This document shows, one piece after another, positions 1 through 51,398 of a DNA stretch of 51,398 nucleotides (positions are counted from its first letter, which is position 1; every line of letters begins with the position of its first letter). Both the position numbers and the translations under genes were made by a program. The notes below the pieces were generated by a model. That model did no database searches. It worked only from the letters and a program-made list of their open reading frames with translations, and was not told where the DNA came from. The stretch is from Clostridia bacterium. Lineage in GTDB: Bacteria; Bacillota; Clostridia; Christensenellales; Borkfalkiaceae. Location: assembly GCA_017457215.1 (NCBI GenBank), contig JAFTHU010000011.1, positions 1 through 51,398 of the forward strand. The letters are read 5' to 3'.

Positions 1-2
1 AA

Positions 3-1547
3 TACGCGTCTATGGGGAAAGGTACGCAGCATTATGAAGGGGACGGCTCGATAAATAATCATTGCGGCTCGTTCTTTAGTTTCAAAGAACCAACGTCAAC
101 GGCAAACGTTTCCAATTGCGTTATCGACGTTAGTCAAGCTTCGTTTAATGCAAATGCCTCTATTAAAATTGTAGGCAGCGAATACGTTACGATTAAGAAC
201 GTATTTGTAATCGGCGGTACGGATGAATTGCGTGCAAAATCCAATGCAACGTTATCTTTCTCATCAATGCTTGAATTTGTGCAAAGTACCAATGCGCAAA
301 GCCGTTATAAGAAATTCAGCGAAGAGTTTTGGTCGCAGGAAAACGGCGTGGCTGTTTCTAATGCAGTTTACAAAGACGTTTGCGATTTGGAAGCAAGCTT
401 TACACAAACCATTGATTTCTTGGTGTCGGGTACGTCGTACAATCTTAAGCTTTCCAATCCGTACGTTTCGATTGCGTCGAATAGTGAAAAACTCAGTTTC
501 CACGCCGGCGTAGTAACGGTTGCGACGGCGGTAGAGGACGGCGAACAAGTTACCATTACGGCAACCTCCTTGTTTGATTCAAACAAGACGGCGAGTTTTA
601 ATTGCAGGTTGAAATCGGTGGATTTTGCAAGCTGTGAAGATTTGTCGAAAGATGGTACGGTATTCTACGACGTTACGCTAGACAAAGTTTACTTTGCCGA
701 GCTTAGCGAGAAAATTGAGGAAGAAATTTTGTATTTTATCAACGCGGACCGCACAGCGATTGATTACGGAAAAGTCGGCGATGAAGCAAAATCCATTATT
801 GCGGTGAGCGCAAATAAGTTTTATAAGCTGAGCTGTTTGAGTGTAACGAAAGTCCTTGAAAAGGCGGAAGATCTGCATTATATCCGTCGCGACTACACGG
901 TGTCGTCCTACGGTAACAAAGGCTGCTACGACGGCAGGCTCACGGGTACGTTCGTGATGGTTAACGACATCGATTGTACGGGTTTGACGTTAAAGGATTC
1001 GGGTAACTATTGGGAGAATTCGCGTGGTTTCGGCGGCACGTTCGACGGGCGTGGATATACGATATCGAATTTGTCGGTATCAAAGAACGGTTTGTTCGGT
1101 GCGCTTGCTTACGCGACGATTAAAGACGTAAACTTTACGGGCGTATGCTTAAAGCCCGACGATCAAGGTGCGTACGTTGCCTTGTTTGCAAGCCGTATAT
1201 TCAATACGACAATCGAAAACGTTTCTATGGAATTCGTAGAATACGTTGCAGGTACGGACGTTTATCATACGAGCGGTTTGATGGTCTATGAAACTTCGTT
1301 TGATAACGTGTTTAAGAATTTGACGATTGATATTTCTAAGGTGTCGGGCGTTGCATATCTTACGGAATCTCGCTACGACGCGGATTTGCCGTATAAATCG
1401 GAAAAGAAATCGACGTACGAAAATATTACCGTAATCGTTGCAAATATGGACGAAATTCCTCAATTTGCGTTCAAACAGGCAAATGGTGGCGAGGAAGACG
1501 TCGTGCTTTGTCCGTCTGAGATTACGTTTCAAGTAGCAATAGCGTAA
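3..1547 (+). CDS. Surface/secreted protein with GLUG-like beta-helix region (5'-partial)
   Basis: The frame is open to the left edge of the window, so the true start and any signal peptide lie outside. The first in-frame ATG, at 12, has no Shine-Dalgarno and is probably internal. Roughly residues 305-380 (counted from that ATG) hold a stretch with D-I-D-C-T-G, then G-T-F-D-G-R-G-Y-T-I, then N-G-L-F-G-A-L, then V-N-F-T-G-V. This is the pattern of GLUG-type repeats in bacterial surface proteins, which are thought to form beta-helical or adhesin folds. The same motif set recurs in the lipoprotein at 2169-5495, so the two are paralogous in this part. The rest looks like beta-rich Ig-like or parallel-helix sequence without catalytic motifs I can name. 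It sits 10 bp upstream of a lipoprotein gene and is probably co-transcribed with it. Extracellular location is inferred; the function (adhesion or glycan binding) is unknown. Confidence 0.7.
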   Translation, partial: YASMGKGTQHYEGDGSINNHCGSFFSFKEPTSTANVSNCVIDVSQASFNANASIKIVGSEYVTIKNVFVIGGTDELRAKSNATLSFSSMLEFVQSTNAQSRYKKFSEEFWSQENGVAVSNAVYKDVCDLEASFTQTIDFLVSGTSYNLKLSNPYVSIASNSEKLSFHAGVVTVATAVEDGEQVTITATSLFDSNKTASFNCRLKSVDFASCEDLSKDGTVFYDVTLDKVYFAELSEKIEEEILYFINADRTAIDYGKVGDEAKSIIAVSANKFYKLSCLSVTKVLEKAEDLHYIRRDYTVSSYGNKGCYDGRLTGTFVMVNDIDCTGLTLKDSGNYWENSRGFGGTFDGRGYTISNLSVSKNGLFGALAYATIKDVNFTGVCLKPDDQGAYVALFASRIFNTTIENVSMEFVEYVAGTDVYHTSGLMVYETSFDNVFKNLTIDISKVSGVAYLTESRYDADLPYKSEKKSTYENITVIVANMDEIPQFAFKQANGGEEDVVLCPSEITFQVAIA

Positions 1548-1557
1548 AGAGGGTACT

Positions 1558-2103
1558 ATGAAAAAGAAATTATTGATAACGGCATTGCTTGCCTTTATGA
1601 TGCTTTCAGCGGTTGCTTGCGGCAAAAGCGACGAGCAGTCTTCCGTACAATCGTCTGTAACAAGCGAATCGACTGAAATGAGCGAAAGTTCTGAAACAAG
1701 CGAAACACCCGAAATGAGTGAAACGTCTGAAACGAGTGAAACGTCTGTAACAAGCGAATCGAATGAAATGAGCGAAAGTTCTGAAACGAGCGAAACACCC
1801 GAAATGAGTGAAACGTCTGAAACGAGTGAAGAAGGCGAAAAAGAAGAAATTTATTATACGGTTACCTTTAATTCGGACGGCGGCAGCGAAGTAGCTCCTA
1901 TGAGCATTTTAGCGGGGGAGAAAGTTTCCAAACCGACTGATCCGCAAAAATCGTCGAGCTCGTCGGAGTACGAATTTCTCTATTGGGAATATAACGGCGA
2001 AGAATGGGATTTTGAGAAGAACGTCGTGACGGAAAACATTACGCTTGTGGCGAAGTGGAAGAAAGTCGCTTCGTACACGCCACCCTTCTTACCTAAAGAT
2101 TGA
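1558..2103 (+). CDS. Lipoprotein with Ser/Glu-rich stalk and one InlB-type (Listeria-Bacteroides) repeat
   Basis: The 181-residue protein begins with a Lys-rich N-terminus, a hydrophobic core and S-A-V-A-C, a permissive lipobox, so it is probably a lipid-anchored exported protein. Residues about 25-95 are a low-complexity Ser/Glu/Thr stalk made of two near-identical 30-residue units. Residues about 98-167 match the InlB B-repeat / Flg_new pattern: Y-T-V-T-F-N-S-D-G-G-S, then P-T-D-P, then a W-x(3)-G-E-E-W-D-F block, ending L-V-A-K-W. It starts at ATG 1558 with an AGAGGG Shine-Dalgarno just upstream, 10 bp after the previous gene. The design is an anchor, a spacer and one small beta-grasp-like domain. 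A cell-surface adhesive or scaffolding role is inference; no enzymatic motif is visible. The C-terminus is short and polar, without LPXTG. Confidence 0.85.
   Translation: MKKKLLITALLAFMMLSAVACGKSDEQSSVQSSVTSESTEMSESSETSETPEMSETSETSETSVTSESNEMSESSETSETPEMSETSETSEEGEKEEIYYTVTFNSDGGSEVAPMSILAGEKVSKPTDPQKSSSSSEYEFLYWEYNGEEWDFEKNVVTENITLVAKWKKVASYTPPFLPKD
1654..1830 (+). repeat. 90-bp in-frame tandem repeat (two copies)
   Basis: The unit starting TCTGTAACAAGCGAATCG at 1654 begins again at 1744, giving a 90-bp (30-residue) period with only a few substitutions. It encodes the Ser/Glu-rich stalk of the lipoprotein, itself built from shorter S-E-T-S-E-T-P-like hexads. Copy number could vary by slippage or recombination. 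Confidence 0.85.
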
Positions 2104-2168
2104 TAGTGAACTTCGGTTTTGCTGACCGTTGGCAATAAAATTGTATATATAATATAAGGAGAAAAAAA

Positions 2169-5100
2169 ATGAGCAAAAAAAGACTTATTACGTTGTTAGC
2201 TTGTCTTTCGTTGTCTTTGACGACGGTGGGAGTCTTGGCTTCTTGTGGCGGCTCGTCGAAAGGCGATCCTGGAAGTGTATCGAGTGATTCATCCAGCGTG
2301 AGCGAAGAACCTAGCACAAGCGAAGAATCTAGCACAAGCGAAGAACCTGGCGCAAGCGAAGAACCTAGTGCGAGTGAAGAGCCTAGCGCAAGCGAAGAGC
2401 CTAGCACAAGCGAAGAGCCTAGCACAAGCGAAGAACCTGGCACAAGCGAAACGCCTGGAGGCGAACATACGCACGCTTACGTTTCGCATAGCGCAGTAGC
2501 GGCGGATTGCGAAAACGGCGGTAACGAGGCGTATTTTACATGCGAAGGTTGCGACGTGATTTTTGACGCGGATAAGAACGTGATTGATGCAATTCCCACC
2601 GTTGACAAGTTGGGGCACGACTACGAATACGTGGAAGAAATTGCAGGAAATTGTAGCGTTGCAGGTACAGTTGCGCACTATACGTGTAAAAACGGCTGTG
2701 GGAAGCTCTTTGATTTAGAGTACAACGAAATTACGTCGATTGAAGGGGAATTTGATGGCACGAATCACTCTTCGGCAATGCAGTTGACAGTGCAAGCACA
2801 GCCTACCAAGACGGCGTATAAAGTAGGCGAAACGTTCGACCCTATGGGTATGTATCTTGCGTACAACTGTGCGGACTGTGAAGGCGAAATTTTGGACAAC
2901 CAATATTTGACCTACACATATGAAAACGGCGGGAATGCTTTTGCGTTTGGCGATACAAAAGTTACGGTAAACTACAACGGTCTTTCTTTGGATATTGCGG
3001 TTACCGTGGAAAAAGCGCAAGCGGCGATTAGTGGCGTGGAAGCGGTTTATGAAACGACCTGCGGCGTTGCGCCCGTAATTGAAGCGACCTCGAATTATCC
3101 CGATGAACAAATCGTGATTGCATATTTCGACGGTGAAACGGAAGTAGACGCGGCTGCATTCGTAGAAGGTAAGACCTACATAGCGAAAATATCGATAGCA
3201 GAGACGGATTCGATGCTTGGCGATGAAAAGACGGCGGAAATCACCGTAACGCATAAGTACAAATGGAAATCTGCCGATGAAGATTGGAAAAAGCTCCTTT
3301 GCGTTTGTGCTTGCGGAGATCAAAAAGACGTTTACGCGTTAGATTATCAATCTCCGTATGTTGACGCAGACAATTTAGGTATCGATCTTTCCAAGTTTGT
3401 CATCGGCGGGGAAAACGTTTCGGTGAGATCGGTAAAACAAATCGTACGTATGAACGGTGAAACCTACCGTGCGGCAAAGGATGGCGACGTAGTGGATATC
3501 GAATATACGAACGACGGTTTTGTATATTCGTTTGCGGCGGATAAGTATGAGCAGCCTTCTGGCGAATGGAAACCCTACATTTTGACGCTTGCTGTAGTTT
3601 ATGACGTTGACGGTATGGAATGTCCTATCGTAGTGGAAGCGAAATTCGTAGATAAAGTTATTAAATCGGCAGACGATTTAGCAGCGCTTGCGTATACGGG
3701 TGCGGATACCACAGAAGGTGGCGGCACGTCTAATACGGGCTATTACGTATTGGCGGACGATATCGATGCAAGCGGTGCAATTATCCCCGACAGCAAAGTG
3801 GCTTGGCAAGAAGGGATCGGTTTCCGCGGTGTATTGGAAGGCAACGGTCATACGATTAGCGGTCTTACTATTGGCGCATGGAAAAACGGTTTATTCGGTG
3901 CGCTCGGTGTAGGCTCAAAGATTCAAAATGTAAACTTTACGGGCGTTTCTATGGGCGAAGGTTCGTATATGTTCGCTTTGGTTATGAGAAAAGCGCAGCT
4001 CACGAACGTAAATATTGAGTTTAGCGTAGATACGCAAAGCGCGTTGTTCGCTGATACGATGAACGCTTGCGTATTTGATAATGTAACCGTTAAAACGTGT
4101 GTCGGTGCATACTTGTTCTGGAAGATTGACGACGCGGCATCGACGGAAATCCCTGCGGGGATTACGCGTAGCTATTATGCGCAATATACGGTAAGCTTTA
4201 ATACGGACGGGGGCAGCGCGATCGATCCCGTAGCTGTTACGGTTGGGAAGACGGTTGCGAAACCTACCGATCCCACGAAAGCTTCCGACGAGAACTACGA
4301 TTATAAGTTTGCTGGTTGGTTCTACGACGGCGCAGAATTTAACTTTGATACGGCTATTACGGCTGATATCGAGTTGGTAGCGCAATGGACGCCTACGGAA
4401 AGATTGAACGAAACGGAGTTGATTGCAACGGCAACGGAAGCGATTACGGTATTGCCCGAAAGTGTGACGATGCCTGCGGATTTCCGCTACCTTTCTGCAA
4501 TTTCTAACGCGAACGCATTGTATAGCCAACTTTCCGATAAGGGTAAAGCGCAGGTAAACAATGCGTCTAAGCTTGAAACGTTACTTGCGGCAAGCAAGGG
4601 CTATACGGCTATTTATACCCCTAATGAAAGTGGTATAAAGGCAATTCCCGCAGCTATGCATAATAACAACGCTTCGGTTGGGGTGACGGGCGCGCTTACT
4701 ACGGATGCGGCGCAAGGAACGGTTTTCGTTTCTACGGCAGGTGAAAACGGTAAGGCGGCAATTCAATTTGTCAACTTCCCCTCGGTTGTCGGATACGATA
4801 AGATTTGTTTCTATGTAAGAAGTGACGTTAGCGGTTACTTATATATGGCTGATGACACCGCAAACGACGGTTGGGGTACGAATTGGGCGAATAACAGCGG
4901 TGCAATTACGCAATATTCCATCACGAAAGACACTTGGACTTTGATAAGCTTGGACGTTTCTACCAATATTATTTCGGACGATTGGGCAATAAGCGTTTGG
5001 AATACGGACATCATTAACCAAACCTTGGAAATCGGTGCGATCGTCGGTTGTAAAACGTCGGATTTACCTGTGGTAGAAAAACCGGAAGTTGCGCTTGACT

Positions 5101-5495
5101 TTGGCGTGAAAACGGACAGCGGTGAAACCAACGAATACGGCAAGGTTTACAATATTTCCCGCGAACAGTATTATATTGACACCAACAATACAGGCACGAT
5201 GGGTACGTTGCAAGCAAATAAGCTTGCAAACGCATTGCCTGCAGGCTACGATCATTTTGAGTTCTGGGTTTACAATCCGACCGAAACGGATCAAACCTTT
5301 CACCTGGCGGGCGACGTAAGTGGTGATTGGACGGATTCCGTTGATTCCACTACGTTGGTAGCAAAGTCTTGGACGAAGGTTACGATTTCAAATGCGGATA
5401 TTCAGCTGAATGCACAAGGTCAATGGTACGTATATATTGGAAATGCAGATGCGGAAGGCTGGCAAATTTCCAGTATTTATGCAGTAAAAGCATAA
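2169..5495 (+). CDS. Large multidomain surface lipoprotein (SEEP stalk, Cys-rich modules, Ig-like, GLUG-like and InlB repeats)
   Basis: The 1108-residue protein starts at ATG 2169 with AAGGAG upstream. A signal peptide ends in V-L-A-S-C, a good lipobox. Residues about 40-95 are S-E-E-P-S-T type hexad repeats that form a stalk. Residues about 100-192 hold H-T-H-A-Y-V and two C-x(2,3)-C pairs (F-T-C-E-G-C and Y-T-C-K-N-G-C), a Cys/His module seen in other clostridial surface proteins. Residues about 198-280 look like an atypical bacterial Ig-like domain, followed by a second beta-sandwich stretch. Residues about 525-596 carry the GLUG-like motifs shared with the gene at 3-1547, and about 672-741 an InlB-type repeat like that in the previous lipoprotein. 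The C-terminal third has two beta-rich, Trp/Tyr-containing segments that resemble carbohydrate-binding modules. No catalytic motif is seen. I infer a surface glycan-binding or adhesin role. Confidence 0.85.
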   Translation: MSKKRLITLLACLSLSLTTVGVLASCGGSSKGDPGSVSSDSSSVSEEPSTSEESSTSEEPGASEEPSASEEPSASEEPSTSEEPSTSEEPGTSETPGGEHTHAYVSHSAVAADCENGGNEAYFTCEGCDVIFDADKNVIDAIPTVDKLGHDYEYVEEIAGNCSVAGTVAHYTCKNGCGKLFDLEYNEITSIEGEFDGTNHSSAMQLTVQAQPTKTAYKVGETFDPMGMYLAYNCADCEGEILDNQYLTYTYENGGNAFAFGDTKVTVNYNGLSLDIAVTVEKAQAAISGVEAVYETTCGVAPVIEATSNYPDEQIVIAYFDGETEVDAAAFVEGKTYIAKISIAETDSMLGDEKTAEITVTHKYKWKSADEDWKKLLCVCACGDQKDVYALDYQSPYVDADNLGIDLSKFVIGGENVSVRSVKQIVRMNGETYRAAKDGDVVDIEYTNDGFVYSFAADKYEQPSGEWKPYILTLAVVYDVDGMECPIVVEAKFVDKVIKSADDLAALAYTGADTTEGGGTSNTGYYVLADDIDASGAIIPDSKVAWQEGIGFRGVLEGNGHTISGLTIGAWKNGLFGALGVGSKIQNVNFTGVSMGEGSYMFALVMRKAQLTNVNIEFSVDTQSALFADTMNACVFDNVTVKTCVGAYLFWKIDDAASTEIPAGITRSYYAQYTVSFNTDGGSAIDPVAVTVGKTVAKPTDPTKASDENYDYKFAGWFYDGAEFNFDTAITADIELVAQWTPTERLNETELIATATEAITVLPESVTMPADFRYLSAISNANALYSQLSDKGKAQVNNASKLETLLAASKGYTAIYTPNESGIKAIPAAMHNNNASVGVTGALTTDAAQGTVFVSTAGENGKAAIQFVNFPSVVGYDKICFYVRSDVSGYLYMADDTANDGWGTNWANNSGAITQYSITKDTWTLISLDVSTNIISDDWAISVWNTDIINQTLEIGAIVGCKTSDLPVVEKPEVALDFGVKTDSGETNEYGKVYNISREQYYIDTNNTGTMGTLQANKLANALPAGYDHFEFWVYNPTETDQTFHLAGDVSGDWTDSVDSTTLVAKSWTKVTISNADIQLNAQGQWYVYIGNADAEGWQISSIYAVKA
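2305..2450 (+). repeat. 18-bp tandem repeats encoding the SEEP(S/G)(T/A) stalk
   Basis: About eight 18-bp units of the form CCTAGCACAAGCGAAGAG encode P-S-T-S-E-E hexads in the lipoprotein. They differ mainly at ACA/GCA and AGC/GGC. They are expected to be prone to copy-number change. Confidence 0.85.
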
Positions 5496-5510
5496 GAAAC
5501 GATTAGACAT

Positions 5511-5549
5511 CGGCGGCTTGGGACAATTTTTTGCCCCAAGCTATAGCCG
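5511..5549 (+). terminator. Imperfect hairpin after the surface-protein genes, possible terminator
   Basis: GCTTGGG (5516-5522) pairs with CCCAAGC (5535-5541), and outer CGGC/GCCG can extend the stem. The T-rich tract that follows is weak (GTGCTTTTC), so termination is only plausible. The hairpin separates the surface-protein genes from the glycoside hydrolase genes. Confidence 0.35.
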
Positions 5550-5589
5550 TGCTTTTCAAAACGGAAAAAGAGAATAGGAAAAAAGAAAA

Positions 5590-8500
5590 ATGATAACGCC
5601 AAACGTAGAAGAAAGATTAGAAACGGTTGTTGAGCTGTTAAAAAAATGGCGTATAAGTAAGCAGGAATTTTTACCTGTATTGTATACGGATAATGTTTAC
5701 GATAAGCAGACCATTCCCGTCGGATATGACGGCTGGCAGACGTTTGCCGCGCCGTATACGGTTTATGAAAAAGAAAAATATTATTGGTTTAAAGCTTCTT
5801 TTGAAATAAACAGAGAATACCCTCAACAAAAAGCATACTTCTGTTTGGATACGCATATCGTTGGGGTGGCTTCTACAATTCGTCCGCAAGGATTGCTGTA
5901 TTTAAACGGAGAACTTGTGCAAGGTATCGATATCAATCACGGAGACGTTTTGCTTGAAGACGGTAAGTATGAGATGTATTTGCTGTTTTACACGCATACG
6001 TTTGATAGATATTTGCCGTTAGACTTTTCGTTAAAATACGTGGACGAGCGTATTGACGGACTGTATTATGACTTACTTATTCCATTGCAGGCTGTTAAGC
6101 TCCTTGCAAAAAGCAGTAACGAATACGTTGCATCGGCAAGCCTTTTGGAAAAGGCGCTCAATCGTTTGGATGTGAGAGAGGTCTATTCCGACGATTTTTA
6201 TGCGTCCGTGGAAGAGGTTAGGAACTTCTTGAAAAGAGAATATTACGGTGGTGTTTGCGGCAGCAAGCAAACCGTTGCCTGTATCGGGCATACTCATATC
6301 GACGTCGCTTGGATGTGGGATTTAGAACAAACGAAGCAAAAGGTGGAAAGAAGCTTTTCCACTGTATTAAAGCTGATGGATGAGTATCCCGAATACAAGT
6401 TCTTTTCTTCGCAACCGCAACTGTTCGATTTTTTAAAGGAACGTAATCCCGAGCTGTACGGCAGAGTCAAGGAAAAGATACTCGAAGGCAGATGGGAAGT
6501 AGACGGTGGAATGTGGTTGGAGGCGGATTGCAATTTGACAAGCGGCGAAAGTCTTGTTCGTCAAATTACGTATGGAAAGCGTTTTTTTAAAGAGGAATTC
6601 GGAAAGGAATGTGAAACCGTATGGTTGCCTGACGTTTTCGGGTATTCGGCATCCTTGCCGCAAATTATGCAAAAAAGCGGTTTAAAAAATTTTGTTACGG
6701 CGAAAATCGGTTGGAATGATACCAACCGCATGCCTTACGATGCGTTCATGTGGCGTGGTATTGACGGAAGTGAGATTTTTGCATATTTCTTGTCTACCTG
6801 CGAATGTGATCCGAGAAACGGTATATACGATCACACGTATACGACCTATACGGCGCCGATTACGCCTATGTACGTTTTGGGTACATGGAATCGTTTTCAG
6901 CAAAAGGACTTTTCCGATACCGTCATTATGAGTTACGGTTGGGGCGATGGTGGCGGCGGTCCAACTCGCGAGGATATTGAATTTGAAAGAAGATTGCAGG
7001 GCGGCTTACCTGGGATACCGAAAACCAAGATAGAAACCTTGGAAAATTCCTTGCGTACAATCAGAGAAAATTACGAAAAGAACGCCGAAGAGCTTCAAAG
7101 AAAGCCTGTTTGGAACGGCGAACTGTATTTTGAATATCACCGCGGCACGTTATCTAGCGTACCGCAAGTAAAAATGAACAACCGCAAGGGAGAATTCGCC
7201 CTTATGAACGCCGAGCTTTTCGGGGTTTTGGGAAGTCTGTTATGCAATAAAAAATATCCTGAAGCATTGCTTAGAAAAAACTGGAAATTATTATTGCTCA
7301 ATCAGTTCCATGATATTTTACCTGGTTCGTCTATTGGCGACGTATACAAGGACAGTAACGCGCAGTTTGAAGAGATTTTTGCTGATACAGACTGTGTGAT
7401 AGACTGCGTGTTGGAGACGGTGGCTTCACAAGTAAAAACCGACGGGGGCTTGTTGGTTTTTAATCCTAACGGTTTTATGGCAGATGGAACGGTTACCGTA
7501 AATGGGAATACGTATATCGCAAAAGATATTCCTGCTTTTGGATATAAAGTCGTGCAAAAGGAAAATGCAGATAGCAACGTGAAGGTATCGGCTAACACGC
7601 TGGAAAACAGTTATTATAAATTGACGTTTGATAAGTCGGGCGCAATTTGCTCTTTAATAGATAAACGTGTGGGGAGAGAGCTTGTAAAAAGTGGCCGTCT
7701 GCTCAATCAAATGGTTGTATTCCAAGATACTCCGTATCAATATGACAATTGGGAAATGACTCCTTATCATAAACAAAACAAGTGGCTTTTAGATGCGGAA
7801 GCGGAATTTCAGACCCTTTTAGAAGGGGATAGGGCAGGCTTTGCCATCAAAAAACGGTACGGAAATTCCGTTATTACACAAAAAGTTTATTTATACGAGG
7901 ACGGCATCGATCGTATCGATTTTGTAACGGACGTAGACTGGAAGGAGAAAAATCAGCTATTGAAAACGGTTTTTCCGTTTGACGTGATGGCGGATAAGGC
8001 GAGCTACGACATACAATTCGGGCACGTGGAACGCGCTATGCACGACAATACGAGCTGGGATTCGGCGAGATTTGAATCTGCCGCACAAAAATGGGTGGAT
8101 GTTTCTGAAAACGATTACGGTGTTGCTCTTTTAAACGACGGGAAATACGGTTTTGGCGTAGACAATGGGGAGTTGTCAATGACAATATTGAAATCGGGTA
8201 GCTTTCCGTTTGATGGGGCAAGCGATATTGTGCCTACGTTCGTTTATTCTCTTTTACCGCACAAAGCTCGCGCATGCGACGGCGGAGTTGTGGAAAAGTC
8301 GTATGTTTTAAACAGACCTTTCTTTGTGAAGGAGTTGCAGAAAAATGAAAACGGACGATTACCCACCGAATGGTCTTTGTTACATTGCGAAACAAAAGGG
8401 GTAATGATTGAAACGGTGAAACGCTCAGAATCGGGTGATGGAATCGTGATACGTATGTATGAGGCGTATAAAGAACGTAAAACGGTCAAGTTGTCCGTTC

Positions 8501-8628
8501 CAAACCTTAAAGAAGCCGTTTTATGCGATTTGAACGAAACGGAAACGAAAAAATTGCAAGTTGACGGCAATACGGTTACGTTTGATATCAAGCCTTTTGA
8601 AATTATGACAATTAAGGTTATTTTATAA
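5590..8628 (+). CDS. Alpha-mannosidase, glycoside hydrolase family 38 (long form)
   Basis: GH38 enzymes are zinc-dependent retaining alpha-mannosidases. This 1012-residue protein has the usual length for the bacterial long form, with an N-terminal beta domain of about 225 residues before the catalytic barrel. The barrel opens with G-H-T-H-I-D-V-A-W, in which His236 and Asp238 fit the zinc ligands. Asp348 in W-L-P-D-V-F-G-Y-S fits the catalytic nucleophile. A G-W-G-D-G-G-G-G-P segment further on is also typical. A large C-terminal beta-sandwich region follows. There is no signal peptide, so it should act in the cytoplasm on imported manno-oligosaccharides or N-glycan fragments. The start at 5590 has an AGGA Shine-Dalgarno. 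It heads a same-strand cluster with a putative glycosidase (16 bp downstream) and a GH112 phosphorylase. A second, shorter GH38 gene lies at 33730. Linkage specificity cannot be read from the sequence. Confidence 0.93.
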   Translation: MITPNVEERLETVVELLKKWRISKQEFLPVLYTDNVYDKQTIPVGYDGWQTFAAPYTVYEKEKYYWFKASFEINREYPQQKAYFCLDTHIVGVASTIRPQGLLYLNGELVQGIDINHGDVLLEDGKYEMYLLFYTHTFDRYLPLDFSLKYVDERIDGLYYDLLIPLQAVKLLAKSSNEYVASASLLEKALNRLDVREVYSDDFYASVEEVRNFLKREYYGGVCGSKQTVACIGHTHIDVAWMWDLEQTKQKVERSFSTVLKLMDEYPEYKFFSSQPQLFDFLKERNPELYGRVKEKILEGRWEVDGGMWLEADCNLTSGESLVRQITYGKRFFKEEFGKECETVWLPDVFGYSASLPQIMQKSGLKNFVTAKIGWNDTNRMPYDAFMWRGIDGSEIFAYFLSTCECDPRNGIYDHTYTTYTAPITPMYVLGTWNRFQQKDFSDTVIMSYGWGDGGGGPTREDIEFERRLQGGLPGIPKTKIETLENSLRTIRENYEKNAEELQRKPVWNGELYFEYHRGTLSSVPQVKMNNRKGEFALMNAELFGVLGSLLCNKKYPEALLRKNWKLLLLNQFHDILPGSSIGDVYKDSNAQFEEIFADTDCVIDCVLETVASQVKTDGGLLVFNPNGFMADGTVTVNGNTYIAKDIPAFGYKVVQKENADSNVKVSANTLENSYYKLTFDKSGAICSLIDKRVGRELVKSGRLLNQMVVFQDTPYQYDNWEMTPYHKQNKWLLDAEAEFQTLLEGDRAGFAIKKRYGNSVITQKVYLYEDGIDRIDFVTDVDWKEKNQLLKTVFPFDVMADKASYDIQFGHVERAMHDNTSWDSARFESAAQKWVDVSENDYGVALLNDGKYGFGVDNGELSMTILKSGSFPFDGASDIVPTFVYSLLPHKARACDGGVVEKSYVLNRPFFVKELQKNENGRLPTEWSLLHCETKGVMIETVKRSESGDGIVIRMYEAYKERKTVKLSVPNLKEAVLCDLNETETKKLQVDGNTVTFDIKPFEIMTIKVIL

Positions 8629-8644
8629 AACGCAAGGTTTTAAT

Positions 8645-10753
8645 ATGGAGATTTTTAAATTGACGAACGAAACGTTCGTCGCGATTGATTTTGAACACGG
8701 TGAAATTGCGGACATTACGCAAAAGGGACGGCGTGTCAACGACGGGCGTGTGCCGATGTTTTCCGTGAAATTGAGAAAAAGAACGGGAGAATCGCATATC
8801 GTTTCTTCCAACGAATGTGCGTTTGTATCGGTAAAAAACGGTACTGCAATATACACCTCCGATTTTTTTGATATCGAGGTGATTTTAAGGCAGGAAAACG
8901 ATAGGCTTATTTGGCGTGCAAATGTAAAAAATAAAACGCAGGATTTATTGGAATGGATCGAACTTGCGTCTTTTTCCGTTTTCGAAAGACTCAAAGATGA
9001 GGCACAGGGTAGAGGCGAGATTATTTATCCTTATAATGAGGGCTGTAAGGTTACGAATATGGCATATCGGGAAAGTATGCCGTTTAAGTATGCGGAACCC
9101 GACTATCCCAGTAGAAATTCTTTTTCGATCTTTCCCAATATGATCTTTGCGCAGTTTATCTCGTACATAACGGACGGTATTGGGATTTATTTGGGAATGC
9201 ACGACGAAGAAAGGACGACAAAGCATATCGATTTTTGCTATTATAGCGGCCAAATCAAAATTTTTATGCGTTCTTTTTGCGATGTGGATTATGGGCAGGA
9301 TTATACGATGCCTTTCGATTGCGTGTTTACCGTTTTCAATGGGGACTGGTATGCGGCGGCGGATATTTATTTTCAATGGTTTTCCAAGCATTTACCGAGT
9401 GGGCTTCAAAAGATTGTCGAAAATAAAAATTTGCCCGTATGGTATGAAGAATCCCCGTTGGTCGTAGCTTATCCACTGCGTGGGGAACGCGACATTGAAA
9501 CGACGGAAAATGGCATGTATCCCTATAAAAATGCTATGCCGTTGCTTGAGGAAATTGAGGAACAAACGGACAGTAAGGTAATGGCGCTTTTGATGCACTG
9601 GGAGGGGACGGCACCTTGGGCTCCGCCCTACGTATGGCCTCCTTACGGCGGAGAAACGGAATTTACTTCGTTTGTGGACGCTTTACACGAAAAAGATATG
9701 TATATCGGCTTATATTGTAGCGGCTTGGGTTGGACGCAGCAAAGCAAAATTGACAAAAACTACAACTGCGAGGAAAAATTCGAGAATCTCCATATAGCCG
9801 ATAATATCTGCTCTGATTCCGACGGAAAGGTGGAAAGTGTCATTTGTTTGGCTCAAAGGGATGGTTACGATTTCTGTCCGAGTAGCGAAACGGTGAAGAA
9901 TCTTTTCAAAGAGGAATTCTCTAAAATTTATAAAAGCAAGATAGACTACGTCCAAGCGCTTGATCAAAACCATGGCGGCGGCTCCTATTTTTGTTACAGT
10001 GATAAACACGGACACATACCTGCTCCTGGCAAATGGCAACAAATCGAGGTAAATAGGCTTTTGTCGTCCATCGATAAAAACGGCGTTTTGTTGGGTTGTG
10101 AATCTGCCGCTGCCGAGCCCTTTTTGTCCCAGTTATCATTCAGTGATAACCGTTTTCAGCTGAATTATTATGTGGGCATGCCAATTCCCGTTTACGCGTA
10201 TCTTTATCACGAATACGTAAACAACTTTATGGGAAACCAGATATGTACAATGCTGGAAAAGAAAGAAAATAATTTTACGTATCGGCTTGCATATTCTTTT
10301 GTTGCTGGCGACATGCTGACCGTCGTGATAAACGGCAAGGGAGATATTTTGCATTCTTGGTGCGATTACGTTGAACCACAGGAAAAGCATGTGGATAAAG
10401 ATGTTGCGCTTTCGTTTATCAAAACGCTGAATAGTTGGCGGCAAAAGGGCGGGAAGAATTTCTTGCATTACGGAAAAATGATTGCGCCGATAGGTCTGCA
10501 ATGCGCGAAAGAAAAATTTCTTTTGGAAGATGAAAAGACGTATTTGATAACCGATTCCGTTTTGAGTGCTGCTTACGAATACGGTGGGGAACGCGTGCAG
10601 TTTGTGGTCAATTACAATCTTGCACCCGCGGAAGTTGTTTTCAGTAAGAAATGCGAAGTGTATTTTGACAGCGATTTGCACCTTTACAAAAAGGACGTGG
10701 ATAAAATTACGATAGACCCGTTGTCAGTAGTTATGATAAAATTGGAGAGTTAA
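8645..10753 (+). CDS. Putative glycosidase of the DUF6259-like type
   Basis: The protein has 702 residues, no signal peptide and no TM helix. The first 260 residues or so look like a beta-sandwich of the kind that precedes TIM barrels in retaining glycosidases. The following part has barrel-like strand ends such as V-M-A-L-L-M-H-W-E-G, M-Y-I-G-L-Y-C-S-G and I-D-Y-V-Q-A-L-D-Q-N-H-G-G, in which acidic residues could be catalytic. The C-terminus (F-V-V-N-Y-N-L then I-D-P-L-S-V-V-M-I) resembles the small beta domain that closes alpha-galactosidase-like enzymes. I assign it to the DUF6259-like group from overall pattern, with moderate confidence; substrate unknown. It lies between the GH38 and GH112 genes with gaps of 16 and 6 bp, so it probably acts on the same host-type glycans. 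The start at 8645 has AAGG about 8 bp upstream. Confidence 0.7.
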   Translation: MEIFKLTNETFVAIDFEHGEIADITQKGRRVNDGRVPMFSVKLRKRTGESHIVSSNECAFVSVKNGTAIYTSDFFDIEVILRQENDRLIWRANVKNKTQDLLEWIELASFSVFERLKDEAQGRGEIIYPYNEGCKVTNMAYRESMPFKYAEPDYPSRNSFSIFPNMIFAQFISYITDGIGIYLGMHDEERTTKHIDFCYYSGQIKIFMRSFCDVDYGQDYTMPFDCVFTVFNGDWYAAADIYFQWFSKHLPSGLQKIVENKNLPVWYEESPLVVAYPLRGERDIETTENGMYPYKNAMPLLEEIEEQTDSKVMALLMHWEGTAPWAPPYVWPPYGGETEFTSFVDALHEKDMYIGLYCSGLGWTQQSKIDKNYNCEEKFENLHIADNICSDSDGKVESVICLAQRDGYDFCPSSETVKNLFKEEFSKIYKSKIDYVQALDQNHGGGSYFCYSDKHGHIPAPGKWQQIEVNRLLSSIDKNGVLLGCESAAAEPFLSQLSFSDNRFQLNYYVGMPIPVYAYLYHEYVNNFMGNQICTMLEKKENNFTYRLAYSFVAGDMLTVVINGKGDILHSWCDYVEPQEKHVDKDVALSFIKTLNSWRQKGGKNFLHYGKMIAPIGLQCAKEKFLLEDEKTYLITDSVLSAAYEYGGERVQFVVNYNLAPAEVVFSKKCEVYFDSDLHLYKKDVDKITIDPLSVVMIKLES

Positions 10754-10759
10754 AGAATT

Positions 10760-12910
10760 ATGAAACAAGGAAGATTTACGTTGCCTGCGGATAACGCGCT
10801 TGGCGAAAAGACGAAGGAAATAGCAAAAAAATGGGGCGCGGATGCGGTACGTGATTGCGACGGAACGGCGTTGCCCGACAATCCCAAACAGTTCGGTAAG
10901 GTGTATAATACCTATTTTATCGTACGTGGGGATAACGAGTGGGGCAGATTGCATCCCGAAGAGGCGCAGAGAATTTTCTTGCTTTCCGAGCGAGTACTTG
11001 CTACAAGCGAAAGTGTTGAAATCGAGATTATGAAAGGCTTTCTAAAAGACGAGTTCGATCCCGACACTACTTATTTGGATAGATGGGAAGTGTACGACAG
11101 AACGGAAGGCGTTTTGAAACAGGATTGGGCTTATAACGAAAAAACGGGTGTCGTTACGGTAAAAAATGTAAAAAAATTTCACGAATACACCGTTTCGTTT
11201 TTGGCTAGAATCACGTGGCATCCCGTACAGATTTATAACTATTTGACCAACGAGTGGACTTGTGAAAAACAGCTCACTTACGATCCTGCCTTCCCAAATA
11301 CAAAGGAATATATCAAAAAGCATATGGAAGAGTGGTGCTTGCAAAATCCCGATACGGACGTTGTGCGTTTCACGACTTTTTTGTATCAATTCACCTTGAT
11401 TTTTAATCATCTTGGCAAGGAAAAACAGGTGGAATGGTTTGGTTACGCGCAGACGGCAAACCCGATTCACATCGACAATTTCTATAAAAAGACGGGGATT
11501 AGGTTGACCGCGGAAGATTTCGTGGACGACGGGCATTACAATAATATATTCAGAACGCCGACGGAAAAATTCAAAAAGTATATGGAATATATGGAAGAAT
11601 TCGTCTGTGAAACGGTGGCGGAGCTCGTGGAAATTTGCCATAAGCACGGCAAGGAAGCCATGATGTTCTTGGGTGATGATTGGATTGGTAGCGAGCCGTA
11701 CGGCGACCATTTCCAAAAGATGGGCTTGGACGCGGTAGTAGGTAGCGTAGGAGGCGGCGTTACGGTGCGTATGCTTTCCGAAATTCCGCACGTAAAATAC
11801 CATGAAGGAAGATTTTTGCCCTATTTCTTCCCCGATACCTTCTTTGACGGTAACGAAGAAAACGCGGTGGCGGAATTGAACCGAAATTGGCTGACGGCGC
11901 GTCGCGCGCACATGCGGAAACCACTCGATAGAATGGGCTTTGGCGGATATTTGTCGTTGGCGGCGAAATTCCCGTCCTTTATCGACAGAGTGGAAGAAAT
12001 TGCAGATGAGTTCAGAACGGTTTACGAAGCGATTGACAATAAAAAACCCTATTGCCGATTAAAGGTAGGACTTTTGAACGCGTGGGGAAAGAAGAGAAGC
12101 TGGATGAGCCATATGGTCGCGCACGAGCTTTGGTATCAATCGATTTATTCTTACCAAGGAATTTTAGAAGCGATTTCGGGTTTGCCCGTAGATATTCAGT
12201 TTCTGTCCTTTGACGAAGTAAAAGACGGCGTCCCCAAGGATATCGACGTACTCATTAATGCGGGTGATGCGTATACAGCGTTTAGCGGGGGACGTGATTG
12301 GTTGGATGAAAAATTGCAAACGGCAATTCGTGAGTTTGTATACAATGGCGGTGGTTTTATCGGTGTGGGCGAACCGACGGCGTGCTCGGCAAACGGCAGA
12401 TATTTCCAATTGGCAGACGTGTTGGGGGTAGACGAAGAAATCGGCTATACGTTGTCCGTGGATAAATACAATATTGAAAAGATTTCGCACGAATTGACGA
12501 CGGATATGCAGACGTTCGATTACGGCGAAGACAAAAAGAATATCTATGCGTTGGACGGCGCACAGGTGCTCGATATCGTGTTCTCTGATAGATTTAAGAG
12601 AAACGTAAACGTTGGCGAAGTTAAAATGGCGGTCAACGAGTATGGCAAGGGTAGAAGTTTTTATATCACGGGGATACCGTATTCTTTTGAAAACGCTCGC
12701 TTACTGTATAAGGCGATGTGCTACGTGAGTCATAAGGATTTGTACGTAAGCTATTCGAGTAATCCTTTGACCGAATGTAATTATTATCCGACGAGCGGGA
12801 AATACGCCGTTGTAAACAACAGCAACGATGTGCAGACGACGGATTTTTACAATATCAACGGTAAGAAAACGACGCTTACTTTGCAGCCTATGGAAGTGAA
12901 ATGGCTGTAA
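10760..12910 (+). CDS. gnpA: GH112 phosphorylase (1,3-beta-galactosyl-N-acetylhexosamine phosphorylase type)
   Basis: GH112 enzymes cleave galactosyl linkages with phosphate, giving alpha-galactose-1-phosphate. Known specificities are galacto-N-biose/lacto-N-biose (mucin core 1, milk oligosaccharides) and, in one clostridial branch, galactosyl-rhamnose. The 716-residue length is the family norm. Recognisable blocks are G-R-F-T-L-P near the N-terminus, the R-F-T-T-F-L-Y-Q-F segment at about 203-211, and G-D-D-W-I-G-S-E-P at 305-313, where the family's general-acid aspartate is expected. The end is Q-P-M-E-V-K-W. There is no signal peptide, so it acts in the cytoplasm. It starts 6 bp after the preceding gene and is very probably co-transcribed with it. 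The symbol assumes the GNB/LNB specificity. No galactokinase or N-acetylhexosamine kinase lies nearby to support that. Confidence 0.9.
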   Translation: MKQGRFTLPADNALGEKTKEIAKKWGADAVRDCDGTALPDNPKQFGKVYNTYFIVRGDNEWGRLHPEEAQRIFLLSERVLATSESVEIEIMKGFLKDEFDPDTTYLDRWEVYDRTEGVLKQDWAYNEKTGVVTVKNVKKFHEYTVSFLARITWHPVQIYNYLTNEWTCEKQLTYDPAFPNTKEYIKKHMEEWCLQNPDTDVVRFTTFLYQFTLIFNHLGKEKQVEWFGYAQTANPIHIDNFYKKTGIRLTAEDFVDDGHYNNIFRTPTEKFKKYMEYMEEFVCETVAELVEICHKHGKEAMMFLGDDWIGSEPYGDHFQKMGLDAVVGSVGGGVTVRMLSEIPHVKYHEGRFLPYFFPDTFFDGNEENAVAELNRNWLTARRAHMRKPLDRMGFGGYLSLAAKFPSFIDRVEEIADEFRTVYEAIDNKKPYCRLKVGLLNAWGKKRSWMSHMVAHELWYQSIYSYQGILEAISGLPVDIQFLSFDEVKDGVPKDIDVLINAGDAYTAFSGGRDWLDEKLQTAIREFVYNGGGFIGVGEPTACSANGRYFQLADVLGVDEEIGYTLSVDKYNIEKISHELTTDMQTFDYGEDKKNIYALDGAQVLDIVFSDRFKRNVNVGEVKMAVNEYGKGRSFYITGIPYSFENARLLYKAMCYVSHKDLYVSYSSNPLTECNYYPTSGKYAVVNNSNDVQTTDFYNINGKKTTLTLQPMEVKWL

Positions 12911-12955
12911 GCGTATCGTATCCAGCGCGGAAAGCGTACAAAAATTAAAAAGACC

Positions 12956-12984
12956 TTGCCATTTTAAGAACGCTGTGCTATACT
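12956..12984 (+). promoter_or_regulatory. Sigma-A promoter for the GH78-like gene
   Basis: TTGCCA (12956-12961), a 17-bp spacer and TATACT (12979-12984). It lies about 70 bp before the ATG at 13054, so this gene can be transcribed independently of the upstream cluster. Confidence 0.75.
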
Positions 12985-13053
12985 TATCGTAAGGATTGCT
13001 TAAATGGTAAGTAAACATCCGTGCGGGAAATTATCACTTGGAGAAACAAGCGA

Positions 13054-14454
13054 ATGAAAGAATATATTTTTCCTAAAAAAATTGTAAAATCAACGGTAAA
13101 CGCGCTGCAAAATTTGTTGCGGAAACAGTCCTTGCAAATCGGGCTTGCGGAGTGTTATACGTCAACCTTTGAAAAGGGCGATTTTGTGATTTTGGATTTT
13201 GGAAAAGAGATGTGCGGCGGGATACGTATCTTGACTTTCCTTTCGGACAACGTAAAGGTTCGTATCCGTTTTGGGGAAAGTATTGCGGAAACGTGTAGCG
13301 AGCTTGGTGGAAAAAAGAACGCCACGAACGACCACGCCGTGCGCGATTTCATGGTGAACTTGCCTTCTTATTCCGACCAAACCTTCGCCAATACGGGTTT
13401 TCGTTTCGTGCGAGTGGACTTTTATGAGAGAACGGAAATTAAGAGCATTCTTGCGGTAAACCATATTTTAAGGAAACCGCCTATATACGTGTACAACGGT
13501 GGGGACGCGCTGATTCGGCGTATTTTTGAAACGGCGAAACGGACGGTGGACCTTTGCGTTTCCAGCGGGTACGTGTGGGACGGCGTAAAACGGGATAGAC
13601 TCGTTTGGATTGGGGATATGCACCCGGAAATGCTCGCCTTGACCGCGTTATACGGACGCTTGCCCGCGATTGAAAAGTCGCTTGATTTCGTTAAAGAACA
13701 AACCCCGCTCCCCGGTTGGATGAACGGCTTTCCAACCTATTCTATGTGGTGGATTATCATTTTGGCGGATTATTTTGAAAAGACCAATGCGGACGATTTC
13801 GTACGTAAACAGCTTTTCTATTTACAGGGGCTGCTCGAACAAATGTCGGGTCGGGTAAAGGAAAATGGGGAGTTGGATTATCACTTTTATTTTGTCGATT
13901 GGCCTACGCACGGTAAACTGGATGAAATTCACGGCGTTCGTGCAATTCATATTATGGCAATGCGAAAGGCGATTGCACTTTTGACAAAGTTTGGCAAAGA
14001 TACCACTACGGCGAAATCTATTTTAGACAGACTCTTAAAAGTAGAAATTGAGCCGCAAACGAGTAAGCAGGTAACGGGCTTGAAATACTTCGCGGTGGGG
14101 CTTTCGGACGCGGATAAAAAGCGCCTTGTGGACGGAAAGGCGCGGGGCATGTCCACGTTCATGAGCTATTATATCCTAAAAGCGGTTGCTTCGTTTGATA
14201 GGGAAACGGCGATAGAAATGATGAAGGAATACTATGGGGCGATGCTCGAAAAAGGTGCTACGACCTTTTGGGAAGATTTCGATATGGAGTGGGTGGAAAA
14301 TACTAGCAGCATAGACGAGTTTCCCCAAGAGGGTAAAAAGGATATTCACGGTGATTTCGGCGCGCATTGCTACGAAGGTTTTCGCCATAGCCTGTGCCAC
14401 GGTTGGTCTGCGGGTGTAATACAATTTATAAAAGAAGAATGCGAAAATGTTTGA
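13054..14454 (+). CDS. GH78-like (alpha-L-rhamnosidase-related) six-hairpin glycosidase
   Basis: The 466-residue protein has a short beta-sandwich (about 1-130) followed by an alpha/alpha-barrel. The diagnostic block is D-G-V-K-R-D-R-L-V-W-I-G-D, close to the D-G-x-K-R-D-R-x-x-W-x-G-D motif of rhamnosidase-like GH78 proteins, where the acidic residues line the active site. It is shorter than typical GH78 enzymes (about 700-1000 residues) because the N-terminal domains are reduced and nothing follows the barrel. I chose ATG 13054 because GGAG (13040-13043) sits 10 bp upstream. The frame can be extended to a GTG at 13021, but that codon has no Shine-Dalgarno. The protein is probably cytoplasmic. 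It has its own promoter and may act on rhamnosyl or related terminal residues. The exact sugar is unknown. Confidence 0.75.
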   Translation: MKEYIFPKKIVKSTVNALQNLLRKQSLQIGLAECYTSTFEKGDFVILDFGKEMCGGIRILTFLSDNVKVRIRFGESIAETCSELGGKKNATNDHAVRDFMVNLPSYSDQTFANTGFRFVRVDFYERTEIKSILAVNHILRKPPIYVYNGGDALIRRIFETAKRTVDLCVSSGYVWDGVKRDRLVWIGDMHPEMLALTALYGRLPAIEKSLDFVKEQTPLPGWMNGFPTYSMWWIIILADYFEKTNADDFVRKQLFYLQGLLEQMSGRVKENGELDYHFYFVDWPTHGKLDEIHGVRAIHIMAMRKAIALLTKFGKDTTTAKSILDRLLKVEIEPQTSKQVTGLKYFAVGLSDADKKRLVDGKARGMSTFMSYYILKAVASFDRETAIEMMKEYYGAMLEKGATTFWEDFDMEWVENTSSIDEFPQEGKKDIHGDFGAHCYEGFRHSLCHGWSAGVIQFIKEECENV

Positions 14455-14540
14455 GTGTAAGTGGTGTCTTAATGATAGAGAAAAGGGCGAAAAACACTGA
14501 AAATATGTATAAAATAATAGCAAAAATTGTTTGGCTAATG

Positions 14541-14603
14541 GACGCTGAATCTCTTTATTTTAAAGGGGGCGCGTTGCACTTTTAGGTTTGAATCCACCTA
14601 TAT
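14541..14603 (+). repeat. Degenerate member (D) of the hairpin plus tRNA-T-arm-mimic family
   Basis: TGGACGCTGAATC is followed by CTTTATTTTAAAG, a small hairpin, and then TTTGAATCCACCT, which resembles a tRNA T-arm. The order and spacing copy the better preserved copy C at 36221-36299, which has TTCGAATCCACCT in the same place. The remaining sequence between 14455 and 14690 holds no gene I can support. Confidence 0.35.
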
Positions 14604-14694
14604 TGTATTTTTAAAAAGAGCGATTATCCGAAAATAAAAAAGCTCTAGCGGGATAAAAACTTATTAGGTGGTTTAGTTTAATGTATTGATTTTT

Positions 14695-14943
14695 TGGACA
14701 GTATTTGGACAGAAACCGCTGAAAGCCTTTAACTTAAAGGCTTTCAGCGGTTCGTTATTAGGCTTCGAGTCCCGTACGGGTCACCAGCAAATCCCTAAAT
14801 CGAACATTGTTCGGTTTAGGGATTTTGCTTTTGGCACTCCGCACGGATTGGCTTGGTTCTACGGTTCGCGCGAGGCAATTTATTGCCGACGCTCTCCGAG
14901 AGGTCTCCGTTTGCGGAGTATCGGAGATACCCGTACGGGTCAC
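14695..14943 (+). mobile_element. Integration scar / att-like element A with tRNA-Glu 3'-end mimic
   Basis: TGGACA occurs at 14695 and 14706 (11-bp period). A near-perfect 17-19 bp hairpin with a tiny loop follows at 14714-14752. Then 28 nt at 14764-14791 are identical to the T-arm, acceptor, CCA and following bases of tRNA-Glu (27436-27463). Next come an A/T-flanked hairpin (14790-14825) and a second CCCGTACGGGTCAC at 14930, a direct repeat of 14771-14784. Exact duplication of a tRNA 3' end is what site-specific integration of a tRNA-targeting element leaves behind. No intact integrase is present. Copy B at 36400-36583 is the same element with an internal 67-nt block missing. Confidence 0.6.
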
Positions 14944-15028
14944 TTTTTTCAATTTTTACCCGTACAATGCAAGCGCACGCCATAGTGCCATTTTTAGAAA
15001 AGGTCAATCGATAAAAATACATTTTCAC

Positions 15029-15057
15029 TTGCATTTTCAATATCTCTATGTTATAAT
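15029..15057 (+). promoter_or_regulatory. Sigma-A promoter for the MBL-fold gene
   Basis: TTGCAT (15029-15034), a 17-bp spacer and TATAAT (15052-15057), about 38 bp before the ATG at 15096. Confidence 0.75.
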
Positions 15058-15095
15058 AAACAAAAATAAGATAGATACAAAAAAGGGACTTGTTT

Positions 15096-15869
15096 ATGAA
15101 AATATCGATTTTTGGAAGCTGTTCGGGGACATTGCCGTTTGAAGGTAGACATCATACTGCGTTTTCAATAATCATAAACGGTCGCGTATATTGGTTTGAC
15201 GCAGGTGAAAACTGCTCTTATACCGCATATTTAATGGGAATCGATTTGCTTGCGGTATCCGATATTTTTATTTCTCATCCGCACATGGATCACGTTGGCG
15301 GATTGGGAAATTTGCTGTGGAATATACGGAAACTGTCCACGCAAAGCAATACGCTGCCTTATTTTGGCGACGTTACGGTATATTTACCCAACGAAGAAAC
15401 GTTTAACGGCACTCTTTCTGTTCTCAAACACACGGAAGGAAATTATAAAACCGAGTATCATACGCTTTTTCATAAAATTACCGATTCGGTTTTACTCAAA
15501 AACGAAAATATTGAAGTGGAGGCAAAACATAATCGTCATTTAGAAAAAACGAACGACGGCTGGCAATCTTTTTCTTTTCGTATCACGGCGGAAAATAAAA
15601 AGATTGTTTATTCGGGTGATATTCAATCGGTTGACGATTTATCGGATTTCTTAAAAGAAGGTTGCGACGCGCTCTTTATCGAAACGGGGCATCATACCGC
15701 GGAAGATATTTGCAACTATATCGTTGAAAAACAATACTCGGTGAAAGCGTTATATTTTTTGCATCACGGAAGAAAAATTTTAAATGATTTTGACGGCGTT
15801 TTGCAACGTTGTAAGACCATCTTTCAAAACGTATATTTTTGTAATGATAAAGACGTGTTCTACCTATAA
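15096..15869 (+). CDS. MBL-fold metallohydrolase (RNase Z-like)
   Basis: The 257-residue protein has the metallo-beta-lactamase signature S-H-P-H-M-D-H at residues 60-66, which provides the H-x-H-x-D-H di-metal site. Downstream H-N-R-H, S-G-D-I and L-F-I-E-T-G-H-H segments fit the remaining metal ligands. Its N-terminus (K-I-S-I-F-G-S-C-S-G-T, then H-H-T-A-F, then F-D-A-G-E) resembles the RNase Z / PhnP branch. A phosphodiesterase or related hydrolase activity is therefore likely, substrate unknown. I used ATG 15096 because GGGA lies about 8 bp upstream; a TTG at 15090 is also in frame. The gene stands alone with its own promoter between two integration-scar regions, so it may have arrived as cargo. 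That is speculation. Confidence 0.82.
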   Translation: MKISIFGSCSGTLPFEGRHHTAFSIIINGRVYWFDAGENCSYTAYLMGIDLLAVSDIFISHPHMDHVGGLGNLLWNIRKLSTQSNTLPYFGDVTVYLPNEETFNGTLSVLKHTEGNYKTEYHTLFHKITDSVLLKNENIEVEAKHNRHLEKTNDGWQSFSFRITAENKKIVYSGDIQSVDDLSDFLKEGCDALFIETGHHTAEDICNYIVEKQYSVKALYFLHHGRKILNDFDGVLQRCKTIFQNVYFCNDKDVFYL

Positions 15870-16016
15870 ATATTCGATTTAGGTTGGTTAAGGCTCACCA
15901 GCATCTGGCTAAAAGTATAAAAAATCAAGCATTTTTCCGTTTTATGTCGCGATTTTGAACACTATTTTGCACAGTGAATCACATTAATACTTGAATTTAG
16001 TGCCTTACGTACGGTT

Positions 16017-16166
16017 TTAATATCGGCGTGATGGGGATTTTCTTATATTCCACGCGCTTATTTTTGTGCATTTGAAAATGATGGAAAGAAGAAAATAGAT
16101 TTCTTCTGCCGTTTTGCCTTTGCCTTGCGCGGTAATTTCGTCAATAAGGGTTTGACAATGTTCGGG
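16017..16166 (-). pseudogene. Possible remnant of a tyrosine-type integrase
   Basis: Read on the minus strand, this stretch encodes about 49 residues including C-Q-T-L-I-D-E-I-T-A-Q-G-K-G-K-T and then a hydrophobic helix and N-I-R-K-S-P. That resembles the SAM-like core-binding part of phage-type integrases. It has no start codon or ribosome site, runs upstream into a G-homopolymer, and no catalytic domain follows. Between 15870 and 16017 there is nothing further beyond a short GGCTCACCAGC reminiscent of a tRNA end. Between 16166 and 16260 there is only a GGAGCGTGTCTC word also found in copy C at 36232. The assignment is tentative. Confidence 0.35.
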
Positions 16167-16261
16167 GGGGGGAGAGCGATATCATTGAATTGTTTGTCGC
16201 TACAGACAGGCAGGACATTCTATGGGAGCGTGTCTCACGAGCGAATAGACTAGGACTTTGT

Positions 16262-16304
16262 TCAAAAGAGATACCCCCCCAACGAAATTGGGGGGGTATC
16301 TTTT
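16262..16304. terminator. Bidirectional terminator after dapB
   Basis: A 13-bp stem, GATACCCCCCCAA (16270-16282) pairing with TTGGGGGGGTATC (16288-16300), has a 5-nt loop and A-rich/T-rich flanks. It ends the asd-dapA-dapB operon on the minus strand. Confidence 0.88.
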
Positions 16305-16318
16305 AAGACAATATAAAA

Positions 16319-17083
16319 TTATGCGTTTTCTTCATTTAACAAATCTTTCATATCGTACAATCCAGCAGGCTTTTGGGCAAGGAATTTTGCCGCGCGGATA
16401 GCGCCTGTTGCAAAGACGCGTTTGGAACTTGCGCTGTGCGTAATGGTAATCACTTCGTCTTCGCCTGCAAACATAACTTCGTGCTCGCCGACGATTGTGC
16501 CGCCACGTACGGCGTGCATACCGATTTCGTTCTTTTCTCTTGCTCCAACGATACCGCTACGTCCGTCCACATACCGTTTTTTACCGTCAAATACTTCATT
16601 GACGGAATCCGCCAACATCAAAGCCGTACCGCTGGGTGCGTCTTTTTTTAAATTATGGTGGCGTTCGATAATTTCAACGTCGTAATGATCTCCCAGCACT
16701 TCCGCTGCCGTCTTGATTAACGCTTGCATCAGGTTAATACCCAAAGACAAATTTGCCGTTTTAAAAATAGCTACGGAGTTCGCATATTTGTTTATGGTTT
16801 CCAAATCTTCGAGGGTGAAACCCGTAGACGCCAATACAATACCGAGCTGATGCTCTTTTGCGTATTCCAAACGCTCCGTCAAGCCGATAGGGGAGGAGAA
16901 ATCGATAATAACGTCTGCGGATTCTTTTACGTCGGCAAAGGAAGAATATACGGGAATACCAATTTCCCTCGGGTAAAGGTCTACGCCGCAAACAGCGGTT
17001 GCGTTTTCGTCATTTTGCAACATTGAAAGGACGTTGCCGCCCATTTTTCCGCATGCACCGCAAAGTAAAATTTTTACGCTCAT
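16319..17083 (-). CDS. dapB: 4-hydroxy-tetrahydrodipicolinate reductase
   Basis: DapB reduces the DapA product with NAD(P)H to tetrahydrodipicolinate, the second diaminopimelate-specific step of lysine synthesis. The 254-residue protein has the N-terminal Rossmann motif G-A-C-G-K-M-G-G and the catalytic block E-R-H-H-N-L-K-K-D-A-P-S-G-T at 140-153. In that block His142 and Lys146 correspond to the family's acid/base His and substrate-binding Lys. Its start overlaps the dapA stop as ATGA (17080-17083), so it is translationally coupled. It is the last gene of the riboswitch-controlled operon and is followed by a strong terminator. In a spore former the pathway also feeds dipicolinate. Confidence 0.97.
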   Translation of the reverse strand: MSVKILLCGACGKMGGNVLSMLQNDENATAVCGVDLYPREIGIPVYSSFADVKESADVIIDFSSPIGLTERLEYAKEHQLGIVLASTGFTLEDLETINKYANSVAIFKTANLSLGINLMQALIKTAAEVLGDHYDVEIIERHHNLKKDAPSGTALMLADSVNEVFDGKKRYVDGRSGIVGAREKNEIGMHAVRGGTIVGEHEVMFAGEDEVITITHSASSKRVFATGAIRAAKFLAQKPAGLYDMKDLLNEENA

Positions 17084-17970
17084 GCCTGAACCTCCAACCC
17101 GAAGTTTTGCATTGCGGAAATTAATTTTTCACGGTTGCCGTCTTCAATTTTTGTCAATGGCGCGCGAGGCGTTCCTGCGTTGAAACCCAAAAGATTCATG
17201 GCTTCTTTTACGGGAATAGGGTTTACCTCTACGAAACATGCGTTTGCCAAAGGCAGCAATTTGTCGTTCAGGGCGATGGCTTCCGCCATTTTGCCCTCGA
17301 AGACGAGGCTGCACAGTTCTTTCACTTTCGCAGGAATTACGTTGGAAAGTACGGAAATAACGCCTGCACCGCCACAAGCCAAAATAGGCAAATTCAATGC
17401 GTCTTCGCCCGAATATACGTCGCACTTATCACGAACTAAACGGAACGTTTCCATAGTCTTGCTCATGTTTCCGCCTGCGTCTTTGATACCGGCAATGTTG
17501 GGTATCTCTGCGATTTTTGCCATCGTTGCAGGTTGGATTTCTACGCCCGTACGGCCAGGTACGTTATATGCAATTACGGGGATAGAAACCGATTCGCAAA
17601 TGGCTTTATAATACGCAACCAAACCGTTTTGCGTGCACTTATTGTAATAGGGGGTTACGGCAAGCAAACCGTCCGCGCCGTAAGATTCGGCTTTTTGCGC
17701 CGTCATAATAGCGTCCGCCGTATTGTTGCTTCCGCAACCGAAAATAACCTTTGCTCTGCCGTTTACTTTCTTAACGGCGTATTCCATTAATACGTGTTCT
17801 TCGGCAAAACTCATGGTAGACGGTTCGCCCGTTGTACCTAAAAAGACGATGGCATCTGTGCCGCCGGCTATTTGGTGTTCGACCAATTCGCCCAAAACCT
17901 CATAATTAACGCCCGTTTCATTGAACGGAGTAATGAGTGCGGTTGCGCTGCCTTTAAAAAATCCTTTCAT
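17080..17970 (-). CDS. dapA: 4-hydroxy-tetrahydrodipicolinate synthase
   Basis: DapA condenses pyruvate with aspartate-semialdehyde. The 296-residue (beta/alpha)8 aldolase shows G-T-T-G-E-P-S at 45-51, the Tyr109 region P-Y-Y-N-K, Tyr135 in A-Y-N-V-P-G-R-T, and the Schiff-base Lys163 in A-G-I-K-D-A. All key residues are present. The start has AAGGGAG upstream. It lies 63 bp after asd and overlaps dapB by 4 bp, so the three form one operon. Together they make the lysine/DAP entry branch from aspartyl phosphate; no aspartokinase gene is in the window. Confidence 0.97.
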   Translation of the reverse strand: MKGFFKGSATALITPFNETGVNYEVLGELVEHQIAGGTDAIVFLGTTGEPSTMSFAEEHVLMEYAVKKVNGRAKVIFGCGSNNTADAIMTAQKAESYGADGLLAVTPYYNKCTQNGLVAYYKAICESVSIPVIAYNVPGRTGVEIQPATMAKIAEIPNIAGIKDAGGNMSKTMETFRLVRDKCDVYSGEDALNLPILACGGAGVISVLSNVIPAKVKELCSLVFEGKMAEAIALNDKLLPLANACFVEVNPIPVKEAMNLLGFNAGTPRAPLTKIEDGNREKLISAMQNFGLEVQA

Positions 17971-18033
17971 AATTGTATTCTCCCTTGTTGTAATGTATGT
18001 GTTTGTTGGAAAGAATGTGCAAAACCGTGTAAA

Positions 18034-19113
18034 TTAATCAAAATATCCTTTCGCGGCGAGCAATTCTGCCAACAATACCGCACCGCCGGCTGCACCGCGC
18101 AGCGTATTGTGGGAAAGTCCGACAAATTTATAATCAAATACCGTATCTTCACGCAATCTGCCGACGGTTACGCTCATACCGTTGCCTTCCATACGATCAA
18201 GTTTTGCTTGCGGACGATTGTCTTCTTCAAAATATTTCAAGAATTGTTCGGGGGCGGAGGGGAGCTTTAATGCTTGCGGTTCGCCCTTGAAATTTGCCCA
18301 CGCGGAAAGAATTTGTTCTTTCGTCGGCTTTTTATCGAATTTTACAAACACGGCTGCCGTATGCCCATCGGACACGGGAACGCGCAAGCATTGTGCCGTA
18401 ATGGCGGGTGCCGTAGCGGAAACGATTTCACCGTTTTCAACTCGACCCCAAATTTTAAGAGGTTCTTTTTCGCTCTTTTCTTCTTCTCCGCCGATATAGG
18501 GGATAACGTTATCCAAAATTTCGGGCATCGTCGTAAAGGTTTTTCCTGCACCAGAAATTGCCTGATAAGTGCAAACCGCCGCCTCTTTGATGCCAAAAGA
18601 TTTTAAGGGGTGTAAGAGGGGTACGTATGATTGCAAAGAACAGTTGGATTTTACTGCAATGAAGCCACGTTTTGTACCCAAGCGCGCCTTTTGCGAAGAA
18701 ATAACTTCTACGTGATCCGCATTGATTTCAGGTATAACCATAGGAACGTCTGCGGTAAAGCGGTGCGCAGAGTTATTAGAAACGACGGGAACTTCTTTTT
18801 TTGCATACGCTTCTTCCAATGCGCGGATTTTCGCTTTGTCCATATTGACTGCGCAGAAAACGAAATCAACTTTTTCCGCAATCGCGTCCATATCTGCTTC
18901 GGCGTCCATAACGATCATATCCGCATATTTTTCGGGCATAGCTACGTCGAAAGCCCATTTATTGCCAACGGCTTCTTTGTAGGTTTTTCCCGCAGAACGT
19001 GCGGAAGCAGCCAAAACCACTACGTTAAACCAAGGATGGTTTTCTAACAACAGCATAAAGCGCTGTCCAACCATACCTGTTGCGCCGATAACACCAACGT
19101 TAAACTTTTTCAT
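18034..19113 (-). CDS. asd: Aspartate-semialdehyde dehydrogenase (long, archaeal/fungal-like type)
   Basis: Asd reduces aspartyl phosphate to aspartate-semialdehyde with NADPH. The 359-residue protein begins F-N-V-G-V-I-G-A-T-G-M-V-G-Q, has the catalytic Cys158 in V-K-S-N-C-S-L-Q and the acid/base His251 in V-S-D-G-H-T-A. The S-N-C-S-L-Q context and the length match the archaeal/fungal-like subfamily and not the classic B. subtilis form. AAGGAG lies just upstream of the start. It is the first gene of asd-dapA-dapB and sits directly behind a lysine riboswitch and its terminator, so lysine should repress it by premature termination. Confidence 0.95.
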   Translation of the reverse strand: MKKFNVGVIGATGMVGQRFMLLLENHPWFNVVVLAASARSAGKTYKEAVGNKWAFDVAMPEKYADMIVMDAEADMDAIAEKVDFVFCAVNMDKAKIRALEEAYAKKEVPVVSNNSAHRFTADVPMVIPEINADHVEVISSQKARLGTKRGFIAVKSNCSLQSYVPLLHPLKSFGIKEAAVCTYQAISGAGKTFTTMPEILDNVIPYIGGEEEKSEKEPLKIWGRVENGEIVSATAPAITAQCLRVPVSDGHTAAVFVKFDKKPTKEQILSAWANFKGEPQALKLPSAPEQFLKYFEEDNRPQAKLDRMEGNGMSVTVGRLREDTVFDYKFVGLSHNTLRGAAGGAVLLAELLAAKGYFD

Positions 19114-19149
19114 AATAAATCTCCTTTAAAGATAATATTGCCGAGTATA

Positions 19150-19174
19150 AAATAAAAGACGGGATTTCCCCGCC
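19150..19174 (-). terminator. Intrinsic terminator of the lysine riboswitch expression platform
   Basis: On the minus strand GGCGGG (19174-19169) pairs with CCCGTC (19163-19158), one G-U included, across a 5-nt loop and is followed by TTTTATTTT. It lies between the aptamer and the asd Shine-Dalgarno, where a lysine-induced terminator is expected. Confidence 0.7.
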
Positions 19175-19227
19175 GCAAAAGCATATAAGTCGCCGCAGTA
19201 AAAAAGAAAACATAAACGGCAAAATAC

Positions 19228-19399
19228 TAAATAGCTCTTCACGTAGGGTGACAGTCGTACGGGTATTCTCCCGTATGCCCAGCGTAAGGGGACAAGGATT
19301 ACGCTTCGGCGGCGATACCCTTTCCTTTGCATTTAAACGCAAGCCCTGTCCAAGGCTGGCTCGATGCAAAATACTGATGTTCAGCCGCTCCTCTATTTA
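19228..19399 (-). promoter_or_regulatory. Lysine riboswitch (L-box) upstream of asd
   Basis: Read on the minus strand, the leader carries the L-box landmarks in order: AGAGGAGCGGC, ATCAGTATTT, GGAAAGGGTATCGCCGCCGAAG, then GCTGGG, then GGGAGAATACCC, then CGACTGTCACC, and finally GAAGAGCTAT. The ends TAAATAG and CTATTTA form P1. It begins just after a consensus promoter and is followed by a terminator before asd. Known L-boxes bind lysine and close expression of lysine-synthesis genes, which matches the operon it leads. Confidence 0.93.
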
Positions 19400-19407
19400 A
19401 CAAAGAT

Positions 19408-19436
19408 ATTGTAACACACAAAAGTGTAAATGTCAA
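19408..19436 (-). promoter_or_regulatory. Sigma-A promoter of the lysine operon
   Basis: On the minus strand TTGACA (19436-19431), a 17-bp spacer and TACAAT (19413-19408) stand directly before the riboswitch. The match to consensus is strong. Confidence 0.85.
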
Positions 19437-19527
19437 AGCTTTTTTTGTATTTTTTATATAACTTTGCAAAAAAATAAAAAAATATCAAAAAATAAGCGAA
19501 TTAATTTAAAAAAAATCCGTAAATTCC

Positions 19528-19556
19528 TTGAAATAATCACAAAATTGTAGTAAAAT
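19528..19556 (+). promoter_or_regulatory. Sigma-A promoter for the membrane-protein gene at 19614
   Basis: TTGAAA (19528-19533), a 17-bp spacer and TAAAAT (19551-19556). It is divergent from the lysine-operon promoter, with about 90 bp of A/T-rich DNA between the two. Confidence 0.7.
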
Positions 19557-19613
19557 AGACAAGTAAGCGCGGTTTTTATTTTATGCGCATATAAAGTTTT
19601 TGGAGTTTTATTG

Positions 19614-20942
19614 ATGGCACAACAAAAAAAAGGGTTGATCGCTCGTCTTTTAGAGGGCAAGGAAAAGAGTGAGGAATATGCAAGAAGTACGTTGCCTACC
19701 AACCGTTGGCAGCTTTTTTGGGACGTATTTAAAGGAAATTTCGGTAAAGTAGTAAAGGCGAATTTGCTGATTTTACTCTTCTTTATTCCGATGATTATAG
19801 TTATTTATTTTGGAATCACCTTTTTGAAAAACAGCGGAGTGCTCGGTCCGTATAACCAAGGTACGGCAATGGGTTTCCCGTGTCCTGGCGAATTGACGGG
19901 GCTTGCTTCTTGGAGTACGGTACAAAACGAATTTATGTTGTATGTTGCGGTTTTGCTTTCGTCGGTGCTTGCTGCGGTTGGCCTTGCGGGCGGTATGTAC
20001 GTAATCCGTAATATGGTCTGGACAGAAGGAATTTTCGTTACGAACGATTTTTGGCGGGGTGTAAAACTCAACTATAAAAACGCGTTGCAAGCGGCGTTAT
20101 TCTTCTGTACCGTTTTGTTGATAGGCAAATCTATGATAAACTTTGCGGAGTTTACGTTGGATGCATCCGACAGCGGAAAAGTACAAGAAGTATTTTTAAA
20201 AATTTCTATCGGGACGAGTTGGGTATTTATCGTACTTGCGGCAATGATGTCCTTTTGGTATATCGCGCTTGGCGTTAATTATAAGATGAAATTTTTAATA
20301 TTGCTCCGCAACTCGTTCTTGATTACTATCGGTGCTTTGCCGCAGACCGTTTTCTTCGGCGCTTTGGCGTTGTTGCCCTTTGCGTTATTGTTGTTATATA
20401 GCGTATGGCCTATTGGTTTTATTTTATTGATAGCGATTGTCGTTATTTTCTTGTTCGGATTCTCTTGGGCGTTGTTGCTTTGGTTGGATTTCGCACAATG
20501 GTTATTCGATAAATATATCAATCCGAAAATCAGCGGCGCAAAAGTTGGCAGAGGTATCTATAAAAAGGACGGCACGGCGGCGGAAGAAGGGGATAGTGCG
20601 GCTGCGTTGGAATATCAAAGAACGCTGTTGTCGCACGGCAGATCCCGTTTGGTGGCGCGTCCTATCAAACCTATTGACGATTCGTTGCAGGTTTACGAAT
20701 TACCGCAATCTTTCTCCCGTGAGGATTTAAGACGTTTGCGTGAAAGTAAGGAAAATATCCGTGATGACACGGAAGCGTATGCGGAAGAACATAAAAACGA
20801 TCTTCGTTACGTAGAATACAACCGCGCGTTTGAAGAAGGCGAACGGGCTGTTGCCGAGGCGGACGCAAAGAAAAATAAAAAGCGCCCCAAGAAACCGCCT
20901 AAAAAACTTCCTGAAAATCACGAAGAGCCTACAGAAGACTAA
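19614..20942 (+). CDS. Polytopic membrane protein, DUF624/YesL-like N-terminal region with charged cytoplasmic tail
   Basis: The 442-residue protein has about six hydrophobic segments between residues 45 and 300 (for example L-L-I-L-L-F-F-I-P-M-I at about 50 and a very hydrophobic pair near 250-295). A charged C-terminal tail of about 130 residues follows, rich in Arg, Glu and Lys and ending in K-K-R-P-K-K-P-P-K-K. The N-terminal N-R-W-Q-L-F-W-D-V-F-K-G-N-F followed by a membrane pair resembles DUF624/YesL-type proteins, whose function is not known. The start is ATG 19614, eight bases after TGGAG; a TTG at 19611 is also in frame. It has its own promoter and is followed by a 12-bp hairpin. Regulatory or structural roles at the membrane are only guesses. 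Confidence 0.75.
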   Translation: MAQQKKGLIARLLEGKEKSEEYARSTLPTNRWQLFWDVFKGNFGKVVKANLLILLFFIPMIIVIYFGITFLKNSGVLGPYNQGTAMGFPCPGELTGLASWSTVQNEFMLYVAVLLSSVLAAVGLAGGMYVIRNMVWTEGIFVTNDFWRGVKLNYKNALQAALFFCTVLLIGKSMINFAEFTLDASDSGKVQEVFLKISIGTSWVFIVLAAMMSFWYIALGVNYKMKFLILLRNSFLITIGALPQTVFFGALALLPFALLLLYSVWPIGFILLIAIVVIFLFGFSWALLLWLDFAQWLFDKYINPKISGAKVGRGIYKKDGTAAEEGDSAAALEYQRTLLSHGRSRLVARPIKPIDDSLQVYELPQSFSREDLRRLRESKENIRDDTEAYAEEHKNDLRYVEYNRAFEEGERAVAEADAKKNKKRPKKPPKKLPENHEEPTED

Positions 20943-20952
20943 ATAGCAAACG

Positions 20953-20982
20953 CGTCATTCCGCCTGCGTGGGCGGAATGACG
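20953..20982. terminator. Perfect 12-bp hairpin, possible terminator or processing site
   Basis: CGTCATTCCGCC (20953-20964) pairs with GGCGGAATGACG (20971-20982) across a 6-nt loop. No T-run follows, so it may be a REP-like palindrome and not a true terminator. Confidence 0.45.
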
Positions 20983-21002
20983 TAAAAATAGGAGAATTTT
21001 CT

Positions 21003-21737
21003 ATGGAAAGAAAAGTTGCGTATGCAAATCTTGCCAAGTGGTTCGAATATCTAAACGACGACTGCGACTATGAAAATTGGTCGCAGTATTTAATTAGCAA
21101 GTTGCGCGCATACCCCCTTACAAACGGATTAGACGTCGGTTGCGGCGGCGGGTGGTTTACCCGCGCTTTTCATCGCGCCGGCTATGTGATGACGGGGTTG
21201 GACGTTTCCGCGGAAATGCTCGATTACGCACAAGCGCAAGCAGTAAAAGAGGGGGCGCGCGGCGAATATCTTTTGGGGGATATAACCAAATTTCGTTCGC
21301 CTAAAAAATTCAGCTTTGTTACGGCTATCAACGATTGTTTCAACTATTTACCTAAAAATAAACTTTCTGCGGCGTTTAAAAACGTAAAGGGAGTCTTGGA
21401 ACGGGGTGGGATATTCTTATTCGATATTAGTTCTCCGCGGAAATTTAAAGAAAAAATTGCGAATACTGTTAGCGTAGATGATAGAGAAGATATCACTTAT
21501 TTAAGTTTTAACAAAGAAGAATCGGACGGTGTAACGATGGAAGTTACGCTGTTTGTAAAACGTACGGACGGCGCGTTCGAGCGCTTGGATGAAACGCATC
21601 GGCAATATCTTTACACGGAAGAGGAAATTGTATCCGCATTGCAAGAAAACGGGTTCGAAGTATTGGAAGTTACGGGGCATATGGGCGAAGAAAAAACGAC
21701 AAGTGACCGCTTGGTGTTTCTCGCGCAAAGGAGGTGA
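21003..21737 (+). CDS. Class I SAM-dependent methyltransferase
   Basis: The 244-residue protein has motif I L-D-V-G-C-G-G-G at residues 43-50, motif II around G-L-D-V-S-A-E-M-L, and L-L-G-D-I-T for the adenine-side acidic residue. Together these give a complete Rossmann-type SAM site. The C-terminal half has the beta-rich cap seen in Methyltransf_25-type enzymes. AGGAG lies upstream of ATG 21003. It is followed after 6 bp by hslO, so the two are probably co-transcribed. The substrate cannot be inferred. Confidence 0.85.
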   Translation: MERKVAYANLAKWFEYLNDDCDYENWSQYLISKLRAYPLTNGLDVGCGGGWFTRAFHRAGYVMTGLDVSAEMLDYAQAQAVKEGARGEYLLGDITKFRSPKKFSFVTAINDCFNYLPKNKLSAAFKNVKGVLERGGIFLFDISSPRKFKEKIANTVSVDDREDITYLSFNKEESDGVTMEVTLFVKRTDGAFERLDETHRQYLYTEEEIVSALQENGFEVLEVTGHMGEEKTTSDRLVFLAQRR

Positions 21738-21743
21738 AATCGT

Positions 21744-22601
21744 ATGAAAAATCTTTTGCGTACACTCGTTTACAATGGACAGGTCTCCTTGACTCTTGCC
21801 GATACGACGGCACTTGTTGCCGAGGGAAAGCGATTACACGGCTTGTCCAATTTCTCGGCGTATTTATTTGGAAAAGCGCTTTCGGTAATGACGTTTATGA
21901 GCGCGTGTTTGAAAGAAAATTCGGGGGAAATTTCTCTGTCTATAAAAACGTCGGGGGACGGCGGGGAAATCGCCGTTTCCGGCAATCGCGCTTTGAATAT
22001 GCGCGGCTATATTGAAAATACGCAATTATCAGAAAATCCAAACGAAGAGGCGGAACGCCGCGCTTTTGCGGAAAACGGTTCGGTTACGGTCATTCGTAAC
22101 GACGGGTATTCCCGCCCGTTTGTGGGGGCTTGCGCGTTTCCGGATGCGGGGGGCTTGGACGAGGCGTTTGCGGAGTATTTCCGTATCAGCGAACAGATCC
22201 CTACCCGTATCGCGACAACGGTAAAGACGGATGCGGCTGGGAAAATTGTTTTTGCGGGAGTTGCGGTTTTACAGCCATTGCCGTTTGCAGACGCGGAAAC
22301 TTTGGAAAAAACGCGGGCGGCGGATTTATCCTTGCTGTTATGTGAAATGGAGAGAATAGGCGCGGAAGCAACTGCAACGAAGTACTTTGAAAAGGACGAA
22401 CGGGTTTGGGAAATGCGCGAGGCGCAATATCAATGTAATTGTTCTAGGGAATATCTTACCCGTGTTTTGATTTCGTTAGGCGAAGCGCAAATGCGCGAAA
22501 TTATTCGCGAAGACGGGGCGGTGCGCGTGCATTGTCATTATTGCAATACCGATTACACCTTCGACGGACGGGACGCTGACGAGCTTTTTATAAGGAAATA
22601 A
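21744..22601 (+). CDS. hslO: Redox-regulated chaperone Hsp33
   Basis: Hsp33 is a cytoplasmic holdase activated by oxidation and zinc release. The 285-residue length is typical. The N-terminal core has G-L-S-N-F-S-A-Y-L-F-G-K-A-L and G-D-G-G-E-I-A-V-S-G. The C-terminal redox switch has C-N-C at 231-233 and C-H-Y-C at 264-267, the C-x-C...C-x2-C zinc set. AAAGGAGGTG precedes ATG 21744. Many Firmicutes place hslO elsewhere; here it follows a methyltransferase and precedes a TPR protein. Confidence 0.96.
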   Translation: MKNLLRTLVYNGQVSLTLADTTALVAEGKRLHGLSNFSAYLFGKALSVMTFMSACLKENSGEISLSIKTSGDGGEIAVSGNRALNMRGYIENTQLSENPNEEAERRAFAENGSVTVIRNDGYSRPFVGACAFPDAGGLDEAFAEYFRISEQIPTRIATTVKTDAAGKIVFAGVAVLQPLPFADAETLEKTRAADLSLLLCEMERIGAEATATKYFEKDERVWEMREAQYQCNCSREYLTRVLISLGEAQMREIIREDGAVRVHCHYCNTDYTFDGRDADELFIRK

Positions 22602-22616
22602 GGTTATACGGACGAT

Positions 22617-24371
22617 ATGAAAAACGAAGTAAAGAAAATCGATTTCAGCCGCAAACGAATGGCGCATATGGCGGATCAGTATTATAACGAGGGGAAATAT
22701 CTCCCCGCGCTTCGTTTGGCATACAAAGAATTGAATAATTACGGCGGAGATCCCGACGTATATGCTCGGCTTTCGGATATATACGAAGCGATGGGATTGC
22801 AAGGTTCGGCAATAAATTGTTGGTTTCGTTTTTTAGACGTTGCCGAGCCGGAAGATTTGCCTGATATTTACGAGGGGCTTGCCGCTAATTTTTTAGGGAT
22901 AGGCAACGAAAGCCCGTCTGCTTACTATTATAATAAATTGATAGATGTAGACGATACTTTGCCAGAAGAAGCCAAATGGGATATCGCACAAGCGTTTTCC
23001 TCTTCGAAGAAAGAAAAATTCCGTTTTGTATATCCGCCGAAACTTGCGGATTTTACCAAAGAATTAAACATAGGCTCAAAGGCATTGAAAGCGGGGGATT
23101 GCCGCCGTGCAATTTCAGAATTTTCTAAAATAGAGCAAGGCGCAAAAGAATATGCTTCCGCGAAAGAATTGCAAGCCGTTGCGCATTTATTGGCGGGAGA
23201 AACGGAGAAAGCTGAACAAGTTTGTTTAGAACTCTTATCCGCTGCCCCTGACGATGTTCGCGCGCAAGCAACGCTTGCGGCGGTATATTTAGAGCAAGGA
23301 CGGCAGGAAGAAAGCCGTGCGATTGCGGAAAAACTTGCAATTCAAGAGCAGGAAAATGCCGACGATTTGTATAAAGTGGCAACGGTTTGCTGTGAAAACG
23401 GAATGCACGAACAGGCATATCTGAAATTTGAGAAATTAGAAAAAAAGATGCCGTACGACGGAAGAATGCTTTATTTTAAAGCGGTGGCGGCGTATAAAAG
23501 CGGACGCTTGCGAGAATCGGAAAAAACATTGGACGAACTTTGCAGTATATATGCGGACGCAGAAGTTGCAAAGTATTATTTGAAAATTTTGCGGGCATAT
23601 CTCGACGAGTTGGAAAACGGAGAAAATCCACCCGCCCCCGAGTTTACCTATTTTTATCATTTGCCGCAAGAAGAACGAGAAGCCCGTTGCGCTTCGCTTT
23701 TGAAAATAGGGGAAAGCACGAAAGATGAAGCGCAGATATTTGGGTTATTGGCGTTGCACGACGGATATTTCCATTGGTGTTTCGATGAAATGGACGGCGG
23801 CGATCACGATTTACAATATCTCGGTTTGATTACGGCAATACACGTACGCGCGGACGAGTTTGTAAGGGACGTACTGTTAGATTTCGAAGTTGCCGACGTA
23901 TTAAAGATAGAGGCATTGCGTTTGCTGTTGGAACGGAATGAGGATATGGAAGTAGGGCTTGTTCTTTGCAGTATATATCGCCGAGTACCGTTATTCCGCA
24001 TAAAAATCGGTAGGAAGAAACATAGAAAATATTTAGAAGCTTATGCGAAAGTTGCTTCTAAATTTGTGGCAATCAGCGATAGCCACGGAAAAAAAATAGC
24101 GAACGCCGCAGAAAAACTTTACCGTAAGTTGGAAGAAAAAGGCGGATTAGACTTGGTGGATAAGGAAGACGATTGTGCTTGCGCAATCTTTCTTTTATCG
24201 GGGTTAAAAGAGCTCGGCAAGGATATGGAAAAAATTGCCTCTGCTTTTGACGCAAATCTTGCAAGGGTGCAAGTATTGTTGAGTTATACGTTGGACGAAC
24301 TTACGGCGATAACGTCGAAAACGGCATTGGAAAAGGACGGAGAAGAAACGAATGAAATTGATCGATTTTGA
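22617..24371 (+). CDS. TPR-repeat protein
   Basis: The 584-residue, all-helical protein has clear TPR-like units: Y-N-E-G-K-Y-L-P-A-L-R-L-A-Y at about 22-35, then A-R-L-S-D-I-Y-E-A-M-G-L-Q-G-S-A, then A-L-K-A-G-D-C-R-R-A-I, then L-A-A-V-Y-L-E-Q-G-R-Q-E-E-S, then C-C-E-N-G-M-H-E-Q-A. The last 200 residues are helical but diverged. There is no signal peptide or TM helix. The start at 22617 has only a weak ribosome site, and the gene follows hslO by 15 bp, so it may be translated by coupling. It overlaps the next gene by 20 bp. A scaffold role is inferred from the fold; the partner is unknown. Confidence 0.8.
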   Translation: MKNEVKKIDFSRKRMAHMADQYYNEGKYLPALRLAYKELNNYGGDPDVYARLSDIYEAMGLQGSAINCWFRFLDVAEPEDLPDIYEGLAANFLGIGNESPSAYYYNKLIDVDDTLPEEAKWDIAQAFSSSKKEKFRFVYPPKLADFTKELNIGSKALKAGDCRRAISEFSKIEQGAKEYASAKELQAVAHLLAGETEKAEQVCLELLSAAPDDVRAQATLAAVYLEQGRQEESRAIAEKLAIQEQENADDLYKVATVCCENGMHEQAYLKFEKLEKKMPYDGRMLYFKAVAAYKSGRLRESEKTLDELCSIYADAEVAKYYLKILRAYLDELENGENPPAPEFTYFYHLPQEEREARCASLLKIGESTKDEAQIFGLLALHDGYFHWCFDEMDGGDHDLQYLGLITAIHVRADEFVRDVLLDFEVADVLKIEALRLLLERNEDMEVGLVLCSIYRRVPLFRIKIGRKKHRKYLEAYAKVASKFVAISDSHGKKIANAAEKLYRKLEEKGGLDLVDKEDDCACAIFLLSGLKELGKDMEKIASAFDANLARVQVLLSYTLDELTAITSKTALEKDGEETNEIDRF

Positions 24372-25179
24372 CGGGCTTTTTGATGAAAAATTAGCGCAGT
24401 ATATGTCTGAAAACAAGGAGAAACATACTGAAAAACAGTGGGAGGACGTTATCCCGAAACTGTATAAAAAATTCGGAGATACCCATATTGCAAAAATCGG
24501 ATGCACGCCCAAAGAATATTACGCGCGTATGTCCGACCAAGCGTTGGTGGAAATTCTTTCGCAGCATTTGCAACAAGACGTTCCCGTGCCCGAATTTCTT
24601 TGCGCGGAAATCGAATCGCGCGGAGAGGTGGAAACGTTGTTGCCTCTTTTGGAGAGCAACGAAACGCAAACGGTTGCCTATGCCGTGAATTTAATCGGCG
24701 ACGACGCCCGTGCTTTCGACGGATATTTTTCTATCCTTGCGGAAAATCGTTTGGACGAGGATATTCGCAGCGACCTTGCTGATATTTTACGGTTGCACGC
24801 AGACGAAGTAAAAGAAAAAGCATTGCAAATCTATTACGAGGGGAAGGCGAAAACCTATATGCTTGAAATATTGTCGCGCGTGTGTGAAAAGACGGACGAA
24901 GTTTATGCGTTGCTGTTAAAAGAATTTTATGCCGCAGAAGACAGTTCGTTGTACGCGGGGTATTTGGCTGCGTATGGCGATGAACGCGCGCTGCCGATAT
25001 TGCTTCGCCGCATAGAAGACAGAAGTATCGGGTTTGTGGAATTTCAAGAACTGAAATACGCCGTAGAAGCTTTGGGCGGTGAGTATAACGAACCGCGCGA
25101 TTTTTCTAACGATAAGGATTATTTGGCGATTGAGGTGGCTTCGGCGAAATCTACCGAGGCAGACGGATTAAAAAGTTAA
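24352..25179 (+). CDS. Uncharacterised helical-repeat (HEAT-like) protein
   Basis: I do not recognise a named family. The 275-residue acidic protein is predicted all-helical. From about residue 75 on, short helix pairs recall HEAT repeats (V-E-T-L-L-P-L-L-E-S-N-E, then D-L-A-D-I-L-R-L-H-A-D-E-V, then A-L-P-I-L-L-R-R-I-E-D). Its start lies within the 3' end of the TPR gene (20-bp overlap) with GGAG upstream, so the two are co-translated and probably work together. A long-stem terminator follows, then spoIVA. A sporulation link is possible from position only. Confidence 0.65.
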   Translation: MKLIDFDGLFDEKLAQYMSENKEKHTEKQWEDVIPKLYKKFGDTHIAKIGCTPKEYYARMSDQALVEILSQHLQQDVPVPEFLCAEIESRGEVETLLPLLESNETQTVAYAVNLIGDDARAFDGYFSILAENRLDEDIRSDLADILRLHADEVKEKALQIYYEGKAKTYMLEILSRVCEKTDEVYALLLKEFYAAEDSSLYAGYLAAYGDERALPILLRRIEDRSIGFVEFQELKYAVEALGGEYNEPRDFSNDKDYLAIEVASAKSTEADGLKS

Positions 25180-25201
25180 AAATCGGGAAGCATAAAGGAT
25201 A

Positions 25202-25252
25202 AAATCTCCGCATATAGTAAACCGTATAAGGTTTGCCTGCGGGGATTTTTTT
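25202..25252 (+). terminator. Terminator after the TPR/HEAT-like gene pair
   Basis: AAATCTCCGC (25202-25211) pairs with GCGGGGATTT (25239-25248), with one G-U. An inner AAACC/GGTTT hairpin sits in the loop, and a run of T follows. Confidence 0.85.
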
Positions 25253-25311
25253 GTTTTGAAAGCAAAAGTTGGTTGCTCCGCAATTAAGAGAAGGCAAGAA
25301 GGGAGGCGTTG

Positions 25312-26781
25312 ATGGAAAATTACAGCGTATACGAAGACATTGCATATCGTACGGGCGGAGATATTTACATAGGGGTCGTGGGGCCTGTTCGTACGGGGAA
25401 ATCCACTTTTATCAAGCGTGTAATGGAAACGCTTGTGATTCCTGCGGCGGAAGAACGCTTGCGCGCGGTCATGACAGACGAATTACCGCAATCGGCGGCG
25501 GGGAAAACGGTGATGACGACAGAACCGAAATTCGTTCCCGCACAGGCGGTGAAAATTACCGTTGCAAAAGGCGCGGAAGCGTCCGTGCGGTTGGTGGATT
25601 GCGTTGGGTTTGCCGTGGAGGGCGCAAACGGTTTTGAAGAGGAAGGCGTACCCCGCTTGATTACTACGCCTTGGCGAGAAGAACCTATGCCCTTTGAAGA
25701 GGCTGCGGCATTCGGTACGGAAAAGGTGATAAAAGAACATTCAACGATAGGCGTTTTGGTGACAACGGACGGAAGTATCACCGAAATTCCTCGGGAAAAT
25801 TACGTGGCGGCGGAAGAGCGTGCTGTGCGGGAATTGAAAGAAATCGATAAGCCGTTTATTGTGTTATTGAACTGTAAAAAACCGACGGCGGCGAATACGC
25901 TTAAAAAAAATATGGAAGAAAAATACGGCGTGCCCGTGCTTGCAATAAACGTGGAAAAGATGGGCGAGGCAGAGATTTTAGAGATTCTGCAAAAGGCGCT
26001 TTTCGAATTTCCCGTAACGCGCATAGACGTAAAAATTCCGAAATGGTTACAATCCTTTCCTGAAAAAAATCAAGCTGTAGACGGGATAATATCGACGGTA
26101 AAAAAGACGGTTGGCTCGTTGCGAAAGATGCGCGATTGCTTTGCATTAGAAAGGTTGTTTGACGAGGATAGCGATTATCTTAATCCCGAAGAAATCCGTA
26201 TGGATTTGGGGAAAGGTAAGGTGGAAATAAACATAGGCGCAAAGGAGGGGTTGTTTTATCGAGTCTTGAGCGATACCTGCGGAGAAAATCTGGGAGACGA
26301 TTTGGCGTTGATGCAGTATTTGCAGGCAGTTGCGGGGATAAAAAAACACTACGACAAGATAAAGGACGCGTTAGAAGACGCCTCGGAAAGCGGATACGGA
26401 ATCGTTTATCCAAGCGAAGAAGATTATTCGCTTGAAAAACCTCGGTTGGTGAAAAAAGGAGCAAGTTATGGCGTGGAGTTTAAAGCAAAAGCTTGCGGAT
26501 ATCACATTGTGAAAGTAGACGTAACGGGACAGATAAGTCCAATTATCGGAACGCAACAGCAAGGTGAAGATTTTGTAAATGAAACGTTGCAAGCTTATGA
26601 AACGGGACAGGAAAGCGTTTGGGAAACCAATATTTTTGGAAAGACTTTACGCTCGTTAGTCGAAAACGAAATGGCGGGAAAAAGCAACGCAATGCCCGTA
26701 GAACTTCGCAGAAAAATGCGTAGGATTATGACGAGGATTGTCAATGACGGAAAGAATAATTTATTCTGTATTTTATTTTGA
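25312..26781 (+). CDS. spoIVA: Stage IV sporulation protein A
   Basis: SpoIVA is the ATPase that polymerises on the forespore surface as the base of the spore coat. The 489-residue length matches the family (about 490). The Walker A motif G-P-V-R-T-G-K-S-T is at residues 24-32, L-V-D-C-V-G-F follows as the Walker B-like region, and the characteristic short hydrophobic C-terminus N-L-F-C-I-L-F is present. GGGAGG lies 5 bp upstream of ATG 25312; an in-frame TTG at 25309 is too close to it. The gene marks the organism as an endospore former. A 52-residue ORF follows 63 bp downstream. Confidence 0.97.
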   Translation: MENYSVYEDIAYRTGGDIYIGVVGPVRTGKSTFIKRVMETLVIPAAEERLRAVMTDELPQSAAGKTVMTTEPKFVPAQAVKITVAKGAEASVRLVDCVGFAVEGANGFEEEGVPRLITTPWREEPMPFEEAAAFGTEKVIKEHSTIGVLVTTDGSITEIPRENYVAAEERAVRELKEIDKPFIVLLNCKKPTAANTLKKNMEEKYGVPVLAINVEKMGEAEILEILQKALFEFPVTRIDVKIPKWLQSFPEKNQAVDGIISTVKKTVGSLRKMRDCFALERLFDEDSDYLNPEEIRMDLGKGKVEINIGAKEGLFYRVLSDTCGENLGDDLALMQYLQAVAGIKKHYDKIKDALEDASESGYGIVYPSEEDYSLEKPRLVKKGASYGVEFKAKACGYHIVKVDVTGQISPIIGTQQQGEDFVNETLQAYETGQESVWETNIFGKTLRSLVENEMAGKSNAMPVELRRKMRRIMTRIVNDGKNNLFCILF

Positions 26782-26844
26782 CGTTGGAGAATAAAGAAAA
26801 GGAAAAGCGGGCATACTCATAAAAGAAAACAACGGAGGATTGTC

Positions 26845-27003
26845 ATGAGTAAAGTGCTGAAAAATAAGAAAGACAAAGTTCCGAAGATAACGGAAGAGGA
26901 ATACGCAGCGTATATTTCGTCGCTGAAAGGCATGACGGAGGGGGTAAACGGCGGCGGGGGGATGATTCCCGCTACGTCGGAAATATTGAGAAATGACAAA
27001 TAA
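26845..27003 (+). CDS. Small 52-residue protein downstream of spoIVA
   Basis: The ATG at 26845 follows a strong GGAGGA at 26834-26839. The product starts M-S-K-V-L-K-N-K-K-D-K, a basic N-terminus. A short acidic helix (T-E-E-E-Y-A-A-Y-I-S-S-L) and a G-V-N-G-G-G-G-M-I-P glycine segment follow. It has no TM helix. A GGCATACTCAT upstream (26810-26820) recalls the -10 of mother-cell sporulation sigma factors, but no clear -35 is seen. A terminator follows at once. I do not recognise a family. Position suggests a spore-related role, which is inference. Confidence 0.65.
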   Translation: MSKVLKNKKDKVPKITEEEYAAYISSLKGMTEGVNGGGGMIPATSEILRNDK

Positions 27004-27006
27004 TGG

Positions 27007-27035
27007 AAACGAGGAGCATAAAGCTCCTTGTTTTC
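27007..27035 (+). terminator. Terminator after the small ORF
   Basis: GAGGAGC pairs with GCTCCTT around an ATAAA loop, with outer A/T pairs and a TTGTTTT tail. Confidence 0.75.
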
Positions 27036-27095
27036 ATGTAAGGGAAAAGTTTTTTGCAAAAATGCAATTTTTTTCAAAAAAGTGCAAAAAAACGG

Positions 27096-27124
27096 TTGAC
27101 AAACCCGTTAGATTTTAGTATTAT
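27096..27124 (+). promoter_or_regulatory. Promoter of the tRNA cluster
   Basis: TTGACA (27096-27101), a 17-bp spacer and TATTAT (27119-27124), about 50 bp before tRNA-fMet. This is a near-consensus, strong promoter as expected for stable RNA. Confidence 0.88.
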
Positions 27125-27175
27125 TATAAAGCTGTTTTGAATAGCGCAAACAGACGCGTTGTGCAGGCACGATAT

Positions 27176-27252
27176 CGCGGGGTGGAGCAGCTAGGTAGCT
27201 CGCCGGGCTCATAACCCGGAGGTCGCAGGTTCGAATCCTGCCCCCGCAACCA
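27176..27252 (+). tRNA. Initiator tRNA-fMet (CAT)
   Basis: The cloverleaf is complete with encoded CCA. The anticodon loop is CTCATAA, and the anticodon stem has three G-C pairs (GGG/CCC). Position 1 is C facing A72, the unpaired acceptor end that marks bacterial initiator tRNA. First of a three-tRNA transcript. Confidence 0.95.
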
Positions 27253-27256
27253 AAAT

Positions 27257-27333
27257 GGCGGCGTAGCTTAGTTGGTTAGAGCGTCCGGTTCATACCCGGA
27301 AGGTCATAAGTTCGAATCTCATCGCCGCTACCA
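27257..27333 (+). tRNA. Elongator tRNA-Met (CAT)
   Basis: Acceptor GGCGGCG pairs with CGCCGCT, the anticodon loop is TTCATAC, and CCA is encoded. The body matches clostridial and Bacillus elongator tRNA-Met and not the lysidine-modified tRNA-Ile(CAT). It starts 4 nt after tRNA-fMet. Confidence 0.9.
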
Positions 27334-27383
27334 GACAATACACGATTTATTCGTTTTATATAGCGCGGAAACGCGCGGTAAAT

Positions 27384-27458
27384 GGCCCGTTGGTCAAGCG
27401 GTTAAGACACCACCCTTTCACGGTGGTAACATGGGTTCGAGTCCCGTACGGGTCACCA
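27384..27458 (+). tRNA. tRNA-Glu (TTC)
   Basis: Acceptor GGCCCGT pairs with ACGGGTC, the anticodon loop is CTTTCAC, the T-arm is ATGGG-TTCGAGT-CCCGT, and CCA is encoded. Its 3' end (27436-27463) is duplicated exactly at 14764-14791 and in part at 36465-36484, which points to tRNA-Glu as an integration target. Confidence 0.96.
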
Positions 27459-27460
27459 GC

Positions 27461-27492
27461 AAAAAAGGATAGGCAAACGCCTATCCTTTTTT
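27461..27492 (+). terminator. Terminator of the tRNA cluster
   Basis: A 14-bp stem has AAAAAAGGATAGGC pairing with GCCTATCCTTTTTT across a 4-nt AAAC loop. Confidence 0.92.
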
Positions 27493-27578
27493 GCTACGTG
27501 CCCCCGTCGGGCGACACCAAAACCTAAGCGCCGCAGGCGCGCTCGCAAAAGTCAAGGTGTCGTCTTATGCTCGTATAG

Positions 27579-28421
27579 TTATAGATTGGATATAAAAAGT
27601 TTTTTGTATTTATTGGGGGAGAAGGTGGTTTCTTTTTTAAATACTTTTCCAAAATAGCTTGCATTGGCAAAACCTGTCATTTCAGCCACTTTTTCAACAG
27701 CTATATTTTGTTCCAATAATTGTTTTGCTTTAGAAATTCGTTTCGACAAAATGTATTTTGAAATGCTTAAATCGTAATTATTGATAGCAATGGAATGGAG
27801 TTTTGTACGAGATATAAAGAAAACGTTGCAAAGAGTATCAGAGGTCAGATTTTTATCTAAGTTCGATTCGATATATTGGGATATACGGACGGCAAGGTCT
27901 TCATCATTCCATCTAATCCAGTTGGATATATGTAGATAGGAAGCAATTGCGTCAAGGATTTGTGCAGAAGCGTTAATTTTTTCAAGGCTTTTCGTGGAAA
28001 TCTTTTTTAGAGCGCTTAAAACTTCCATTTCGGAAAAACCGTAATGAAGCGCTTTTTTAAGAGCGTTTTCAAGAGAGCTGTCAAGATTTTCTTTGGGTAA
28101 CATGTGGGCAAGAATGACGTATCCTAAGACGCTATCGTTGAATTTAATCGGGGTAACGGCTTCCGTCAATCCAGCGTGACAAGTGTAAATATATAATCCG
28201 CGTCGTCTTTTGGATTCTTCAAAGGCTTTAATATCGCAATTACGGCACCCCTGTGCGCCAGCCTTTGAACGCCTGATTAACGTACAGTATTCCGGGGCGG
28301 TTTTGGGATATTCGGTAATTAGATTAAATTCGTTGTCGAAAACTGAAATTCGGATGCCGATTGCCGTATAAAAATTCTTGCAAAATTTATTCAAGCTATC
28401 AATATCAAATGTGGTAATCAT
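27579..28421 (-). CDS. AraC-family regulator with PocR-type sensory domain, probable xylose-operon regulator
   Basis: The 280-residue protein has an N-terminal PocR-like ligand-binding domain (about 1-165) with the usual cysteine set: Cys46, Cys59 and Cys62 (C-R-N-C) and Cys81 in Y-T-C-H-A-G. The C-terminal AraC-type double helix-turn-helix (about 180-278) ends in F-G-K-V-F-K-K-E-T-T-F-S-P-N-K-Y-K, the second-HTH signature. It is divergent from xylA-xylB across 172 bp that hold both promoters. It therefore most likely controls that operon in response to a sugar such as xylose; the effector is inferred from context. PocR domains in clostridia often sense small diols or sugars. Confidence 0.88.
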   Translation of the reverse strand: MITTFDIDSLNKFCKNFYTAIGIRISVFDNEFNLITEYPKTAPEYCTLIRRSKAGAQGCRNCDIKAFEESKRRRGLYIYTCHAGLTEAVTPIKFNDSVLGYVILAHMLPKENLDSSLENALKKALHYGFSEMEVLSALKKISTKSLEKINASAQILDAIASYLHISNWIRWNDEDLAVRISQYIESNLDKNLTSDTLCNVFFISRTKLHSIAINNYDLSISKYILSKRISKAKQLLEQNIAVEKVAEMTGFANASYFGKVFKKETTFSPNKYKKLFISNL

Positions 28422-28454
28422 AATAATTTCCTTGTGTGGCTTATTCTATATACT

Positions 28455-28483
28455 ATTATAACCAATAACCGAACGATTGTCTA
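28455..28483 (-). promoter_or_regulatory. Promoter of the PocR/AraC regulator gene
   Basis: On the minus strand TAGACA (28483-28478), a 17-bp spacer and TATAAT (28460-28455). The -35 overlaps the first of the two direct repeats at 28471, which would allow autoregulation. Confidence 0.65.
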
Positions 28484-28516
28484 TCTTTTTTTTGAATAAA
28501 TGAACAATTTTACTAT
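28471..28516 (+). promoter_or_regulatory. Candidate AraC-type operator direct repeats
   Basis: GAACGATTGTCTAT at 28471 and GAACAATTTTACTAT at 28502 are imperfect direct repeats spaced 31 bp, about three helical turns. They lie just upstream of the xylA -35 and over the regulator's own -35. This is the placement and geometry of AraC-family activator half-sites. Confidence 0.4.
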
Positions 28517-28535
28517 ATTCACAAACAAATTGCCC

Positions 28536-28564
28536 TTGAAAGATAATTAGCTAAGTTTTATAAT
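28536..28564 (+). promoter_or_regulatory. xylA promoter
   Basis: TTGAAA (28536-28541), a 17-bp spacer and a perfect TATAAT (28559-28564), 30 bp before the xylA ATG. Confidence 0.85.
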
Positions 28565-28593
28565 AATAAAAAGCTAAAAAGATGGTGGTAAAT

Positions 28594-29910
28594 ATGGCAA
28601 TATTCAATAGTATCTCAAAAATTCAATACGAGGGTGCAAAAAGCAGAAACTCTTTAGCATTCAAATACTACGACGCAGATAGAGTTATTATGGGCAAGAA
28701 GATGAAGGAACATCTTCCTTTTGCGATGGCGTGGTGGCATAATCTCTGCGCAGGCGGTACGGATATGTTCGGTAGAAATACTGCCGATAAGTCTTTCGGT
28801 GCGGAAGTTGGCACGATGGAACACGCAAAAGCGAAAGTAGACGCTGGGTTTGAGTTTATGCAAAAACTCGGCATTGAGTATTTCTGTTTCCACGACGTGG
28901 ATATTGTTCCTGAAGCAGAGGGCATTAAGGAAACAAACCGCCGTTTAGACGAAATTTCCGATTATATTCTTGTCAAAATGCAGGAAACGGGCATTAAATG
29001 TCTTTGGGGCACGGCAAATATGTTCAGCAACCCTCGTTTCTGTAACGGCGCAGGCTCGTCCAACAGCGCGGATGTATTCGCATTTGCTGCTGCGCAGGTG
29101 AAGAAAGCACTGGATATTACCGTAAAGCTTGGCGGTAAGGGGTACGTGTTCTGGGGCGGTAGAGAAGGGTATGAAACCTTGCTCAACACCGACGTAAAAT
29201 TTGAGCAGGAAAATATTGCTCGCCTTATGAAAATGGCGGTGGCATATGGTAGGAGTATCGGTTTTACGGGAGATTTCTATATCGAACCGAAACCGAAGGA
29301 ACCTATGAAGCATCAATACGATTTCGACGCTGCAACCGCTATCGGTTTCCTTCGTCAGTACGGCTTAGATAAAGATTTCAAACTGAACATCGAGGCGAAT
29401 CATGCAACGCTTGCAGGGCATACCTTTGAGCACGATTTGCGCATTTCTGCAATCAACGGAATGCTTGGGTCTATTGATGCGAATCAGGGCGATTATTTGC
29501 TTGGGTGGGATACGGATGAATTCCCGTTTGACGTGTACACGGCAACCATGTGTATGTATGAAGTATTAAAAGCGGGCGGACTGACGGGCGGTTTTAACTT
29601 TGATGCGAAAAATCGTCGTCCTTCCTATACGGTAGAGGATATGTTTGAAGGGTATATTCTCGGTATGGATACCTTTGCTCTTGGATTGATTAAGGCGGCG
29701 GAAATCATAGAAGACGGGCGCATTGATGAATTTATCGCAAAGCGTTACGCAAGCTATCGCGAAACGGAAATGGGTAAGAAGATTGTGTCGAATGAAACGA
29801 GCTTGGAAGAGTTAGCTGCCTATGCGGAGAAAATGGGTGCGCCTGAGCTGCCTGGTAGCGGAAAACAAGAAAATCTTCAAAATATTGTGAACAGTATATT
29901 GTTTGGCTAA
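28594..29910 (+). CDS. xylA: Xylose isomerase
   Basis: XylA interconverts D-xylose and D-xylulose with two divalent metals. The 438-residue protein is of the class II length. It has His100 and Asp103 in F-H-D-V-D, the W-G-G-R-E-G-Y-E-T segment, and the metal/substrate pair Glu231/Lys233 in [10 protein letters not shown] chose ATG 28594 because GGTGG lies 5 bp upstream. The in-frame ATG at 28582 has no Shine-Dalgarno. It is followed after 7 bp by xylB. Cytoplasmic; probably controlled by the divergent PocR/AraC protein. Confidence 0.97.
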
Positions 29911-29917
29911 TAATTTT

Positions 29918-31378
29918 ATGAATACGTATATTGGAATTGATTTGGGTACGTCGTCAGTTAAACTGCTTTTAGTCGGTGCGGATGGACAAATTATCAATAG
30001 TATAACGAAAGAATATCCTATCTTTTATCCACAAAGCGGTTGGAGTGAGCAAAACCCAGAGGCTTGGTTAAAGGCGACCGTTGACGGAATGGATGCATTG
30101 TTGAACGGGTATAACAGGTACGAGGTGAAGGGGATTTCTTTCGGCGGACAAATGCATGGCTTGGTGCTGTTGGACGAGGAAGATAACGTCATTCGCCCTG
30201 CGATTTTATGGAATGACGGCAGAACGCAAAAGCAGACGGAGTATCTTAATACGATAATCGGCCAAGAAAGGTTGTCGCAATATACCGCAAATATTGCGTT
30301 TGCAGGCTTTACTGCTCCTAAAATTCTTTGGGTGAAAGAAAACGAGCCTGAAAATTTTGCGAAGATAGCGAAAATTATGTTGCCCAAAGATTACCTTGCA
30401 TACAAGCTGACGGGGGTACATTCCACCGATTATTCGGACGCCAGCGGGATGCTCCTTTTGGATGTGCAAAACAAATGCTGGTCAAAGGAAATGTGCGAGA
30501 TATGTTCCGTGGATGAAAAATGGTTGCCGAAACTGTTTGAAAGCTACGAACGGATAGGGCAGGTACGCGATGAATACAATTTGCCGAATGCAATCGTAAC
30601 GGCGGGCGCAGGCGATAATGCGGCTGCGGCAATCGGTACGGGTACGCTTAAAAATGGGGCGTGTAATATTTCTTTGGGTACAAGTGGAACAGTTTTTATT
30701 GCGCAAGACGCCTTTTCCGTAGATGAAAATAACGCGTTACATTCCTTTGCGCATGCGAACGGGAAATATCATCTTATGGGCTGTATTTTATCCGCGGCAA
30801 GTTGTAACAAATGGTGGATGGAAGAGATTTTACATACGCAGGAGTTTGCAAACGAGCAAGAGGGTCTTGAAACATATCTTGGTAATAATGAGGTGTTTTT
30901 CTTGCCCTATTTAATGGGGGAACGAAGTCCGCATAACGACGTGAATGCGCGCGGTTGTTTTATCGGTATGCGACCTGATACCACAAGAAAGCAAATGACG
31001 CTTGCGGTGATGGAAGGGGTTGCGTTTGCGCTTCGCGACTGTATTGAAGTAGCCAAATCAAGCGGATTGACGATTTCAGCGACGAGTATTTGCGGAGGCG
31101 GAGCAAAAAGCGATACTTGGAAAAAGATTATTTCAAATGTATTCGGGGTACCCGTGTGTGTGTTGAGTATGCAAGAAGGTCCTGCTTACGGCGCGGCGAT
31201 GCTTGCAATGATCGGTGCAAAAGAATACGGTTCTTTAGAAGAAATTGCAAATAAGTTTATCGCAGTGCAAACAGTTGTACATCCTCAAGAAGAGCTGATT
31301 GAAAAGTATGAGAGCCGTTATCGTTATTTTAAAATGCTGTATCCCGCGTTAAAGTCTGTGTTTGCTCAGGTTGAATAA
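29918..31378 (+). CDS. xylB: Xylulokinase
   Basis: XylB phosphorylates D-xylulose to xylulose-5-phosphate. The 486-residue FGGY kinase starts Y-I-G-I-D-L-G-T-S-S-V-K (ATP-site phosphate loop) and has G-Q-M-H-G-L-V, the block typical for xylulokinases within the family. A C-terminal I-C-G-G-G-A-K-S-D-T-W adenine-binding segment follows. The ATG at 29918 is 7 bp behind the xylA stop with no visible Shine-Dalgarno, so translation is probably coupled. An in-frame TTG at 29903 lies inside xylA. No xylose transporter follows. Confidence 0.95.
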   Translation: MNTYIGIDLGTSSVKLLLVGADGQIINSITKEYPIFYPQSGWSEQNPEAWLKATVDGMDALLNGYNRYEVKGISFGGQMHGLVLLDEEDNVIRPAILWNDGRTQKQTEYLNTIIGQERLSQYTANIAFAGFTAPKILWVKENEPENFAKIAKIMLPKDYLAYKLTGVHSTDYSDASGMLLLDVQNKCWSKEMCEICSVDEKWLPKLFESYERIGQVRDEYNLPNAIVTAGAGDNAAAAIGTGTLKNGACNISLGTSGTVFIAQDAFSVDENNALHSFAHANGKYHLMGCILSAASCNKWWMEEILHTQEFANEQEGLETYLGNNEVFFLPYLMGERSPHNDVNARGCFIGMRPDTTRKQMTLAVMEGVAFALRDCIEVAKSSGLTISATSICGGGAKSDTWKKIISNVFGVPVCVLSMQEGPAYGAAMLAMIGAKEYGSLEEIANKFIAVQTVVHPQEELIEKYESRYRYFKMLYPALKSVFAQVE

Positions 31379-31456
31379 CGTTTGCTTATTTGTTTTGGTA
31401 AAAATTGAAGTATTTACAAGGCATCGGAAAGCAATTATAATATAATGAGGCAGAAA

Positions 31457-33358
31457 ATGTTGAATTACACCATAAAAACATATTCGCGGTTTGGGAATTG
31501 TGAATATAAAAACGAGGAAGTCCGCTTTCAGGCGAGCGTCTGTGCTGACGAAGCGGCGTGGCAATTAGAAGTACTTTTTCGCGATTGGGAAGACGACTGT
31601 TATATTTTTGCGCCTGCTTGCGTGTACGACGGCAATAAGATCGAACAGGTAGACCGCGCTTATCCGCCCATGTACAAAACGGATGAGATGTACGAAAACG
31701 AACGTCCTATAATAATGAAAGGGATACCCGCTTTAAACGTGGACGGAAGTGGTAAGATTGAAGTGACGGCGGGGGACATGGCAACCCCCTGCGTTGGCGT
31801 TTTTTTCAAAAAGGCAAAGCAGGCGTTTTTCCTGTTTGCGGAGCAGGAGATCGGGGGTAAAAACCTTGGGTTTAAGATCGAAAGAGGAAGAATAACGGTG
31901 CAGTATCCAACCAAGCGCGAATACGCCTATCGCTACGTTTTTGCGCCTGAAAAAGATGCGGATAGAGGGCTTTCCGTGCGTTTTGGCGACGAGTTTTCGT
32001 CGTCGTTGCTCATTCGTACGTTCGCGTGTGAAAACATTTCGAATTTTTTTGAATTTTTCTTTCAAAACAGGAAAATTTTAATGCGCGACGATCGTCCTGC
32101 AAACGGCTATACGCAAGAGCTGTGGGACGTAATGGAAAAACATTTTAACGAACATAATTACAGCGGAAAGTATATTGGTAACAACCGTTGGAGATTGTGG
32201 CAATGCGGTTGGTGCGGGAACGCGCAGTCGTCTTATCCGTTGTACGTAAAAGGGAACGAACAGACGAAAGAGCGTGCCGTGCAAACAATCGATTATTTGG
32301 TATCTTACGCCGCGCCAAGCGGGTTTTTCTATGGGAATATATTGGACGACGAGATCAAGGACGACAGTTTCCATTGTAAGGATGCGGAAAAATACGCCTA
32401 TCAGGTAGAACACGATAATATGGAAAAGGACGGATTTGAGGGGATGCGGGGCGCGCACTTAATCCGAAAAAGCGGGGACGTGTTGGCGTTTTTATACAAA
32501 CATTTCGAAGTGATGCCCGTTAAAAAGGAATGGGAAATTGCTGCGAAAAATTGCGCGGACGCGTTTGTGAAATTGTTTGATAAATACGGTACGTTCGGGC
32601 AGTTCGTGCATCAGGAAACGGGAGAAATGTTGATAGGACTTTCTTGCGCGGGCGCGTCGGCTGTCGGTGGGCTTGTTCGGTCGTTTGAATACTTCAAGGA
32701 CGAAAAGTATTTAGACATAGCCAAACAAGCTTGTGAATATTATTATCAAAATTTTGTAGCGCAAGGCGTGACATCGGGCGGTCCTGGGGAGATATTGACG
32801 GCGCCTGACAGTGAGAGTTCGTACGCGATGGTAGAAAGCTGCGTGTTATTATACGAAGCAACGAAAGAGGAAAAATGGTTACAATACGCAAAGGACAGCG
32901 CGAACTTGTTTTCCTCTTGGGTAATGACGTACGCTTATAAATTCCCCGTTGGTTGTGAGTTTGATATTTTGAAAATCAACACGACGGGCAGTGTTTTTGC
33001 TAACGTGCAGAATAAGCATTCTGCGCCAGGGATTTGTACATTTTCGGGGGATACGCTGTATCGATTGTATCGCTATACGAAAGACGAGCGTTACCTTGAG
33101 CTTATAAAAGATATTGCGTATTTCATTCCGCAGTGTGTATCTACTCCACAAAAGCCTATCTATGATTGGGATCATAAGCATGGTGACGACGAAGGGAGAT
33201 TGCCCGATGGTTATATTTGCGAACGAGTAAATACCAGTGATTGGGAAATGCAAGGTTGTATTGGCGGCGTATTTAAGGTCAGTTGTTGGTGTGAAACTTC
33301 ATTGGTTCTTAGCTTTGTAGAGCTGATGCATTTACCCGAAATGCAGGAAAGAGAGTAA
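31457..33358 (+). CDS. Uncharacterised alpha/alpha-barrel (six-hairpin glycosidase-like) protein
   Basis: I do not recognise a named family. The 633-residue soluble protein has a beta-rich N-terminal domain of about 190 residues. The longer C-terminal part is helical, with repeated hairpin features such as Y-T-Q-E-L-W-D-V-M-E-K-H, G-A-H-L-I-R-K-S-G-D, S-C-A-G-A-S-A-V-G-G-L and Y-A-M-V-E-S-C-V-L-L-Y-E-A-T. It is rich in Trp, Cys and Tyr. This is the look of an alpha/alpha-toroid glycosidase or lyase. I chose ATG 31457 because GAGG (31447-31450) is 6 bp upstream; the in-frame ATG at 31445 has none. A TTTACA-17-TATAAT at 31413-31441 could be its promoter but would leave almost no leader. Neighbours (xylAB, a glycosidase remnant, GH38) support glycan catabolism. 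Confidence 0.65.
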   Translation: MLNYTIKTYSRFGNCEYKNEEVRFQASVCADEAAWQLEVLFRDWEDDCYIFAPACVYDGNKIEQVDRAYPPMYKTDEMYENERPIIMKGIPALNVDGSGKIEVTAGDMATPCVGVFFKKAKQAFFLFAEQEIGGKNLGFKIERGRITVQYPTKREYAYRYVFAPEKDADRGLSVRFGDEFSSSLLIRTFACENISNFFEFFFQNRKILMRDDRPANGYTQELWDVMEKHFNEHNYSGKYIGNNRWRLWQCGWCGNAQSSYPLYVKGNEQTKERAVQTIDYLVSYAAPSGFFYGNILDDEIKDDSFHCKDAEKYAYQVEHDNMEKDGFEGMRGAHLIRKSGDVLAFLYKHFEVMPVKKEWEIAAKNCADAFVKLFDKYGTFGQFVHQETGEMLIGLSCAGASAVGGLVRSFEYFKDEKYLDIAKQACEYYYQNFVAQGVTSGGPGEILTAPDSESSYAMVESCVLLYEATKEEKWLQYAKDSANLFSSWVMTYAYKFPVGCEFDILKINTTGSVFANVQNKHSAPGICTFSGDTLYRLYRYTKDERYLELIKDIAYFIPQCVSTPQKPIYDWDHKHGDDEGRLPDGYICERVNTSDWEMQGCIGGVFKVSCWCETSLVLSFVELMHLPEMQERE

Positions 33359-33401
33359 ATTGGATAAGCAAAGAGGCATGTACGCGATGAAAACGGTGTA
33401 G

Positions 33402-33695
33402 ACAGTACTTTTTGCTTACGGAATAGGAAAAATAAATATTAAGTTAAAGAAAAAATATAACGGTTTTGCCGTGATAGATAAGGTTATGGCTAACGCATTC
33501 TCTTTCAACGGAAAACGTGCGGATATTTTTATCAACTACACTACGCAGCCCGTAATAGTTGAGGTATCGATTGCATTGGGGGAAAAGGTTTACCTTTCCA
33601 GTGAGGATTTTGAAAATAAAAAATCTACGGTACGTGATGGGGAGCAGATTACGCTTGCGCCCTTATCAGTGATTTTGATTGAAAATGATGTATGA
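33402..33695 (+). pseudogene. C-terminal remnant of a glycosidase (DUF6259/alpha-galactosidase-like tail)
   Basis: An open stretch without a proper start encodes about 97 residues. Its end, I-T-L-A-P-L-S-V-I-L-I-E, mirrors the end of the putative glycosidase at 8645 (I-D-P-L-S-V-V-M-I), and I-F-I-N-Y-T-T-Q-P-V-I-V-E-V is the closing beta domain. An in-frame TAG precedes it at 33399. The first ATG/GTG choices lack a Shine-Dalgarno. I read it as the surviving tail of a deleted glycosidase gene. Expression as a small protein from GTG 33471 cannot be excluded. Confidence 0.55.
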
Positions 33696-33729
33696 CTTGT
33701 AAAAGGATTTTAATGCAAGGACGACGGTT

Positions 33730-36123
33730 ATGAAAAGACTTCATTTGATTTGTAACGCCCATCTCGATCCCATTTGGCAATGGACGTGGGATGAGGGTAT
33801 TTCTGCGGTTATCGCTACGTTTAAGAGTGCGGCGGATTTAGCGGATGAATTTGATTATATCTTTTGCCACGGCGAATCGCTTTTATATGAAACGATTGAA
33901 AAGAATGCCCCCGATTTGTTCGCGCGCATTCAAAGGTTGGTAAAAGAAGGAAAATGGCATATATCGGGCGGGTGGTATCTCCAGCCTGATTGCCTTATGC
34001 CTTGCGGCGAAACGTTTGTGCGGCATATCGCTACGGGAAAAGAGTATTTCCGTGAGAAGTTTGGCGTAGAACCGACGGTGGCGACAAATTACGATTCCTT
34101 TGGACATAGCATCGGCTTGGTGCAAATTATGGCGAAAAGCGGATATAAGGGGTATCTCATCTGCCGTCCAAGAAAAGACGTGCAAATCGAATATCCTTCC
34201 CGATTTTTCAAATGGACAGGGCCTGACGGAAGTAGTGTAATCGTTTCAAATTCCTCTACGTATAATTCGGCGCTTGGTGAAGTTGCAAAAAAAATCGAGC
34301 AGGAAGCAGGCGGACAAGCGGTCGGTATGCTTGGTTCGGAAAAGCAAGATGGTGAGGTTATCGGCATGGAAGACGTCGATTACGTATTGTGGGGCGTTGG
34401 CAATCACGGAGGCGGACCGTCGAGAAAGGACTTAAAGGATATCGCCGCACTTCGTATTGAGAATACGGAAATTTTACATAGTACGCCTGAGAATTTGTTT
34501 GCAGATAATATCCGCGTGGGCAGTGAGGTGAAAAAATCCTTGGTTACGTGTATGCCGGGGTGCTATTCTTCAATGGCACGGGTAAAGCAGGCGTATAGAC
34601 GTACGGAAAGCTTGTTCTATGCCACGGAAAAAATGCTTTCGGCGGCGATGCTGGCAGGATTAAGGCCTGACCTTCGTGATTTGAAAGAAGCGGAGAAAAA
34701 GTTGCTTTTGGCAAGCTTTCACGATATTTTACCAGGGACGTGCATCGAGGACGGCGAAAAGGAAGGCTTGGGTTTGCTTTCCGCGTGTGAAAAAACGTTG
34801 AAGGAATATAGAACGCAGGCGTTTTTATATTTCACGATGAACCAAGCTTGCGCCAAGGAGGGGGAATTCCCTATCTTTGTCTTCAATTATTTGCCGTATG
34901 AAGTAACGCTGCCTGTGGAAGTGGAATTTACGCTTACCGACCAAAATTGGAGCGATGAAATCTGTTTTATTCCTTGCGTTTACGACGAGAACGGGAAAGA
35001 GCTTGTTAGTCAGCAAATCAAGGAAGATTCTACGCTCAATCTCGATTGGAGAAAACGTATTATCTTTGAGGGTAAATTAAAACCGCTGGGGATAACGCGT
35101 TTCTCCGTTAGGGTAAAACCGTGCGAAATTAAGCAGAAAGTTGCACAAGCGGTTGCGTTGGAAGACGTGATAAAAAATCCTGCCGAGCTTGCATTATACG
35201 ACGATACTGCCGACCCTTGGGGAATGAGCCTTGAAGAATTGAAAGAGGTAGGGAGAAATCCCGTTCCCTTCCGTTTGATGAATGAAAAGGAAGCGCAGGA
35301 ATATTGCGGAGTGAACGAGCCGTTATCGCCTGTTCGTGTTATCGAAGATGGAAACGTTTTGACGACGGTGGAAAGCTTGTACAAGGCAGGCAACACAAAC
35401 GCGGTTTTGCAGTATAAAGTGTATAAAAATCAACCCTTTATGGACGTAAAGGCAACGGTTGAATTTGCGGATAAAAACAAGCTTGTGCGGTTGAAGTTTC
35501 CTATTCCTGAAACGTTTCTCGGCGGTATAACCGTAGGGGACGGCCCGTACGTTTGGGAAGAAAAGCCTAATACGGAAATCACCTTCCAAAAATGGGTAGG
35601 GGTAAAACGTGGTGATGAAGTTTACGGGGTAATCAACGACGGCGTATATGCAGGAAAAGTGGAAAACGGATATATCCATTTGACCTTGCTCCGCGGCGCA
35701 GGGTATTGTTTCCACCCGATTCCCGATAGAGAATTGTATCCGCAGGATAGGTGCTTGCCTCGTATTGATTGCGGTCGGTATACCTACAATTTTAGGTTGT
35801 ACAAGGGTACCATGTACGAGGTGAATGCTCAAGCGGAGGGTTTTAACCAACTTCCGTATGCTATCAACGTATTCCCTGTTGGGGGTAAAAAGGAAGAAAG
35901 CAAAGAGATAAAAATGGAAGGCAATGTCATCTTGGGTGCATTTAAATCGACTTCGCAGGATGGTTATGTGCTTCGTATCTATAATCCATCGGAGATGACG
36001 GAGACGTTTACGGTGCACGTTTACGGAAATGTTTTTTCGGCTGAAATCAAGGCTAGAGAAGTTATTTCGCTTGCATACAAGAATGGCGAATTCCATTTTT
36101 ATCCATCGGAAATGCTGGCGTGA
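33730..36123 (+). CDS. Alpha-mannosidase, glycoside hydrolase family 38 (short form)
   Basis: The 797-residue GH38 protein has the catalytic domain at the very N-terminus: C-N-A-H-L-D-P-I-W with zinc ligands His11 and Asp13, S-G-G-W-Y-L-Q-P-D-C, and the nucleophile Asp122 in T-N-Y-D-S-F-G-H-S. G-V-G-N-H-G-G-G-P-S follows near 225-235. The C-terminal half is the usual beta-sandwich set. It lacks the extra N-terminal domain of the enzyme at 5590, and the two are clearly different subfamilies. AAGGA lies 8 bp upstream of ATG 33730. No signal peptide, so cytoplasmic. It follows xylAB and an unknown barrel protein. The substrate is probably an alpha-mannoside or a mannosyl glycerate-like compound; linkage unknown. 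Confidence 0.92.
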   Translation: MKRLHLICNAHLDPIWQWTWDEGISAVIATFKSAADLADEFDYIFCHGESLLYETIEKNAPDLFARIQRLVKEGKWHISGGWYLQPDCLMPCGETFVRHIATGKEYFREKFGVEPTVATNYDSFGHSIGLVQIMAKSGYKGYLICRPRKDVQIEYPSRFFKWTGPDGSSVIVSNSSTYNSALGEVAKKIEQEAGGQAVGMLGSEKQDGEVIGMEDVDYVLWGVGNHGGGPSRKDLKDIAALRIENTEILHSTPENLFADNIRVGSEVKKSLVTCMPGCYSSMARVKQAYRRTESLFYATEKMLSAAMLAGLRPDLRDLKEAEKKLLLASFHDILPGTCIEDGEKEGLGLLSACEKTLKEYRTQAFLYFTMNQACAKEGEFPIFVFNYLPYEVTLPVEVEFTLTDQNWSDEICFIPCVYDENGKELVSQQIKEDSTLNLDWRKRIIFEGKLKPLGITRFSVRVKPCEIKQKVAQAVALEDVIKNPAELALYDDTADPWGMSLEELKEVGRNPVPFRLMNEKEAQEYCGVNEPLSPVRVIEDGNVLTTVESLYKAGNTNAVLQYKVYKNQPFMDVKATVEFADKNKLVRLKFPIPETFLGGITVGDGPYVWEEKPNTEITFQKWVGVKRGDEVYGVINDGVYAGKVENGYIHLTLLRGAGYCFHPIPDRELYPQDRCLPRIDCGRYTYNFRLYKGTMYEVNAQAEGFNQLPYAINVFPVGGKKEESKEIKMEGNVILGAFKSTSQDGYVLRIYNPSEMTETFTVHVYGNVFSAEIKAREVISLAYKNGEFHFYPSEMLA

Positions 36124-36220
36124 AAGGTTAAGAAATATAATAAAAAATCCAAGCAAGGTCTACTTTGCATAGACTTTGGCTGAACTAATCTTTACACCGA
36201 TAAATGGATAAAAACTATGT

Positions 36221-36299
36221 TGGAGCGTTTGTGGAGCGTGTCTCTGAATCCCTTTAAAACAAAGGGCTGTAGAAGACATCCTTGCTTCGAATCCACCTT
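36221..36299 (+). mobile_element. Integration-scar-like element C (direct repeats, hairpin, T-arm mimic)
   Basis: TGGAGCG occurs at 36221 and 36232 (11-bp period). The hairpin CCCTTT-AAAAC-AAAGGG follows at 36250-36266, and then GCTTCGAATCCACCT (36284-36298), a tRNA T-arm-like sequence. The order is the same as in elements A and B, but the T-arm is of another tRNA type. Probably an attachment site or scar of a related integrating element. Confidence 0.45.
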
Positions 36300-36336
36300 T
36301 TGGAATTAAAGGTGAATACCTGTTTGTGACAATAAA

Positions 36337-36374
36337 AAAAGGTCAAACCACATTGTGTTGATTTGACCTTTTCA
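36337..36374 (+). terminator. Terminator downstream of the short GH38 gene
   Basis: AAAAGGTCAAA (36337-36347) pairs with TTTGACCTTTT (36362-36372) across a 14-nt loop. It lies about 210 bp after the gene, beyond element C. Confidence 0.75.
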
Positions 36375-36399
36375 GAAACTTATATGGGTTGATTTTTTT

Positions 36400-36583
36400 T
36401 GGACAGTATTTGGACACAAACCGCTGAAAGGCTTTAAAACAAAGGCTTTCAGCGGTTCGTTGTTAGGCTTCGAGTCCCGTACGGATTGGCTTGGTTCTAC
36501 GGTTCGTGCGAGGCGATTTATTGCCGACGCTCTCCGAGAGGTCTCCGCTTGCGGAGTATCGGAGATACCCGTACGGTTCACCG
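36400..36583 (+). mobile_element. Integration scar / att-like element B, deleted copy of element A
   Basis: TGGACA occurs at 36400 and 36411 (11-bp period). The same ACCGCTGAAAG/CTTTCAGCGGT hairpin follows, then a tRNA-Glu T-arm mimic (TTCGAGTCCCGTACGG at 36469-36484) and the same Cys-rich-looking hairpin block ending GATACCCGTACGG. Over 44 nt (36441-36484 versus 14736-14779) I count one mismatch. The next block (from 36485) aligns with A from 14847 with four mismatches over about 95 nt. Relative to A, 67 nt are missing between two ACGG words. Confidence 0.6.
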
Positions 36584-36722
36584 GCAAAACTGCTGTATTC
36601 CCTTGAAAATCCGATGATAAAAAGAGCAATGAATATTTTTTGAAAGATTTGACATAAAACAAAGACGGTGTTAAAATATGCACAAGTTACCATTTAATAA
36701 AGTAATGGCTATTGGAAAATAT

Positions 36723-36750
36723 TTGACATTTTATTTTTAGCTGTTATAAT
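36723..36750 (+). promoter_or_regulatory. Promoter of the YitT-type gene
   Basis: TTGACA (36723-36728), a 16-bp spacer and a perfect TATAAT (36745-36750). Transcription should start at about 36757, just before the Shine-Dalgarno. Confidence 0.85.
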
Positions 36751-36771
36751 AATATGCAAGGAGGCAAGAAA

Positions 36772-37662
36772 ATGGATAGAAAAAATTTCGAAAAATCGGT
36801 AAAACAGAATTTTTTAGACATTGCCTATGCGGTAACGGCAGGGTTAATCGTAGCGCTTGCCTATTATTTCTTTCAAAACAGTAATAATTTTGCGCCTGGC
36901 GGAGTCGGCGGTTTGGCGACAATTACCTATTATCTTTTAGATTATAAAGTAAGTTGGGCGATTTTGATGCTTGCCTTCAATATTCCTATTTTTGTGCTCG
37001 TCAGTATCTTTGTCAATCGAAAGCTGGGGCTGTATTTAATTGTGTATATGGTCGTGCAATCGTTCGGGACGGAATTGTTTTCGCTTTTAGATTGGAAACC
37101 CTATTGTCTTGCGAATAACGGCGAAGATTTTGAAATCGTTTTTGCGTGTATAGCAACGGGGATCGTATCGGGCGTGGGCTTTTCGCTGATGTTGCGGCAT
37201 TTTGGCGCAAGCGGTGGAACGTACGCCATTTCCGCTCTTATCAAAAAAGCAAAGCCCGAAACGAACATTGCCTACGTTTCCTTTCTTTTGGACGGTAGCG
37301 TAGTGTTTATTGCATTTTTCGTTTACGGTATGAAAATTACGCCTGTGATTTGTACACTTTTGAACCTGTTTATTGCCAACGTTGTGGTTGATTACGTCTT
37401 GACGGGTGTAAAGAACGGATACAAATTTGAAATTATCACCGACAAACCCGAGGGTATATCGGCGGAATTGCTGGAAAAATTAGGGCACGGCGTTACGGAA
37501 ATCCGTGTCGTGGGTATGTATTCGCACACCGAAAAATACATGTTGGTTTGTATTATCCGTAAAAAACAAGTCGGGGAAATGATGAAGATTATTCGGAGAT
37601 ATCCCGGAACGTTTGCCAACTTTGCAAAGGTCAACGAAGTATTTGGAAAATTTAAACAATAA
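36772..37662 (+). CDS. YitT family membrane protein (DUF161/DUF2179)
   Basis: The 296-residue protein has five or so TM helices in residues 15-200, including the family-typical N-F-A-P-G-G-V-G-G-L-A at about 39-49 and G-A-S-G-G-T-Y-A-I-S. A soluble C-terminal DUF2179 domain (about 210-290, Y-K-F-E-I-I-T-D-K-P-E-G-I) follows. AAGGAGG is 7 bp upstream of ATG 36772. The upstream ATG at 36754 lies at or before the transcription start, so it cannot be used. YitT proteins are widespread in Firmicutes and of unknown function; some are thought to be transport-like. It stands alone between element B and a bidirectional terminator. Confidence 0.9.
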   Translation: MDRKNFEKSVKQNFLDIAYAVTAGLIVALAYYFFQNSNNFAPGGVGGLATITYYLLDYKVSWAILMLAFNIPIFVLVSIFVNRKLGLYLIVYMVVQSFGTELFSLLDWKPYCLANNGEDFEIVFACIATGIVSGVGFSLMLRHFGASGGTYAISALIKKAKPETNIAYVSFLLDGSVVFIAFFVYGMKITPVICTLLNLFIANVVVDYVLTGVKNGYKFEIITDKPEGISAELLEKLGHGVTEIRVVGMYSHTEKYMLVCIIRKKQVGEMMKIIRRYPGTFANFAKVNEVFGKFKQ

Positions 37663-37719
37663 TCGTAGAATTTGGCTGAAGAATTTGAAAAATAAATAGA
37701 CGATAGAACGAATCAAAAC

Positions 37720-37749
37720 AAAAAGCAGAGGATAAAACCTCTGCTTTTT
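37720..37749. terminator. Bidirectional terminator between the YitT gene and the lipoprotein gene
   Basis: An 11-bp stem, AAAAGCAGAGG (37721-37731) pairing with CCTCTGCTTTT (37738-37748), has an ATAAAA loop and A/T tracts on both sides. Confidence 0.9.
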
Positions 37750-37762
37750 GTCTGTATTTAAT

Positions 37763-38740
37763 TTATATTTTAACCACGCTCTTTAATTTATATTCTATCG
37801 CACCGATGGAGTTTGCGAGGGGCGCTTTATAATAGAGCATAATGCGGTTGAAAGCGTCTTCTTCCGCAATCCAAGCCGTTTGCGGTTGTCCAGATGCATT
37901 CGAACTTAAAACGATGGAAGCTTCGTAATATTTTTTGGATTCAGCTGTTTCGCCGTTGAGTTGGAATTTAACGCTGTGGTCTTCCGCGTCATCAGAAAGA
38001 GAAACGTCATAATCCTGCGTGCCCTCAATGTAGGGGTTAAACATACGCACGGTATTGTCTGTGCCTGTAGGCATAGCGCGGAACGCCACGGGGAATTGTT
38101 CGTTGTCTAAAACGTTGTGTTTGCTACTTGTGCTAAACGTAAAAGTTTCTTCCGCCGTTGAGGTAATCTCTTCGCCCGTTTCTTCGTTTATGCCGTGGAA
38201 AATACGTTCTTTGATACATGTTCCGCCGTCCGAATAATCATTGGTAAAACGGTAATGGTAGAATGTGTAACAATCTTTCGCTTCGCTTGCTTCGTTGGTG
38301 ATGCGGGGGGAATGGCTGTAAATTTCCTTTGAAGAAGAAATCGGACGAAGATTGTCCTCGCCGCCCGGCGCATAGAACTTCACGGAAGAAATCATATAAT
38401 CTTTAAAAGTTTCCGTATCCTCGTCCACGGTAAAGGTCGTTGTCAAAGCCAATTCCGTAGAGAACGTATAGATAAAACTGTCGCCTTCTCGCGAAGAAAC
38501 GAGGGTGGTTTTATACGTGCCCGTATAATTCAGCTCGTAATTGATAAAAGAACTGTCGTAATCATCAAAGCTTACCTCGTATTCGCAAGTTTCATTGATA
38601 GGCTTTACGGTACCAGCTTCGGCGTTCGACCAATAATTTTTAAAAGTGATTTTAGAGCCGTTATCTGTGCAGCTGCTCAAACACAAAGTTGTGCTAGCGA
38701 GGAGGGCTGCTAAAGCGGCAAAACATTTTTTTGTTCTCAT
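37763..38740 (-). CDS. Lipoprotein of unknown function
   Basis: The 325-residue protein has a signal peptide with lipobox L-C-L-S-S-C at residues 19-24. The rest is beta-rich, acidic and rich in Ser/Thr/Tyr, without repeats, TM helices or catalytic motifs that I can name. CGGAGA lies upstream of the start, and the gene has its own promoter. It is convergent with the YitT gene and divergent from addB. I infer a surface-anchored solute- or polymer-contacting protein; function unknown. Confidence 0.8.
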   Translation of the reverse strand: MRTKKCFAALAALLASTTLCLSSCTDNGSKITFKNYWSNAEAGTVKPINETCEYEVSFDDYDSSFINYELNYTGTYKTTLVSSREGDSFIYTFSTELALTTTFTVDEDTETFKDYMISSVKFYAPGGEDNLRPISSSKEIYSHSPRITNEASEAKDCYTFYHYRFTNDYSDGGTCIKERIFHGINEETGEEITSTAEETFTFSTSSKHNVLDNEQFPVAFRAMPTGTDNTVRMFNPYIEGTQDYDVSLSDDAEDHSVKFQLNGETAESKKYYEASIVLSSNASGQPQTAWIAEEDAFNRIMLYYKAPLANSIGAIEYKLKSVVKI

Positions 38741-38770
38741 AAAAATCTCCGTTTTTTATTTTTCCCGTCT

Positions 38771-38799
38771 ATTATAGCACAAAAAATTGCATTTGTAAA
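38771..38799 (-). promoter_or_regulatory. Promoter of the lipoprotein gene
   Basis: On the minus strand TTTACA (38799-38794), a 17-bp spacer and TATAAT (38776-38771). Confidence 0.7.
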
Positions 38800-38840
38800 A
38801 ACAAAATAAAGAATTAATGAAAAATATTGTGAAAAAAAGC

Positions 38841-38869
38841 TGAAAAAATCGGGTGAAATATGCTATAAT
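38841..38869 (+). promoter_or_regulatory. Promoter of addBA (extended -10)
   Basis: A perfect TATAAT (38864-38869) is preceded by TGC, an extended -10. The -35 position holds only TGAAAA (38841-38846). It lies 33 bp before the addB ATG. Confidence 0.65.
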
Positions 38870-38901
38870 GGTTTTAAGAAAGATTTTTCGGAGGTATTGC
38901 G

Positions 38902-41900
38902 ATGAACGCTGTGCTCAAAGCCTATTCTCTTTCCGAGTGTATGGAAGTAATGGCGGAGTATGCGCACGCTTACGAGCAGGTGGGCGGAAAAAATTTAATT
39001 TTTTGCGAAGATCGGTTGACCTTGATTGCCGAACGGGCGTTGTTGCGCGCGACGGGCGGTACGTTTTTGTCTGCCGTTTCTACCTTTGCGCGTTTTTTAA
39101 AGACGGACGGAAAAGCGATAAGTAAACAAGGCTCGGTAATGGCGGTTGGCGAAGTAATGACTCGTTTGCAACGCGAGGAAAAATTGCAATGTTTTACCAC
39201 GCTTGCGGGCATAGGCAATAACGCACGGTGTATTTACGAAACCTTGGCGCAGTTTTCGGCGTCTGAAATCACTCCCGAAATTTTACGGGAAAGCGCGAAT
39301 CTTTTACCCGAGGATACCTTAAGAAGAAAATTAGAAGACCTTGCTTTGATTTACGAGGGATATGCCGATTTTTTGCGTGAGAACGCTTTTTTGGACGAAA
39401 GTAAATATTTATCGTTGTTGCCCAAACGGATTCGTGAAGAGGGATTGTTAAAGGGATATAACGTGTTTTTCCTTGGGTATGGGTCGCTTACGGCGCAGGC
39501 GCGGGAAACGGTGCGCGCGGCGTTGGAAACTGCCGATAACGTCATAGGGATTTTTTGCGCGGGCGAGGAAGAATTGTATGCGAACAAAGGCGCGGAATCT
39601 TTCGAGCGGGTATGCCGTGAATACGGAAAAACGGAAATAAGAAATTGCGGAATTCCTTTGGACGGCGACGCTGAAATTTTGCGGAAAGGTTTATTCAATC
39701 CATTGCGCCCTAACCTGAAAACGCCTACGGATCGGATTGAGATTTTCGAGGCGGAGGATAAGACGGCGGAAGCGGAATTTACAGCGGTCAAAATTCGTCG
39801 TTTTATGCAGGAAAACGAGGGGGCGCGCTATCGGGATATCGCTGTTTTGTTGCCGGGCGTAGATGGGTATTCGCTGGCTTTGAAAAAGGCGTTTGCCGAA
39901 TATAAAATCCCTTATTTTATCGATGAAAAACGTTCGTTGAAATCGCATCCGTTAAGTCGATTTGTGTTAGATTGTTTTCGGACGGTGCGCGAACGATTCT
40001 CACCCGCTGCCGTGCAGGCGTTGACGCAGAACCTCTTTTTCGGCGAAAGCGACGAATACAGAAACTATCTTTTGAAATTTGCAAACTATCGCGGCGGTGC
40101 AACGCGGGCGATTAAAACGGGCGCTGCGGTGGAGATATTCTCGCGGGAACGTTTAGAGGCTGGCAGAGAAAAATTGCTGACGGCAACGAAAAACATTCGT
40201 TTGAGGGGGAAAGGAAAATCGTATTGCGATGCCGTGCAACGCTTGCTGACGGATTTCAACGTCGAAGAACAGTTGAAAATTTTAGCAGACGGCGTAGAAG
40301 ACGTGGCGCAAAAAGGATACTTGGAACAAATTTACCGCGCGTTGCAAAACGTTCTTTTGGAGGCGGAATTGCTGACAGGGGAAAAAACGATGAGCGTTGC
40401 GGAGTTTGAAACGGTACTGAAAGACGGCTTGGATGCGTCGGAGATATCGTTGATACCGTTGAAAGCAGACGCTGTGTTTATCGGGGATATTACGGACAGC
40501 CGCATTGAAAAAGTGCGGGTGTTGTTTGCGATGGGTATGACGGACGAAGTGCCCCGTTGCGGCGCGGATACGGCAATCGTTTCCGATAAGGAAATTGCGC
40601 GGCTTTCCGAGGTGAAGGCAATTTTAGAACCGACGGTGGCAGAGGTGAATTTGCGCGCGCGGGAATGCGTTTGCCTGAATCTTTGTACTTTTTCAGATAA
40701 ACTGTATTTAACTTATCCGCTTTCGGCTGACGGTAGCGACCCGTCCGTGAGCGATGTTTTTCGGTACGTGGATCGCACTTTTTGCGAGGAGAGCGGGGGG
40801 AAACTTCTGCGCCGTAAACATTACGACGTGGAGGATTTTCGTTACCGCTGTTCGTCGTTGTCGCCTGCATTCCGTCAATATTTGATTGAACGGGGAGAGT
40901 TTGAATTGCGCCGTAAAGATACAAGAAAAGAATATGCGTCCTTACACGAAGCTTTGGACAAGCTTGGGGTGCAAGCCAACGAGGATTATTTCAAGAAAAG
41001 TGAGGGGCAGGTATGCATTGAACGGGGAGAAACGTTGTTTTTCCGTGATGGAAAGATTTCGCCCACTTCCTTGGAAAGTTACTTTTCTTGTCCGTTTCGG
41101 CATTTTGTGGAACGGGGATTACGTTTAAAGGAGCGGGAAGAAACCGCGGTACTTGCCGTGGATACGGGGAATTTTATCCACGATTTGTTAGAAAGAACGA
41201 TGGTAAAAGCAGCGGAAATAAACACGGACGACGAAATGCGCGCATATGCGGCGGCGGTTGGGGAAGAACTTTTGAAAGATTCGTTGTATGCGTTGCAGCA
41301 GGACACCGATACGGGATTGTATTTTTCGGAAAAGTTAGTAAAGGAAGGCACGGACGTGGCGGTGGCAGCGTATCGTCAAATAAAGAATTCTGATTTTACC
41401 GTAGAAAAGACGGAAAGTGCGGTAACCGCACCCGAATTTTACGGTAAAGTGGATCGTGTGGACGGTACGGAAAAATTTGTACGTGTAATTGATTATAAAA
41501 CGGGGCATATCGACGATAGTGCGGCAGCGTATTATACGGGGCGCAAATTGCAGATGCAGCTGTACATGTCCGAATTAAAGGGCGAACGCGTGCCTGCAGG
41601 CGTGTTCTATTTTCCTGCGTCGGTAGGGTATACGGACGAGGATGAGGGGCGATTCCGTATGAAAGGCTTTTTAAACGGAGAGCGCGACGCGCTTTTGTGC
41701 GGAGATAAAAACCTGACGGAAGAAAAGAAGAGCGAATATTTTGCGGCGGCTTTAAAAAACGGTGCGAGTGCAAAAAAGGTTATGGACGAAGAAACGTTTC
41801 GTAACTTTTTGGATTATGCGGTATTCGTTGCAAGAAAAGGCGCGGCGGAGTTGAAAGAGGGCTATATTGCGCCCACACCTTACGAGGGCGGTTGCGAATA

Positions 41901-42024
41901 TTGCAAATATGGCGGAATGTGCGGTTTTGACAAAGAATCTTGCGTTCCTCGTAAAGAGGGGCATATCGACCCCAAGACAATTGCGGAAATCGCAAGAAAG
42001 CAAAGGGAGGGAAGCGAATCGTGA
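38902..42024 (+). CDS. addB: ATP-dependent helicase/nuclease subunit B
   Basis: AddB is the Chi-recognising partner of AddA in double-strand-break end resection. The 1040-residue protein has the helicase-like inactive N-terminal half, a C-terminal RecB-type nuclease core (G-K-V-D-R-V-D then V-I-D-Y-K-T-G) and the iron-sulfur cluster cysteines Cys730, Cys998, Cys1001 and Cys1007. The last three keep the family spacing C-x2-C-x5-C. It is somewhat shorter than B. subtilis AddB. CGGAGGT lies upstream of ATG 38902. Its stop overlaps the addA start as GTGA, so the two subunits are translationally coupled. Confidence 0.95.
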   Translation: MNAVLKAYSLSECMEVMAEYAHAYEQVGGKNLIFCEDRLTLIAERALLRATGGTFLSAVSTFARFLKTDGKAISKQGSVMAVGEVMTRLQREEKLQCFTTLAGIGNNARCIYETLAQFSASEITPEILRESANLLPEDTLRRKLEDLALIYEGYADFLRENAFLDESKYLSLLPKRIREEGLLKGYNVFFLGYGSLTAQARETVRAALETADNVIGIFCAGEEELYANKGAESFERVCREYGKTEIRNCGIPLDGDAEILRKGLFNPLRPNLKTPTDRIEIFEAEDKTAEAEFTAVKIRRFMQENEGARYRDIAVLLPGVDGYSLALKKAFAEYKIPYFIDEKRSLKSHPLSRFVLDCFRTVRERFSPAAVQALTQNLFFGESDEYRNYLLKFANYRGGATRAIKTGAAVEIFSRERLEAGREKLLTATKNIRLRGKGKSYCDAVQRLLTDFNVEEQLKILADGVEDVAQKGYLEQIYRALQNVLLEAELLTGEKTMSVAEFETVLKDGLDASEISLIPLKADAVFIGDITDSRIEKVRVLFAMGMTDEVPRCGADTAIVSDKEIARLSEVKAILEPTVAEVNLRARECVCLNLCTFSDKLYLTYPLSADGSDPSVSDVFRYVDRTFCEESGGKLLRRKHYDVEDFRYRCSSLSPAFRQYLIERGEFELRRKDTRKEYASLHEALDKLGVQANEDYFKKSEGQVCIERGETLFFRDGKISPTSLESYFSCPFRHFVERGLRLKEREETAVLAVDTGNFIHDLLERTMVKAAEINTDDEMRAYAAAVGEELLKDSLYALQQDTDTGLYFSEKLVKEGTDVAVAAYRQIKNSDFTVEKTESAVTAPEFYGKVDRVDGTEKFVRVIDYKTGHIDDSAAAYYTGRKLQMQLYMSELKGERVPAGVFYFPASVGYTDEDEGRFRMKGFLNGERDALLCGDKNLTEEKKSEYFAAALKNGASAKKVMDEETFRNFLDYAVFVARKGAAELKEGYIAPTPYEGGCEYCKYGGMCGFDKESCVPRKEGHIDPKTIAEIARKQREGSES

Positions 42025-45000
42025 GCGATAGATTTACAAGCGAACAGCGCGCCGCTTTGGACGCGCAAGGCAGAGTGATCGTTTCCGCTTCCGCCGGGAG
42101 CGGTAAAACGACGGTTATGATTGAAAAAATCATTCAGCTGATACAATCTGGGGTGGGCGTAGATGAAATCTTAGCAGTAACGTTTACGAAAAAAGCGGCG
42201 GCGCAAATGAAAGAAAAACTTTCGAAAGCGTTGATTGAAGCGATAAATGGCGAGGGAATATCCTCCGAACGGCAATCGACTCTTAAAAAGCAGCTTTCCG
42301 AAGTCCCCAGTGCAGATATTTCCACGATACATTCTTTCTGTGCGAAGCTGTTGCGAACGTATTTTTATGCGGCGGGCGTAGACAGCGCTTTTCGTGTGAT
42401 CGGGGGCGACGACGCAGAGGGGATTGCCTTAAAAAACGAAGCGTTGGACGAGGTTTTAGAAGAGGGATATGCCTCGAAGGAAGCGGGTTTTGCACACTTG
42501 CTTTCCGTCTATTGGAGAAAAAAGAGCGACAATACGTTGCGAAAAATTTTGGCGGAAACCTATGAAAAATTGCGTAATCGCGCCGATTACAGAGATTATT
42601 TAGCGTATTCAAAGGATTACGGCGAGGAAAAATTTGATGCCGTTTGCAAGGATTTATATTCGCTGTTTACGGAAAAATGCCGTTATTATCAAGAGATGAT
42701 AGAGGACGAGCAGGTTTATTTTAGCGAGGGGAAATCGCCGCAACGTACCCTCGCGGACGAATTGTATGGGTGGACGCAAACTTTGCTTTCTGCGCCCGAT
42801 TATTTCGCTCTTGCAAAGACGGAAAAACCGAAATTTACGGCAAACCGAAAGGGGAAAGATATCTCACGCGAACGCTTGCGCCATATCGAAAAATTGTCAT
42901 TTGTCAAGGAACGTTTGGTAAAGGCGTACGAAAGTGAATTTGAGAAACTGGGCGAACGAAACGAGGAACTGGCGCTGTTTATCCGTTCGGGGCAAACGGC
43001 GGAGGCTTTGGCGGTGTACCTTTTGAAATTCGACGAGAAATACGAGGAATTGAAACGGGAGCGCGGAGTACTTGATTATAACGATTTAGAACACAAGACG
43101 TTAACGCTGTTAAAGGACGAGCAGATAGCGGCGGCAATAAAAACTAAATACCGCTACGTGTTTGTGGACGAATATCAAGACGTCAATCCTGTACAAGAGG
43201 CGATAATTTCCCTTGTCAGTGCCGAGAATTTGTTTTTGGTAGGGGACATAAAGCAGTCGATTTACGGCTTCCGCGGCAGTAAATCTCGCTTTTTTGCGGA
43301 AAAGCAGCGGGCGTTTGCGGCGGGCGAGGGAATCAGTCTTTCCATGACGAGAAACTTTCGAAGCGCAGATAAGGTGTTGGACGCGGTAAACGCGCAGTTT
43401 TCTCTTGCAATGACGCCGCGCGTTTGCGACGTGGATTATGCGAGGGACTCGTATATGGAGCGAGGCGGTAGATATCCTTTGGGAAGCGGAAAAGTGCGCG
43501 TGCATTTTTTTGGAACGGAGGAAAAGAAAACCTCGGAAGAACGCGGGGTTTATTCCGTACGGGAACGCGCGGCGGATAAGGGAAAGGATACGTCCTTGTT
43601 AGCGAAACGGATTCGGCAAATCATAGAAGAGGAAAAAGGCGGCAAAATATACGATGCCGATTTGGGCGAAGTTCGCCCGTTAGAATACGCGGATATTGCT
43701 ATTTTATCCCGTAAAAAGCAGGGGCAAATCGGGAAGACAGTTGCGCTGCTTTCTGCGGAAAATATCCCCGTGAGTACGGCAACGGCGGTCAATATTTGCG
43801 ATTATGCGGAAATCAAGACGCTGATGGACATTTTATCGTTGATAGATAACGCCGAACAAGACGTGCCGCTTTGTAGCGCGTTGTTGTCTGCAATGGGCAA
43901 GTTATCAACGGATGATTTAACGGAGATTCGTTTGGCGTATAAAGGGGAAAATTTTTTTCGAACGGCTTGCCGCCGTTACGCGGAAGAAAAGAAAGACCGC
44001 ATCGCGGCGAAGTTGCAGAAATTTTACGAATATTTTTACCTTATCCGCACGCGGGCAAGGGTATATCCCGCAGGGGAAATTTTAACCTGGATTTTAAGTG
44101 AAACACGTATGGAAGCAGAAATTTTAAAGCGGGAAAACGGTGTGGCGTGTATGCGTAGAGTACACCGCTTTATCGAGGAAACGGTTGTGGATGAACCGCT
44201 TTACGTGCATGATTTTTTAGACCGATTGCGCGCTTTGGATTACAGAATCGAATATTGCGAGGGCGGCGGTGAAAATTCTGTGAAAGTGCTGACGATGCAT
44301 TCGTCCAAGGGCTTGGAATATCCCGTTGTGATTTTGGATAATTTAAGCTTGGAATTCCGCGGCGGTGATTATGAGGAAGTTTACGCAGAGGAGAAATACG
44401 GGCTTGCTCCGCGGGCATTTGACGAGGAAAATATGACGAAATCTTCCACTTGTTTGCGGCGCTTGCACGAGTGGAAAGAACGGCGAAATTCCGTTTTGGA
44501 CGAGTTGAATTTGTATTACGTTGCCTTGACGCGCGCAAAACACACGTTGCATATGTTGTTTGAAAAACCCACGGTAGCGGCAGACGTAAAATACGCCCGT
44601 TCGTTTGCGGAATTTACCGATTTTTCGGTGTGGGAAGAATATATCGAGCGTGAGGAGTTGTTTGACGTGCCGAAACTGGAAAGGGAGGCGTTGGAATATC
44701 ATCCGGACCCTGCTTTGGTGCAGTCGATTATCGGCGCTTATCAATGGAAGTACCCGTACAGCGGTTGTGAAAATTTGCCGGTCAAGAGTTCGGCAACGGC
44801 ACTGATTGCAGGCAGTCAAAACGTAGGAGATTTGTCGTCGGACGGAATTGCGGACGTAGGGTTTGGCGCGGAAGAAGTTTCCGACGAAGCAGAATTCGTT
44901 GCAGGGGAATCACGCACGGCAAGAGAGCGGGCAAAAGCCGAAGGGATAGCCTACCATGCGTTTTTAGAAAATTTTGCGTTTAATTGCTTGTGGAAAGAGG

Positions 45001-45500
45001 ACGGAACGCCGATAGAAAAAGGCGATTTGGAGGCGGTAATTGCGTCGGCGGTTGCGGAACAAGGAGAACGGGGCGTTGAAGGAAATGATTTGCTGGAGGG
45101 AAAGCAGATTTTTGATATTTTATCCAACCCTGTATTTTACCAACTGCGCGGAATGCGGTTGTATAAAGAGTGTAAATTTTTAGCGGCATTACCGATAAAA
45201 GATACCTATGGGAAAGCGAAAAACGGCGATAGACAAGAAATGGATTTGTCTGCGGTTGCGGAAGAGGAAATGATATTTCAAGGCGCGATTGACTTGTTAG
45301 CGGTAGACGAAAGCACGGGGGACGTGCAGATTATCGATTACAAATATTCGGTAAAGGACGCTGAATATTTACAAGAACATTATCGCTTGCAACTTGAATT
45401 ATACCGTATGGCGGCGGGGCGAACGTTGAAAAAGGATTTAAAAAAAATTCGTTGTACGCTTGTGAATATCCGTTTGGGCTATCAGGTTGATTTGGATTGA
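42021..45500 (+). CDS. addA: ATP-dependent helicase/nuclease subunit A
   Basis: AddA is the UvrD-type 3'-5' helicase and nuclease subunit. The 1159-residue protein starts at GTG 42021 inside the addB stop. It has Walker A S-A-S-A-G-S-G-K-T-T at 22-31 and Walker B V-F-V-D-E-Y-Q-D near 380. Later SF1 motifs include D-I-K-Q-S-I-Y-G-F-R-G-S and T-M-H-S-S-K-G-L-E-Y-P. The C-terminal nuclease site is G-A-I-D-L-L-A-V-D with I-I-D-Y-K-Y-S. All catalytic motifs look intact. A hairpin that also covers the ribosome site of the next gene follows about 110 bp downstream. Confidence 0.96.
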   Translation: MSDRFTSEQRAALDAQGRVIVSASAGSGKTTVMIEKIIQLIQSGVGVDEILAVTFTKKAAAQMKEKLSKALIEAINGEGISSERQSTLKKQLSEVPSADISTIHSFCAKLLRTYFYAAGVDSAFRVIGGDDAEGIALKNEALDEVLEEGYASKEAGFAHLLSVYWRKKSDNTLRKILAETYEKLRNRADYRDYLAYSKDYGEEKFDAVCKDLYSLFTEKCRYYQEMIEDEQVYFSEGKSPQRTLADELYGWTQTLLSAPDYFALAKTEKPKFTANRKGKDISRERLRHIEKLSFVKERLVKAYESEFEKLGERNEELALFIRSGQTAEALAVYLLKFDEKYEELKRERGVLDYNDLEHKTLTLLKDEQIAAAIKTKYRYVFVDEYQDVNPVQEAIISLVSAENLFLVGDIKQSIYGFRGSKSRFFAEKQRAFAAGEGISLSMTRNFRSADKVLDAVNAQFSLAMTPRVCDVDYARDSYMERGGRYPLGSGKVRVHFFGTEEKKTSEERGVYSVRERAADKGKDTSLLAKRIRQIIEEEKGGKIYDADLGEVRPLEYADIAILSRKKQGQIGKTVALLSAENIPVSTATAVNICDYAEIKTLMDILSLIDNAEQDVPLCSALLSAMGKLSTDDLTEIRLAYKGENFFRTACRRYAEEKKDRIAAKLQKFYEYFYLIRTRARVYPAGEILTWILSETRMEAEILKRENGVACMRRVHRFIEETVVDEPLYVHDFLDRLRALDYRIEYCEGGGENSVKVLTMHSSKGLEYPVVILDNLSLEFRGGDYEEVYAEEKYGLAPRAFDEENMTKSSTCLRRLHEWKERRNSVLDELNLYYVALTRAKHTLHMLFEKPTVAADVKYARSFAEFTDFSVWEEYIEREELFDVPKLEREALEYHPDPALVQSIIGAYQWKYPYSGCENLPVKSSATALIAGSQNVGDLSSDGIADVGFGAEEVSDEAEFVAGESRTARERAKAEGIAYHAFLENFAFNCLWKEDGTPIEKGDLEAVIASAVAEQGERGVEGNDLLEGKQIFDILSNPVFYQLRGMRLYKECKFLAALPIKDTYGKAKNGDRQEMDLSAVAEEEMIFQGAIDLLAVDESTGDVQIIDYKYSVKDAEYLQEHYRLQLELYRMAAGRTLKKDLKKIRCTLVNIRLGYQVDLD

Positions 45501-45604
45501 TTTTCTTCCAATTTTGCAAAATGTGTAAGGCAGGTATGCGTTGAGTGCGAAATTTTACAAAGCGCATACGACAAAATTCGCTAAAATATGAGAAAAAAGC
45601 AAAA

Positions 45605-45656
45605 AAAGAACACCTCCGTTTTGGACATAGTTTATACGTCTTGGGAGGTGTTTTTT
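45605..45656 (+). terminator. Terminator-like hairpin that sequesters the ribosome site of the next gene
   Basis: AACACCTCC (45609-45617) pairs with GGAGGTGTT (45644-45652), extended by a G-U and A-T pairs, and is followed by T residues that run directly into the ATG at 45657. The right arm contains the GGAGGTG Shine-Dalgarno of that gene. Confidence 0.7.
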
Positions 45657-46352
45657 ATGCAGTTTTTAGAATGGATGCACGGGTGGACAAACGGACAAGG
45701 CGAAATGGCGATTGCCGCAGCAATCGCTTTTACCATTTTGTTGATTTTTACGGTTTTTAGTTGCGTATTTAAAAATACGGCGTTATACGTCGCGGGTGCG
45801 TTTTTGGCGGTGGGCGGCATAGTATATTGCTTGGAGTATTTTTTAGAAGAACAGAAAATGCGCGCTTTGTATCTCGCCATTGCGTTTGGGGTGGACGGTG
45901 TTTTGGGAATATGTGTAGCGGCTGTGTTGGCGATTCGGACGGCAAGAGAAAGGAAGAGAAAACGTTTGTATATTTCTGCGAAAAAAACGGCTTGCGGGTT
46001 GCCGCCGCAGGGGAACGAATATGTGCGTTCGCGCTTGAATACCGTACTGCGGAAACCGGAAGACGAAGTTGGCTTTTCCCGCGTTAGAGAAAGCGCGCTT
46101 TATGAAAACCGTGAAAGCGTGCGTTTGGGTTACGCCCGTAGATTGATTGTGCAGATAAAGGACGCGCCGTTGACGCAGGCAGAGTATTTAGAAACGCAAA
46201 CGCTTTCGCAAATTTTGACGGAATACGGCATGCAGGGAAAATGGTCGGCGGAAGAATTGCGTAAAATGAACGACGTGTTTTCGCGGTTGCTGAAATTGGC
46301 GGCGAAATACAGCGTTGAAACTACTTTTGAAAGGGCGGCAGAGAAAGGGTAA
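45657..46352 (+). CDS. Small membrane protein with three TM helices and a basic cytoplasmic tail
   Basis: No family recognised. The 231-residue protein has three hydrophobic helices at about residues 18-40, 43-65 and 70-95, then a basic stretch (R-T-A-R-E-R-K-R-K-R) and a soluble helical tail of about 135 residues. I use ATG 45657, 6 bp after GGAGGTG. The frame can be opened to 45588, but that ATG has no ribosome site and the extension would be encoded by the terminator hairpin. Its 3' end overlaps the convergent PRC-barrel gene by 32 bp. Function unknown. Confidence 0.7.
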   Translation: MQFLEWMHGWTNGQGEMAIAAAIAFTILLIFTVFSCVFKNTALYVAGAFLAVGGIVYCLEYFLEEQKMRALYLAIAFGVDGVLGICVAAVLAIRTARERKRKRLYISAKKTACGLPPQGNEYVRSRLNTVLRKPEDEVGFSRVRESALYENRESVRLGYARRLIVQIKDAPLTQAEYLETQTLSQILTEYGMQGKWSAEELRKMNDVFSRLLKLAAKYSVETTFERAAEKG

Positions 46353-46872
46353 GTTTTATTAATTCCCCTTGTTGCGCGGCTTGCTTTAAAACGCTTTTCG
46401 TTACGATATTATCACGGCTCTTGAAAAGGGAAAGCAAGGGGGCAGGTATGCGTTGACCGAGGGGAAAGGCTTGTTTTTTTCGCAGAAGCAGTGCGTCGCG
46501 GGCGCAAGCGATATCAGCAGGAGAAAATTCTATTTTTCTATCGGTAATGAATCGAGTAAGGGAATATCCTTGCAACTCTCCGTCTGCAATAACGCCCAAA
46601 TAAATTCCGTCGTGGGTATAAACGGGGAGGTCAAAAAAGATTTTCACGCAAGCATTGGGTTGGACGGGGCGCAGGGCGGAAAGGCGGATGCCGTTTTGAA
46701 TGGAAGAAATGGCGGAAAATTTCACGGCAAAATCAGGCTTGCCGTCCGCTTGTGTTGCGCATAAAAGATACTTGATGGAATAATTTTTAAGGGAAATGCC
46801 TACGCCAAGGCAGATTCCGCGATAATTTTCACCAGCACGGATGGGGGAACGAACAAGTTCGGATAATAACAT
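46321..46872 (-). CDS. PRC-barrel-like domain protein
   Basis: The 183-residue protein has two beta-barrel-like halves with G-I-C-L-G-V-G-I-S near residue 20 and Y-L-G-V-I-A-D-G-E-L-Q-G-Y near 95. These are the G-x-V-x-D-type turns of PRC-barrel proteins of the sporulation/photosynthesis YlmC-like type. AAAGGAG is upstream of ATG 46872. The frame continues upstream to 47295, but that extension would be the reverse complement of tRNA-Gln and of RHS sequence and is not coding. It has its own promoter, divergent from tRNA-Gln. An RNA- or protein-binding adaptor role is a guess. Confidence 0.7.
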   Translation of the reverse strand: MLLSELVRSPIRAGENYRGICLGVGISLKNYSIKYLLCATQADGKPDFAVKFSAISSIQNGIRLSALRPVQPNACVKIFFDLPVYTHDGIYLGVIADGELQGYSLTRFITDRKIEFSPADIACARDALLLRKKQAFPLGQRIPAPLLSLFKSRDNIVTKSVLKQAAQQGELIKLTLSLPPFQK

Positions 46873-46960
46873 AAAAAGCTCCTTTTTCTTTTTATTATAA
46901 AGGGAGAGAAAAGTTGGAAAAGGAAAAGAAAAAAGATTTTTTGCCGAAAAATGAAAAAAG

Positions 46961-47012
46961 TTTATAAAAGAGTATGAAAATGCTTGCAAAAAAGAAAAAA
47001 GTTTGATAAAAT
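46961..47012. promoter_or_regulatory. Divergent promoter pair sharing one palindromic -35 box
   Basis: The palindrome TTGCAA (46984-46989) is a -35 on both strands. To the left, 17 bp separate it from TATAAA on the minus strand (46966-46961), for the PRC-barrel gene. To the right, 17 bp separate it from TAAAAT (47007-47012), for tRNA-Gln. Both halves have ideal spacing. Confidence 0.7.
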
Positions 47013-47046
47013 AACGCAAGTAAAAGGGACGAAAGTTCTTAAATAT

Positions 47047-47121
47047 TGGGGCGTCGCCAAGCGGTAAGGCAACGGACTCTGACTCCGTCATTCGGGTGTT
47101 CGAATCACTTCGCCCCAGCCA
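47047..47121 (+). tRNA. tRNA-Gln (CTG)
   Basis: Acceptor TGGGGCG pairs with CGCCCCA, the anticodon stem-loop is ACGGA-CTCTGAC-TCCGT (anticodon CTG), the discriminator is G, and CCA is encoded. The T-stem has two G-U pairs. The body is otherwise the usual bacterial tRNA-Gln. RHS modules begin directly downstream. Confidence 0.93.
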
Positions 47122-47161
47122 AAAATACAGCACACCAAAACGGTGTGCTGTATTTTTGGCT
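47117..47161 (+). terminator. Perfect 20-bp terminator hairpin overlapping the tRNA-Gln 3' end
   Basis: The left arm starts at the last acceptor base of tRNA-Gln (47117-47136) and pairs perfectly with 47142-47161 across a 5-nt loop. The stem is A/T-rich on the outside with TATTTTTGG near the end. It terminates the tRNA transcript and shields the RHS module behind it. Confidence 0.85.
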
Positions 47162-48324
47162 ACGTCGCGGAGCGCGAGAAAACCCGCGGTAATCGGGTGT
47201 TCGCGCGAGCGCCGTCCGAAAACGAAAAAGGCAGACGGTTGAGCAAGGATAATATTACGTTCACGTACGATTCGCAAGGCAGAGTAATAAAACAAAGCAA
47301 CGACTTAGAGTTCTTCTATGACCATACGGGCGTTGCGGCGGTGAAATATAGAAACAAGATGTATTTTTATCGCAAAGACGCGCAAGGAAATATTATAGCG
47401 CTACTTGACAACAGCGGGCTGGTTGTGGTAGAATATAGCTACGACGCGTGGGGAAGACATACCTGTTTTGATGAATCAACGATAAATCTTGGTGTGGCGA
47501 ATCCGTTTAGATACCGTGGATATTATTACGACGTAGAAACGGGTTTGTATTTCCTTAAGACGAGATATTACGACCCTGAAATCGGCAGATTTATGTCCAT
47601 TGACGGCATTGAATATCTTGATCCTGAAAGCATTAATGGTCTTAACCTGTACGCCTATTGCAACAACAACCCTGTAATGAATATCGATCCTAACGGTAAC
47701 AAATGGTGGAAAAAACTTTGGCGTGGCGTGGTGGACGTATGTTCAGCTGTTGGAAGTTTCTTCGTTACCTATGGTGCGGCTATAGGTGCCAGTGCATTAG
47801 CAGTCTTAGGACTTGCCGTTGGAGTAGTTGGAACTATATTTACGGGTGGACTGTTAGGAGCTGTTATACTTGGAGCAGGGATTGGGTTCTTCAGTGGTGT
47901 AGCTGCCAATATGGCAATACAAGTGTCGAATAGTGGTTGGGCTAATATGGACTTTGGTGCTGCTATGAAAAGTGGCGGTATAGGGGCTCTTGTTGGCGCA
48001 GCTTCAGGGGCGATTTCCTTTGGATTCGGAACTATAGGTTCTTTCTATGGACAGATGGCTGGCAATCTCTTAAGTAATATGAGAATAGCGGGGTTAGCAT
48101 TAGGAAGTGCTTTTTCCTATTTAGGTGGGGCTTCGTTGTTTTCCGCAATTGGAACGGGCGCGGGTTATCTTTTAGGTTCATTTGTGGGTTCCGCTTTAGG
48201 GAATGAACTTATGAATAATTTGTTCGGTTATAATCCTTCATCACAAGAAAATATTTCAGAAAGTGTCACTGGATTGATTATGGATGGAATCATGAAATTC
48301 TTTGGAAAGCTTTGGGGTCAGTAA
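47143..48324 (+). CDS. Orphan RHS C-terminal module 1 with glycine-rich hydrophobic tip (5'-truncated)
   Basis: The open frame of 393 residues begins inside the tRNA-Gln terminator. Real RHS homology starts near 47227 (G-R-R-L-S-K), with no promoter or convincing ribosome site. T-Y-D-S-Q-G-R and F-F-Y-D-H-T-G repeats lead into the RHS-associated core (F-R-Y-R-G-Y-Y-Y-D, T-R-Y-Y-D-P-E-I-G-R-F, N-P-V-M-N-I-D-P-N-G), which ends at residue 185. The 208-residue tip after it starts W-W-K-K-L-W-R-G-V. It is a run of glycine-zipper hydrophobic segments and closes with F-G-Y-N-P-S-S-Q-E-N. No nuclease or deaminase motif is seen. I infer a membrane-inserting toxin tip in a silent donor cassette; the full-length RHS carrier is not in the window. 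A related membrane protein, the putative immunity gene, follows after 1 bp. Confidence 0.75.
   Translation: MCCIFGYVAEREKTRGNRVFARAPSENEKGRRLSKDNITFTYDSQGRVIKQSNDLEFFYDHTGVAAVKYRNKMYFYRKDAQGNIIALLDNSGLVVVEYSYDAWGRHTCFDESTINLGVANPFRYRGYYYDVETGLYFLKTRYYDPEIGRFMSIDGIEYLDPESINGLNLYAYCNNNPVMNIDPNGNKWWKKLWRGVVDVCSAVGSFFVTYGAAIGASALAVLGLAVGVVGTIFTGGLLGAVILGAGIGFFSGVAANMAIQVSNSGWANMDFGAAMKSGGIGALVGAASGAISFGFGTIGSFYGQMAGNLLSNMRIAGLALGSAFSYLGGASLFSAIGTGAGYLLGSFVGSALGNELMNNLFGYNPSSQENISESVTGLIMDGIMKFFGKLWGQ
47446..47561 (+). repeat. RHS core direct repeat, copy 1
   Basis: These 116 nt are identical to 49103-49218. After one mismatch the match continues for about 39 further bases, and the whole core (about 47227-47697) is conserved. 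The block could serve as a homologous-recombination arm for swapping tips. Confidence 0.9.
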
Positions 48325-48325
48325 T

Positions 48326-48811
48326 ATGGAAAAAATAGTTGCTTCATTAAAATATGGACGTATTCATCGGAAAAGCTTGTTTTTTTTATGGGTTATGTTT
48401 GCGTTTGGGATTTTTCTTGTAATATATTCATTTATTTTTTTATTTGGGGTAGAACAAAGCGTAATTGGTTTTATTGGTGTGATGTTAGCTGGTATTATCT
48501 TTCTAGGGACTGCACTATATATAATTATTAAAAATTATATAAATTGTAAGAGTTGTAAGAAGTGGGTACAAGATGCCGTTGCATTGAATGCAATTAGCGA
48601 GGGTATAAAGAAGGCATATTTTGGATTTTCTGATATTGGACTTAGAAAGCTTAAGGTTTCATTTAAGTATGATAAGAAGAAATATGTAAAATATAGTGGA
48701 ACGAAACAAGGAAATGGTTACGATAGGGTGTTTTTTCGATATGCAGATGCTGAAATTAAGATTTTATATTCACCCAAATTTGATGAAGTGATGATTTTGA
48801 ACGATAAATAA
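48326..48811 (+). CDS. Putative immunity protein 1 (two-TM membrane protein)
   Basis: The 161-residue protein starts at ATG 48326, one base after the RHS module stop, with GGGG at 48314-48317; an in-frame extension to 48302 lies inside the RHS gene. It begins M-E-K-I-V-A-S-L-K-Y-G-R. Two TM helices at about 17-40 and 45-72 follow, and a soluble tail of about 85 residues contains F-K-Y-D-K-K-K-Y-V-K. The V-A-S-L-K-x-G-R start, two-TM layout and K-K-Y-V-K / D-V-(M/L)-I end are shared with the protein at 49967. The gene is visibly more A/T-rich than the housekeeping genes here. I infer immunity to the membrane-acting RHS tip; there is no functional evidence. Confidence 0.65.
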   Translation: MEKIVASLKYGRIHRKSLFFLWVMFAFGIFLVIYSFIFLFGVEQSVIGFIGVMLAGIIFLGTALYIIIKNYINCKSCKKWVQDAVALNAISEGIKKAYFGFSDIGLRKLKVSFKYDKKKYVKYSGTKQGNGYDRVFFRYADAEIKILYSPKFDEVMILNDK

Positions 48812-48821
48812 TGAATAAAAG

Positions 48822-48853
48822 AAAAGGTCGTGAGAGATTTCTTGCGACCTTTT
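48822..48853 (+). terminator. Terminator between immunity gene 1 and RHS module 2
   Basis: AAAAGGTCG (48822-48830) pairs with CGACCTTTT (48845-48853) across a 14-nt loop. The frame of RHS module 2 opens within this hairpin. Confidence 0.8.
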
Positions 48854-49957
48854 ACCCAATATTACGTATGCCATAAAGACGCGCAAGGCAGACGTCTTAC
48901 TAAAAATACCATAGAGTTTACGTACGATTCGCAGGGCAGATTGGTAAAACAAAGTAACGGATTAGAGTTCTTCTACGACCATACGGGCGTTGTCGCAGTA
49001 AAATATAACGGGAATATGTATTTTTACCGCAAAGACGTGCAAGGAAATATCGTTGCGATAGTTGACAGCAGCGGTTGGCTTATGGTAGAATACAATTACG
49101 ATGCGTGGGGAAGACATACCTGTTTTGATGAATCAACGATAAATCTTGGTGTGGCGAATCCGTTTAGATACCGTGGATATTATTACGACGTAGAAACGGG
49201 TTTGTATTTCCTTAAGACAAGATATTACGACCCTGAAATCGGCAGATTTATGTCCATTGATGGTATTGAATATCTTGACCCTGAAACCATTAACGGTCTT
49301 AACTTGTACGCATATTGCAACAACAACCCTGTAATGAATATCGATCCTAACGGCACGTGGAGTTGGAAGAAGTTCTGGAAAGGAGTTGGGGGATGGTTGG
49401 CTGTTGGGATAGGGACAGTTCTTTCTGTAGTAGCCATAGCCGCTGGGACTATTATCTCTGGAGGTTCATTGGCGCTTTTAGGGGGTATTCTTATCGGCGC
49501 AGGCTCAGGATTTTTCTTTAGTGCAGGGCTTAATATTATTGATCAAGGAGTTTCTACAAATTGGAATTGGGATAAAATGAATCCAATTGAAACACTTAAA
49601 GTGGGCGGTATTGGCTCTGCGGTTGGTGCTGTTAGTGGAGTTGCCTCGGGGTATATTGGTTCTGTTTTTGAAACTTCAGGTAAAATATTTGGATATTTCT
49701 TAGGAAAGAGCACTATTGGAGGTTTAAATGTTGCTAAAGCATTTTCTTCATTGGGAGGAATAGGAATACTCACTAAAGTATTTGCATTTATGGGAAAAAC
49801 AGTTGGAGCCTTTATTGGGGCTATGGTTGCTAATGAATATGCAAATCAGTGGTTTGGGAAAAATCCTACAAATGAGGAAAATGTTCAGGACGCCGTAAAA
49901 GGTGCTTTTTGGGATAATGTTTTCAGTGGAATATATAATATTTTTAAATGGAGTTAG
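48830..49957 (+). CDS. Orphan RHS C-terminal module 2 with a different glycine-rich tip (5'-truncated)
   Basis: The 375-residue open frame starts at a GTG in the left arm of the preceding terminator. RHS homology begins near 48886 (A-Q-G-R-R-L-T-K). The core is almost the same as in module 1 and ends at N-I-D-P-N-G (residue 175). The 200-residue tip starts W-S-W-K-K-F-W-K-G-V, has several glycine-zipper hydrophobic stretches, and ends W-F-G-K-N-P-T-N-E-E-N and an aromatic amphipathic C-terminus. The tip is clearly diverged from tip 1 yet keeps its plan. No start signals are seen, so I regard it as a silent donor module. Its putative immunity gene follows after 9 bp. Confidence 0.75.
   Translation: MRDFLRPFTQYYVCHKDAQGRRLTKNTIEFTYDSQGRLVKQSNGLEFFYDHTGVVAVKYNGNMYFYRKDVQGNIVAIVDSSGWLMVEYNYDAWGRHTCFDESTINLGVANPFRYRGYYYDVETGLYFLKTRYYDPEIGRFMSIDGIEYLDPETINGLNLYAYCNNNPVMNIDPNGTWSWKKFWKGVGGWLAVGIGTVLSVVAIAAGTIISGGSLALLGGILIGAGSGFFFSAGLNIIDQGVSTNWNWDKMNPIETLKVGGIGSAVGAVSGVASGYIGSVFETSGKIFGYFLGKSTIGGLNVAKAFSSLGGIGILTKVFAFMGKTVGAFIGAMVANEYANQWFGKNPTNEENVQDAVKGAFWDNVFSGIYNIFKWS
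49103..49218 (+). repeat. RHS core direct repeat, copy 2
   Basis: Identical over 116 nt to 47446-47561. Modules 1 and 2 diverge sharply only after the N-I-D-P-N-G codons, the usual switch point between RHS core and variable tip. Confidence 0.9.
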
Positions 49958-49966
49958 AAATAAAAC

Positions 49967-50446
49967 ATGAAAAGATATCAAGTGGTTGCTTCATTAAAAA
50001 TGGGCAGAGTTTATTCTCGGTTTATTAGAGTTATTGCTTTAATTGGTTCTCTTCTAGGAGTGCTAATGTTTCCTTTGGCAATATGTATTCTCATTATAGA
50101 AAAAGATCCTGCATTTTTTTGTTTAGTTTTTTTTGCCGCTTTAGTTATGTCAGGTTGTATTTATACCTATATAAAATTAGTAGAAGTTCATAGGCATGTA
50201 TTGCTTGTATTTAAGGATGGATATGAACTTGATGGGGATACGATGCGAACGTGTATCAATGGTAATATTTTAGATGAACGCTTAACGGTTAAATTTTTTT
50301 ATCAAGGGAAAAAATATGTAAAAATCAGCGATAAGCCTAATATACGAAAGCCCTTTTTGGGTTATAAAGCGTTTCGACGTTATATGGATAAATCTATACG
50401 AATTTTTTATTCGGAAACTCAAGATGATGTTTTAATCGTAAAATGA
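49967..50446 (+). CDS. Putative immunity protein 2 (two-TM membrane protein)
   Basis: The 159-residue protein begins M-K-R-Y-Q-V-V-A-S-L-K-M-G-R. Two TM helices at about 20-45 and 50-72 follow, then a soluble tail with F-F-Y-Q-G-K-K-Y-V-K and a D-D-V-L-I-V-K end. It is a diverged homologue of the protein at 48326 and sits in the same place behind its own RHS tip. GGAG occurs at 49950, some distance from the ATG. It ends before a strong terminator. I infer the cognate immunity protein for tip 2. As with pair 1, this rests on position, membrane topology and shared pattern. Confidence 0.65.
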   Translation: MKRYQVVASLKMGRVYSRFIRVIALIGSLLGVLMFPLAICILIIEKDPAFFCLVFFAALVMSGCIYTYIKLVEVHRHVLLVFKDGYELDGDTMRTCINGNILDERLTVKFFYQGKKYVKISDKPNIRKPFLGYKAFRRYMDKSIRIFYSETQDDVLIVK

Positions 50447-50447
50447 T

Positions 50448-50492
50448 AAAAAAAGTCCAAGCGATTTAGAGATAAAGTGCTTGGACTTTTTT
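50448..50492 (+). terminator. Terminator after immunity gene 2
   Basis: AAAAGTCCAAGC (50451-50462) pairs with GCTTGGACTTTT (50479-50490) across a 16-nt loop, with T residues after it. Confidence 0.88.
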
Positions 50493-50608
50493 CTAAATGA
50501 AATAGTTTTGATGATTAAACAAACCCCAGGCGCAATTTTGGTGTCCGAATATGAATTGAAGAAACATAAAACAACAAAATAAGAAGAACGTTATCCTCAC
50601 TAGCTATT

Positions 50609-51297
50609 ATGAGCACGGAAGAAGGAGAAGAAAACAGTACGCAGAGAAAATATTTCTTTGGTAAACTGGTGGAGCTTCGCAGTGGAAATAACGTGATAGA
50701 GTATGCGTATAATTACGTAAACGGCTATAAGAATCGTGTGGAAAGCATATAAGCTACAACGGTGTGGAAGATTACGTAGTGAGAACGTATAGCGAAGTAA
50801 CGGAAGATGGTTACACGTATGACGAAGTGGAAACGGTAAATGAAAACGGGGAAACGATAACCGTTCGTACAGATAAACGCGGTAATGTGCGTTCGCGAGC
50901 GTACAGCGACGGAAGCCGATTGGAATATACGTATAACGCAAGCAAGAGAGACCGACTGTTGGGCGTACAAGAAAAGCAGGCTAACGTTACGGTAAGAACG
51001 TTTGCATATACGTATGACGAAGTGGGAAATTTGTTAACGTATACGGAGAAAGAGGGTACGGAGGTAGAACAAAGGGAAACGTATACGTATAATGAATTTA
51101 ACCAAGTAATCCGCGTAACGCAGACGGCAGGCGTTACGTATGCCTATACCTATAAAGACGATTCAACTCGCGCATTGGAGAATATAAACGTAAATAATGA
51201 TATAAATATTAAGCCAAAGCTGGACGATTTGGGTAGAAACAAGGGTAGAGATATATATATAGGGACGGATAAGATTGCAGAAGAGCAAATCGTATAA
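50609..51297 (+). pseudogene. RHS/YD-repeat fragment, frameshifted and 3'-truncated
   Basis: The frame from 50609 encodes K-L-V-E-L-R-S-G-N-N-V-I-E-Y-A-Y-N-Y and stops at 50750 in AGCATATAAGC. Removing the two extra bases (50750-50751) joins V-E-S-I to S-Y-N-G-V-E-D-Y and the 50764-51297 frame. That frame contains YD repeats (Y-T-Y-D-E-V, L-E-Y-T-Y-N, Y-T-Y-N-E-F-N-Q-V) and ends at L-G-R-N-K-G-R-D-I-Y-I-G-T-D-K-I-A-E-E-Q. In full-length clostridial RHS proteins that last motif lies well before the core, so the 3' part is missing here. It has no start signal. Together with modules 1 and 2 it suggests an RHS gene broken into pieces. From 50493 to 50608 I see no gene, and 51298-51398 is A/T-rich without features. 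Confidence 0.7.
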
Positions 51298-51398
51298 AAA
51301 TTTCTTTAGCTTAAAAAATAAGTTATTTTAAGTAAAAAACTTTTAATATGGGACATTTTTATAAAAAACCGAGTAAAGATTGTTGTAGAAATTAATCG

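What the first reader, a model, noticed from the sequence alone, without database searches (positions are those of the whole stretch)
47117..51297. Array of silent, terminator-insulated RHS cassettes next to tRNA-Gln
Two RHS C-terminal modules and one internal RHS fragment lie in tandem on the same strand. None has a promoter or good ribosome site. Module 1 opens inside the tRNA-Gln terminator, module 2 opens inside the terminator of immunity gene 1, and the third fragment follows the terminator of immunity gene 2. That is what a non-expressed reservoir of tip/immunity modules would look like, comparable in concept to orphan CdiA-CT/CdiI or rhs-CT modules, but here every module is sealed by a terminator.
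Basis: partly seen in the sequence, partly recalled or inferred. Interest (0 to 1): 0.75.

Follow-up and report, generated by a model that had tools for sequence, protein, structure and literature searches.

The report
RHS toxin cassettes with hidden promoters
Two spare toxin-tip and immunity gene pairs from a gut bacterium are probably not silent: each appears to carry its own promoter hidden inside protein-coding sequence, so the immunity gene can be made while the toxin tip waits to be joined to a delivery gene.

Summary
The anatomy is real: two tandem orphan RHS modules (core 3' end, tip, immunity gene) and a broken RHS shell fragment follow tRNA-Gln, with strong hairpins at all three junctions. 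But 'no promoter' is wrong. Each core contains TTGACA-N15-TGGTAGAAT (47405-47434, 49062-49091): the only two sites of this motif in the 1.25-Mb genome, 0.04 expected in the window. It matches ordinary promoters of the genus. In relatives, codon choice preserves it beyond what the protein requires (V56=GTA in 51 of 55 copies). Nine of 12 comparable orphan cassettes begin 0-27 nt upstream of its -35; in some, the previous cassette's terminator abuts the -35. Four of eight truncated remnants are just promoter, leader and an immunity-like gene. Another RHS family carries an 11-12/12 promoter at a different core site in its main gene and all six orphans. Overall 43 of 105 orphan cassettes have such a promoter, 0 on the reverse strand. 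Best reading: portable promoter-tip-immunity-terminator units, immunity on, toxin unused until fused to full-length RHS. Orphan modules, tip displacement and an enterobacterial internal rhs promoter are known; this is a differently placed variant in Clostridia. No expression data exist.

The parts
47047..47121 (+). tRNA-Gln (CTG)
   Evidence: ARAGORN; Rfam
47117..47161 (+). hairpin terminator after tRNA-Gln, 20-bp stem
   Evidence: -35.3 kcal/mol, z -8.1
47228..47697 (+). module 1 RHS core homology arm
47405..47434 (+). promoter 1 inside the core: -35 TTGACA 47405-47410, TG 47426-47427, -10 TAGAAT 47429-47434
   Evidence: conservation
47680..48324 (+). tip 1, 214 aa from NIDPNG, glycine-rich and hydrophobic
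   Evidence: homologous to tip 2 (35%, E 7.8e-42)
48326..48811 (+). immunity-like gene 1, 161 aa membrane protein
   Evidence: 84% homolog in G052
48822..48853 (+). hairpin terminator after immunity gene 1 (short T tail)
   Evidence: -18.6 kcal/mol, z -5.0
48885..49354 (+). module 2 RHS core homology arm
49062..49091 (+). promoter 2 inside the core: -35 TTGACA 49062-49067, -10 TAGAAT 49086-49091
49337..49957 (+). tip 2, 206 aa from NIDPNG
49967..50446 (+). immunity-like gene 2, 159 aa, 30% identical to gene 1 (E 2.6e-11)
50449..50492 (+). hairpin terminator after immunity gene 2, T6 tail
   Evidence: -21.4 kcal/mol, z -6.1
50610..51297 (+). broken RHS shell (YD-repeat) fragment, no core, no tip

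Best explanation
The two modules are displaced ('orphan') RHS tip/immunity cassettes that keep a stretch of RHS core as a homology arm. Inside that arm each carries a sigma-A promoter overlapping the codons for [LV]D..G..[VM]VEY. Transcription would start about 240 nt before the tip and run through tip and immunity gene to the cassette's own terminator; the upstream terminator keeps out read-through. Because the immunity gene has a start and the tip has no clear one, the likely product is immunity protein, with the tip kept as spare ammunition that becomes a toxin only when recombination in the core joins it to a full-length secreted RHS. SHOWN by sequence: modules, hairpins, promoter motif, its selective retention in relatives, cassette trimming, tip-less remnants, the same tip/immunity family on a full-length RHS. 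INFERRED: promoter activity, immunity expression, lack of tip translation, toxin activity (probably membrane-active), reloading by recombination.
For: Motif: 2 in the window vs 0.04 expected. In 57 genomes of the genus a stricter form gives 57 sites against 0 for the backward control, and only the two RHS sites in the own genome; of 31 sites in 30 loci, 21 are intergenic 5' of a gene or tRNA and 5 are in or beside RHS. Codon choice in 55 cores chosen by amino acids alone: V56=GTA 51/55 vs 124/341 elsewhere in the same cores, D49=GAC 53/55 vs 236/424; one per locus, n=31, p 5e-10 and 1.5e-6. Residue 57 is E, K, Q, S, R, N or stop, yet 46/55 codons keep TAN[AC]AT. Positional scan: 10.84 vs 8.06 by synonymous null, z 15, the clear outlier. 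Boundaries of 9/12 class orphans with a main gene in the same locus lie 0-27 nt upstream of the -35; hairpin upstream within 110 nt in 9 of 24 orphans printed. G052 keeps promoter, leader and an 84% homolog of immunity gene 1 without tip; 4 of 8 remnants alike. Second site in G273, 7 of 7 copies, 0 reverse. Overall 43/105 orphans, 0/105 reverse, 0.8 by shuffles. Shine-Dalgarno: immunity 19/30 strong, best tip start 6/34. Core 59-147 dN/dS 0.044 between the two modules.
Against: No expression data. 62 of 105 orphans lack an 11/12 promoter. Three class orphans in G092 (L038) have long arms, 196-1012 nt above the -35, and weaker motifs. In G136 (L104) two orphans start at the same codon although their core lacks the motif, so part of the boundary pattern may be mechanistic. 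The window's own arms reach 177 nt above the -35 and its hairpins lie 243 and 208 nt above it. Module 2 has in-frame TTG codons with strong SD-like stretches. Copies are related by descent, so the tests are not fully independent. No full-length RHS was found in the own, 73% complete genome. A control stretch in the shell had the motif in 2 of 38 mains vs 0.1 expected.
Confidence: 0.72

Rival explanations
1. Fully silent reservoir: no transcription; tips and immunity genes are used only after recombination.
For: Terminators at all three junctions; no clear tip start in module 1; displaced tips are described as shunted to a silent position in Jackson 2009 (passages).
Against: Consensus promoter in each core, kept by codon choice, boundaries and remnants.
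Confidence: 0.1
2. The internal promoter drives both toxin tip and immunity as a resident toxin-antitoxin pair, as reported for Salmonella rhs.
For: Salmonella P2 internal promoters and toxic internal ORFs (passages); two in-frame TTG candidates with SD-like stretches in module 2; intact tip frames.
Against: No conserved tip start: best in-frame start strong in only 6 of 34 orphans, against 19 of 30 immunity starts; tip-less remnants keep the immunity side.
Confidence: 0.2
3. The conserved 30-nt motif is a recombination or exchange site (or a coding coincidence) rather than a promoter; cassette boundaries mark where exchange happens.
For: Boundaries cluster at it; two orphans in L104 share the boundary without the promoter; window modules change abruptly from 22% to 3.6% divergence just after the -10.
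Against: The motif is the genus' ordinary promoter motif, mostly 5' of unrelated genes; spacer bases vary; a second, unrelated site with the same promoter form exists in G273; conservation exceeds the synonymous null.
Confidence: 0.08
4. Decaying remnants under no selection.
For: The third fragment is broken; many relatives hold fragments with stops.
Against: Both tips and immunity genes are open; dN/dS of core 59-147 is 0.044, and 0.178 over the whole core; tip/immunity pairs persist as homologs in other families of the order.
Confidence: 0.07

Closest known systems
Orphan rhs-CT/rhsI modules and C-terminal displacement arrays (Enterobacteria; Jackson 2009 PMC2935791, Koskiniemi 2014 PMC3967940)
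   Same: Core fragment plus variable tip plus immunity gene, in tandem, without normal translation start; core homology allows reloading of the main gene.
   Different: In the passages read, displaced tips are called silent or of unclear expression; here each unit has a built-in core promoter, hairpin insulation, and in relatives is often trimmed at the -35. No main gene in the window.
P2 internal rhs promoters of Salmonella Typhimurium (Starsta 2020, PMC7043789)
   Same: Promoter inside the conserved rhs core of main and orphan genes, transcribing tip and immunity gene.
   Different: P2 start lies 89 nt upstream of the DPxG motif (passage); here the predicted start is about 240 nt upstream, and in G273 at yet another site. 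There the toxin is made internally; here no conserved tip start is seen.
Orphan cdiA-CT/cdiI of E. coli EC93 (Poole 2011, PMC3150448)
   Same: Immunity protein made from the orphan while the orphan CT is not detected (passages).
   Different: [quoted passage not shown] here terminators block read-through and each unit has its own promoter.
Tse5, pore-forming Rhs toxin (PMC10684867)
   Same: Rhs-delivered tip thought to act on membranes.
   Different: No sequence match shown: a PDB sequence search with the tip profile gave only one hit, E 0.51, an uncharacterized protein. The resemblance is in composition only.

Membership tests
Orphan rhs-CT/rhsI module | 3' part of RHS core in frame with a variable tip | tested here: met
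   TIGR03696 in both, tip after NIDPNG
Orphan rhs-CT/rhsI module | small immunity-like gene directly downstream | tested here: met
   2 nt and 9 nt gaps; same pair on full-length RHS in G322
Orphan rhs-CT/rhsI module | no normal start/signal peptide; fragment much shorter than a full gene | tested here: met
   open frames 393 and 375 aa vs 1753-2334 aa
Orphan rhs-CT/rhsI module | lies downstream of a main rhs gene | tested here: inconclusive
   no full-length RHS in the 73% complete genome; array ends at contig end
Orphan rhs-CT/rhsI module | tip toxic, neutralised by its immunity protein | not testable with these tools
   needs bench work
Salmonella P2-type internal rhs promoter | consensus promoter within core upstream of tip | tested here: met
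Salmonella P2-type internal rhs promoter | same position, start 89 nt upstream of DPxG | tested here: not met
   predicted start about 240 nt upstream (coordinates); so analogous, not a member
Salmonella P2-type internal rhs promoter | mapped start and reporter activity | not testable with these tools
   no RNA data
Pore-forming Rhs toxin (Tse5-like) | sequence homology to Tse5-CT or known pore-former | tested here: not met
   no Pfam/NCBIfam tip match, PDB best E 0.51
Pore-forming Rhs toxin (Tse5-like) | fold / pore activity | not testable with these tools

The most novel reading that the evidence does not exclude
In one order of gut Clostridia, RHS cassettes have become portable transcription units. 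A sigma-A promoter written into the protein-coding core, evolved at two or more different core sites and separately from the enterobacterial P2, travels with every tip/immunity pair. A displaced weapon therefore never loses its immunity, while the toxin is armed only by fusion to the main gene.
Probability: 0.5. Interest if true: 0.75.

Novelty: new variant of a known kind. Interest (0 to 1): 0.6.

Why it matters
Poole and co-workers asked why orphan arrays keep toxin fragments if immunity is what counts, and noted that reloading a new tip would delete the old immunity gene. A promoter inside the exchanged homology arm would let each displaced pair keep its immunity expressed wherever it lands. 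It would also be a clear case of one DNA stretch serving as conserved protein code and promoter, with the codon choice as a directly testable signature, and it would give a sequence rule for finding live orphan immunity genes in uncultured gut bacteria.

Tried and rejected
Rejected: the 'fully silent' reading (promoter evidence); reading fragment 3 as a third cassette (no core, no tip, broken frame); the idea that all orphans are trimmed at the promoter (only 9 of 12 class orphans with a main gene in the same locus; long arms in L038, L105, L106 and in the window itself); the idea that every orphan is terminator-sealed (a strict scan found hairpins upstream of 6 of 37 class and 11 of 53 other orphans, 0.1 expected each; 90 of 107 orphans could be scanned). 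Boundary rows printed for L108 were not used because their query windows overlap neighbouring copies. The two L050 rows (6502, 6639) are pieces of one copy and are both counted. Led nowhere: a tip search for named relatives (no relative confirmed); PDB, Pfam and PADLOC searches with tips and immunity proteins (nothing above cut-offs; NCBIfam MAG0920 below its cut-off for immunity 1); structure prediction (switched off). Outside the order 38 scored copies reach at most 10.
Full report
THE OBSERVATION. The window is contig C35 of an unnamed, 73%-complete 1.25-Mb genome, and its right end is the contig end. After tRNA-Gln (47047-47121) come two modules on the + strand. Each has an RHS core 3' end (TIGR03696), a glycine-rich hydrophobic tip after N-I-D-P-N-G, and a small membrane-protein gene. 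The cores are 88% identical over 469 bp; tip 1 and tip 2 are 35% identical (E 7.8e-42), the two immunity-like proteins 30% (E 2.6e-11). Hairpins follow the tRNA, immunity gene 1 and immunity gene 2. A third piece, 50610-51297, is a broken YD-repeat shell fragment without core or tip.

THE PROMOTER. TTGACA-18-TAGAAT with an extended -10 TG lies in both cores at 47405-47434 and 49062-49091. With up to one mismatch the motif occurs twice in the window against 0.04 expected; 0 of 100 shuffles had two. Across 57 genomes of the genus, TTGACAN15TGGTANAATA has 57 sites and its backward control 0; in the window's own genome the only two are these. Of 31 such sites in 30 loci, 21 lie within 400 nt 5' of a gene or tRNA, 5 in or beside RHS, 3 inside same-strand frames (two of which merely start at the motif's TTG) and 2 inside opposite frames. 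It therefore looks like this genus' ordinary sigma-A promoter.

SELECTION ON DNA, NOT ONLY PROTEIN. RHS cores were found in 25 of 101 relatives, 102 of 396 genomes of the order and 16 of 57 of the genus. In the loci examined, 162 core matches were aligned. Choosing cores by amino acids alone ([LIVFM]D......V.Y) gave 55 copies in 31 loci. D49 is GAC in 53 of 55 (236 of 424 other D in the same cores) and V56 is GTA in 51 of 55 (124 of 341 other V); with one copy per locus p is 1.5e-6 and 5e-10. Residue 57 is E 23, K 18, Q 5, S 4, R 3, N 1 and stop 1, yet 46 of 55 codons keep a -10 of the form TAN[AC]AT; the exceptions are GAG 5, AGA 3, AAC 1. One dead copy (L050:6502) has a stop codon that makes the -10 a perfect TATAAT. 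Scanning all offsets with one copy per locus, this site scores 10.84 against 8.06 under a synonymous null (z 15); the next offset has z 8.8 but a score of only 3.9. From the genus labels I count by hand 18 genera with the class and 11 with a score of 11 or more. Outside the order, 38 scored copies reach at most 10. All these copies share ancestry, so the p values are not fully independent.

CASSETTE BOUNDARIES. Comparing orphans with a full-length gene in the same locus, DNA homology starts at 0, -3, 0 (L099), 0, -12 (L100) and -27, -15, -2, -3 (L112) relative to the first T of the -35; three class orphans of L038, whose motif is weaker, have arms 196-1012 nt longer. So 9 of 12 are trimmed to the promoter. 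Two orphans in L104 start at the same codon without having the motif, which weakens the inference. In one search, 9 of 24 printed orphans have a hairpin within 110 nt upstream, in some directly abutting the -35 (for example L099:4081, L100:5013). A strict scan gave 6 of 37 class and 11 of 53 other orphans against 0.1 expected each. The window modules themselves keep 177 nt of core above the -35.

REMNANTS. In G052 of the same genus the tip has been lost. What remains is about 100 nt of core starting at the -35, a leader, a Shine-Dalgarno-like GGGGTGAG and an 84% homolog of immunity gene 1, then the same hairpin. Of eight truncated copies with the motif, four lead to an immunity-like gene with a ribosome site (L044:6477, L119:4751, L095:3567, L095:6369), one to a 36-residue membrane peptide, and three to nothing clear.

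A SECOND SITE. In G273 (L108), whose core lacks this site, the full-length gene and all six orphans carry TTGAC[AT]-17-TAT[AG]AT about 26 codons further on; five of seven are perfect and none is on the reverse strand; at two orphans a hairpin abuts the -35. Over all 105 orphans tested, 43 have a promoter of at least 11 of 12 in or just above the core, 0 on the reverse strand, 0.8 expected from shuffles; 62 do not. Full-length genes: 7 of 39 in the core, and 2 of 38 in a control stretch of the shell.

TRANSLATION. Immunity starts have a strong Shine-Dalgarno match in 19 of 30 orphans, the best in-frame tip start in 6 of 34. Window module 2 is an exception for the tip (TTG starts with -10.2 and -9.2 kcal/mol), and both window immunity genes are modest (-5.9). 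Core codons 59-147 of the two modules differ almost only silently (dN/dS 0.044); 48 of 57 mismatches lie in the first 218 nt, followed by 116 identical nt beginning just after the -10, as expected if cores exchange. In G322 the same tip/immunity family is attached to a 2334-aa RHS, and it is orphan again in G312: tips do move between full-length and orphan settings.

MECHANISM. Best reading: each cassette is promoter - rest of core and tip - immunity gene - terminator. It makes its own immunity protein and holds the tip in reserve until recombination through the core fuses it to a secreted RHS. Promoter activity, immunity expression and tip silence are inferred. Tip function is unknown; composition and the membrane immunity proteins suggest a membrane target, with no sequence match to a known pore-former.

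COMPARISON. Passages and one Introduction read show that orphan modules, tip displacement, orphan immunity expression by read-through in CDI, and an internal rhs promoter in enterobacteria are known. The enterobacterial start is 89 nt before the DPxG motif, here about 240 nt. Seven literature searches in an open-licence library listed no paper on such promoters in Clostridia; I opened six papers only, and most subscription journals are not held. Hence: new variant of a known kind.

Noticed in passing
window 14690-14943 and 36395-36581: A repeat (93-95% identical pieces) with a strong hairpin, containing a stretch 97% identical to the 3' end of the tRNA-Glu at 27384-27458 (27433-27463): possible remnants of elements that duplicated a tRNA end.
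   Followed up: partly
window 1649-1830 and 2295-2458: Short direct repeats (about 66-92 bp units) in two adjacent frames that begin like lipoproteins with S/E/T-rich stretches.
   Followed up: no
window 19224-19403 (-): Lysine riboswitch (Rfam RF00168, 83 bits).
   Followed up: no
L095:3748-3800 and 6565-6620 (- strand): A small palindromic insert (CACCAAGCGGG...CCCGCTTGGTG) sits just after the -10 in two RHS remnants of G263, leaving the promoter intact.
   Followed up: no
L102:6936-7511: A lone extra immunity gene of the same family stands upstream of the full-length RHS in G322, without a tip beside it.
   Followed up: partly
L104:2573 and 4725 (- strand): Two orphans start at the same core codon as promoter-class orphans but bring a different upstream stretch with TTGCTATAAT; unexplained.
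   Followed up: partly
L037 near 9970-10300: A core fragment with the promoter stands upstream of an unrelated-looking 331+ aa gene, possibly a captured promoter.
   Followed up: no
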